Of a stretch of DNA of 41,079 bases, positions 1-41,079 are shown piece by piece. The stretch is taken from contig PKUH01000110.1 in the NCBI GenBank assembly GCA_002869615.1, forward strand, positions 1-41,079. The letters run 5' to 3'. Below the pieces are notes generated by a model. The model had not been told where the DNA came from and did not search any database. It worked only from the letters and a program-made list of their open reading frames with translations. The position numbers were made by a program, and so were the translations under genes. This DNA comes from Desulfuromonas sp. (GTDB taxonomy: Bacteria; Desulfobacterota; Desulfuromonadia; Desulfuromonadales; UBA2294). The first letter of the stretch is position 1; every line of letters starts with the position of its first letter.

Positions 1-1466
1 ATATGAATACCATCGTTTTTAAAAAATTGCGAATGCAGATTGATCGGCTCGGCAACAATGTCAATTAAATCCAGGGATGAAAATTCACCACGATCTTTCC
101 GGGCAAAATTGAGCAGGTTTCGAACGATATTCGCGATTCGGCTCCCCTCTCTTATAATTTTTTCAAGGATTTGGTTTGCGTTGTCATTTTCATCATTCTT
201 GTTTATCAACATCTGGGCATAGTTGATCACCCCGTTAATCGGATTGTTGATTTCATGAGCGACTCCGGCGGCGACTTCTCCCAGGGCCGAGAGTTGGCTT
301 GAGCGGAGTTGTGCATCCTGGAGTTTCTTCATTTCGGTAATGTCGGAGTTAACACCAAGCATCCGGTCCGGCTTGCCGTCTGCTCCCATGATGACAAGGC
401 CATTCGCCTTGAGATACTTGACCGTTCCATCAGGGTGCAGAACACGAAACTCCGTATCAAAGTCTTTTTGACCATCAAGTGCGGCCTGACATACAGCCAA
501 CGCAGACTCTTTGTCCTCAGGGTGCAATCCATTGAGCCAGGCATCTATGTTGTTGGGAGTTCCCTCCCGAGTCACTCCATACAGCTCAAACATCCGGTCA
601 TCCCAAACCATGGTGTTCTCTCGGACGTTCCAATCCCAGACACCAAGCTGCGCTGCCCTGGTTGACAATAAAAGCCGATCCGTCAGGCGTTCATTCTCCT
701 CTTCGGCTTTCTTGCGGGCTGTAATATTTCGTTCAGTGCTCAGGTAAAACCGTTCACTACCAGTCACTATTAGTTTGCTGGTGACCTCCAGCCACAAACG
801 TTCGCCATTCTTATGTAAGTGCTGGGCTTCAAATTGCACGATCTCTCCAGATTCAAGTCTTTCAGTCCGAGAGGCCACTTCTTCAGGACTTACGAAAGGA
901 TCAATGATTGTAAGGTGTTGGCCAATGAGTTCCGATGGAGTATACCCATGCAGTTTTGCGCCCGAAGGGTTCACATCGGCAATAATTGGAGGGCCGTCAG
1001 GGGATGGCTTAAGCAGAAAGATATTATCAGCCGCCTGATCAAAAAGAGTGCGGAATCTATGTTCACTTTCACGGAGTTTTTCTCGCTCACTAATACGGTC
1101 TGTAATGACCTCTGTGTAAACGATAATCCCACCAACAGAACCATCGGCTTCATACCACGGTCTGCATTCCCATCTTGTCCAGACAATTGAGCCATCTTCT
1201 TTGGGATAAGAATCTTCCTCTGCGCTTAACACCTCACCGGCAAGGACTCTCTGGTGAACATCCCGCCACTTTTGTGGCAAGTCTGGGAAGACTTCATAAT
1301 GGTGTTTACCAATAACATCTTGGCTCTCAACGTTATACTCATCAAGATAGCGCTGACTAACATAAAGGTAATTGAGCTCTCTGTCATGAACCGCTACGGC
1401 ACTTCGGGTATGCTCAATGATATATTTTAAAAGCTCATGCGAGTGATGCTTCTCTTCGTTGGACAT
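1..1466 (-). CDS. Multi-PAS sensor histidine kinase, 3' end outside the window
   Basis: Read leftward from ATG at 1464-1466, with purine-rich Shine-Dalgarno-like sequence just upstream (GGAGAGGG). I translated it by hand from the reverse strand. There is no signal peptide or membrane segment, so it should be cytoplasmic. About three PAS/PAC modules occupy residues 10-370, each ending in a typical PAC-like stretch such as TERNITARKKAEEE. The dimerisation and phosphoacceptor segment follows, with GVAHEINNPINGV and His404 as the expected phosphorylated residue. The ATPase domain is mostly cut off by the window edge. The phosphoacceptor region is almost identical to that of the kinase at 24348-27101, so the two probably share a recent kinase-core ancestor. 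No response regulator gene is visible nearby. The ligand is unknown. Confidence 0.9.
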   Translation of the reverse strand, partial: MSNEEKHHSHELLKYIIEHTRSAVAVHDRELNYLYVSQRYLDEYNVESQDVIGKHHYEVFPDLPQKWRDVHQRVLAGEVLSAEEDSYPKEDGSIVWTRWECRPWYEADGSVGGIIVYTEVITDRISEREKLRESEHRFRTLFDQAADNIFLLKPSPDGPPIIADVNPSGAKLHGYTPSELIGQHLTIIDPFVSPEEVASRTERLESGEIVQFEAQHLHKNGERLWLEVTSKLIVTGSERFYLSTERNITARKKAEEENERLTDRLLLSTRAAQLGVWDWNVRENTMVWDDRMFELYGVTREGTPNNIDAWLNGLHPEDKESALAVCQAALDGQKDFDTEFRVLHPDGTVKYLKANGLVIMGADGKPDRMLGVNSDITEMKKLQDAQLRSSQLSALGEVAAGVAHEINNPINGVINYAQMLINKNDENDNANQILEKIIREGSRIANIVRNLLNFARKDRGEFSSLDLIDIVAEPINLHSQFFKNDGIH

Positions 1467-1681
1467 GACCAACCCTCTCCAACCCCCTCCAACTCTCAAT
1501 TAATTTCAAGATATGTGATCAAAGAGATTCAACATGTGAAGCATAAAGACAGAAAGGCAGTGCAGATAAGCAGGTATCATTTCTATAGGGACACGTGTCT
1601 TATGCTCAACTCAGACAACACATATAACCCACCTATCAAAACTCAGTACACAAAATAAATGGTAATTATTCTACTTGAAAT

Positions 1682-1709
1682 AAAAAAAACGGTCAAACAA
1701 ATGACCGTT
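1682..1709 (-). terminator. Rho-independent terminator, second one behind the transaldolase gene
   Basis: An 8-bp stem (AACGGTCA at 1688-1695 with TGACCGTT at 1702-1709) has a 6-nt loop. It is followed on the minus strand by a run of U residues (A run at 1682-1689). It sits about 80 bp beyond the first terminator and shields the kinase gene at 1-1466 from leftward read-through. The rest of 1467-1790 holds no supported gene. Confidence 0.75.
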
Positions 1710-1792
1710 CCTATACATCCTGTTTATTTCTAATCAGGCGCCAAGCAATCTACCTTATCGATGTTTCCTGTAGACCCTGAATTCCAAGAGAT

Positions 1793-1816
1793 AAAAAGGG
1801 GGCATCACTGCCCCCT
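1793..1816 (-). terminator. Rho-independent terminator of the transaldolase gene
   Basis: A G/C-rich 7-bp stem (GGGGGCA at 1798-1804 with TGCCCCC at 1809-1815) has a TCAC loop. On the minus strand it is followed by five U residues (1793-1797). It begins six bases after the transaldolase stop codon. Confidence 0.85.
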
Positions 1817-1821
1817 CATAA

Positions 1822-2469
1822 TCACTTCTTTGTCTTATCCCAATCGGCCAGAAACTTCTCGATGCCGATGTCGGTCAGAGGATGCCTGGCCAGCTGCTGC
1901 ATGACCGAGAACGGGATGGTGCAGATATCGGCGCCGATCAGACCGGCCTGCAGTACATGCTGCGGGCTGCGGACCGAGGCGACAATAATCTCGGTGGTGT
2001 AGCCATAGTTATCAAAAATGGTCCGGATCTGTTCAATCCCCTCCATTCCTTCGTGGCCGATATCGTCGAGCCGACCGACGAACGGCGAAACATAGGTGGC
2101 GCCGGCTTTGGCCGCCAGCAACGCCTGCACCGAGGAGAAGACCAGGGTCACATTGGTCCTGATTCCCTTTTCCGAAAGGCGGCGGGTCGCCTTGAGCCCC
2201 TCACTGGTCATCGGCACCTTGATAACAATCTTCTCTTTATTGATTTTGACCAGCTCGAGCGCCTCGTCAACCATGCCATCAGCATCGAGAGAGATGACCT
2301 CGGCCGAAATCGGGCCGTCGACAATGCCGGCAATCTCGGTGACGACTTCCTTGAAATCACGGCCACTCTTGGCAATCAGCGACGGGTTGGTGGTAACCCC
2401 GTCAACGAGTCCCAGTTCGTGCGCCGAACGGATTTCATTGACTTCGGCGGTATCGATAAAAAATTTCAT
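1822..2469 (-). CDS. tal: Transaldolase, small (TalC/FSA-like) subfamily
   Basis: This 215-residue protein matches the short transaldolase subfamily (about 215 residues). The family transfers a dihydroxyacetone unit between sugar phosphates in the non-oxidative pentose phosphate pathway; close relatives act as fructose-6-phosphate aldolases. Visible family features are the N-terminal MKFFIDTA, the [14 protein letters not shown] segment, and IVIKVPMT, whose lysine is the expected Schiff-base residue. The start is ATG at 2467-2469, preceded by TAAGGAG. A longer reading to 2523 lacks such a site and would add residues that the family does not have. The gene appears to be monocistronic, with its own terminators downstream. 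Whether it acts as transaldolase or aldolase cannot be settled from sequence alone. Confidence 0.93.
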
Positions 2470-2501
2470 GATCTGCTCCTTAGGTTGAAATGTATTTTTT
2501 T

Positions 2502-2679
2502 GCCACCAAGACACCAAGGTCACGAAGAAAATCTAAATCATTCTTAACGCAGAGACGGAGAGTCGGTGAGTGAGAAAAGTATATTAAATTCTGGAAATCC
2601 AATCTGCCAATAAAGACCCTTCCGTTCTCTCCTTTAAAAGAGCTTTTGCTCTTCCTGGTGCCCTTCGTGCCTTCGTGGC
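2502..2679. repeat. Intergenic repeat pair built on a CACCAAGA-like unit
   Basis: At 2502-2530 three near-copies of an 8-9 nt unit (CACCAAGA, CACCAAGGT, CACGAAGAA) follow one another. At 2655-2679 a related series occurs in the opposite orientation (GGTGCCCTTCGTGCCTTCGTGGC). Between them lies ACGCAGAGACGGAGAG (2550-2565). The two ends therefore form a loose inverted repeat about 180 bp across, filling the gap between the transaldolase gene and the operon to its right. Similar sequences are common between genes in many bacteria and look like a REP- or MITE-type element. No transposase is present. Confidence 0.45.
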
Positions 2680-2690
2680 AGCGCCTTTAT

Positions 2691-2948
2691 TTACGGTTTC
2701 GCTTTTTTCGAATATTCATCCCGGCACTCGACCGAACAGAAATAATGTTGCTCTCCGCCAACCGATTTTGTGATGGCATCGCCGCGCGGCACGTAGGTTC
2801 CGCAGTTCGGATCACGCACCATATCTTCTCCCACCGATGTCTTCTCCGGTGGCCGCTGCAACGGCTTCTGGGCGAAGCTGCGCAGGATAAATGTCAACAG
2901 TGTGTAGACAAGGTAAAAGAAGAGCGCGAATAACAGAATGCGTATCAT
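2691..2948 (-). CDS. Small membrane-anchored PP0621-like protein with a YHS/TRASH-type Cys motif
   Basis: This 85-residue protein has one hydrophobic N-terminal segment (residues 2-25, MIRILLFALFFYLVYTLL). A soluble tail carries MVRDPNCGTYVP and, near the end, YFCSVECRDEY. The spacing of the Cys residues (one, then CxxxC) resembles small YHS/TRASH-like metal-binding modules and the PP0621 family, whose function is unknown. The N-terminal anchor should put the tail in the cytoplasm or periplasm; orientation is not clear. It is the last gene of the apparent leftward operon, 9 bp after the folK stop codon. Confidence 0.75.
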   Translation of the reverse strand: MIRILLFALFFYLVYTLLTFILRSFAQKPLQRPPEKTSVGEDMVRDPNCGTYVPRGDAITKSVGGEQHYFCSVECRDEYSKKAKP

Positions 2949-2957
2949 GGGCGCACT

Positions 2958-3464
2958 CTACCACAACTCGGCGACCCGCTGAACCCCTTCTGTTGCATCG
3001 AGCCGTAAAAGAAGTTCTTCGACCCTTTGGTCGACCACCGGATGGATAATATCCGGATCAAGATCGACCAGCGGGCAAAGAACGAATGTGCGTTCGTGCA
3101 AGCGTGGATGCGGCAGGACAAGATCGGAGTCAACGCGGATGACTGTATCGAAGAAAAGAATATCAATATCGAGGGTGCGGGGGCCCCAGCGTTCTTTCCG
3201 TTGCCGACCGAAGTCCTTTTCAATCTGCAGGCAGAGAGACAATAGCCGCTCCGGCGTCAGGGTCGTCCTGATTTTGAGCACCGTATTGAGATAGGACGGC
3301 TGCCGCTCGGGACCACCCATCGGGGCCGTCTCGTACAGTGCTGCCGAGGCAGAAATATCGACCGCCGGATTCTTCCGCAGGGCTTTTCGGGCGCCGCGTA
3401 AATTTTCGAGACGGTCACCGAGGTTGGAACCGAGTCCAAGGTATGCAGTTACAGTTACTTCCAT
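2958..3464 (-). CDS. folK: 2-amino-4-hydroxy-6-hydroxymethyldihydropteridine pyrophosphokinase (HPPK)
   Basis: HPPK transfers pyrophosphate from ATP to 6-hydroxymethyl-7,8-dihydropterin in folate synthesis. The 168-residue product has the family N-terminus (AYLGLGSNLGDR), the middle motif ETAPMGG and the signature RWGPRTLDIDIL with its metal-binding DxD, then HPRLHERTFVL. Length is normal for a single-domain HPPK. I chose ATG at 3462-3464; a TTG one codon earlier is also possible, and neither has a strong ribosome-binding site. It lies 82 bp downstream of a histidine kinase gene and just before a small membrane protein, so it is probably the next-to-last gene of the operon starting at 6643. 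The sulfur-related neighbours give no obvious metabolic link. Confidence 0.95.
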   Translation of the reverse strand: MEVTVTAYLGLGSNLGDRLENLRGARKALRKNPAVDISASAALYETAPMGGPERQPSYLNTVLKIRTTLTPERLLSLCLQIEKDFGRQRKERWGPRTLDIDILFFDTVIRVDSDLVLPHPRLHERTFVLCPLVDLDPDIIHPVVDQRVEELLLRLDATEGVQRVAELW

Positions 3465-3546
3465 CAACTGACATTAAAGCATGGCGGCAGTTTCGAGGCA
3501 ACAATCGGTAAAGATACGGAGAAAGGAGAGGTTCGTCTATCGAATC

Positions 3547-5253
3547 TCAATGCATCGCATCGGCAAGGGGGAATGACACCCGCACGGTCGTCCCTCGCTG
3601 TGGCTCGCTGTCAATCCGGACCGAGCCATTTTGTGCCTCAACCAGGTGCTTGACGATGGTCATGCCGAGCCCGGTTCCGGAAATGGCCGTATTGGCCGCG
3701 TCGGCCCGATAGAATTTCTCGTAAATGCGCTCAATCTCGTCCGGGGTCATGCCGATACCCGGATCAATAATCGAGAGATGGCAGCATCCATCATCCGCCG
3801 TAGCGTTGATCAGGATTTCACCGCCCTCAGGTGAATATTTGATCGCATTGCTGAGAATATTTTCGAGAATCTGGAAAAAAGCGTAACGATCGGCAGATAT
3901 ATGGATCGGTTGCGCTGAATCAAGGGCAAACGCGACCTGGTGTTTTTCACTGATGAGAGAATATCCCTCAAGAACTTGCTGGCACAGTTCCTCGACCGCA
4001 TAAACACGTGGAATCATCTGCAATGCTTCACCCGATTCAATCCGGCTGATGTCGAGTAAATCGGAGACGATTTCCGACAAACGCTCAGCTTTTTGCTGAA
4101 TCTGCACCAGAAAATCGTCAAGCTGCTCTTTTACTTCATCGCCACCATTAAGCAACAGATCAGTGTAGCCGACAATGGTCGCCAGGGGCGTTCGCAGTTC
4201 ATGCGCAGCTGTCGAAACGAATTCACTCTTCATCCGGTCCACTTCGCGCTGCTCGGTTACATCATGCAAAAAGGCAATAGAGCCACGAAATTGTCCCTCG
4301 GAGGAACGGATCACTGTCACCCTCGCCTGATAAACATGAGATTCGTCACCATCACCGGTAAAAACCAGATCTTCCGTATAAAAATCATCCATCTCCCGGG
4401 CATTTTTCAAAATCTTTCTCAGCTGAACCGATGACAGATTATCGATACTGCAGCCCTTGGTCTTGTCGAACTGGTGAACTCCGAGCAATTCCTCGGCCCG
4501 CCGATTTATCAGAACAATTTGATCATCTGCATCGGTTACCAGGAAGCAGTCGGAGACCGAGCGCAATATCCCCTCTATTTTGCTGTTTGCCTCCCTGGTT
4601 TCTGCCAAAGAACAGAGCAAGGCCGATTCAGCCGATTTGCGGGCTGTCACGTCGGAGTAAGCCAGAACGACATGCGAAACCTTTCCTGATTCATCAAACA
4701 TCGGCCGGCCGACAACGTTAAAGTCATGGTTATTGGTCGACCAGTCACTCAGATACTGTTCACGGCCGGAGTTGAGCACTCGACTAAAGAGGCAGCCGGG
4801 AGGAGGTGCGCCTTTGCAGATCAGGTCACGACAGCGCTGGCCGAGGGCCTCCTGCCCTTCAAGTAGAAGTTCCTCTGTTTTCTGATTATAAGCGACGATT
4901 TCCTGTTGCGGATTGAGAACCAGCAAGGCGGCCCCGACCGTGTCAAAAATCGCCTGGATTTCGTCATGCGCGAAGTGCAGCTTCGAATTGGTCTCGCGCA
5001 GGTTATCGAGAACATGCTGAAAAGAATCGCTGACGATACCGATCGGATCAAACTCGAGCAGGCTTGCATCATCGAGTTCTTCCGGCTTCAGTGATTTTGT
5101 ACCGATAACCATGAGCATCTGGTCGACCTTGTCGCGAATATAAGAGTAGGCCATGGCATTGGCACGCCTCAGGTCTTCGTTCTCGGCGCGTAATTGCTCG
5201 AGTTCGGACCAAGAATCTGTTGCCTTAATATTTCGTTCAGTCTTGCTTGCCAT
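3547..5253 (-). CDS. Cytoplasmic PAS-domain sensor histidine kinase
   Basis: A 568-residue protein without membrane segments. The N-terminus has a short coiled coil (SELEQLRAENEDLRRANAM). Two PAS domains follow at roughly residues 98-212 and 225-340. The first holds the cysteines of CRDLICKGAPPPGC, which could bind a cofactor or sense redox; that is inference. The HisKA segment has AAHELRTPLATIVGY with His351 as phosphoacceptor. The ATPase domain shows the N box (ENILSNAIKYSPEG), DPGIGM and GTGLGMTIVKHLV, so it appears catalytically complete. It lies 21 bp downstream of a TusA-like gene and a YeeE-type sulfur transporter, suggesting co-transcription and perhaps sensing of a sulfur or redox signal. 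No response regulator is adjacent. Confidence 0.92.
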   Translation of the reverse strand: MASKTERNIKATDSWSELEQLRAENEDLRRANAMAYSYIRDKVDQMLMVIGTKSLKPEELDDASLLEFDPIGIVSDSFQHVLDNLRETNSKLHFAHDEIQAIFDTVGAALLVLNPQQEIVAYNQKTEELLLEGQEALGQRCRDLICKGAPPPGCLFSRVLNSGREQYLSDWSTNNHDFNVVGRPMFDESGKVSHVVLAYSDVTARKSAESALLCSLAETREANSKIEGILRSVSDCFLVTDADDQIVLINRRAEELLGVHQFDKTKGCSIDNLSSVQLRKILKNAREMDDFYTEDLVFTGDGDESHVYQARVTVIRSSEGQFRGSIAFLHDVTEQREVDRMKSEFVSTAAHELRTPLATIVGYTDLLLNGGDEVKEQLDDFLVQIQQKAERLSEIVSDLLDISRIESGEALQMIPRVYAVEELCQQVLEGYSLISEKHQVAFALDSAQPIHISADRYAFFQILENILSNAIKYSPEGGEILINATADDGCCHLSIIDPGIGMTPDEIERIYEKFYRADAANTAISGTGLGMTIVKHLVEAQNGSVRIDSEPQRGTTVRVSFPLADAMH

Positions 5254-5274
5254 GATCAGCTCTTTCCCGCAGCA

Positions 5275-5514
5275 TCAATTGCCGACCAGGATACGATAGT
5301 ATCCATCCTTTTTTTCGACGTCAGCGCCAAACCCCATATTTTCGACGGCCGCCGGAATCGTGGCGATCGCGTCCCGATTGTCAGTCATCACCAGAATCCT
5401 ACCCTTTCCACTCGTCAACAGCTGGTGCTGCCTGTTGATCTCCTTGAGCGCCAGCAGTAAGCTCGACGGACAAACCTGACCGCGGATATCGATTTCAATA
5501 ATTTCGGACGCCAT
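5275..5514 (-). CDS. TusA/SirA/YedF-like sulfur carrier protein
   Basis: A 79-residue protein of the TusA family, which carries persulfide sulfur on one conserved cysteine. That cysteine is in RGQVCPSSLL, with the family's Cys-Pro pair. The rest fits the two-layer fold (LVMTDNRDAIATIPAAVENMGF). The start is ATG at 5512-5514 with GAGGAG upstream; a longer reading to 5556 would run into the preceding gene and adds residues not typical of the family. It starts 13 bp after the stop codon of a YeeE/YedE transporter. That pairing is recurrent in bacteria: the transporter imports thiosulfate or related sulfur, and the small protein accepts it in the cytoplasm. The exact sulfur species here is unknown. 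Confidence 0.92.
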   Translation of the reverse strand: MASEIIEIDIRGQVCPSSLLLALKEINRQHQLLTSGKGRILVMTDNRDAIATIPAAVENMGFGADVEKKDGYYRILVGN

Positions 5515-5527
5515 GATCTGTCTCTCC

Positions 5528-6643
5528 TCACTCCCCTCCGACAAGCACTCGCTCAAGCATCAATCCTCCCAGCCATGAGCCGGGAAGCAGCCCGATCACG
5601 AACAACAGGCTCTGCAAGCTCAACATCGGGACTCCCCCAAGCAGATGCCAGATATTGCATCCGGGAGTCATCCGTGAGCCCAGCGCCATGACCACACCAC
5701 CGGTAAAAACCACGGCAATCTGACGTATCGGCAACCTTCGATGAAATCTCATTTCGCCCAAAGCCATGGCCGAAACCACGGCCCCGGCGATGATCCCGAC
5801 AATCAATGGATACTGGACCAGGGCAACAACATCCCATTGCGGCCCGGCACCACCGGTCATCCCACCGGGCATGCCGGGCAGGGAGAGGGTCACCGGTTGT
5901 CCGGAAAAAAAAGCAAGATCATCGACATGACCGGGAGCAAAGATCGCTTCAATCCAGGCTGCAACCTTGGCATAGGAAGTTGTCACGCCCATCGGAATAC
6001 CGACAACAAGAACCGATCCGGCGCTGAGCAGTGACAGGACGACTGCTGTTATCCAGAGCGGGACATAACCTTCGGCCCGGCTTTGATTCCGATGCCGCTG
6101 TTCGAGCCACCAGCGCCAGGTCAGCAGGGTGCCGATTGCTGCGACCGGAAGCACCCATACCGCCGGCAAGGTGCCGGTCAATTGCGGCAAGGTCACAGCA
6201 GTATCATGCAATCTTGTTGCCGCCGCCAGACCATTCCAGAGGGGGTGAATCTCAGCGTAAATTGCGCTGCCAACGAACAGTCCAATGATCGCCACTCCGG
6301 CCAGAAGGCTGCCGCAGCCCAATTTGTACAGGACTCCGACTACACAGCCGCCAGCCAGAACCATACCAATACCAAAGATAACACCACCGACAATGTTAAC
6401 CAGCGTCGGGGGAGAAAACCACGGGAAGGGATAAGCCGGCAGCCAGCCGAATACCCGAAAAAGTTCAAACAGGACCGCGCTGACGGTAACAAGCAGGATC
6501 AATGAGTAAATCCGCTGAAAGGACTTGAACAGGAACAGATCGCGAAATGCCCCGGCCAGACAATAATCGGAGCGATGCATGAAGAACCCGGCGATCAGAC
6601 CAAGTACCAGTAAAAAAACAGAAATTATCAGCAGCGGCACCAT
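5528..6643 (-). CDS. YeeE/YedE (TsuA-like) family sulfur-compound transporter
   Basis: A 371-residue, very hydrophobic inner-membrane protein with about nine to ten membrane segments. Family hallmarks are cysteines placed along the predicted channel: DYCLAGAFRD near residue 28, LAGGCVVGVLYKLGCGSLLAG around 98-120, and MTPGCNIWHLLGGVPM near 325-340. In characterised TsuA proteins such cysteines relay thiosulfate. The TusA-like gene follows at once, which supports sulfur import. The start ATG at 6641-6643 has only a weak ribosome-binding site. It is the first gene of the leftward operon; the 178 bp to the rightward moxR gene must hold promoters for both directions. The substrate could be thiosulfate, selenium or another sulfur form. 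Confidence 0.9.
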   Translation of the reverse strand: MVPLLIISVFLLVLGLIAGFFMHRSDYCLAGAFRDLFLFKSFQRIYSLILLVTVSAVLFELFRVFGWLPAYPFPWFSPPTLVNIVGGVIFGIGMVLAGGCVVGVLYKLGCGSLLAGVAIIGLFVGSAIYAEIHPLWNGLAAATRLHDTAVTLPQLTGTLPAVWVLPVAAIGTLLTWRWWLEQRHRNQSRAEGYVPLWITAVVLSLLSAGSVLVVGIPMGVTTSYAKVAAWIEAIFAPGHVDDLAFFSGQPVTLSLPGMPGGMTGGAGPQWDVVALVQYPLIVGIIAGAVVSAMALGEMRFHRRLPIRQIAVVFTGGVVMALGSRMTPGCNIWHLLGGVPMLSLQSLLFVIGLLPGSWLGGLMLERVLVGGE

Positions 6644-6821
6644 AGAAAGCCCAGACTCTTAAATTAGGTCACCAACTTTGCATTATGGATCATTAGTGAT
6701 ATTTAATCAATATCCTGTCAACTAAAAAAGGTACCGGGTGAAGCGCATGCTGAAGGCCTCCGGCAATTTTCTATCCCATTCTTCCACACAAGGTTCAAAT
6801 CTTCTGCTACCATGTATTTCT

Positions 6822-7796
6822 ATGAACTCAAAAACAGTCGTCCACAACAAAGAAAAAGAGCTCCCGAAACAGGCAGAGATGTCCGGGGTTATTAATCAAC
6901 TGGCCGAGCATTATCTCAAGGGAAAGATTCGTGCCCTGAAGCTGGCGATGACCACCTTGCTGGCCGGCGGCCATCTTCTGCTCGAAGATATTCCCGGCCT
7001 CGGCAAAACGACTCTGGCCCTCGCTCTGGCCAACGCCATCGGCCTCTCTTTCGGACGGATTCAGTGCACCAGCGATCTGCTCCCGTCTGATATTACCGGT
7101 CTTTCAATCTTCGACCGCAACGAAAACCGCTTCCGCTTCGTCGAGGGACCGATTTTCAACAATATTGTCCTGGTTGATGAAATCAATCGGGCGATGCCGA
7201 AAACCCAGAGCGCCCTGCTTGAAGCAATGGAGGAACACCGGGTCACAATCGAGGGCACGACCTACCCGCTGCCCGATCCGTTTCTCGTTATTGCAACACA
7301 GAACCCGGCCGAGCAGGTCGGGACCTACCCGCTGCCGGAATCGCAGATGGACCGCTTCCTGGTGACGACCGACATCGGCTATCCGCCGGAGGACATGGAA
7401 AAGGCGATTATCCGGGACGGCACCATCCGCGAGGATATCCGGCAGATTGAATCGATGGTCAGCCATGAAGAAATCATGACCGCCCGGCAGGCGGCCGGAG
7501 ATGCGATCTACCTCGGAGATAAGGTCATTGACTACATTTACCGCCTCGCCGCCGCCACCCGGGAGCACCGGTTCATTACTTCCGGAATTTCAACCCGGGG
7601 CAGCCTCAGCCTCGCCGCCGCCGCCAGGGCAACTGCCTTTCTGGAAAACCGCAATTACGTCATTCCCGAGGATGTCCAGAACATCATTATCCCGGCTGGC
7701 GCCCATCGCCTGATCCTGAAACCGGAACAGGAAGTTCTCAACAAGAAGGAGGTGCTCCGATCCGTCGTCGAGAGCGTCGCAGTGCCTTTGGCCTGA
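6822..7796 (+). CDS. MoxR-family AAA+ ATPase
   Basis: MoxR ATPases are chaperone-like AAA+ proteins that usually act with a DUF58 protein encoded next door, as here. The protein has Walker A (EDIPGLGKTTLA), Walker B (LVDEINRA), the sensor segment VIATQNPAE and the lid region ITSGISTRGSLSLA. From ATG at 6822 it has 324 residues, normal for the family. A longer reading from GTG at 6738 (352 residues) is open, but its extra residues are unlike the family; no start has a strong ribosome-binding site, so the N-terminus is uncertain. It overlaps the DUF58 gene by 37 bp and forms an operon with it and a transglutaminase gene. Confidence 0.92.
   Translation: MNSKTVVHNKEKELPKQAEMSGVINQLAEHYLKGKIRALKLAMTTLLAGGHLLLEDIPGLGKTTLALALANAIGLSFGRIQCTSDLLPSDITGLSIFDRNENRFRFVEGPIFNNIVLVDEINRAMPKTQSALLEAMEEHRVTIEGTTYPLPDPFLVIATQNPAEQVGTYPLPESQMDRFLVTTDIGYPPEDMEKAIIRDGTIREDIRQIESMVSHEEIMTARQAAGDAIYLGDKVIDYIYRLAAATREHRFITSGISTRGSLSLAAAARATAFLENRNYVIPEDVQNIIIPAGAHRLILKPEQEVLNKKEVLRSVVESVAVPLA
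7746..7752 (+). promoter_or_regulatory. Strong Shine-Dalgarno site that places the DUF58 start at ATC 7760
   Basis: AAGGAGG, a near-perfect complement of the 16S rRNA 3' end, lies inside the end of moxR. Seven bases later (TGCTCCG) is ATC at 7760-7762, in frame with DUF58. No ATG, GTG or TTG exists in that frame between the site and ATG 7910. Confidence 0.7.
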
Positions 7797-8668
7797 AACT
7801 GACCAGGTCCGGCACCCTTTATATTGCCCTGACACTGTTTCTCGGTTTTGCCGCCGTCAACACCGGAAACAATCTGCTCTACCTTCTGGTATCGGCCCTG
7901 CTCGGTTTTATGGCGGTCTCCGGTCTCGTCGGGCGCTACAACCTGGCCGGTCTCCGGGCCGAATTGATGCCTCCGGCTGAAATTTATGCCGGGATCGAGA
8001 CCCTGGCAACCATCAAACTACGGAACAACAAACCTTATCCTTCGTTTCTTGTTTTTGTCGAGGTCGCCGACGGCAAGACGCTCTTCCCGATTATCCCGGG
8101 CCGCAGCACGATTGAAAAGAGCATCTCGCTCACCCTTGCGAAGCGAGGCCGTTTCCGGCTTACCGAGAGCGCTTATCGTTCGATCTTTCCGGTCAATTTT
8201 TTCATCCGGAGTTTCCCGGCTCATATTTCTGCTGAAACAATTGTCTTCGCGGCTCCCATAAACTGCCAGACCGCAACGGCGCATGAAGGAAAACGCTCTC
8301 TGGGGGAGGATTCCTCACCCCGCCGCGGCGGCGAAGGGGAGATTGAACGCATCGGTGATTACCGCGGTGGTGAGCCGCTCAAGATGATTCACTGGAAGCT
8401 GACGGCGAGACAGGGTAAATTGATGATCAAGGAGGCGTCCGACACAGCCACCGAACCGGTGGTTATCGAACCGGAAAGCCTTCCCGGCAAAAACCTGGAA
8501 GAGCAGTTACGATGTGCAACCTGGCTGGTCAATGATGCCATGCGCAACAGTCGCCCGGTCGGGTTAAAATTTCCCCGGCAAAAAATCGCACCTTCATCCG
8601 GGAACCGGCATCGCCTGCACTTGCTTACGGAGCTGGCACTTTATGGTCAAGATCAAATCCCTGCTTGA
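7760..8668 (+). CDS. DUF58-domain protein, apparent AUC start codon
   Basis: DUF58 proteins accompany MoxR ATPases and transglutaminases; their biochemical role is poorly known. From ATC 7760 the product is 302 residues and begins RRRERRSAFGLKLTRSGT, followed by the two usual hydrophobic segments (LYIALTLFLGFAAVNTGNN and LLYLLVSALLGFMAVSGL). The core motif is present: GEIERIGDYRGGEPLKMIHWKLTARQGKLMIKE (residues about 193-225), here quoted in pieces as GDYRGGEP and IHWKLTAR. The first conventional start, ATG 7910, would remove the basic N-terminus and most of the membrane region. The 3' end overlaps the transglutaminase gene by 26 bp. Membrane-bound with its soluble part probably cytoplasmic. 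Confidence 0.88.
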   Translation: MRRRERRSAFGLKLTRSGTLYIALTLFLGFAAVNTGNNLLYLLVSALLGFMAVSGLVGRYNLAGLRAELMPPAEIYAGIETLATIKLRNNKPYPSFLVFVEVADGKTLFPIIPGRSTIEKSISLTLAKRGRFRLTESAYRSIFPVNFFIRSFPAHISAETIVFAAPINCQTATAHEGKRSLGEDSSPRRGGEGEIERIGDYRGGEPLKMIHWKLTARQGKLMIKEASDTATEPVVIEPESLPGKNLEEQLRCATWLVNDAMRNSRPVGLKFPRQKIAPSSGNRHRLHLLTELALYGQDQIPA

Positions 8669-10559
8669 CACCCTGGTCTTTGCGACCAGCCTGATCGGTG
8701 TTCTGCCGGTTTATTTCTACCTCGATCTGCCGACCCGGGTAATCTTCCCGATTGCTCTGATTCTCGGCATCTGGTGCGACCGGCGCAACTTCTATTTCCT
8801 CAAGGCTCGCGCTGCAACCATCCTCTCGCTCCTGGTGTTTGCCGTTTTTGCCATCCAGATCAACAAGAACTATCTGGTCGAGCCGGCCCTGAATATAGCC
8901 GTATTGCTACTTGCTGTCCGGCTCCTGACGGAGAAGGAAGGGCGTCATTACCTGCAGGTGTTCCTGCTTTCCGGGTTCGCTCTGGCCGGCTCCAGCCTGA
9001 TGACCCTGAGCCTCGCTTTTCTGCCGCTGATGGTGCTGCTGGTGACCGGCATTATCCTGGGTCTGGTTCTGCTCTGTTTCTACAGTGACGATCCGAGACT
9101 GGCTCTCGACCGGACCGGATTCATGCGGCTTTTGCGCATCACCCTTGTGATACCTGCCGGCGCCCTGCTCCTTGCTGTTCTCTTCTTCTTTATTCTGCCG
9201 CGGACCCGAAGTCCGCTCTGGAACTTCCTCAATCCACCGGGGGTGGCCAAGGTCGGTTTTTCGGAAGAGGTCCGGCCGGGTTCATTTGCTTCGACCGTCG
9301 CCGATGACACTGTCGCCTTCAGGGTCGAGGCACCGCCAATGGATCCGAACGAACTTTACTGGCGGGTTACGGTTCTCGATGAGCTGGAAGGTCGGGTCTG
9401 GCGTCGGGCCCAGCATGCGAGTAGCGGCTCTCCGACAGTCATCGGCGGCAAAAAAATCGGGCTCAATATCTTTCCGGTTTCGGGGCGGTCCAATGCCCTG
9501 GCAACGCTTGACCCGACAGCTTCAATCCATGGTCAGTGGACCCGGCGCTCAACCGATGCCACCTTCCGCCTGCATCGGAAATCGAAGCTGCCCAAAAATT
9601 ACTATGCGATAGCTTATCTCAATGGACGTTTGAAAATCGACCGCGATACAAAAAAATCGCAATATCTGGGACTGCCCGAGACCGTAGCCCCACAGGCCCG
9701 GGCCGCGGTCGCTCGTATAGACCCCCAAACCGCAGAGAACCGCCTGACCAGAATCGACGCTTTGCGTGATTTCTTCATCGCGCAACAACTTGTTTATGCA
9801 ACTCAAAATCTGCCGACCGGGGGAGATCCTGTGGACACCTTTCTGTTCGAGTCAAAACGGGGATATTGTGAATATTTTGCGTCGGCATTCGCCATCATGT
9901 TGAGAGAAATGGGCATTCCTTCACGACTGGTTGGCGGCTATCTCGGCGGCACCTACAACGAGTTGGGTGGATACTATACTGTCGGTGAAAGAACGGCGCA
10001 TGTCTGGGTGGAAGCCCTCCTTGAAGACGACACCTGGCTCCGAATCGATCCGAATCTTTACGCAGTAAACGCTGAAGGTTCGCTGTTGGCCCGAAACAGT
10101 TTACGACCATCCACGTGGCGTCAACTTGTCGATGCGGTCGATTATTTCTGGACTCAGGCAGTCATCTCTTTTGACATCTCGCGGCAGTTTGAAATGGCAC
10201 GTTCGGTCGGCGACTCCTGGCGCGACTGGCGCCGCGAAAAGCCTGAGCAGACCTTGAGTGTCTGGCTGATCCTGATCCCGGCAATTCCGCTAATCGGATG
10301 GCTGCTGTACAAATGGAAACGGCAAAGTACGGAAGAGATCCTGATCGACCGCTTTTCACGGATCGTCAGAAGACAGGTCGGTACGGAAAAAATTCCGGCG
10401 GCGGCCAGCCTGAGCGAAATGGCGAAACGGCTGCCGGGAAGCCGGGCAAAGCAGTTCGCTCAGATCTACAGCGCTGCGATATATCGTGATCGGGAATTGA
10501 GTAAAGAGGAAATAATACGGCTGAAACAACTGCTCAGGGAAATCGAGCAGGAAATCTGA
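8643..10559 (+). CDS. TgpA-like membrane transglutaminase (DUF3488-transglutaminase-DUF4129 type)
   Basis: A 638-residue protein with six or so N-terminal membrane segments (residues about 5-185), a periplasmic transglutaminase-like domain, one more membrane segment (about 543-560, WLILIPAIPLIGWLLY) and a cytoplasmic tail. The papain-like triad is intact: Cys409 in RGYCEYFASAF, His453 in GERTAHVWVEAL and Asp469 in WLRIDPN. Proteins of this layout (TgpA in Pseudomonas) face the periplasm; the natural substrate is not established and may be cell-wall or envelope protein. The ATG at 8643 lies inside the DUF58 gene, so translation is probably coupled. It ends exactly where pcnB ends on the other strand, the two stop codons forming the palindrome TGATCA. 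Confidence 0.93.
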   Translation: MVKIKSLLDTLVFATSLIGVLPVYFYLDLPTRVIFPIALILGIWCDRRNFYFLKARAATILSLLVFAVFAIQINKNYLVEPALNIAVLLLAVRLLTEKEGRHYLQVFLLSGFALAGSSLMTLSLAFLPLMVLLVTGIILGLVLLCFYSDDPRLALDRTGFMRLLRITLVIPAGALLLAVLFFFILPRTRSPLWNFLNPPGVAKVGFSEEVRPGSFASTVADDTVAFRVEAPPMDPNELYWRVTVLDELEGRVWRRAQHASSGSPTVIGGKKIGLNIFPVSGRSNALATLDPTASIHGQWTRRSTDATFRLHRKSKLPKNYYAIAYLNGRLKIDRDTKKSQYLGLPETVAPQARAAVARIDPQTAENRLTRIDALRDFFIAQQLVYATQNLPTGGDPVDTFLFESKRGYCEYFASAFAIMLREMGIPSRLVGGYLGGTYNELGGYYTVGERTAHVWVEALLEDDTWLRIDPNLYAVNAEGSLLARNSLRPSTWRQLVDAVDYFWTQAVISFDISRQFEMARSVGDSWRDWRREKPEQTLSVWLILIPAIPLIGWLLYKWKRQSTEEILIDRFSRIVRRQVGTEKIPAAASLSEMAKRLPGSRAKQFAQIYSAAIYRDRELSKEEIIRLKQLLREIEQEI

Positions 10560-11867
10560 TCAGTTGCTGTCGGAAGACTGTGCCGCCGGTTTTCTCCGTG
10601 GCCGCCGGCGCCGCCGGTTGCCACCCGGCCGATTTTTCTGCCGCGATTTTACTTCGCCGCCGGCCGGCCGGGAGGAGATCAACGGCTGCCATGCCTTGAT
10701 CAGCTCTTCTTCACCACCGTTAACCTCATGCCAGAGCTGAAACAGTTCAAAAGCGGCCGCGGTCGCCGGATGACGTAAAAAACGGCTTTCGCCCCGCCGT
10801 CCCCGCCCCCGTTTCAGGCGATAGATACCAAGCAGCATTTCCCGGGCCTGATGGCGGATGCCATGGGCGATATGGTAATGGGCCCGGTGCGGCTCAAGCA
10901 GTCCGTTCGCCAGATGCATCGCCGCGGCGAAATCGATATCGGGCGCCGCGGCCAGCCGGCGGCGGAAATCCGATAGGTAAAGCGATGCCAGCATCACCGC
11001 TTCGGTGACCGGAACACCGGAAGCAGTGCGCTGATCAATCCGATCGATCAGACGCAACGTCTCGTCATCAGCTGTATAATCGGGGAAGATATGCTCGAGC
11101 AGACCGGTCGCTTTTGCCTGGCGCAGGACCGGGCCGGCAACCTTGTGGCGAAAGAGCTCCATCAACTCCTCGCGCAATCTGGCCGGGGCAGCGCCGGCCA
11201 GGAGATGTGCCTGTACCCGGATCGCTTCCCGGGCCGAAGACTCGAGATCAAACTCAAGGCGGGCGGCAAATTCCAGGGCACGCAGCATCCGCACCGGATC
11301 TTCTTCGAACCGGACCAGCGGATCACCGATGACCCGAATCTGTCGATTCTCAAGATCCTGCAAGCCACCGACATAATCGATAATAGAAAAGTCGCTGATA
11401 TCGTAGAACAGGGCATTTATGGTGAAATCACGACGAAAGGCATCTTCTTCCGGTGTTCCGAAAACATTCTCCGAAGCAACGGCCCGCTCTTTCGGGCAAT
11501 CCGGAAGTTCCGATTGCTCGGCCTGACGCCGGAAAGTCGCAACCTCGACCAGGCGATCAGGACCGAACCGGATATGGGCGAGCCGGAAACGCCGGCCGAC
11601 CAAAAAACAGTTGCGGAACAGCTTGCGAACCTGATTGGGCGTGGCATCGGTCCCGACATCAAAATCCTTCGGCTTGCGACCGAGCAACAGATCACGCACT
11701 CCGCCGCCAACGAGGCAAGCCCGGAATCCATGCCGGTGCAGACGATAGAGAACCTTGATCGTATCCTCGTCAATCAGCTTGCGAGAGAGTCTGTGTTCGG
11801 AGCGGGCCAGAACCAGCGGCTGCCCGTCTCCGGGTTGCAAGATCGTTTTCTTTTTCATAAAATCCAT
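10560..11867 (-). CDS. pcnB: Poly(A) polymerase I-type nucleotidyltransferase
   Basis: PcnB adds poly(A) tails to RNA and so marks it for decay; relatives add CCA to tRNA. Visible motifs are LVGGGVRDLLLGRKPKDFDV (class II nucleotidyltransferase, with the metal-binding DxD), RRFRLAHIRF, RRDFTINALFYD and the RNA-binding neck RIQ-like segment VRMLRALEFAARLEF. LVGRRFRLAH matches the poly(A) polymerase rather than the CCA-adding branch. The C-terminus is a strongly basic tail (about residues 405-436) rich in RRRR runs, likely for RNA contact. ATG codons at 11867 and 11858 and a TTG at 11870 are all possible starts; none has a clear ribosome-binding site. It is divergent from the lipoprotein gene at 12013. 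Confidence 0.93.
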   Translation of the reverse strand: MDFMKKKTILQPGDGQPLVLARSEHRLSRKLIDEDTIKVLYRLHRHGFRACLVGGGVRDLLLGRKPKDFDVGTDATPNQVRKLFRNCFLVGRRFRLAHIRFGPDRLVEVATFRRQAEQSELPDCPKERAVASENVFGTPEEDAFRRDFTINALFYDISDFSIIDYVGGLQDLENRQIRVIGDPLVRFEEDPVRMLRALEFAARLEFDLESSAREAIRVQAHLLAGAAPARLREELMELFRHKVAGPVLRQAKATGLLEHIFPDYTADDETLRLIDRIDQRTASGVPVTEAVMLASLYLSDFRRRLAAAPDIDFAAAMHLANGLLEPHRAHYHIAHGIRHQAREMLLGIYRLKRGRGRRGESRFLRHPATAAAFELFQLWHEVNGGEEELIKAWQPLISSRPAGGEVKSRQKNRPGGNRRRRRPRRKPAAQSSDSN

Positions 11868-11967
11868 CAATCCGGGGTTGAAGCCGGCAACAACTTAGCA
11901 GAGATGCAGAAAAAAGGGAAGGTTCCTGACGTTCGTAAAAGAGTCTGCAGCGGCCACTGTTTCCCGA

Positions 11968-11973
11968 TATAAT
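11968..11973 (+). promoter_or_regulatory. Possible -10 box (TATAAT) before the lipoprotein gene
   Basis: A consensus TATAAT lies 39 bp before the ATG at 12013, in the gap between the divergent pcnB and lipoprotein genes. No convincing -35 box is visible at the right spacing, so the call rests on one hexamer. Confidence 0.35.
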
Positions 11974-12012
11974 GAAACCATCCAGACTATTTCGCAGCCG
12001 GAGAAAATTAAT

Positions 12013-12504
12013 ATGAAAATCATTAACAAATTAATGGCAGCTGTTTTCATGTTGTTGTTGATCTTCAGCATCGGCTGCCAGAGTACAAGCAGTAAATTTC
12101 TCGGGAAAACCGCCGTGCCGGAGTTGATCGTCCCGCTTCCCGGGCAAGCCAACGGCGAAATTTGGGAAGCCCCCGATCTTCTGCTCCGCTACAATTACAG
12201 CGAAAACGGAAAATCTTTCGTTATTGACGGCGAGCTTGAAATGGCACAACGCTACCGGGCAATATTCGACAAACTGATCAGGGCCGAGGTTTATCTTCTC
12301 TTTCTCGACAGCGAATCGACTGTGCTCAGTACTGTCTCTCTTCTCAGCCTTCTGAATGAAGAAACCGAAGACCGCTTTACTTTCAGAAAAAAGGCTGATA
12401 TTCCGCTGAATGCCGTTTCCTTTTCATTTGCCTATGAAGGCTTCGCTGCCGAATCGGTCGACCGGAAAAGGAATTCGATTGATTTCTGGTTGCATCCCAA
12501 ATAA
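12013..12504 (+). CDS. Putative lipoprotein of unknown function
   Basis: A 163-residue protein with a lipoprotein signal peptide: basic start MKIINK, hydrophobic stretch, and lipobox FSIGC with Cys near residue 21. The mature part has alternating strands and no motif I recognise. After the Cys come QSTSSK residues without Asp at +2, so transport to the outer membrane is plausible. The start has GGAG about nine bases upstream. It is the first gene of a rightward series followed 95 bp later by a DUF1353 protein and then miaA. The grouping gives no functional hint. Confidence 0.85.
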   Translation: MKIINKLMAAVFMLLLIFSIGCQSTSSKFLGKTAVPELIVPLPGQANGEIWEAPDLLLRYNYSENGKSFVIDGELEMAQRYRAIFDKLIRAEVYLLFLDSESTVLSTVSLLSLLNEETEDRFTFRKKADIPLNAVSFSFAYEGFAAESVDRKRNSIDFWLHPK

Positions 12505-12599
12505 CAGGGCAGCTTATTCGGCGACCGGAACCGAGCATTGTACTTACTTAAATGCAGGCCCGGCTTTCCGAATAGCAACTCATCAGTCAGGAGGGGGAA

Positions 12600-13028
12600 A
12601 TGAACAGAGCTTGTTACCGGAAACTGCATCGCTACAAGTACCAGCTCATGCAGGATTACGAAATTGAGACCGGGCTGGGCGGCTACAGCATCGAAACTGA
12701 CTATATTGCGTTGCCGCCATCCGGCCGCATGACGATTCGCCAGGCATACGCCTGGGACGGCCCGAGCGGACCGACCATCGACACCCTGACCCTGATGCGG
12801 GGATCACTGGTGCACGATGCTCTCTATCAATTGCTCCGACTCGAAGCGCTGCCGTCCAAAGAGAAGGCCTTTGCCGACAAACTGTTGCGAACAATCTGTC
12901 TTGAGGACGGCATGAATCATCTTTTTGCCAGGATCGTCTATCTCGGCGTCAAATGGTTCGGTGGCTCCAGTTCGCGCCCCGGAACCGAGCGGCCGGACAT
13001 GATTATCTGTGTTCCGGTCGATAATTAG
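12600..13028 (+). CDS. DUF1353-family protein
   Basis: A 142-residue soluble protein. The segment AYAWDGPSGPTIDTLTLMRG followed by SLVHDALYQLLR is characteristic of DUF1353, a family seen in both phages and chromosomes, with no known function; the conserved Asp and His residues look like a metal or catalytic site. The ATG at 12600 follows a strong site, AGGAGGGGG. The C-terminal part (residues about 95-142) has a hydrophobic stretch and ends in a Pro/Arg-rich segment. It lies 29 bp before miaA. No phage genes surround it. Confidence 0.82.
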   Translation: MNRACYRKLHRYKYQLMQDYEIETGLGGYSIETDYIALPPSGRMTIRQAYAWDGPSGPTIDTLTLMRGSLVHDALYQLLRLEALPSKEKAFADKLLRTICLEDGMNHLFARIVYLGVKWFGGSSSRPGTERPDMIICVPVDN

Positions 13029-13057
13029 AGCATGGCAAAAGATGTAAGGGTAATCCC

Positions 13058-13969
13058 ATGAGTGAATTTAACCTTATTGTTGTCCTCGGACCAACTGCCT
13101 CCGGAAAAACGACACTCGGCGTCACTCTCGCCCGGCATCTCAACGGGGAGATTATTTCGGCCGATTCCCGCCAGGTTTTTCGCGACATGGACATCGGAAC
13201 CGGCAAGGATCTTTCCGAATACGGCGACATCCCTTACCACCTGATCGACATTCTCCGCCCTGGAGAAGAATTCAGTGTTTTTGCCTTTCAGAAAAGCTTT
13301 TATGCCGCCTTTGAAAAAATCGTCGCGGCCGGCAGAATGCCGATCATGGTCGGCGGAACCGGGCTCTACCTCGAGGCCGCGTTACGCGGCTATCGCCTGG
13401 TCGAGGTCCCGGAGAACCCGACTCTGCGTCAGGCGCTCCGGGATCTCTCCCTCGAGCAGCTGCAACAGCGGCTGCTGGCTCTTAAGCCGGACCAACACAA
13501 CAATACCGACCTGAACGACCGCAATCGACTGGTCCGCGCCATCGAGATCGCCGAAGGGGAGTCGGCTGCGACCACTACCCTCCCGAGACCGCCGTCCCTG
13601 CATCCTCTGATTTTCGGTATCCGATGGGATCGGGCCATGTTGCGCGAGCGCATCACCCGTCGGCTGAAGCAGCGCCTCAAAGAAGGAATGGTCGACGAGG
13701 TTGTTCGGCTGCATGACTCGGGAGTCAGCTGGGAGAGCCTCGAGTATTACGGCCTTGAATACCGCTTTATCGCCCGACACCTGCAAGGGCAACTGAACAG
13801 TAACGACCTTTTTCAGAAACTGAACAGCGCCATTCACCAGTTTGCCAAACGCCAGGAGACCTGGTTCCGGCGAATGGAACGACAGGGCACGAAAATCTCA
13901 TGGCTCGACGGTCGGGACGACCTTGCAGCTCAGGCCCTGACCATCCTCGGGACGCACAAAGCATGCTGA
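13058..13969 (+). CDS. miaA: tRNA dimethylallyltransferase
   Basis: MiaA transfers the dimethylallyl group to N6 of A37 in tRNAs reading codons that start with U. The 303-residue product has the P-loop VVLGPTASGKTTL, the SADSRQVFRDMDIGTGK segment with the catalytic Asp, the GGTGLYLEAAL motif and, near the end, RRFA-like QFAKRQETWFRR that contacts the anticodon loop. Length is normal. ATG at 13058 has TAAGGG upstream. Its stop codon overlaps the start of the glycosyltransferase gene. miaA often sits beside mutL or hfq; neither is present here. Confidence 0.96.
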   Translation: MSEFNLIVVLGPTASGKTTLGVTLARHLNGEIISADSRQVFRDMDIGTGKDLSEYGDIPYHLIDILRPGEEFSVFAFQKSFYAAFEKIVAAGRMPIMVGGTGLYLEAALRGYRLVEVPENPTLRQALRDLSLEQLQQRLLALKPDQHNNTDLNDRNRLVRAIEIAEGESAATTTLPRPPSLHPLIFGIRWDRAMLRERITRRLKQRLKEGMVDEVVRLHDSGVSWESLEYYGLEYRFIARHLQGQLNSNDLFQKLNSAIHQFAKRQETWFRRMERQGTKISWLDGRDDLAAQALTILGTHKAC

Positions 13970-15210
13970 GCGCCCGCCGCCGTTATCTCGATAAAAGAAC
14001 ACTGACCGGCCCTTGGCAAATTACCGGAGTTAAAAGGGATGATTATGCAGCAGCCGTCATCATTCCGGCCTGTGATGAGGAGAGGTGGCTCTTTCTAACC
14101 CTCGACAGCCTCGCCAAAAACTGTCCGCAACAGCGCCAGGAGACGCTGGTTCTGGTCGTTGTCAACCACCCCGCTGACGCCGCCAGAAGCATCAGGATTG
14201 CCAACCGGCGAACCCTCGAACTTTTCACGGCTTCGCCGCTCCGCCAGGGACTCCAACTCGGCTGGATTGATGCCTGCTCCGACGGATTCGAACTGGCCGA
14301 AGGGGGTGTCGGAAGTGCCCGCAAAATCGGCTTCGACCTGGCCCTGTCCCGGCTTGGAACCGACATCGATCCGCTTCTGATCTCTCTCGATGCCGACACG
14401 CTCGTCGAACCAAATTATCTCGAGGAAATCAGTCGGCATTTCGCTTCCAGCCGCGCCGGCGGCTGCGTCCTCCCGTTCCGTCATCAAGCCGCTAAAAACG
14501 AAAACATGCAACGCGCCATCGAACATTACGAACTCTACCTCTACTGTTATGTCATCGGTCTGAAGCTGGCCGGTTCCCCCTATGCCTATCACACCATCGG
14601 CTCGGCGCTGGCCTGCCGGACATCGGCCTACATCCGCTGCGGCGGTATGAACCGGCGCCGGGGCGGTGAAGATTTTTATTTTCTGCAGTCGCTTGCCAAA
14701 ACATCCGGAGTCGACAATCTCGCAGGAACAACCGTTCATCCGGCCGGCCGCCTTTCCAACCGGGTTCCTTTCGGCACCGGACCGGCCATTGCCGGCCTGC
14801 TTGACAACCCGGAAACGAAACTGTTCTATCCGCTTGCCGCCTTTTCCCTGCTTGGCCGCTGGCTCGATTTGGCCAGACAATCACCCCTCCTTTCCGGTTC
14901 GGAGCTCCAATCTGCGGCATCCCGGATCGACCGGAGACTGGGGCATTTTCTGCACCGTCTTAAACTTTCCGAAAAATGGGACCGCCTCCGCAACAACCAT
15001 CGGCCAGAAGATATGAACCGATCGTTTGACATCTGGTTCGACGCCCTCAGAAGTCAACAGCTGTTGAGATTTCTTTGCGACCACGGATTCTGCGAAAGAC
15101 AGACTGCAGCCGCGGCGATACCGGAGTTTTTCAAGGTAATCGGCCTGAAATCATCCGGAGACCTGAAAACCGACCTCGAGCAGCTTCGCCATCTTCGGAA
15201 TTGCCCCTGA
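13963..15210 (+). CDS. Family 2-like glycosyltransferase
   Basis: A 415-residue protein with the GT-A fold signs of family 2: an N-terminal strand AAAVIIPACDEERWL, the metal-binding DxD as ISLDADTLVEPNYL, and GGEDFYFLQSLAK where the catalytic base is expected. No membrane segment is evident. The ATG at 13963 overlaps the miaA stop (ATGCTGA), which suggests translational coupling; an upstream in-frame reading from 13900 lies wholly inside miaA and is unlikely. The residues after about 290 show no family I know. Sugar and acceptor cannot be predicted. The link to miaA could be only genomic packing. Confidence 0.85.
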   Translation: MLSARRRYLDKRTLTGPWQITGVKRDDYAAAVIIPACDEERWLFLTLDSLAKNCPQQRQETLVLVVVNHPADAARSIRIANRRTLELFTASPLRQGLQLGWIDACSDGFELAEGGVGSARKIGFDLALSRLGTDIDPLLISLDADTLVEPNYLEEISRHFASSRAGGCVLPFRHQAAKNENMQRAIEHYELYLYCYVIGLKLAGSPYAYHTIGSALACRTSAYIRCGGMNRRRGGEDFYFLQSLAKTSGVDNLAGTTVHPAGRLSNRVPFGTGPAIAGLLDNPETKLFYPLAAFSLLGRWLDLARQSPLLSGSELQSAASRIDRRLGHFLHRLKLSEKWDRLRNNHRPEDMNRSFDIWFDALRSQQLLRFLCDHGFCERQTAAAAIPEFFKVIGLKSSGDLKTDLEQLRHLRNCP

Positions 15211-15285
15211 AGGCACCAAAATAAAGGCTTTCCGAGACATATCAATTAGGGTATAGTTATGGCCATGTTTTTACGGGGATTAACA

Positions 15286-15663
15286 ATGAGCAAGGACAGC
15301 AGTACTGCCGGCGGTGGCGTCCAGAAAAACAAGCGGAAGAATCTGCGCGCGCCGATTCTGACTTTGCGGGTCAAGCTCGATGACGGGCAAAAGGTCTTCT
15401 TCGGCTATGCCAAGAACATCAGCGCCTCCGGGATGTTCATCGCATCGGTCAATCCTAAAGATCCCGGCCAGGTTTATCAGGTTGAAATCCCCCTGCCCGC
15501 CCCAATCTACAAAACCATTCAGTGTACCTGCGAAGTCATCTGGAATCGCCATTATGACAGAAAATGTCAGCACGAGCCGGGCATGGGCTTGCAATTCATC
15601 GATCTCACTGCCGACGTTGCCGACGATATCGATCGTTGGGTTGCCGAATCGGGTGAAATGTAA
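15286..15663 (+). CDS. Single-domain PilZ protein, probable c-di-GMP receptor
   Basis: A 125-residue protein consisting of one PilZ domain. The N-terminal basic motif KRKNLRAPI and the later ISASGMFIAS correspond to the RxxxR and (D/N)xSxxG motifs that bind c-di-GMP; the first Arg is Lys here. The domain ends with GMGLQFIDLTADVADDID, the usual GVxF-like strand and helix. I chose ATG 15286, which has GGGGA at good spacing, over ATG 15259 nine codons upstream. Such stand-alone PilZ proteins act by protein contact on motility, exopolysaccharide or pili. It is the last gene of the series starting at 12013, with a 75-bp gap before it. Confidence 0.88.
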   Translation: MSKDSSTAGGGVQKNKRKNLRAPILTLRVKLDDGQKVFFGYAKNISASGMFIASVNPKDPGQVYQVEIPLPAPIYKTIQCTCEVIWNRHYDRKCQHEPGMGLQFIDLTADVADDIDRWVAESGEM

Positions 15664-15704
15664 AACGCAATACACCCTTTCGAATCCTGCTCCTTCTTTG
15701 CTGC

Positions 15705-16083
15705 TTACAATCCACTCGAATTCATCGAATCACCGATCTCCATCTCCTTGAGACGCACGACAGTTTTTTTCCGGACGGCAACCGGCATTTCAACGTGCAG
15801 ACAGGTCGCGCCAAGCTTCGCCGCTTCGACCCGCTGCAGGGCATTGGCGCCGGCGCCCGGGAACCGGGGAGTGTCTGACTGCAGTCTTGCCAGCCGGAAT
15901 CAACAAGCGGCAACTCCCGAAAAAATCGCAGCAAGACCATTTTGCGCCTCCCGGCCGAAAAACCGATTGTTTTATCGGGGAGCCGATAGTAAACACCATA
16001 ATGTGCCGGATCGAGATAGATTGCGATACCGCTGAAAAGGTGTTGATTCGTCAACCGCGAACTCACTGAGAAATAACGCAGGT
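15705..16083 (-). pseudogene. Frameshifted remnant of an unidentified gene
   Basis: This gap between the PilZ gene and the chemoreceptor gene carries two adjoining minus-strand reading frames that look protein-like. From about 16083 one frame gives FSGIAIYLDPAHYGVYYR and then LPDKTIGFSAGRRKMVLL. Near 15880-15900 sense passes to another frame giving LQSDTPRFPGAGANALQRVE and then KLGATCLHVEMPVAVRKK, ending in TAA at 15705-15707. Codon usage in both halves matches nearby genes. A stop lies just upstream of the first half, so the N-terminus is also lost. I do not recognise the family. Confidence 0.45.
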
Positions 16084-16287
16084 ATCAGGGGCGAGTGACG
16101 CGACATTCAAAACTCCGCTACGGTAGATTCTTCTCAAGGATAAACGCCTGCTTCGAATTGACAACAACAAACCTTTCCAGAACACCTCAAATGCCATAAA
16201 TTGTTGCGATAACAGGGGAAAGCGTGTATTTTTGACAATTAGTTGCGTGTAATAGGGATATTCAATTTCACGAATAAAGGTGCCGTA

Positions 16288-18663
16288 ATGAACCTCGCTC
16301 TCAATCTCAGGTGGAAAATCCTCATCAGTCTTGTCGGCCTTACTTTTGTTTCACTCTGCGGTGCACTGATATTTTTCTCCAGCAAGAGCGAAACCGAGCT
16401 CAACAAAAGCATGGCCGCCCGGGTCGACCAGGTAGCCAATTTTGTCGACAGCACAATCAGTTTCAAAGAGACCGAGATCACCAATTACATCAAGCTGATT
16501 TCGTCCAACGTCGACCTCGTCAATGCTGTCTACTACGCCAGCCTGACCGACGACGATACCCAGTTGGCCAATGTCATCGATGCCGCTCAGTCGGTTTTTG
16601 ACCTCGACCTGATTCAGGTCGTGTCGCAGGAAGGCAATCTGATGATTCGCAATCTCGCCGATGAATTAACCATCGAGGCCGCCAGCGGAGCGGACCATCC
16701 GCTGCTCGCCCAGGCCCTGAACGGAGAGGTCAGTCACGGCGTCACCGTTTTTGATAACAGGCTGTCAATCACAACCGTTGCACCGATCAAGCTGCAGGAT
16801 TCACAAATCGGCATCATGGTCGGTGTCGATTTTCTTGACAATTCTTTTGCCGACGAGATTCAGCATATCAGCGGCGCCACCATCGCTTTTTACGATAGCG
16901 AGGGAGTCATTTCAACCTCGAATACGGCCATCGAAGGGACCAACCTCGCGGAAATTTTTGCCCGGGGGGAGAACACACTCGAGATTGAAGAAACTCCTTA
17001 TGCCATATTTTCGAAGAAACTCGGTCAGAGCGGAAAATCGATGCTGGTCGCGGTTAATCGCAGCGACATGGCCGAAGCGAGCAGCAGCATCACCCGAACC
17101 CTGTTCACTATCCTGATCCTGGTGACCGTTATCGGGATTGTCGTTGCACTCGCCGTTTCGGGAAGCATCACGCGTCCGCTTGCCGCGATCGTCAGCACCC
17201 TGAAGGAGATCGCCGAGGGCGAAGGCGACCTGACCCGAACGCTTGAGGTCAAAAGTAAAGACGAAGTCGGTGAACTGGCGGAAAACTTCAATCGCTTCGC
17301 TGCCAAAATGCGGACGATGATCGCCCGTATCCATAATGTTGCCGGCGACCTTAACCAGGCGAGTGACCAGATCAAATCGGCGTCGACCACGGTTAACAAC
17401 AGCAATCAGCAACAGTCCCAGTCACTGGAGGAATCGTTTCAGGCTCTGCAGGGCATTGACGAAAGTATCTCCGGCGTCGCCGAGAGCACCGGCTCGCTGG
17501 TCGAATCAGCCGAGGCGAGCTCCTCGGCAACCCTCGAACTCGGAGCGACCATTGAACAGATCGCCTCACAGATGGAAAAGCTCTTTTCGACTGTCGACGA
17601 GGTATCCAGTTCGATCAATGAAATGTCGGTCTCTTCGCAACAGGTTGCCGAAAACGTTGAGATCCTTTCCTCCTCAACCGAGGTTACGGCCTCCTCGATC
17701 ATCGAGCTCGACGCCTCGATCAAGGAAATCGAGGAGAATGCCGAAAAAACCCACAACCTTTCGGAAGAAGCGGCCCGCGATGCCGAGGAAGGCAAGGCAG
17801 CCGTCGATGAAACGATTAACGGCATCGGTGAAATCCGCGAAACAGTCGACCGGGCGACGTCGGCAATTCAGGACCTCGGCGCCCAATCGAATGAAATCGG
17901 CAAGATCCTGACGGTTATCGACGAAATCGCCGACCAGACCAGCCTGCTGGCGCTGAATGCCGCAATTATAGCCGCCCAGGCCGGAGAGCACGGCAAGGGC
18001 TTTGCCGTTGTCGCCGATGAAATTCGCGAACTGGCCGAACGGACCGCAGTCTCGACCCGCGAGATAGCACTGATTATCAACAACCTGCAAAGCGGCACCA
18101 GGGAAGCGGTTGAAGCAATGGAAGCGGGCAGCCGGCGCGTTCATGAAGAGGTCGAGCGCTCCAAGGGGACCGGAACCGCCCTCGATCAGATCCGCACCAG
18201 TACCCTCAACGCATCGGAACAGGTTCGCGGCATCGTCCGGGCGACCCAGGAACAATCACGCGGCAGTCGCCAGATCACCGACTCGATCAATCAGATCTCG
18301 AGCATGCTTGGCCAGATCGCCGCCGCCATCAAGCAACAGACCGACGGCGCCCGCCAACTCGCCCATGCCGCCGAGGCAATGAAGGAAATCGCTTCGCAAG
18401 GCAAGCTGAGTACGGCCGAGCAGGCCAAGGGGAGCCGGCAGATCAATACCAGCATGGAACAGATCCGCAACATGATCGAGCGGATCGATGCGGCGACCCG
18501 CGAGCAGACCCAGCGCAGCCGACAGGTCGTCGAGGCGGTCGGCAAAATCCGCGAAATTTCCGAAGAGAACTCCGAGCGGACCTCCGAGCTTGATCAGGTG
18601 GCAGAGATCCTGACAAAACAGACGATGGCTCTCGAGGACGAAGTCGGTGCCTTCAAGGTATGA
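16288..18663 (+). CDS. Methyl-accepting chemotaxis protein with periplasmic sensor domain
   Basis: A 791-residue chemoreceptor. TM1 is at about residues 9-30, followed by a periplasmic Cache-like sensor of some 230 residues, TM2 at about 270-292 ([19 protein letters not shown]), a HAMP domain and a long coiled-coil signalling domain. The hairpin tip reads [19 protein letters not shown] near residue 555, with Ile replacing the usual Glu of AAIEAA; this variant is common in Geobacter-type receptors as I remember them. It lacks the C-terminal pentapeptide for CheR binding. ATG 16288 has AAAGG upstream. The last base pairs overlap the next gene (ATGA). The ligand is unknown. Confidence 0.94.
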
Positions 18664-19487
18664 CCCCTGGGCAAATCGAAGTCACGCTTCTCGGCACCGG
18701 CACCAGTACCGGAATTCCGGTGCCGGGATGCGATTGTCCGGTCTGCACATCTGATGATCCACGCAACAACCGCACCCGCTGCAGCCTTCTGGTCCGACAC
18801 AACGGTAAAAATATCCTGATCGATACCGCCACCGATCTGCGTCAGCAGGTTCTGCGTGAAAAGATCTCCCGTATCGACGCGGTACTCCTGACTCACACCC
18901 ATGCCGATCACATCCACGGAATCGACGATCTTCGCCCATTCAATAAGTCGGGGGATGATCCGATTCCGGTCTATGCCGCCGACGAAGCGATCCGCTCGAT
19001 GCGGCGAAACTTTGCTTATATCTTCGGCAACGGCGAACGTTCCGGCTACTGCCCGCGCCTCAGCCTTCACGAGATCGACGGCCGATTCAATCTCTGCGGG
19101 CTTGAGATCATCCCGGTTCCGCTCCGGCACGGCAACGGCAACTCCCTTGGATTCCGATTCGGACCAATCGCCTACCTGACCGACTGCAACGAAATTCCGG
19201 CCGCAGCGAAATCGCTGCTGAACAACCTTGAGGTTCTGATTATCGACGCCCTTCGTTTCCGGCCGCATACTTCACATTTCAATATCGCCGAGGCGATAAA
19301 AGCGGCCGAACAGATTGGTGCTAAAAGGACCCTGTTGACCCACTTGAGCCACGAGATCGAACACGGGAAACATGAGACCGGCCTGCCGGATGGCGTTGAG
19401 TTTGCGTTTGATGGTCAAAAACTTCACTTGGCAATTCGACATGATAACGGTGAGTTATCCTTGCCAACTGACCCTGTTTCACATTAG
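18660..19487 (+). CDS. PhnP-like metallo-beta-lactamase-fold phosphodiesterase
   Basis: A 275-residue hydrolase of the metallo-beta-lactamase fold. The metal motif is [16 protein letters not shown] (HxHxDH); further metal ligands lie in YLTDCNEIP and [12 protein letters not shown]. The N-terminus has [21 protein letters not shown] followed by RCS, the extra Cys cluster that marks PhnP-type enzymes, which act on cyclic ribose phosphates and other phosphodiesters. No phn genes are present, so the substrate is open; a cyclic nucleotide is possible but only a guess. Its ATG overlaps the chemoreceptor stop by four bases, so the two are translationally coupled, and 35 bp separate it from the next gene. 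Confidence 0.9.
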
Positions 19488-19522
19488 AATTAGCAGGTTT
19501 CAATTTTCCCAAAGAGGCTGGC

Positions 19523-21361
19523 ATGTATCAGGAAGTGCGACTTCACGGACATATCGATGAGACCATCGAGTACTTCGCCACAGCTGCGGCACGTGACGCC
19601 TACCAGTGTTATTTTTACGAGACCAAGGGTGACTCCCTTCGTTTTTTCTCCCCCGGCAATGAATTTATCATCGACAAAGAGGGAGTCAATCATCGGGGCA
19701 ACGGCGGATCTTTTTGCGAGTACATGTTCGGTGTCGACCAGCCTTTGCCTGACCTCGCCAAGGGAGATGTCCGCAACCGCCTGATCCTCTATGGCGCGAC
19801 GTACGAGGAGGGGAATAACGCCCTCACCTTTACCGACCGCAGCGACGGTCACCTGACCTATGATCGAATCTTTTTCGAGGGGAACGCACTCTATAACTAC
19901 TATTTCTTCATGACCGGTTCGGTCTCCGGCCGGGTCCGCAATCAACAGGAGGATATTCTCCGCCTCCTCGGCAAGGTTCTCAAAAGAAGCGAAAATGTCA
20001 GCTTCTCCGACGATTCACCTCTGGTCGAAGAGCTGTTCGATCTGCTCGGTCACAAAAGTTCAATGTACCTGGTCAAACTGATCAACAAGAAACACAAGGC
20101 CTACCACGACGCATTTACCGACCTCTACTTTACCCACAAGTCGATTCCTGATGAAGAATACGATAATCTCAAGCAGCTCGCCGACCAGCTCGGTATCGAC
20201 AAATACCAGCAGGAGCGGATCCGGATTGACGTTATGTACAAGCATCCGGACAACCGCCGGATTGTCGACGAATACAAGAGTATCCTGATCGAGTGCAACC
20301 AGAAGGGTTCGATAACCCACCAGGAGAATGCCCGCCTGACCCGGCTCAAGACCCTCTCGGTGCGCAACAAGATCCCTTCGGCCCTGTTCTACACGCTCGA
20401 CGAGATGCTCAAACACGACAAACTGGTCGACCTCGACGAGCAGGGATACATCTCGGAGACCCGCCAGATACTGACCGGGATCTTCCTGCATGAACAGGAG
20501 ATCGACGCCAACCTGAATAATGAGGATATGATCAAGCTGCTGCACGCCAAGCGCCAGGCGAGTGAGAACCGTGACCACATGTTCGAACAGCTTCTGCTTG
20601 ATACCGGCAAGACATGCGATGAAAAGATCCGCGACGGGGCCGACCTGCAGCTGCTCGAAATGTTCTCCTATATCGTCACTTACTTTGACCGCTACGACAG
20701 CACCTCGGCCAACATCAACCAGCTCGCCTTCATGGAAAACGTCCACTTTACTGAAGAGATCATCCGCTCTCTGCTCGGCAACCGCGAGGAATTCAACAGC
20801 CTCTCGAGCGGGACCTTCAGCGAGCTCTTCTTCGAATCGATATTCGACAACAAGTACCTCGGCCAGTTCGGTCGCAAAAAAATTATCTGCCTGCAGAACG
20901 GCCTCGAGCAGATCAATGACGGCCGGATGACAGTGCAGGGCCTTCTTGGCCGCCTCAAGAATATCGACAAGGAAGAGAAGCTCTACCGGATCCTGCTCGC
21001 CCATGTCAAGGAACGGATCCGCAATTTCTATTCGAAGTACAACACCAAGGCCGAGCAGGATGCGCTGCGCGAAGAGATTACCGAGGAGTTGATCAACAAG
21101 AAGATCCTTGCCGATGAAATACCGGCCGATCTTTTCCGCGCGGTCGTTGTCAACATCAAGAAGGAGGCAATCTACGTCCACAACCTGCTGCCCCAGGTCA
21201 TTGCTGAAAAAGACCCGGCCCTGCGCGAGGATTTCCTCGAAAACAGCGGCCTCGACCGCTTCTATGTCGAAGAACTCGAGCGCGAATATTTCGAGCTCAA
21301 CGAACTCGACATGGAAGATCTCTACCAGATCCGCAAGGGACTCAACAACGTCGCCGCCTGA
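19523..21361 (+). CDS. Uncharacterised 612-residue protein, TIGR04442-like
   Basis: A large soluble acidic protein with no signal peptide or membrane segment. The N-terminal 150 residues are strand-rich ([24 protein letters not shown]-like [20 protein letters not shown]). The rest is mainly helical with many charged residues. The N-terminal pattern reminds me of the TIGR04442 family of Geobacter-type bacteria, which has no known function; I could not check this. AAAGAGG precedes ATG 19523 at good distance. It lies between the PhnP-like gene and an EF-G gene in one operon with a chemoreceptor, so a role in signalling or in translation cannot be chosen from context. Confidence 0.8.
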
Positions 21362-21390
21362 TTACCCACACATTCCACGAGGCCAGAGCC

Positions 21391-23457
21391 ATGTCACGAC
21401 CCGCACCGGAAACGATTCGCAATATCGGCATCATCTCGCACATCGATGCCGGCAAGACAACCGTCTCCGAGCGGATTCTTTACTACACCGATGAGATTCA
21501 CAAGATGGGCGAAGTCCATGACGGTCTGGCGACCATTGACTGGATGGACCAGGAGCAGGAGCGCGGTATCACGATCACCGCTTCCTGCACCTCCTGCAGC
21601 TGGAAGAACCACTGGATCAACATCATCGACACCCCCGGCCACATCGACTTCACAATCGAGGTTGAACGCTCGCTGCGCGTTCTTGACGGTGCGCTCACCA
21701 TCTTCAGCGCGGTCGAGGGGGTCCAGCCGCAATCGGAATCGGTCTGGCACCAGGCTTCCCGCTACAACGTTCCGCGCATCTGTCTGATTAACAAGATGGA
21801 CCGGGTCGGCGCCGACTACCGGGAGGTGCTCCGCCAGATTGAGGAGCAACTGCACGGTCGGCCGATCCTGCTCCAGCTGCCGCTCGGCAACGAGGGGGAA
21901 TTCCGCGGTATCGTCGACCTGCTTGAAGAGAAACTGATTCTTTTTACCGAGGACGATCAAGGCCGCTCGCTGACCGAAGAGGCAATCCCGGCCAACCTGC
22001 AGAATGAAGCAACCACCGCCCGCGAAGCGCTCACCGAAGCGGCCGCCGATTTCGACGATACCATCATGGCCGATTTCCTCGAGGGGAATCCGGTTGCAGC
22101 CGATCGGGTCCGCGCCGCCCTGCGCCGCGGCGTTCTGGCCGGCGAAATTTTCCCGGTACTGCTCGGATCGGCTTTACGCAACAAGGGGATCCAGCCGGTT
22201 CTCGACGCAATCTGCGCCTATCTGCCATCACCACAAGATGTTCCGCCGCTGACCGCCAGCGACGCCGCCAGCCACGAAGAAGTGAAGCTTGAGCTCACCG
22301 AAAAGCAACCGCTTTGCGCCCTCGCCTTCAAGGTTGTCTCCGACGAAGGCCGCAAGCTGACTTTTCTGCGTATCTATTCCGGCCACCTCAAGGCGGGCGG
22401 CACCCTGATCAACAGCGGCACCGGCGTCAAGGAGCGGGCGGCCCGGCTCTTCCGGATGCACGCACACAAGCGGCAGCGGGTCGAGGAGGCATTCGCCGGC
22501 GACATCGTCGCCGCCACCGGCATCAAGGAGGTCCTGACCGGCGACACCCTCTGCGCCCCGGAGCGGCTGTTGTTGCTCGAAAGCATGCAGTTCCCGGAAC
22601 CGGTCATCTCTCTGGCGGTCGAGCCGAAAGATGTGACCGCCAAGGACAAGCTGTTGCCTTCACTCGAAAAACTTCAGTGGGAGGACCCGACCTTCCGGGT
22701 CCGTGAGGATGCCGACACCGGGCAGACGATTCTGGCCGGCATGGGCGAGCTCCACCTCGAAGTGATCGTCCAGCGCCTGGCCCGCGATTTCGGAGTCGAG
22801 GTCAACACCGGCAAACCACAGGTCGTCTACCGAGAGGCGCTGCAGCAGGCGGTACAGCACCGGGAAACCTTCGCGCGCGAATTTGAAGGAAAGGCCCAGT
22901 ACGGCGATATCGAGATCAGCCTGACACCACTGAAACGCGGGAGCGGCATTACCATCACCGTTCCGACAACTGAAGAGGCCACCGCGATACCGGCTACCTG
23001 GCTCGAGGAGTTGAAACCCGGCCTCGAACAGGCCTGCCGTTCCGGCATTCATGTCGGCTACCCGCTGACTGACCTCGATGTTAAAATCACCAAAATCCAC
23101 CCGACCGGCGACACCACCGTGACCGGCCTCAAAGCGGCTGCCCAACGCGGCCTGACTGAAGCCGCCCGCAAGGGCAAACCGACCCTGCTCGAACCGATCA
23201 TGGAACTTGAAATCATCGTCCCCTCCGATTACGCCGGCCAGGTCATCGGCGGCCTGCAACAGAAACGGGGCAAGGTCGAAGGGATGAACAGCCGGGCCGG
23301 CAACGAGATCATTCGTGCCCACACCCCTCTTTCGGAGATGTTTGGATATATGACCGAACTCCGCAGCGCCACCAAGGGCCGCGGCATGTTCAGCATGGAG
23401 TTTTCTCATTTTGATATCGCACCGGCTGAAACGCTCAGGCGTTTCGGGTTGAAGTAA
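21391..23457 (+). CDS. fusA: Elongation factor G, diverged paralogue
   Basis: A 688-residue translational GTPase with the EF-G domain order. G motifs are complete: [24 protein letters not shown] (switch I), [13 protein letters not shown] and NKMDRVGAD. Domains III-V follow, with [14 protein letters not shown] and the late [19 protein letters not shown] segment. Domain IV is atypical: where main EF-G proteins have GGRGQYGHV this one has [13 protein letters not shown]. It is not near rpsL, rpsG or tuf, so it is probably a second EF-G acting in a special condition or in ribosome recycling rather than the housekeeping copy. A degraded relative with the same domain IV wording lies at 36128-36515. 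It is the last gene of the operon starting at 16288. Confidence 0.92.
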
Positions 23458-23518
23458 TCCCAGGCATCACGATCTTGGGCCGAATTTAAACAAAGGCAAC
23501 TGGACGCCAAGAAACGAT

Positions 23519-23538
23519 ATCCCCGACTTGACGGGGAT
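23519..23538 (+). other. Hairpin between the EF-G and PAS genes
   Basis: ATCCCCG at 23519-23525 pairs with CGGGGAT at 23532-23538 around a 6-nt loop. No U tract follows, so it is not a clear terminator. It stands in the 169-bp gap after the EF-G gene, where codon composition changes to AT-richer DNA. Confidence 0.35.
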
Positions 23539-23626
23539 CAACTTTGCCTCCATTTAGCAATTTTATTGAAATAATCAGACCAAAGAACAGCCTGACTGGT
23601 CAAAATATTTCTGTTGTTGGAGATTT

Positions 23627-24196
23627 ATGAACATGCTCACCTTGCCCGAATATCATGCATTAATTGAACAGGCGCCTATCCTGATATGGCGTGCCAATAC
23701 AGACGCCCTTTGCGACTATTTCAACGAGCGCTGGCTCGTATTCAGAGGGCGTACGATGGAGCAAGAGTACGGCAATGGCTGGACAGAAGGCGTACACCCG
23801 GAGGACTTTGACCGGTGTCTGGAAATATTTCTCGGTAGTTTCAAAAAACATGAGATCTTCGAGATGGAATATCGCTTGATGAGATCTGACGGGGTCTATC
23901 GGTGGATATTCGATCGTGGCGTTCCATATTATAAAGATAACGGAGAATTTGCAGGTTATATCGGCAGTTGTATAGATGTGACCGAACGAGTCGAAGCGCA
24001 GGAAGCTTTAAAATTAAATTTAGAAGAAGAAATCCGCGTTCTCAAGGGAATCATTCCCATTTGTATGTATTGCAAAAAAATCAAAGACGACGAAGGGGCC
24101 TGGAGCCAACTTGAAAAATATATTTCGGAACATTCCGATGCCTATTTTAGCCACGGTATTTGCGATACGTGCATGCAAGAACTTCAGCAGGAATGA
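23627..24196 (+). CDS. PAS-domain protein with C-terminal CxxC zinc-type motif
   Basis: A 189-residue soluble protein. One PAS/PAC domain fills residues 8-125 (IWRANTDALCDYFNERW; FAGYIGSCIDVTER). A short helix leads to a C-terminal module IPICMYCKKIKDDEGAW, then ISEHSDAYFSHGICDTCMQE. The two CxxC pairs and the His residues look like a zinc site. The same module ends many PAS and response-regulator proteins of Geobacter-type bacteria, in place of a kinase domain; its function is not known to me. ATG 23627 has GGAG upstream at seven bases. The DNA is AT-richer than the EF-G gene before it. Confidence 0.87.
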   Translation: MNMLTLPEYHALIEQAPILIWRANTDALCDYFNERWLVFRGRTMEQEYGNGWTEGVHPEDFDRCLEIFLGSFKKHEIFEMEYRLMRSDGVYRWIFDRGVPYYKDNGEFAGYIGSCIDVTERVEAQEALKLNLEEEIRVLKGIIPICMYCKKIKDDEGAWSQLEKYISEHSDAYFSHGICDTCMQELQQE

Positions 24197-24202
24197 TCAG
24201 GA

Positions 24203-24253
24203 TACGGCCACAACCCTGGCCGTACCGCCCTTCAGCATAGACGGGCGGTACGG
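24203..24253 (+). other. Two mutually exclusive hairpins
   Basis: Hairpin 1 pairs TACGGCCA (24203-24210) with TGGCCGTA (24217-24224). Hairpin 2 pairs CCGTACCGCCC (24220-24230) with GGGCGGTACGG (24243-24253), an 11-bp stem. They share bases 24220-24224, so only one can form at a time. A T-rich stretch (ending 24281) begins some ten bases later. It lies between the PAS gene stop and the GTG start of the large kinase, and could be a terminator or attenuator. Confidence 0.5.
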
Positions 24254-24347
24254 AGACGCTACTTTTTAACAGTGTTTTTTTAGATTTTGGCCAGGCAGGA
24301 AGTAGTCTGGCTGTTAAACCATACATCCCGCACCGGAAACGCTGTAC

Positions 24348-27101
24348 GTGCTTATATTAAAATTAAAAAACCTGCTCAGACTTTCTCTGCTGTTCCTTGC
24401 TGTCGCCGTCTCGACACTGTCTGCGTCTCCGGCACCGGCGGCTGAAGGCACTGCCAAGTCCCCTATTCAGTCAGCCAGCGAAGTTGACTATCCCCCGTTC
24501 AGTTTTGTTAACGCCGAGCAAGAGGCCGACGGCTTTTCCGTCCAATTACTGCGGGCCGCCGTTGCCGCTATGGGTCAGGAAGTCGTCTTCGCTACCGGCC
24601 TCTGGAACGAAGTCAAGCAGTCGCTGGTTGACGGCAGGATCGATGTCCTGCCGCTGGTCGGACGAACCCCGGAGCGCGAAGCTGTTTTTGATTTCACATT
24701 CCCCTACCTCGAATTGCACGGCACGATTGTCGTGCGCCAATCGGAACAGCAGATTCAAGGTTTGACCGACCTCAAGGGCAAGAACGTCGCGGTGATGAAA
24801 GGCGATAACGCCGAAGAATTTCTGCGGCGCAGCGCTCTCGGGGCCAACATTATTCCTTTGAAAACTTTTCCCGAAGCGCTGCAGGCGCTGGCTCGGGGGG
24901 AGTATGATGCCGTGGTTATCCAGAAGTTACTGGCAACAGAGCTTATTGGAGAACTGGAGCTTGCAAATCTCAAAACGGTCGGTCCGCCCCTCGAAGACTT
25001 TGTCCAGAAATTTTGCTTTGCGGTCACCGAAGGGAACCGGGAACTTCTGGCGCACCTCAACGAAGGTCTCGCCATTGTCATGGCCAACGGGACCTTCGAC
25101 CGCTTATGGCGGCAATGGCTGCAGCCGATTAAAACGTCCGCCTTTGAGCATCAACGCATTGTGGTCGGCGGTGACGATAACTATCCACCCTATGAATACC
25201 TCGATGCGAATGGCCAACCGGCCGGCTACAATATCGATTTGACCCGGGCCATTGCCGAGGAACTCGGTCTGCAGGTTACGTTTGAGTTGGCCTCCTGGGG
25301 AGAGATTCGGCAGAAACTCGATGCCGGGCAGATTGATCTGGTTAACGGCATGTTCTATTCGCCGGAACGGGAAGAGTCATACGTTTTTTCACCGCAGCAT
25401 ATCGCAATCTCCCACGTCTCCATTACCCGTGAAGGCCGCGAGCCACCACGAAACCTTACCGGGCTTTCCGGAAGGTCCGTTGCGGTCATGGCCGGCGACA
25501 TTACCCACGACCTGCTTCTGGAAAACAGCGATCAGGCCAGGATCAAAAAGCTGGTAGCGACCGACTCGCAGCAGGAGGCTCTCCGTCTTGTCCAAAACGA
25601 CGAGGTCGATGTTGCGTTGGCTGCGCGCTTGCCAGCATTGTACTGGATCGAGCAGAACGACTGGCAGAACCTCCGGGTCGGCTCCAGCTCTTTCATCGCA
25701 CCGGAGTATTGTTACGCCGGCATCCACGGCGCTGAAGAGATGGTGACCCTGTTTGCCGAAGGCCTGGCGGCCGTTAAGGAATCCGGAAAATACCGGGGAA
25801 TCTACAATAAACATCTTGGCAGCTATGAAGCGTTTGATCCGACGACCACCTATGTTTTACTTGCGGTCGCCGCAGGGCTTCTGACCGTGCTTGTGGCGAC
25901 CCTGATCTGGAATAGCACCCTCAAAAAAGAGGTTGCCCGCCAAACCCTGGAACTGAGCAGCGAGGTCGAGGAACGCAAGAAATCGGAACGGGCGATCAGG
26001 CAGCGCGAAGAGACCATTTCCATGTTGCTCAATTCGACCGCAGAGGGTATCTACGGTGTCGATCGCGACGAGGTCTGCATCTTCTGCAACAATTCTGCGC
26101 AGCGGATCCTCGGGTACGATGAAGAGCAATTGATCGGCACCAACCTGCACCACAAAATCATCGTTGAGCCCCTGGACCAGGAAAGCAAGCCGATGGAACT
26201 CTGCCGGGTCAAGCAGGTCATCCAGAGCGGTGAACCGATCCATATCGAAAACAACCTGATTCGCCGGGCCGATGGTTCACCCTTTCATGCCGAGATCTGG
26301 GTCCACCCGATGCAGCACGGTTCCGGGACGGTGGGCGCTGTGGTCACCTTTCTCGACATCTCCGAAAAGATCAGTATGCAGGAGCAGCACCTCCGCTCGA
26401 GCCAGCTGTCGGCCCTGGGAGAAGTGGCCGCCGGCGTTGCCCACGAAATCAACAACCCGATCAATGGCGTCATCAACTACGCCCAGATTCTGCTCAACAC
26501 CCTGCCCGTCAAGGAGCGGGAAGAAAAAATTCTCAACAACATCATCAAGGAAGGGAGTCGGATTTCATCGATTGTTTCGAACCTGCTGCACTTCTCAAGA
26601 AAAAGTGATAGTGAGAAGACAAATATCCACGTTAAGGAACTGATTGACGAGCCGCTGCAGCTCTACCACACGCAACTGGAGAATGACGGCATTGCGCTCG
26701 ACTTGTCCATCCCCGAAGAGCTGCCTGGCGTTTACGGCAACGTGATGCAACTCGAGCAGGTGGTCCTCAATCTGCTCAGCAATGCCCGGCATGCTCTGAG
26801 CAAAAAATTCCCGGAGCCGCATGCCGATAAAATCCTGAAGATTTCGGCCGAACTGAATACGTCCGCCGGTGAGGCGATGGTGCAGCTTGTCTTTTTTGAC
26901 CACGGCTGCGGCATCGCCGCGAATCAGCTCAAGAAGATTTTCAATCCTTTCTACACCACCAAAGCAGCCGGCGTCGGCACGGGCCTTGGCTTGAGTATCT
27001 CGCATGACACCGTGACAAAACATGGCGGTACGATACGAGTTGAGAGCGAACTTGACAGGTATACCAGGGTAACCGTAGAGCTGCCGGCATCAAAAACCTG
27101 A
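24348..27101 (+). CDS. Hybrid sensor: two solute-binding domains, PAS and histidine kinase
   Basis: A 917-residue membrane sensor. A signal peptide (residues 1-35) is followed by two periplasmic SBP_bac_3-type domains in tandem (about 40-265 and 270-495), the fold that binds amino acids and similar small molecules. One membrane segment (about 503-525, YVLLAVAAGLLTVLVATLIW) leads to a PAS domain (about 545-665), a HisKA segment with GVAHEINNPINGV (His699) and an ATPase domain with NLLSNARHAL, DHGCGI and GTGLGLSIS. This resembles BvgS/EvgS-type architecture without receiver or Hpt domains. Start is GTG at 24348 with a weak ribosome-binding site; an alternative start further in would damage the signal peptide. 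The kinase core closely matches that of the gene at 1-1466. A terminator follows. Confidence 0.93.
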   Translation: MLILKLKNLLRLSLLFLAVAVSTLSASPAPAAEGTAKSPIQSASEVDYPPFSFVNAEQEADGFSVQLLRAAVAAMGQEVVFATGLWNEVKQSLVDGRIDVLPLVGRTPEREAVFDFTFPYLELHGTIVVRQSEQQIQGLTDLKGKNVAVMKGDNAEEFLRRSALGANIIPLKTFPEALQALARGEYDAVVIQKLLATELIGELELANLKTVGPPLEDFVQKFCFAVTEGNRELLAHLNEGLAIVMANGTFDRLWRQWLQPIKTSAFEHQRIVVGGDDNYPPYEYLDANGQPAGYNIDLTRAIAEELGLQVTFELASWGEIRQKLDAGQIDLVNGMFYSPEREESYVFSPQHIAISHVSITREGREPPRNLTGLSGRSVAVMAGDITHDLLLENSDQARIKKLVATDSQQEALRLVQNDEVDVALAARLPALYWIEQNDWQNLRVGSSSFIAPEYCYAGIHGAEEMVTLFAEGLAAVKESGKYRGIYNKHLGSYEAFDPTTTYVLLAVAAGLLTVLVATLIWNSTLKKEVARQTLELSSEVEERKKSERAIRQREETISMLLNSTAEGIYGVDRDEVCIFCNNSAQRILGYDEEQLIGTNLHHKIIVEPLDQESKPMELCRVKQVIQSGEPIHIENNLIRRADGSPFHAEIWVHPMQHGSGTVGAVVTFLDISEKISMQEQHLRSSQLSALGEVAAGVAHEINNPINGVINYAQILLNTLPVKEREEKILNNIIKEGSRISSIVSNLLHFSRKSDSEKTNIHVKELIDEPLQLYHTQLENDGIALDLSIPEELPGVYGNVMQLEQVVLNLLSNARHALSKKFPEPHADKILKISAELNTSAGEAMVQLVFFDHGCGIAANQLKKIFNPFYTTKAAGVGTGLGLSISHDTVTKHGGTIRVESELDRYTRVTVELPASKT

Positions 27102-27106
27102 CAAGG

Positions 27107-27165
27107 CAGGCCGGTGCAGGGTTCTTGCTGGAACAGACTGTCGCGCTTCTGGGCATCATGGACTC
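27107..27165 (-). pseudogene. Short scrap resembling the SpoIIE-type phosphatase gene
   Basis: Just behind the kinase stop, 27107-27165 aligns without gaps to 36969-37027 in the phosphatase gene, sharing GGCCGGTGCAGG and CTGTCGCGC and about 70% of positions by eye. On the minus strand it reads RDSLFQQEPCTGL where the intact protein has RDSLTLQESCTGL. Both flanks lose the resemblance. The remaining DNA to 27460 holds one terminator and no gene. Confidence 0.5.
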
Positions 27166-27253
27166 AAAAACCAGGACTACAATATTCTGAAGCGAAAGGG
27201 GCACACTCAAATCAGGCATTTTTTCAACACATGGTTAGAAATCAATTTACAGG

Positions 27254-27285
27254 AATGGTCATCTGATTGACCGTTCTTTTTTTTT
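27254..27285 (+). terminator. Rho-independent terminator of the hybrid sensor kinase gene
   Basis: AATGGTCA (27254-27261) pairs with TGACCGTT (27268-27275), eight pairs including one G-U, around a 6-nt loop. Nine T residues follow after one C. It ends rightward transcription some 150 bp behind the kinase stop codon and separates it from the cyclase gene. Confidence 0.85.
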
Positions 27286-27460
27286 CGAGTACAGTGACTT
27301 CTGAAATTTATATAGCTTGACAGGAATTTGCCGCCGGAGGGGGCTGGCCGGATCGATTGAAACCACTCTACCCGCAGGGTGGTATTGTTATCTGAAGTTT
27401 TACGATTTTACACGCTCGTACCAAATATGGATTAACGGAGTTTAGTCACTGGAGAATGTT

Positions 27461-29386
27461 TTGAAGTTCAAATTTTCAAAGCGAATACACGTACTTTCTC
27501 TCCTTGGTCTACTCCTTACGTTTTTTTCATGTGTCCTCAGTATTCATTCGCCTCAACTGATAGAAACATCTGAATCTCTTCTTCTCGATTATCGTTTTCT
27601 GTTGCGAAATATCATTGCCCCGCCAGCTCAGCCTGAGGACATCGTCATCGTCGAAATCGACGAAAGAAGCCTCGAAAAATATGGCCGATGGCCCTGGAGC
27701 AGAGAGCTGCAAGGTCAACTCATCGAAAAGATTTTCGATTGTTCACCAGCCGTCCTTGCTGTCGATATTTTCTACTCTGAAGTGGAATCGGAGGAGAACG
27801 ATAAAAAACTCGGCAAGATTATCGCAGCAAATAGTGAAAAGATCGTCCTCGCCGGCGCCTTCGATTTTGCAAAGGAAAACACATCATTTCCTCCTGACTT
27901 TCTTCTGGACAGTGCCATACTCAAGGTAAGAGATTATTCCTCTCTCGGAAATACCCTCCGGGTCACGAACTTCAAAAAAGCTGTAGAAAATATTTACACG
28001 GGAGGTATGATCGGACACGTCTTGAGTCCGCCCGACCTTGACGGGAAGTTACGATGGGAACATCTCTATATCAACTATCAGGACGAATTCTACCCGTCGC
28101 TTGCGCTTGCTACCTCAGCAAAGGCAATGAACGTACCGATTGAAGAGATCACGATATATGGTAATTATGGTGTCGGAATCGGCGATACCCTGGTCCCGAC
28201 CGACCCCTCTGGGAGAATCCGGATAAACCATTTGGGCGGGAAAGGTTTTTTCCTTCATCTTTCGGCGGCTGACATCATCTCGGGAGAGGCAGACCCCTCC
28301 CTGCTTGCCGGGAAAGTCACAATATTAGGAACAACGGCTATTTCAACGTTTGACTTCATGGTCACGCCCTTCCTTTCGAGAGCTCCGGCCGTCGAAAAAA
28401 ACGCAACAGTCATCGAGAACCTTCTTCACTCCCGTCTTATCAGGGCCGTTCCGCTTTCAATTCTAATCCTTATCATCATCACGACGGGAACTTGTCTCTC
28501 TTTTCTCCTGCCGAAACTGAGGGCAGCAGGAGGGATCATCCTCTCGACATCTATCATCCTTCTTTTTGTAATCCTGAATGTCTATCTCTTTACATTCGAA
28601 GGGAAATATCTCAATTTTTTCTATCCCTTCGCCAATATGGCCATCATTACACTTTTCTTCGGCGGCTACAAATACTTCAATGAAGAGAAAAAATCCAAAG
28701 AATTAAAAAGAATTTTCTCCTCCTACGTCTCACCGAAAATTGTCGAACAACTTATCAAAAATCCCGAGATGGCGCGCCTTGGAGGAACCCGCAAAGAAGT
28801 GACCGTTCTCTTTTCTGACATTCAGGGATTCACCACTTTCTCCGAGAGCAGGGATCCTGAGGAAGTCGTTTCAATGCTTAACGAATATTTCAAGGTCATG
28901 TCCGATATCATTTTCCATTGGGACGGGACTCTGGACAAGTTCGTCGGGGATGAAATCATGGCATTCTGGGGGGCGCCAACCGAGCAACCTAACCACGCGG
29001 AACTTGCGCTAAGCTGCGCCCTGGACATGTCTGATCAGCTTGATAAATTAAGAGCGCAATGGCAGGCGGGAGGAAAGGCGCAGATAGACTGTGGCATCGG
29101 CCTTAATACAGGGGTCGCCCTCATCGGCAATATCGGGTCGCCTGACAAGATGATGGACTACACAGCCATCGGCGACACCATCAACCTCGGCGCCCGGGTC
29201 GAAGCGATGACCAGAAAATATGAGACACGGATCCTGATTACGGAATTTACACAGTCCAAACTTGCTGAAACCTGCGCCAGAAAGGATTTCGAGCAGATTA
29301 TCATCAAAGAGGAAGATACGGTCAAGGTCAAAGGAAAGGCCCAGGCAGTCACGATCTATAGCGTCATGTCAGCCGCTCAGGATTAA
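27461..29386 (+). CDS. CHASE2-domain adenylate cyclase (class III)
   Basis: A 641-residue membrane enzyme expected to make cAMP. It has an N-terminal membrane segment (residues 10-28), a periplasmic CHASE2 sensor (about 30-325, with VIVEIDERSLEKYGRWPWSR), three further membrane segments (about 328-405) and a cytoplasmic class III cyclase domain (about 440-620). Both metal-binding aspartates are present (LFSDIQGFTTF and VGDEIMAFWG), and the lysine of TLDKFVGDE, which reads adenine, is kept, with Thr in DYTAIGDTINL at the second specificity position. A TTG at 27461 is the start; GGAG lies six bases before it, while the nearby ATG at 27456 meets a stop at once. CHASE2 cyclases often neighbour FecR-domain genes, as here. 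No promoter was clear. Confidence 0.93.
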   Translation: MKFKFSKRIHVLSLLGLLLTFFSCVLSIHSPQLIETSESLLLDYRFLLRNIIAPPAQPEDIVIVEIDERSLEKYGRWPWSRELQGQLIEKIFDCSPAVLAVDIFYSEVESEENDKKLGKIIAANSEKIVLAGAFDFAKENTSFPPDFLLDSAILKVRDYSSLGNTLRVTNFKKAVENIYTGGMIGHVLSPPDLDGKLRWEHLYINYQDEFYPSLALATSAKAMNVPIEEITIYGNYGVGIGDTLVPTDPSGRIRINHLGGKGFFLHLSAADIISGEADPSLLAGKVTILGTTAISTFDFMVTPFLSRAPAVEKNATVIENLLHSRLIRAVPLSILILIIITTGTCLSFLLPKLRAAGGIILSTSIILLFVILNVYLFTFEGKYLNFFYPFANMAIITLFFGGYKYFNEEKKSKELKRIFSSYVSPKIVEQLIKNPEMARLGGTRKEVTVLFSDIQGFTTFSESRDPEEVVSMLNEYFKVMSDIIFHWDGTLDKFVGDEIMAFWGAPTEQPNHAELALSCALDMSDQLDKLRAQWQAGGKAQIDCGIGLNTGVALIGNIGSPDKMMDYTAIGDTINLGARVEAMTRKYETRILITEFTQSKLAETCARKDFEQIIIKEEDTVKVKGKAQAVTIYSVMSAAQD

Positions 29387-29392
29387 AGGTAC

Positions 29393-30385
29393 CTACTCGA
29401 AAACCGAGTAGAATGCTTCATTCTGATAGACATTAAACTTCCCTTCGCGATCGGCACGCTCAGGATCCCCCTCCTTGCGTGAGGAGTCGTCGTCAAAGAC
29501 GACAACAATCCTCCCGTCTTCAGTAACGGCAACCCCTTCCGGTTTGTGCAGAAAAGATCGGAGCACCTCGATGTCGCAGTCACCCGTACCCTTCTCAAGG
29601 AGGTCTTCGGGGATGGCCCAAAGGTGCCCACCCAGGGCATCGATGCTCTCGCCTTCGTAGCTTGTCAACATCAGGTAGCGCTTTCTGAGCCCATCATATT
29701 CGAGGGCGGAAATCCCTTCGGCCCGGCCGAAGCGCTTCACGGTGTCGACCTCAAGGACTTTTTCGAGAGGATCGCCGCCATCGACAATCGGAAGTTTCCA
29801 TATCATGACGACGTAAGAAGGCTCTTTGTAACTTGGTCCGATTTCACGGACACCGACATAAGCGGCCCTGTCATCTCTGGAAAGGGCAAATGCTTCGATC
29901 TTCATGTATGGGGTGTTGAGTCGTTCGCGCAACTCTGCCAACTTCGCCCCAAGCTCCGGGAGTTCCTCAGAAGACCAGCCACCGCCAGAACGGGGTGATA
30001 TTTTGATAAGTCTGTTGTAGGCAGGATCAGGCCGATCGTACGAGGTGACCGCATATATCTCCCGTGAACCCCGGTTCGAGGCTGAAGCATCCTCGAATTT
30101 GCGCGCTTCGATTATGCGGCCATCTGCAGTCCGCAGAGGGATGTTTTCAATAAGGAAGAGTCCCTCCTGCAGATGATAAAGATAAACGGGAGGTTCGTCG
30201 TTCTTATCGTTAAAGACGAAAAGGTTCTCCCCCTGGTGAGCCAGACCCGATGGTTCAAACCTTGCGGCACGTGCGTGAGGGCCCTTCATGGTCAGATAGG
30301 TATCTTCGACCGGTATCCCGGAAGAACATCCCCAGAGCGGAATCAGACACAACAGCGGCAGGAACTTAATCATTCGATGGGGCAT
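29393..30385 (-). CDS. Lipoprotein, probable beta-propeller / phytase-esterase-like
   Basis: A 330-residue protein with lipoprotein signal peptide (lipobox IPLWGC, Cys near 20). The mature part has repeated short strands such as GLAHQGENLFVFNDKNDE, EAFALSRDDRAAYVGVRE and PEGVAVTEDGRIVVVFDDD. These resemble blades of esterase-like phytase or DUF3616-type propellers; acid residues could hold calcium. No catalytic set is certain. ATG 30383-30385 has GGAG seven bases upstream and lies within the 3' end of the cyclic-nucleotide-binding gene (20-bp overlap), so the two are probably one transcript. It ends six bases from the cyclase gene on the other strand. A surface or periplasmic part of the same system is likely. 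Confidence 0.75.
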   Translation of the reverse strand: MPHRMIKFLPLLCLIPLWGCSSGIPVEDTYLTMKGPHARAARFEPSGLAHQGENLFVFNDKNDEPPVYLYHLQEGLFLIENIPLRTADGRIIEARKFEDASASNRGSREIYAVTSYDRPDPAYNRLIKISPRSGGGWSSEELPELGAKLAELRERLNTPYMKIEAFALSRDDRAAYVGVREIGPSYKEPSYVVMIWKLPIVDGGDPLEKVLEVDTVKRFGRAEGISALEYDGLRKRYLMLTSYEGESIDALGGHLWAIPEDLLEKGTGDCDIEVLRSFLHKPEGVAVTEDGRIVVVFDDDSSRKEGDPERADREGKFNVYQNEAFYSVFE

Positions 30386-31544
30386 GCGATTTCTCCATAA
30401 AGGCTCTGAGTCTCTGCGAAAGGGTCGTGATGATGCCGCGAGTCAGTTCCGGATACTCCTCGATCAGTTCGTAGAAGTCGCCGCGATCGAGCTTCAGAAG
30501 ATCACAGTCAGATATCGCCCTGACCGTCGCACTTCTCGGCGCGTTATCGAAAAGCGCCATCTCCCCGAAATAATCCCCTTTACTCAGGACGTTAATCCTC
30601 TTCTGCTCCTTCTCCACCGACACATTCCCGTTCAAAACGATATAGAAGGAGTCACTCGGATCGTTCTCCCGGCAAACGACTTGACCTTCTTCGACCGATT
30701 CTTCAGCGAACATCTCGGCCACCGGGCGAAGTTCTTCTCCGGAGAGGAGTGAAAACATCGGTACACTCTTAAGGAAAAATATTCTATCCATCGTCCACAT
30801 CGAAGGACCTCCACTCTCTTGAGTTTTTTCGGTAACGACCCAGTTCGCAACAGACTTCAACCACGGATCATCTATTTCCAGAAGCAGATTCTGCCAGCCG
30901 CCTGCGCATTCCCCCTGGACTTCTCCTGTCGGCGCGGGGGAAGCCATCGGTAATGTATCTTCAAGGAAAGGAATGACATAAGAGGCGGTATCCTTATGGA
31001 TAATATTTTCAAGGAGCTCTATGCTGTTGGCAACATCCCTCTTCTGGGTACTGATATAGTTCAGAAAGGCCTTGTAAATGGTCTTCTGATCGTAGAGAAG
31101 TCCCAATCCTCTAAAGATGCTCTCCCTGTTCCTTGCGATGCTATGGGTGATCTCCCGACAAAACATATTCCCCTTGAAAGATTCTATCTGATCGGGGTTC
31201 TCCGCAATTCTTGAAAAGGTGGCGAGGAGCACTTTCAATTTTTGCCCAATTTCGATCTCCGCTAGAATGATCTGAAGGAGTTTTTCTTCGAATCGATGCA
31301 TATCATGGAAGGTTTTATTAATCGTGTTGAGAGATGACAGGGCCATGTTCCGATCGATCGAATCGGCATTAACGGCAATATCGACCAGATTTTCAACTGA
31401 CTCGTCGCAGACGATCCGGCCGAGAGTGGAGAGGATTCCAAGTCGCAAACGCGAATTACCGTCATCGCGGTCATAGGTCTCACGGAGGAAGCGGACGCCC
31501 TCCGGGCCATAAGAAACCAGGGCGCTCTTCGCAACGCCGCACAT
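30366..31544 (-). CDS. 3' part of a split transporter gene: HEAT repeats and cyclic-nucleotide-binding domain
   Basis: This 392-codon reading frame continues the gene at 31635-33491 in the same frame after one TAA. Residues 1-230 are HEAT-like helices; residues about 255-375 are a cyclic-nucleotide-binding domain with the phosphate-binding cassette KGDYFGEMALFDNAPRSATV, whose Glu and Arg are the known contacts for cyclic phosphate and ribose. The 30 codons between the TAA and this ATG (SVLREAIKSAGRLSTPTLLP and on) also read as a HEAT repeat. The ATG at 31542-31544 has GGAGGG only one base upstream, a poor spacing, so independent translation may be weak. Ligand is likely cAMP given the cyclase next door, but cGMP or others are possible. 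Confidence 0.85.
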   Translation of the reverse strand: MCGVAKSALVSYGPEGVRFLRETYDRDDGNSRLRLGILSTLGRIVCDESVENLVDIAVNADSIDRNMALSSLNTINKTFHDMHRFEEKLLQIILAEIEIGQKLKVLLATFSRIAENPDQIESFKGNMFCREITHSIARNRESIFRGLGLLYDQKTIYKAFLNYISTQKRDVANSIELLENIIHKDTASYVIPFLEDTLPMASPAPTGEVQGECAGGWQNLLLEIDDPWLKSVANWVVTEKTQESGGPSMWTMDRIFFLKSVPMFSLLSGEELRPVAEMFAEESVEEGQVVCRENDPSDSFYIVLNGNVSVEKEQKRINVLSKGDYFGEMALFDNAPRSATVRAISDCDLLKLDRGDFYELIEEYPELTRGIITTLSQRLRAFMEKSHAPSND

Positions 31545-31634
31545 CCCTCCAGATGCAAGAGCGTGGATAAGAAAAGGGAGAAGGGTGGGAGTCGAGAGGC
31601 GTCCCGCTGATTTGATCGCCTCTCGAAGAACCGA

Positions 31635-33491
31635 TTAGTCGGGGCTTTCGAGTAGAGGGATCAATGGCTCTGCCAAGGAATCCAGAGCAACCTCACCGGC
31701 GATATACGCAGCCGTTCTCTGCTCTTCCGGCAGAGCGCTGTCAAACAGCTGCAGGAGACGCGACTCGGCGAGAGCTCTCGTTTCAGAATCTCCTTTCAGA
31801 ATGAGATAAATCAGAGCTTCTCCCAGAACCTGGAGGTCTTTGCAGGAAAGGTATGGATCTAAATCTCGAGTATGATCAGTGCCCGGGATACAGCAAAGAG
31901 CACGAATGCAATACGCTTGATCAGCCGAAATACCTGTCGTTGCAAGATGACGCAATAAAACTCCGGAGGCTTTTTCGCCAAGACATTTACCGGCGACCAT
32001 CAGGGCTTCTTTTCGGATGAGAGCACTTTTGTGATCAAAGAGCGCGCTTATGCGATCAAGACTCACCGGCAACAGATTCTCCTTGATCAGTTCAAGGGAG
32101 AAAAGGACCTCCTTGTCGACCTTTGACGTGAGGGTCTCCTCGATTGCACCGATAATATTTGGCTCGGAGATCCCTTCTGAGAATCCACCACTCTCCTGCA
32201 GCCTAATCCTTCGCCTGCTCAAAGAGCTTCTCAGCTTTTCCACATAAGGTTTTTTGAGATTGATGGCAGACAGAACGGCGAAGATGCAGAGAACGGAAAC
32301 GGTAACTGATATCATCTGGAGAGACATCGTCTTCTCGGCAAGGATCAGTAAACCACTGGCCATCAGAACGGCCAGCGGTTTAAAGATACCATCCGAAGAA
32401 ATCTTCAATTTTGACTGCTTGGCCGGTGAGTATGGCATATAGAGGATACTCGACGCCGTCTTGAATGATGAGTATTTGAGAACGTTTTCTGAAAAACGGA
32501 TCCCGGCAACAATCCAGATGGATGGCAAAAAGACAAAAACGAGTGAACCTGTAAAGAGAGTCATTGGCATAAGCAGGAGGCTTACGACCATTCCGAAGGT
32601 CAGCAGGATGCGCCCCGCCACGAAGAGTTGGAAAAAGAGGGCGACTGCATTCAATGCCGCGAAAAAAATGCCGAGAAAAGCTGTGATCTGATCCCTGGAA
32701 TAGCTCTCTTTAAGCATCGATTTGAATTGAAAATCTATCAGGGTCGAACAAATAACCATGGTGCAGGAAAGCGCGAGGAAGGTCAGCATCAGCCTGTCCT
32801 TCATCACATCAGTGCCCGCCGAGGACATGCGTAAGAAAAAATTCCTGCTCCGCGAACTTTCCGTGATCTCCTCAGCCTGAGAGCCCAGAAAAGTGTTGAA
32901 GATCTTCATGTCCAGAATGAGCATGAAGCCGAGGATGGGGATCACCGCCAGAAGGAGATTTTCTGTCCCGAACCAATGGGCCAAAACCGGCACCAGAAGC
33001 CCCATAAGAACGGCCCCCATCGTTCCTCCCGCATTGACAACTGAAGAGAGCCTCTTCGCCTCCCTGGTATCAAAGGTCCTTATGACCGTTATGGCACTGA
33101 TCATGACAAGAATATCGACAAGGGTCTGCAAAACGATATAAAGCGCAAAGACGAGCCAAGGGGCAGGATTGGCAAGGAAAAGTCGTGCAAGGACAAGAGC
33201 TGCAATGAAAACAATTTTGAGGCCGAGAGACTCCGTGGTCTTCTTAAGCGTAAGAGAGCTTTGAACAGTTGAGACAAAGACAAAGAAGACAGATTGGAAC
33301 GCAAAGAGGTAAGGGAGGTAATGGGTCTCGTAGGTGTCCAGGAAAAGGGCCGTTATCAGGCTCTGAATAACCACCAGGGCGGCTATGGCCAGAGCCGAAT
33401 AGGTCGATAGGACAAGAACTTTTTGCCCTTCACCCTGTTTTATGCCGAGAAGGTCGCTGAGTTTATCCACAGGACTGATCTTTATTGCCAT
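31635..33491 (-). CDS. 5' part of a split gene: Npt/Tlc-like 12-TM transporter with HEAT repeats
   Basis: This 618-residue reading has 12 predicted membrane segments in the first 420 residues (for example LALVVIQ-like IAALVVIQSLITALFL and ALYIVLQTLVDILVMIS), resembling nucleotide transporters of the Npt/Tlc family or other MFS-type carriers. HEAT repeats follow from about residue 430. Reading ends at TAA 31635-31637 within a repeat (LIPLLESPD). Downstream codons in the same frame continue the repeats and reach the cyclic-nucleotide domain; the full protein would be about 1040 residues. I chose ATG 33491 (GAGAG upstream) over a reading to 33545, which would start inside a strong hairpin. Transport substrate is unknown; the domain order suggests that cyclic nucleotide controls it. 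Confidence 0.82.
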   Translation of the reverse strand: MAIKISPVDKLSDLLGIKQGEGQKVLVLSTYSALAIAALVVIQSLITALFLDTYETHYLPYLFAFQSVFFVFVSTVQSSLTLKKTTESLGLKIVFIAALVLARLFLANPAPWLVFALYIVLQTLVDILVMISAITVIRTFDTREAKRLSSVVNAGGTMGAVLMGLLVPVLAHWFGTENLLLAVIPILGFMLILDMKIFNTFLGSQAEEITESSRSRNFFLRMSSAGTDVMKDRLMLTFLALSCTMVICSTLIDFQFKSMLKESYSRDQITAFLGIFFAALNAVALFFQLFVAGRILLTFGMVVSLLLMPMTLFTGSLVFVFLPSIWIVAGIRFSENVLKYSSFKTASSILYMPYSPAKQSKLKISSDGIFKPLAVLMASGLLILAEKTMSLQMISVTVSVLCIFAVLSAINLKKPYVEKLRSSLSRRRIRLQESGGFSEGISEPNIIGAIEETLTSKVDKEVLFSLELIKENLLPVSLDRISALFDHKSALIRKEALMVAGKCLGEKASGVLLRHLATTGISADQAYCIRALCCIPGTDHTRDLDPYLSCKDLQVLGEALIYLILKGDSETRALAESRLLQLFDSALPEEQRTAAYIAGEVALDSLAEPLIPLLESPD

Positions 33492-33512
33492 AGCTCTCGG
33501 CAGTAATTGATA

Positions 33513-33550
33513 ATTGAGTGTCCATCCGAAAATCCGGATGGACACTCAAT
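33513..33550 (-). repeat. Perfect 16-bp inverted repeat between the FecR and transporter genes
   Basis: ATTGAGTGTCCATCCG (33513-33528) pairs fully with CGGATGGACACTCAAT (33535-33550) around a 6-nt loop. It lies in the 94-bp gap after the FecR stop. On the minus strand it is followed by TATCAATTAC, not a true U tract, so it may be a weak terminator, an RNA-stabilising hairpin or a protein site. Confidence 0.75.
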
Positions 33551-33585
33551 GGTTTCTGGTGGTGGATCGCCTTCCCAAGAAAAAG

Positions 33586-34323
33586 CTAGGGGATCGTTGG
33601 GCCCGGTTGGCCCGGTTCGCCAGAGTCAGGATCCTGATCAACGGGTGGCTCGAGCGCTGGATCCGGTTCGGTGATTGCATCGATCGTATCCGTTATGTCG
33701 TCAACTTCTTCGCTAACTTCGGACTCCTCCGTTATGCCGGTGAGGGGGACCGCTACCGGTTCGGAAACAGCCTTGCCCTGTTCGATTGTAACCATCTGTC
33801 CCGCTCGAATGAAGATTTTTCCACCCTGGGAAGGATCAACAGAAGAGACATCAACAATTCCTTCAAGGCAGGTAACAGTCGTAAAAGGATTGCCGCTTTC
33901 ATTGACTCCGACGTTGAAATCGATCACGGTGCCACGGGCCGCGGCGTAACTTGTCGGCGTGTGAACCTCGAAATTGGTCTTGCCGACGACCGCACGCATC
34001 TGGCCATCGACAAGATTAAATATCGACTGGCCCCGATCTTCTCTATTGTAAACAAAATCTGATATCTGCATCTTTGACCGTGACTTGAGAGTCAGAATGC
34101 TGTCGTCAACAAAGAGCATTTTGATCCGTGAACTCCCCCCGGTCGCGACTGTATCGTCCAATTCGATACTATCGTTGACCATGGCCGCTGCCGCTTGTCC
34201 CTGAGTCTTATAAATCGTCGCCTCCCCCCTCACCTGAACGACCTTGCCGACAAGAGGAACGGCATACCCGTTGGAGGAGAGAACCAAAAGCAGAACCGTC
34301 ATCGCAAGAATTATTCTAGCCAT
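33586..34323 (-). CDS. Exported FecR-domain protein
   Basis: A 245-residue protein with a signal peptide (MARIILAMTVLLLVLSSNGYA) and a FecR domain at about residues 50-155 (DDTVATGGSSRIKMLFVDDS; FEVHTPTSYAAARGT). The T-P-x-A-x-x-x-R-G-T stretch is the family hallmark. Here there is no anti-sigma part, unlike classical FecR; such stand-alone periplasmic FecR proteins are often coded next to CHASE2 cyclases. The C-terminal 60 residues are acidic and Pro-rich (EPDPALEPPVDQDPDSG), likely disordered. GAGG precedes the ATG at eight bases. It begins two bases after the TPR/barrel gene stop, so the two are co-transcribed from the riboswitch leader. Confidence 0.9.
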   Translation of the reverse strand: MARIILAMTVLLLVLSSNGYAVPLVGKVVQVRGEATIYKTQGQAAAAMVNDSIELDDTVATGGSSRIKMLFVDDSILTLKSRSKMQISDFVYNREDRGQSIFNLVDGQMRAVVGKTNFEVHTPTSYAAARGTVIDFNVGVNESGNPFTTVTCLEGIVDVSSVDPSQGGKIFIRAGQMVTIEQGKAVSEPVAVPLTGITEESEVSEEVDDITDTIDAITEPDPALEPPVDQDPDSGEPGQPGPTIP

Positions 34324-34325
34324 GA

Positions 34326-35618
34326 TTAAAACCTCACTTTCAGATCGAGTCCGGTTATGGCCCTGTCATAAGTATAGTTGTCCATATTGGCCTTGTTATT
34401 AATATAACTCTGACTAAACATCAAACCGACATAGCTATTGAGCTGCTTCTCGAAACTCAATAAGGCCTTGTAGCTGTCTTGTTCTCTCTTTTTCGGATCA
34501 AATCCTTTTATCTCATCATATTTACGACGGTCATAGCTCCCGTAAATTCCGAAATTGAAATCGCCACTCAGATCTAAATTGTATTCGAGAAAAGTCTTGT
34601 TGCTGCTGTATTGACGAAAATCCTCCTTAGCAGAGTTTTTCGCATAGACATAACCCAATTTTGCTTTGCCCATCTCTCCCAGTTTCGCCGTTTGAACAAT
34701 ACCGGCAATATGTGTATGGCCTGTTTTCTGAGAGTTCGTTGGAAAAAGGGGGCTGTCCTCGTAGTTGGTTTGCTTGTAATTGTATGTAAGGATGGTCATA
34801 AGCTCATCCCCTTCCGGAATGATAATAGACGGGCCAAAACTGTTCGAATAGTTGTACTTTTCACTTCCGAGGAATGTGTAGTTAAAGGCATAGCGGGCTT
34901 CCAGGGTTACTGCCTCGAACCGATATTGGGTCTTTGCTTTCAGAGCATGTGACTGGATATCAGAATCATCGAGTTCATTGTGCAGAGTCTGAAAGAATGA
35001 ATAAGAAGTGTTCAATTTGAATTTATCGGTGCGGAGCGCATCATATCCGCCATTAAAAGCAAAGGTATTTCTCCAGTCGCTCTCATCGTCAACTCCAAAC
35101 GGGAGCGTTCCTGACTTCGATTTAACGATAACATTGGTGTCGTACTGAACTCCCGTCGAAAACTCAAGCTTCCAAGGTTTCTCCGCCTTCTTGATCGCCT
35201 CTTCTATCTGCAGAATATAATCATCAGCCTGCTTCGCAAGATCTGTACTGGGAGCCAAATCTCGCGAATTTTCAAAGAAATCTTGAGCTTCTTCATAGAT
35301 CTTCGTTCGGTAGTAGTAAAATCCAAGCTCATAGTTGACCTTGGGATCTTCGGGATAGGAACGCAAAAGGCCTTTCAATATTGCCTCAGCTTCGTCAAGC
35401 CCCTCTTTGTTGAGAGTCATGCCAAGATAAAGCATCGCATCGTAGCTTTTCGGGTTGATCTTCAGGGCTTCCCGGAAGGAGGCTTCAGCATCACGGTATT
35501 TTTGCTCAGCCAGAAAGGCCTGACCCTGTTCCACAAGCTCTTCAGGAGAAGCCGCAAAACCATGCGGGACAAAAAAAACAAACAACAAGGCAAGCAGGAC
35601 CAATAAGGAACGTTTCAT
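34326..35618 (-). CDS. TPR-containing outer-membrane beta-barrel protein
   Basis: A 430-residue exported protein. The signal peptide ends near FAASPEE (about residue 22). TPR repeats fill about 25-150 (YRDAEASFREALKINPKSYD; DPKVNYELGFYYYRTKIYEE). From about residue 150 to the end, strands with alternating aromatic residues (KFKLNTSYSFFQTLH; ARYAFNYTFLG; FNFGIYGSYDRRKY) and a final LDLKVRF with terminal Phe point to a beta-barrel in the outer membrane. The layout is like SlpI/DUF560-type proteins, but I make no assignment. AAAGGGG lies eight bases before ATG 35618. Upstream lie a promoter, a riboswitch and a terminator, so this is the direct target of the RNA switch. Confidence 0.87.
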   Translation of the reverse strand: MKRSLLVLLALLFVFFVPHGFAASPEELVEQGQAFLAEQKYRDAEASFREALKINPKSYDAMLYLGMTLNKEGLDEAEAILKGLLRSYPEDPKVNYELGFYYYRTKIYEEAQDFFENSRDLAPSTDLAKQADDYILQIEEAIKKAEKPWKLEFSTGVQYDTNVIVKSKSGTLPFGVDDESDWRNTFAFNGGYDALRTDKFKLNTSYSFFQTLHNELDDSDIQSHALKAKTQYRFEAVTLEARYAFNYTFLGSEKYNYSNSFGPSIIIPEGDELMTILTYNYKQTNYEDSPLFPTNSQKTGHTHIAGIVQTAKLGEMGKAKLGYVYAKNSAKEDFRQYSSNKTFLEYNLDLSGDFNFGIYGSYDRRKYDEIKGFDPKKREQDSYKALLSFEKQLNSYVGLMFSQSYINNKANMDNYTYDRAITGLDLKVRF

Positions 35619-35670
35619 TTCGAGACCCCTTTAAGTTGTTGTTAAATAAGAAAAATTAAAGCTGCAAAAA

Positions 35671-35711
35671 TAAAAATAAAAATCCCATCTTCAACAACCG
35701 AAGATGGGATT
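35671..35711 (-). terminator. Terminator hairpin of the riboswitch expression platform
   Basis: AATCCCATCTT (35701-35711 on the minus strand) pairs with AAGATGGGATT (35681-35691), 11 bp plus a closing C-G. On the minus strand TTTTATTTTTATTTTT follows. It stands between the aptamer and the TPR gene start. The segment GAGATGGGG at 35732-35740, next to the aptamer's closing stem, could pair with CCCATC of the left arm to make an antiterminator. Confidence 0.85.
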
Positions 35712-35738
35712 AAAATATATTCCTCTACTCTTCCCCAT

Positions 35739-35825
35739 CTCTCTTCGGCGGCCCAGCCATCTCTTTATTTCGAGACCTGAAACTCTGCGTCCTGGCATTG
35801 CTGCAAGTTTGCTCTTTTCGGAGAG
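35739..35825 (-). promoter_or_regulatory. GEMM-I riboswitch, probable cGAMP-sensing type (GEMM-Ib)
   Basis: On the minus strand an 87-nt region matches the c-di-GMP-I (GEMM-I) aptamer. Seen in order: a P1 half CTCTC (35825-35821); GAGCAAAC (35814-35807); a hairpin TTGCA-GCAA-TGCCAG with a GNRA loop; GGACGCAGAG (35792-35783); a second stem GTCTC/GAGAT (35775-35771 with 35763-35759); GGCTGGGCCGCCGA; and P1 half GAGAG (35743-35739). By alignment to the Vc2 aptamer, the base that contacts the first guanine (G20 there) is A at 35813. A at this position marks the group that prefers 3',3'-cGAMP, known from Geobacter. It begins some seven bases after a -10 box and precedes a terminator. Whether the ligand turns the gene on or off cannot be read directly. 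Confidence 0.83.
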
Positions 35826-35832
35826 TTATCAC

Positions 35833-35861
35833 AGATTAACAAACAGGGTTTTACATGTCAA
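35833..35861 (-). promoter_or_regulatory. Sigma70-type promoter for the riboswitch-TPR-FecR transcript
   Basis: On the minus strand TTGACA (35861-35856) is followed after exactly 17 bp by TAATCT (35838-35833). Transcription would begin near 35826, directly at the first base of the riboswitch closing stem. Confidence 0.8.
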
Positions 35862-35993
35862 TCAATACTTAGAATGAGAGTGAATCATGCTTTCTACAGA
35901 CGCCTCTGATTAATCAAGTTTACTGAAAATGAAGATATATGAAGAAGGTGTCACCTCACCTGAGTGTCTCATAAATCCTCACGCAACTCGTTC

Positions 35994-36125
35994 CCGGATG
36001 ACCTGAGGGATTTATCAGAGCTATTTCACCCCCTGAAAACACCCTCCCCAGTAACGACACGTCATCCTGCAGCAGCCCGGTGACTTACTAAGGACTCGAG
36101 CGCCATTCGGGCATAACGGCAGCTC
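35994..36125 (-). pseudogene. Degraded second copy of the SpoIIE phosphatase 3' end and flank
   Basis: On the minus strand near 36075 this reads LLQDDVSLLGRVFSGGE, against PLQDDVSLLGMEFLGRR at the end of the intact phosphatase (36884). Non-coding flank is also shared: 35994-36030 (TTCCCGGATGACCTGAGGG) resembles 36858-36895 (TTCCCGGGATGATCCAGGG). Upstream codons (RYARMALESLVSHRAA) are in another frame, so the copy is frameshifted and truncated. The stretch 35862-35993 shows nothing else. Confidence 0.5.
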
Positions 36126-36127
36126 GT

Positions 36128-36515
36128 CTGCAGGCTCCTGCCGTCGCGCGAAAGCACCGCGAGGTGTTCCAGCGCGAGTTCGAGGGCAAGACCCTGTATG
36201 GCGACATTGAAATCAGCCTGACCCCGCCGAAGCGGCGGAGCGGGCTCAGCAACAGCGTTCCAACGGCCGAGGAGGTCACCTCGATCCCGGCGACCCGCTC
36301 ACCGACCTTGATGTCAGGATCACGAAAGTTCACACCTGTGGCGCCACCACCGAAACCGGCCTCAAGGCGGCGGTCGGCAGCAGAAACGGGGCAATATCGA
36401 GGGACTGAGCAGCCGGGCCGGCAACGAGATTATCCGTACCCTCACACCGCGCTCGGAGATATTCGGCTGAATTCTCGCATTTCGATGTCGCGCCGCAGGA
36501 GACGCTCAGGCAAGT
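36128..36515 (+). pseudogene. Internally deleted EF-G gene fragment (domains IV-V)
   Basis: Three pieces match the EF-G paralogue at 21391 in order. Piece one reads HREVFQREFEGKTLYGDIEI (intact: [20 protein letters not shown]). Piece two, in another frame after a deletion of about 20 codons, reads PLTDLDVRITKVH and TGLKAA. Piece three reads [20 protein letters not shown] and SEIFG, ending with SHFDVAPQETLRQ after another deletion. No GTPase domain is present. The wording follows the diverged paralogue, including [11 protein letters not shown], not main EF-G. It cannot yield a working factor. Confidence 0.88.
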
Positions 36516-36628
36516 CAGGGCGAAACAATCCCGACGCTTTCCCCTGCCTCTCTTCGGAAGGTATTTCATCTTTTGAATTCAGCGATAAGGTATAAACACA
36601 GACTAAACAAGAGGGAGGACGAGGCATC

Positions 36629-36846
36629 ATGGGAACTCACTGGATCGATGAAGGATGTATCAATTGCGCAGCGTGCGCTGAAGTCTGCCCTGTAGACGTC
36701 ATAAAGTGGGAGACGACAGCCTGAATCGAGTTCCCGAAGATTCCGAAAAGCAGGGTTTCCTCAAATCATCGATCTGAAAAAACAGATGGACGAAAAAGCT
36801 CCGCGACCGCCCGGAGATTCTCTGCAAGGCGGCGAAAATCGGCTAA
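36629..36846 (+). pseudogene. Frameshifted ferredoxin-like fragment
   Basis: ATG 36629, with GGGAGG upstream, opens a 31-codon frame with one 4Fe-4S motif, EGCINCAACAEVCPVDVIKW, and a stop at 36722-36724. Beyond it other frames still look coding: GDDSLNRVPEDSEKQGFLKS, then KLRDRPEILCKAAKIG ending at TAA 36844-36846. The whole suggests a small iron-sulfur protein gene broken by frameshifts. The 31-codon piece might still be translated. Confidence 0.5.
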
Positions 36847-36883
36847 AGTCTCTTCCCGGGATGATCCAGGGAGTTACAGAACA

Positions 36884-38059
36884 TTATCTTCTCCCGAGAA
36901 ACTCCATCCCGAGCAGAGAGACATCATCCTGCAGGGGGCGACTGTTGCCGAAATGATCGAGGGCCCGGCACAGGCCGGTGCAGGATTCCTGCAGGGTCAA
37001 GCTGTCGCGCCGCAAGACATCAAGAACCCGCTCGGGTCCGAACGCTTCACCACTGAAGTCACTGTACTCGGTAACCCCGTCCGAGTAGAGGTAAAGGCGG
37101 TCGCCCGGTTGCAGGGCCAGGTGCCCCTCTTCGTAAGGTCCGGTGCCGTGTAGTCCGATCAGGCCGCCGCCGGTTGTCAGCCATTGATGCGAACCATCAT
37201 TGTGGATAAGAAGTGGTGCCGGGTGCCCGGCGCAACTGTAGGAAACGGTACCGGTCCTGATATTGATCAGCATATAGATGATCGTGAAGAACTTGTCGAA
37301 ACGATCGAAGGGGTATTCGTTGGCGAGCTCAACCATGACTTCGGCCGGCGAGAGCAGGCGATAGTAGGGCGGCTCGGAGAACACTTTTTTAACGATCTGG
37401 CTGGTATGGGTCGATAAAGACTGGTTGACCGAAACCGTGACCATCGCCGAAGAGATTCCGTGCCCGCTGACATCGAGCAAAAAGGCCATGATCGTCTCCT
37501 CATCAACCTGGAGAACGTTAAACAGGTCACCGCCAATTTTCTCGAACGGTGAAAACTCCCAGGCAAAAGTCATCGCGCTGATATTAGGCAGCTTGCCCGG
37601 CAGTAGCGACTGCTGAATCAGCGCCGCCGAGCGCAGATCTTCTTCCTCCTCGGCGCTCCGCTCGAGCAAACGGATCTGCATCTCCTTGAGTTCCCGGGCC
37701 TGCCAGGCGAGTTGCCGGTAAAGGCTCAGTTTCTCCGACCATTCGGTCAGATTGTTCTGGTCGCGAATGACGCCATGGGTCGGTTCGATCTGTTGAAAAC
37801 CGGGACTTTGTTCAGAAGAAAAAAGCAGACAGGGCGCATAGTGTTCGTGTGCGGTTTCAAGCATCGTGATGCCGGCTTTTTTATCCTCGTGGAAAAGCCG
37901 GGACTCGATCATGACCAGACATTCGGAGTTGATCGACGCCTTTCCGGCATCGGCAAAACTTGCCTTCCACGCCAGTGCATATCCCTGGTCGATCAGGAAC
38001 TGCCTGACCTCAACCGGCAGGTCATTACTCCCTTTTGCAAACAAAATAGCATCAGCCAT
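36884..38059 (-). CDS. PP2C/SpoIIE-type serine phosphatase with N-terminal regulatory domain
   Basis: A 391-residue soluble protein. The N-terminal 125 residues look like a degenerate receiver-type domain (MADAILFAKGSNDLPVEVRQ; no clear phospho-Asp set). A coiled coil follows (about 130-165, ELKEMQIRLLERSAEEEEDL), then the phosphatase domain beginning AALIQQSLLPGKLP, with metal-binding GGDLFN, DVSGHGISSAM, YSDGVTEY and LQDDVSLLGMEF. These are the aspartates of SpoIIE/RsbU-type enzymes that dephosphorylate anti-sigma antagonists. I chose ATG 38059 (GAGGG upstream) over a reading to 38113. No anti-sigma or antagonist gene is near. It is divergent from the SDR gene. Confidence 0.92.
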   Translation of the reverse strand: MADAILFAKGSNDLPVEVRQFLIDQGYALAWKASFADAGKASINSECLVMIESRLFHEDKKAGITMLETAHEHYAPCLLFSSEQSPGFQQIEPTHGVIRDQNNLTEWSEKLSLYRQLAWQARELKEMQIRLLERSAEEEEDLRSAALIQQSLLPGKLPNISAMTFAWEFSPFEKIGGDLFNVLQVDEETIMAFLLDVSGHGISSAMVTVSVNQSLSTHTSQIVKKVFSEPPYYRLLSPAEVMVELANEYPFDRFDKFFTIIYMLINIRTGTVSYSCAGHPAPLLIHNDGSHQWLTTGGGLIGLHGTGPYEEGHLALQPGDRLYLYSDGVTEYSDFSGEAFGPERVLDVLRRDSLTLQESCTGLCRALDHFGNSRPLQDDVSLLGMEFLGRR

Positions 38060-38072
38060 GGCATTGCCCTCT

Positions 38073-38100
38073 TTGCATTTGCCCACTTTATCATTATACT
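38073..38100 (+). promoter_or_regulatory. Probable sigma70 promoter of the SDR gene
   Basis: TTGCAT (38073-38078), 16 bp, then TATACT (38095-38100). It lies in the 83-bp gap between the divergent phosphatase and SDR genes and 43 bp before the SDR start codon. Confidence 0.5.
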
Positions 38101-38142
38101 GCCGATTACGCATTTATTGATTTCACGCTTAAAGGAGCCGTA

Positions 38143-39030
38143 ATGCCCCAACTTCTTATCGTCGGGTTCGGTGATATCGGCCAGCGGACTGCCCGGCTCG
38201 CCACCTCTTCCGGATTCGACGTTTCTGTCGCCAGCCGCTCTATCGAACTGAAAGCAAGTGAACAGGATGCGGCTCTCAACCTCTTCACCGCGAATCTCGA
38301 CCGGCTCGGCACCCTCGGCGGGTTGCCGACCAAACAATCGATGATTCTCTACCTGGCCCCACCGCCGCCGCATGGCATTACCGACCCGCGGGTCCAGAAT
38401 TTCTGCAACAGTATCCGCAAGGGCGAATTGCCGGTCAAAATCGTTTATGTCAGTACAAGTGGTGTCTATGGCGACTGCAGCGGTGATCTCGTTAATGAAA
38501 CCCGGCCGCCACATCCGGAGACCGACCTGGCCAAACGGCGCGCCGATGCCGAAAAATCCTTCCGCAAGTGGGGGATGGCACACGGCGTCCCGATCATTAT
38601 CCTCCGGGTTGCCGGCATATATGGACCGGGCCGCCTACCGGTCCAGCGGCTCAAGGAGGGAACCCCGGTTCTGCGCAAGGATCAGGCTCCATACAGCAAC
38701 CGGATCCATGCCGACGATCTGGCCCGCGTCTGCCTGGCTGCCGTGCAGAAGGGAACGGACGGCTCAATCTACAACGTTTGCGACGGTGAAGAATCGACGA
38801 TGACCGACTACTTCAAAGCTGTTGCCGACATGTACGGGCTGCCTGAGCCCCCGGTCATCAGCATGGCGGAAGCGCAGACGGCCCTCAGCCCGGAAATGCT
38901 TTCCTACCTGCTCGAATCCCGCCGGCTTGACAACAGCCGAATGATCGACCGGCTCGGGGTCGAGCTTCTCTACCCGGAACTCGAACAGGGTCTCTCGGCG
39001 ATCCGTGACGAAATGCTCGAAAAGGAGTGA
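38143..39030 (+). CDS. NAD(P)-dependent SDR/epimerase-like protein (YeeZ-like)
   Basis: A 295-residue Rossmann-fold protein. The nucleotide loop is LLIVGFGDIGQRTARLA (GxGxxG). SSTSGVYGDC-like VYVSTSGVYGDCSGDLVNE and the RVAGIYGPGRLP segment are typical of atypical/extended SDR proteins. The usual YxxxK is not clear: its place has DLAKRRADAEK, so catalysis may be altered. YRIHADDLA-like SNRIHADDLARVCLAA is the standard late motif. Substrate is unknown; similar proteins are annotated as sugar-nucleotide epimerases without proof. AAAGGAG precedes ATG 38143. A promoter lies in the gap to the divergent phosphatase gene. The next gene begins 262 bp later; that gap shows nothing clear. Confidence 0.88.
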   Translation: MPQLLIVGFGDIGQRTARLATSSGFDVSVASRSIELKASEQDAALNLFTANLDRLGTLGGLPTKQSMILYLAPPPPHGITDPRVQNFCNSIRKGELPVKIVYVSTSGVYGDCSGDLVNETRPPHPETDLAKRRADAEKSFRKWGMAHGVPIIILRVAGIYGPGRLPVQRLKEGTPVLRKDQAPYSNRIHADDLARVCLAAVQKGTDGSIYNVCDGEESTMTDYFKAVADMYGLPEPPVISMAEAQTALSPEMLSYLLESRRLDNSRMIDRLGVELLYPELEQGLSAIRDEMLEKE

Positions 39031-39292
39031 TCGATTGCGTTCCGGGCAGCAGAGACTATACTTGATAGACGACTCGACATCACCGGAAATATTGATGAAA
39101 AGAACTCTTCGCCTGATTACACTCCCGATTTTTTCTGGACAGACTGCCGATGACCATACCTTCCTGATGGCGATTAGCGGATACCCGGGGAGCTAACTTG
39201 CTGTTACTTGATAAGACCCTGAAATGACGAACTTTTCTTTTATGCTCTGTTTTGCTATTATCGGTTCAAGACGGTAAATCAGGGGGGACCGC

Positions 39293-41079
39293 GTGGCGAT
39301 TGACCAAAACAACAATTACGAACTTGATTATGATCCCAAGCTTCTTAATCGGTTCATCTTTTTATTTAACATCGCCCGCCATCACGCCAAGTCCTACCCG
39401 ATCAATCACCCGCAGATTGCCAAATCGGTCCAGAACTTTCTGTCCCTGCTTGACAGCCTGCTTGAATACCGCGATGAAATCACAATCGGCGTCGCCAAGG
39501 ACAACCTGATCATCGGTGATGCCAGTCTTGAGAAGAATGCCGTCTTCAAGGACCTCGCCAATTCACTTTTTGAATGCGATATTGCCTCGTTCACCATCCG
39601 TCGCTCAGTCACCCACGACGAGCTCCTGAGCTTTTACCAGTTAATCACCCTCGATCCCGAGGAAATTCGCGAAAAAGGTGGCTGCGGCTACCTGCTGCGC
39701 GACGCCGGTGTCGGCTCGGTACTGGTAATGGATATCGATTATTCGTCCTTCCATACCACCGAGATGGATTCCATCGAAGCGCCATCCGACGATGAAATCG
39801 AAGCGGTCATCGATGCACCATGGGAAAGCTTCATCAGCGGCCTTATCGAGGGGAACCTGAGCGCCGATGGCGAAAAAGCAACCGTCGATGATATCGATCC
39901 GGCGACCCTGGCCCAGATGATGAACGATCTTAAAAAGGAGAAAGGTAAAGCCGAAGAAGACCAGGGCGATGACAGCTACGACGCAACCATCACTTCTTTT
40001 TTCAAGGAACTCGACCGCGAGGGGCTCAGCGAAAAGGCGAGGGCGGCTTCCCTGATCCGACTCGGAAACTTTGTTGACCAGCTCAATCCGGACCTGCGTC
40101 GGGATCTTCTCAACAGCACCTTCGCAACCCTCGGCGACCGGACCGAACTCGCCGAGAACATGCTGAGCGGCGTCTCGCCAAACACCCTGATTGAGATCTT
40201 CGGCGAAGCGAGTGAAGAAAAGATTACCGTGCCGCCGGGATTGCTCAACATGCTGGCCCGCCTGTCCGAAGGCGGCGCTGACAAGGAAGTGGGCAAGCGG
40301 GTTATCCAGAAACATTCCGAGTCTCCCGAAGAAGATATCGAGGAACGGATCCGGACCATCTTCCAGAGCGGCAATCCGGGGCAATTTATCCCTGATGACT
40401 ACCAGAAATTCCTGGAGAGCGTTCTCGAAATACAGCGCCTCAGTGATATCCCCGACGCAACGGTCGAGGAACTCTCGGAGACCCTCGAAGGGCATGACAT
40501 CGAAACCTCGGTCATGAATGTTATCCTCGATCTGATCGATATCGATCCGATGTCGGAGCAGGCCGACCTGATGACCAGCAACCTGATCGACCTGGTACAT
40601 TATTTTATCGAGGTTGGAGATTTCGACGCCCTGGCGACAACCTACGACCGGCTGCAGGAACACCATGAGGAATCCGAAGCATTTTCGATTCCGATTGCCG
40701 AAGAGACCCTGAAAATCTACGATACCGAAGAATTTACCAACGCCGTTCTTGACGGTCTCGATATCTGGGGCGCTGAAAAACATGACGCCATCCGGAGACT
40801 GATCGGCCACATCTGCGGCCCGTTCATCAATCCGATTATCGAGCGTCTCGCCGAGGATGATGATATGGCGATGCGCCAGTATATGATGTCGGTTCTGTAC
40901 GAAATGGGCGATCCGGCGAAAGAGGCACTGATTAAAAAGCTGCACGACAAGCGCTGGTATTTTGTCCGCAACGCTATCATCCTCTTGCGTCGCTTCGATG
41001 ATCCTTCAGTGATGCAGCCGATGAAGCGACTGATCGGCCACAAGCATCCGAAAATCCATCTCGAAGCGATGAAAACCTA
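39293..41079 (+). CDS. HEAT-repeat protein, 3' end outside the window
   Basis: An open frame runs from GTG 39293 (GGGGGGA upstream) to the window end, 595 codons so far. The N-terminal 130 residues (LLNRFIFLFNIARHHAKSYP; LIIGDASLEKNAVFKDLANS) form a domain seen in Geobacter-type proteins that lead into HEAT or HD-type parts. Residues about 130-500 are acidic and helical. From about 500, HEAT repeats are clear (MRQYMMSVLYEMGDPAKEAL; WYFVRNAIILLRRFDDPSV). No signal peptide. The role is unknown; the HEAT part suggests protein-protein contact. No ATG gives a better start. Confidence 0.82.
   Translation, partial: MAIDQNNNYELDYDPKLLNRFIFLFNIARHHAKSYPINHPQIAKSVQNFLSLLDSLLEYRDEITIGVAKDNLIIGDASLEKNAVFKDLANSLFECDIASFTIRRSVTHDELLSFYQLITLDPEEIREKGGCGYLLRDAGVGSVLVMDIDYSSFHTTEMDSIEAPSDDEIEAVIDAPWESFISGLIEGNLSADGEKATVDDIDPATLAQMMNDLKKEKGKAEEDQGDDSYDATITSFFKELDREGLSEKARAASLIRLGNFVDQLNPDLRRDLLNSTFATLGDRTELAENMLSGVSPNTLIEIFGEASEEKITVPPGLLNMLARLSEGGADKEVGKRVIQKHSESPEEDIEERIRTIFQSGNPGQFIPDDYQKFLESVLEIQRLSDIPDATVEELSETLEGHDIETSVMNVILDLIDIDPMSEQADLMTSNLIDLVHYFIEVGDFDALATTYDRLQEHHEESEAFSIPIAEETLKIYDTEEFTNAVLDGLDIWGAEKHDAIRRLIGHICGPFINPIIERLAEDDDMAMRQYMMSVLYEMGDPAKEALIKKLHDKRWYFVRNAIILLRRFDDPSVMQPMKRLIGHKHPKIHLEAMKT

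Follow-up and report, generated by a model that had tools for sequence, protein, structure and literature searches.

A GEMM-I riboswitch of Desulfuromonas with predicted cGAMP preference and a putative OFF platform ahead of a TPR/FecR operon

A GEMM-I aptamer on the minus strand

We analysed a window of 41,079 nucleotides from Desulfuromonas sp. (contig PKUH01000110.1) and found on its minus strand an RNA that is a genuine and largely typical member of an established riboswitch class, GEMM-I. Taking all parts together, we lean somewhat towards the explanation that this RNA is an A20 GEMM-Ib riboswitch which would act as a transcriptional OFF switch for a TPR/FecR operon.

The first-pass annotation of this DNA had proposed a GEMM-I riboswitch, and a covariance search of the window with RF01051 bears this out. 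The match (35823-35744, minus strand) covers model positions 1-87 of 87 and scores 48 bits (E 1.7e-6), above the gathering score of 35 that defines the family. The aptamer (35744..35823, minus strand) is full-length at 80 nt; the 87 nt given earlier is the length of the model. A model of the genome's own aptamers, which includes this sequence, scores it with 74.7 bits (E 6.8e-27). The RF01051 search finds 16 GEMM-I matches above the cut-off in the 3.08-Mb genome, and the window aptamer scores below most of them. The landmarks named in the annotation, a GNRA hairpin (loop GCAA), GCAAAC, GGACGCA and GCCGA (within GCCGAA), can all be read in the sequence, as can GCAGAG, and the three-way junction is complete with its P2 GNRA hairpin, GCAAAC, GGACGCA, A47 and C92. 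The P1 5' strand CUCUCCG (35819..35825, minus strand) pairs with CGAAGAG (35747-35741) with one C.A mismatch, and P2 contains one mismatch as well. Folded by itself and without constraints, the window aptamer did not adopt the aptamer fold in thermodynamic prediction. Base pairs were counted in a single alignment, for which a model built from the 16 aptamers of the genome was run over the GEMM-I loci of 33 genomes of the same order. On 83 distinct relatives, the 18 counted pairs are 97% standard and every one of the 18 shows two-sided changes. None of 500 shuffles reached the pair score, and sliding the partners abolished the signal. A plain attenuator without an aptamer is ruled out, the covariance score and the pair covariation being too strong for it.

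A -35 box TTGACA with 6/6 consensus bases (35856..35861, minus strand) and a -10 box TAATCT (35833..35838, minus strand), 17 nt apart, are read directly in the sequence. The annotated promoter is thus present, but its TAATCT box is weak (3/6 matches to TATAAT) and the pair was not reported by a promoter scan of the window. The predicted transcript start, at about 35827, lies immediately before the P1 strand, which fits this promoter.

A separate terminator and the predicted direction of switching

Downstream of the aptamer we find an intrinsic terminator hairpin, AAUCCCAUCUUCGGUUGUUGAAGAUGGGAUU (35681..35711, minus strand), followed by a U-rich tract (35664..35680, minus strand). The annotation had placed both correctly, but the hairpin has 13-14 pairs, not 11. 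It begins 32 nt past the aptamer, and the two have no base in common. The strand CCGAAGA (35742..35748, minus strand) combines the ligand-contacting C92 (35748), most of the P1 3' strand and a putative antiterminator strand; its reverse complement, UCUUCGG, is part of the terminator's 5' arm and loop (35698..35704, minus strand). Since the terminator is separate and its arm is complementary to the aptamer 3' end, an antiterminator would compete with the ligand-bound fold. When the ligand is absent, CCGAAGA and the adjoining GAUGGGG would pair with the 5' arm and loop, keeping the terminator open and allowing the TPR/FecR operon to be transcribed. Binding of cGAMP made by a GacA-type Hypr GGDEF enzyme would lock the CCGAAGA strand into P1 and, through C92, into the pocket, upon which the terminator would form and transcription would end in the leader. 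On the basis of these folding predictions, cGAMP probably causes termination.

The duplex between this switching region and the terminator arm is predicted at -17.3 kcal/mol, compared to -10.6 (sd 2.5) for shuffled sequences, of which 23 of 2000 were as low. When the RNA is cut before the terminator 3' arm, its unconstrained fold is the antiterminator (-37.2 kcal/mol versus -30.6 kcal/mol with the aptamer imposed). In the full-length RNA without ligand the terminator is favoured with a probability of 0.97, which means that any antitermination would need to be under kinetic control. GAUGGGG is able to pair with the terminator arm even when P1 is formed. Within the order, 57 of 102 separate GEMM-I riboswitch terminators contain a complement of at least 6 nt to the aptamer 3' end, compared to 13 of 119 other terminators; the latter include several riboswitch terminators, and the automatic classes are rough, as illustrated by locus L002, whose best-energy hairpin spans the aptamer though a separate terminator is visible. 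Covariation of the antiterminator strand was not discerned when matched and permuted pairs were compared (5.65 versus 5.36, sd 0.09, at least 1 of 200 permutations being higher). Likewise, where the aptamer 3' end deviates, the complement in the terminator does not change with it (9 better, 9 worse, 4 equal).

This layout is also that of Cd1, the c-di-GMP-I riboswitch of the Clostridioides difficile flagellar operon, an OFF switch in which terminator and aptamer coexist (PMC9262584). Cd1 also has a separate terminator, and its antiterminator consists of an aptamer-stabilising strand and a terminator arm (PMC9262584). The CCGAAGA/UCUUCGG pair, which with its flanks gives the -17.3 kcal/mol duplex, provides the window RNA with the same type of platform, its function being predicted. 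Cd1, however, is a G20 aptamer with c-di-GMP as its ligand. The GEMM-Ib riboswitches of Geobacter (pgcA GSU1761, pilM, Gmet_0970) resemble the window RNA in aptamer family, in A20 and in the presence of a GacA-type Hypr GGDEF synthase; they also control surface or electron-transfer style genes, such as are found behind riboswitches elsewhere in the Desulfuromonas genome. The tested ones are ON switches (PMC6456294, PMC9262584) whose terminator and aptamer are mutually exclusive. Deletion of gacA in G. sulfurreducens lowered all GEMM-Ib-controlled genes (PMC6456294), and in the pilM cGAMP switch terminator and aptamer exclude each other (PMC9262584). By this precedent the window RNA could be a cGAMP-preferring ON switch too, its bound aptamer somehow blocking termination, and the A20 switches at loci L011 and L012 of the same genome indeed have ON-design terminators that contain the aptamer 3' end. 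The window terminator, in contrast, does not include the aptamer 3' strand, so both structures can coexist, and it still forms in the full-length fold when aptamer and P1 are imposed. We therefore consider an ON switch unlikely and retain the OFF direction.

Linked aptamer bases and a predicted GacA-type synthase point to cGAMP

Alignment to RF01051 and A1 places an A at 35813 (minus strand), which is the specificity base at Vc2 position 20. The A in place of G claimed in the annotation is thus confirmed, and by this base the aptamer would fall into the GEMM-Ib subclass. In experiments, a cGAMP aptamer of Geobacter becomes one for c-di-GMP upon the A20G exchange (PMC6456294). The annotation had also drawn attention to GCAGAG (35783..35788, minus strand). 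This variation is real but no isolated oddity: G48 (35785) is compensated by C73 (35750), as is typical of A20 aptamers, and the first P3 pair is kept as G-C since U73 is C in the window aptamer. A48 is a conserved pocket base in c-di-GMP aptamers (PMC3764141), and A42, its counterpart in the structure of the cGAMP aptamer, opens P3, which closes at U73 (PMC6274999). The window aptamer shares with the c-di-GMP-I aptamer Vc2 the overall fold, the GNRA loop, A47 and C92; it differs in having A20, G48-C73 and a short P3 hairpin where Vc2 has G20 and A48.

Among 227 distinct aptamers of the order, G48 is found in 33 of 89 with A20 compared to 1 of 134 with G20 (Fisher 2e-14), although the A20/G48 members stem from seven genomes and the counts are non-independent events. 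In the same 227 aptamers the 48-73 pair covaries (A-U in 171, G-C in 32). Because the order-level counts are not independent, a second sample was taken from a public collection of named genomes, using a pattern with G48 fixed and any base allowed at position 20. Here, 60 of 68 G48 RNAs have A20, seven have G20 and one has U20. The A20 members come from Gemmatimonadetes, Acidobacteria, Nitrospirota, Desulfuromonadales and others. The second-sample loci happened to contain seven A48 aptamers as well, all of them with G20. In Gemmatimonadetes, A20/G48-C73 GEMM-I aptamers were seen at L287, L288, L293, L294, L298, L311, L313, L324, L327, L337, L354 and other loci, some of them arranged as double or triple arrays; of three such genomes, one (G099, L413) has a Ser-type GGDEF as its best match to the GacA-like domain. 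A few aptamers carry C or U at position 20 (L007 1501-1578, L110 1500-1582, L194 101-188, L334 262-338, L119 1501-1579), and the one at L334, from Geomobilimonas, combines U20 with G48-C73.

The genome contains 17 GGDEF matches. Two are intact and have Ser where diguanylate cyclases have Asp (GHLAGSKTL and GHLVGSRIL), Ser being the Hypr signature in GacA (PMC6456294). For both, the best PDB match is 6d9m, the GacA GGDEF domain of G. metallireducens (1.8e-55 and 1.4e-42). The first lies in a 467-aa REC-GAF-GGDEF-like protein with a receiver-like N-terminal part as in GacA, the domains being named by eye. Judged by gene content, the host is predicted to make cGAMP with this GacA-type Hypr GGDEF. 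A third Ser-type GGDEF-like domain (L091 1501-1806) has a degenerate GGDYY motif and is perhaps binding-only. Ser-GGDEF orthologues of the first protein, 57-77% identical, are present in 14 relatives among the genomes searched; family f18 has best matches of just 42-45% identity, though these are Ser-type too. No GEMM-I match was found in the f18 genomes G019, G041 and G051, and some orthologue-bearing genomes gave none either, so that co-occurrence of synthase and riboswitch is loose.

Since A20, the coupled G48-C73 and a GacA orthologue in the genome all support it, we regard it as probable from sequence that the window aptamer prefers 3',3'-cGAMP. A20 may not by itself make an aptamer blind to c-di-GMP: an A20 aptamer of Desulfobacca gained cGAMP affinity while its c-di-GMP affinity was only slightly reduced (PMC9481103). 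For the omcST switch of G. sulfurreducens, sensitivity to both messengers has been reported (PMC6456294). With many Asp-type GGDEF domains in the genome too, the aptamer might mainly answer c-di-GMP, or both messengers, in the cell. However, the near-exclusive link of G48-C73 to A20 aptamers points to a pocket adapted to the other ligand, cGAMP, and the genome contains both A20 and G20 switches, in seven and eight copies, as if sorting two signals. We consider such a response improbable and keep cGAMP as the predicted ligand.

The downstream operon and its conservation

As annotated, a TPR gene follows the terminator, its ATG at 35618 preceded by a ribosome-binding site AAAGGGG (35626..35632, minus strand). 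Gene 1 (34326..35618, minus strand) encodes a signal peptide, TPR repeats (residues 25-145, Pfam TPR) and a strand-rich C-terminal domain. The structure model (mean pLDDT 54) is confident in the TPR part and of low confidence for about 14 C-terminal strands, which likely constitute an outer-membrane barrel. The genes that follow, all on the minus strand, encode a FecR-domain exported protein (gene 2, 33586..34323; PF04773, 1.4e-12), an MFS-like membrane transporter (gene 3, 31635..33545; PF07690, E 1e-5, below the curated cut-off), a protein with a C-terminal cyclic-nucleotide-binding domain (gene 4, 30366..31544; PF00027, 1.5e-25) and a predicted lipoprotein (gene 5, 29393..30385), an open reading frame which overlaps gene 4, matches nothing in Pfam and NCBIfam, and may mark the operon end. 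The extent of the operon and its envelope role are putative. Through gene 4 the operon may link a cyclic mononucleotide signal to regulation by a cyclic dinucleotide. A SpoIIE-type phosphatase gene (36884-38113; PF07228, 3e-37) is found about 1 kb upstream of the riboswitch, in the same orientation.

In 98 genomes the gene 1 protein has a single clear full-length homologue (29%, in G046), near which no aptamer was found; the named genome collection gave 51 pattern matches to the TPR protein, none of them a relative. Gene 3 is absent from both family relatives (G001 and G002). A TPR/FecR gene set behind a GEMM-I RNA was not found in relatives. With one homologue, near which no aptamer was found, and a transporter missing in both family relatives, the operon seems to have been recruited locally and not to be a conserved part of a regulon. 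Other A20 switches of the genome precede multihaem cytochromes (L005), an apparent fimbrial cluster (L015), response regulators (L002) and an iron-sulphur protein (L012). The earlier suggestion of a cGAMP regulon is therefore reasonable, given the cytochrome and fimbrial-type genes behind other A20 switches, but the TPR/FecR operon has no riboswitch-linked counterpart in relatives. That the RNA is a decayed remnant with a plain terminator and no regulation, as its comparatively low score, weak -10 box, P1 and P2 mismatches and non-conserved locus might suggest, is very improbable given that the pocket bases A47 and C92 are retained, G48-C73 is compensated and the complementary switching strands are intact.

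Implications and a mixed tandem elsewhere in the genome

Three aspects merit a specialist's attention: the direction of switching, predicted to be OFF, the triad of A20 with G48-C73, and a mixed tandem. As a broader claim, whose chances we judge evenly balanced, cGAMP riboswitches would exist in an OFF form besides the known ON form, and their specificity would be marked by the linked triad in several phyla, including Gemmatimonadetes, beyond the deltaproteobacteria of the first description. If so, cGAMP would repress as well as induce surface genes, and one messenger could swap envelope programmes. The triad would also be a sharper sequence test for cGAMP-sensing GEMM-I RNAs, and it would predict cGAMP signalling in phyla for which the papers searched gave no report of it.

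Finally, the mixed tandem is found at locus L008 of the Desulfuromonas genome, where two closely similar GEMM-I aptamers lie 40 nt apart (1501-1579 and 1620-1698; G000:C1:30194-30272 and 30313-30391). The first is G20/A48/U73, the c-di-GMP type, and the second A20/G48/C73, the cGAMP type; they differ also at positions 19 and 49. A combination of c-di-GMP and cGAMP is absent from a table of tandem gates (PMC9481103). Each aptamer has a terminator formed from its own 3' end (CCAGG...CCUGG). Both therefore look like ON switches, and the tandem, which precedes an exported 479-aa protein, is predicted to form a c-di-GMP AND cGAMP gate.
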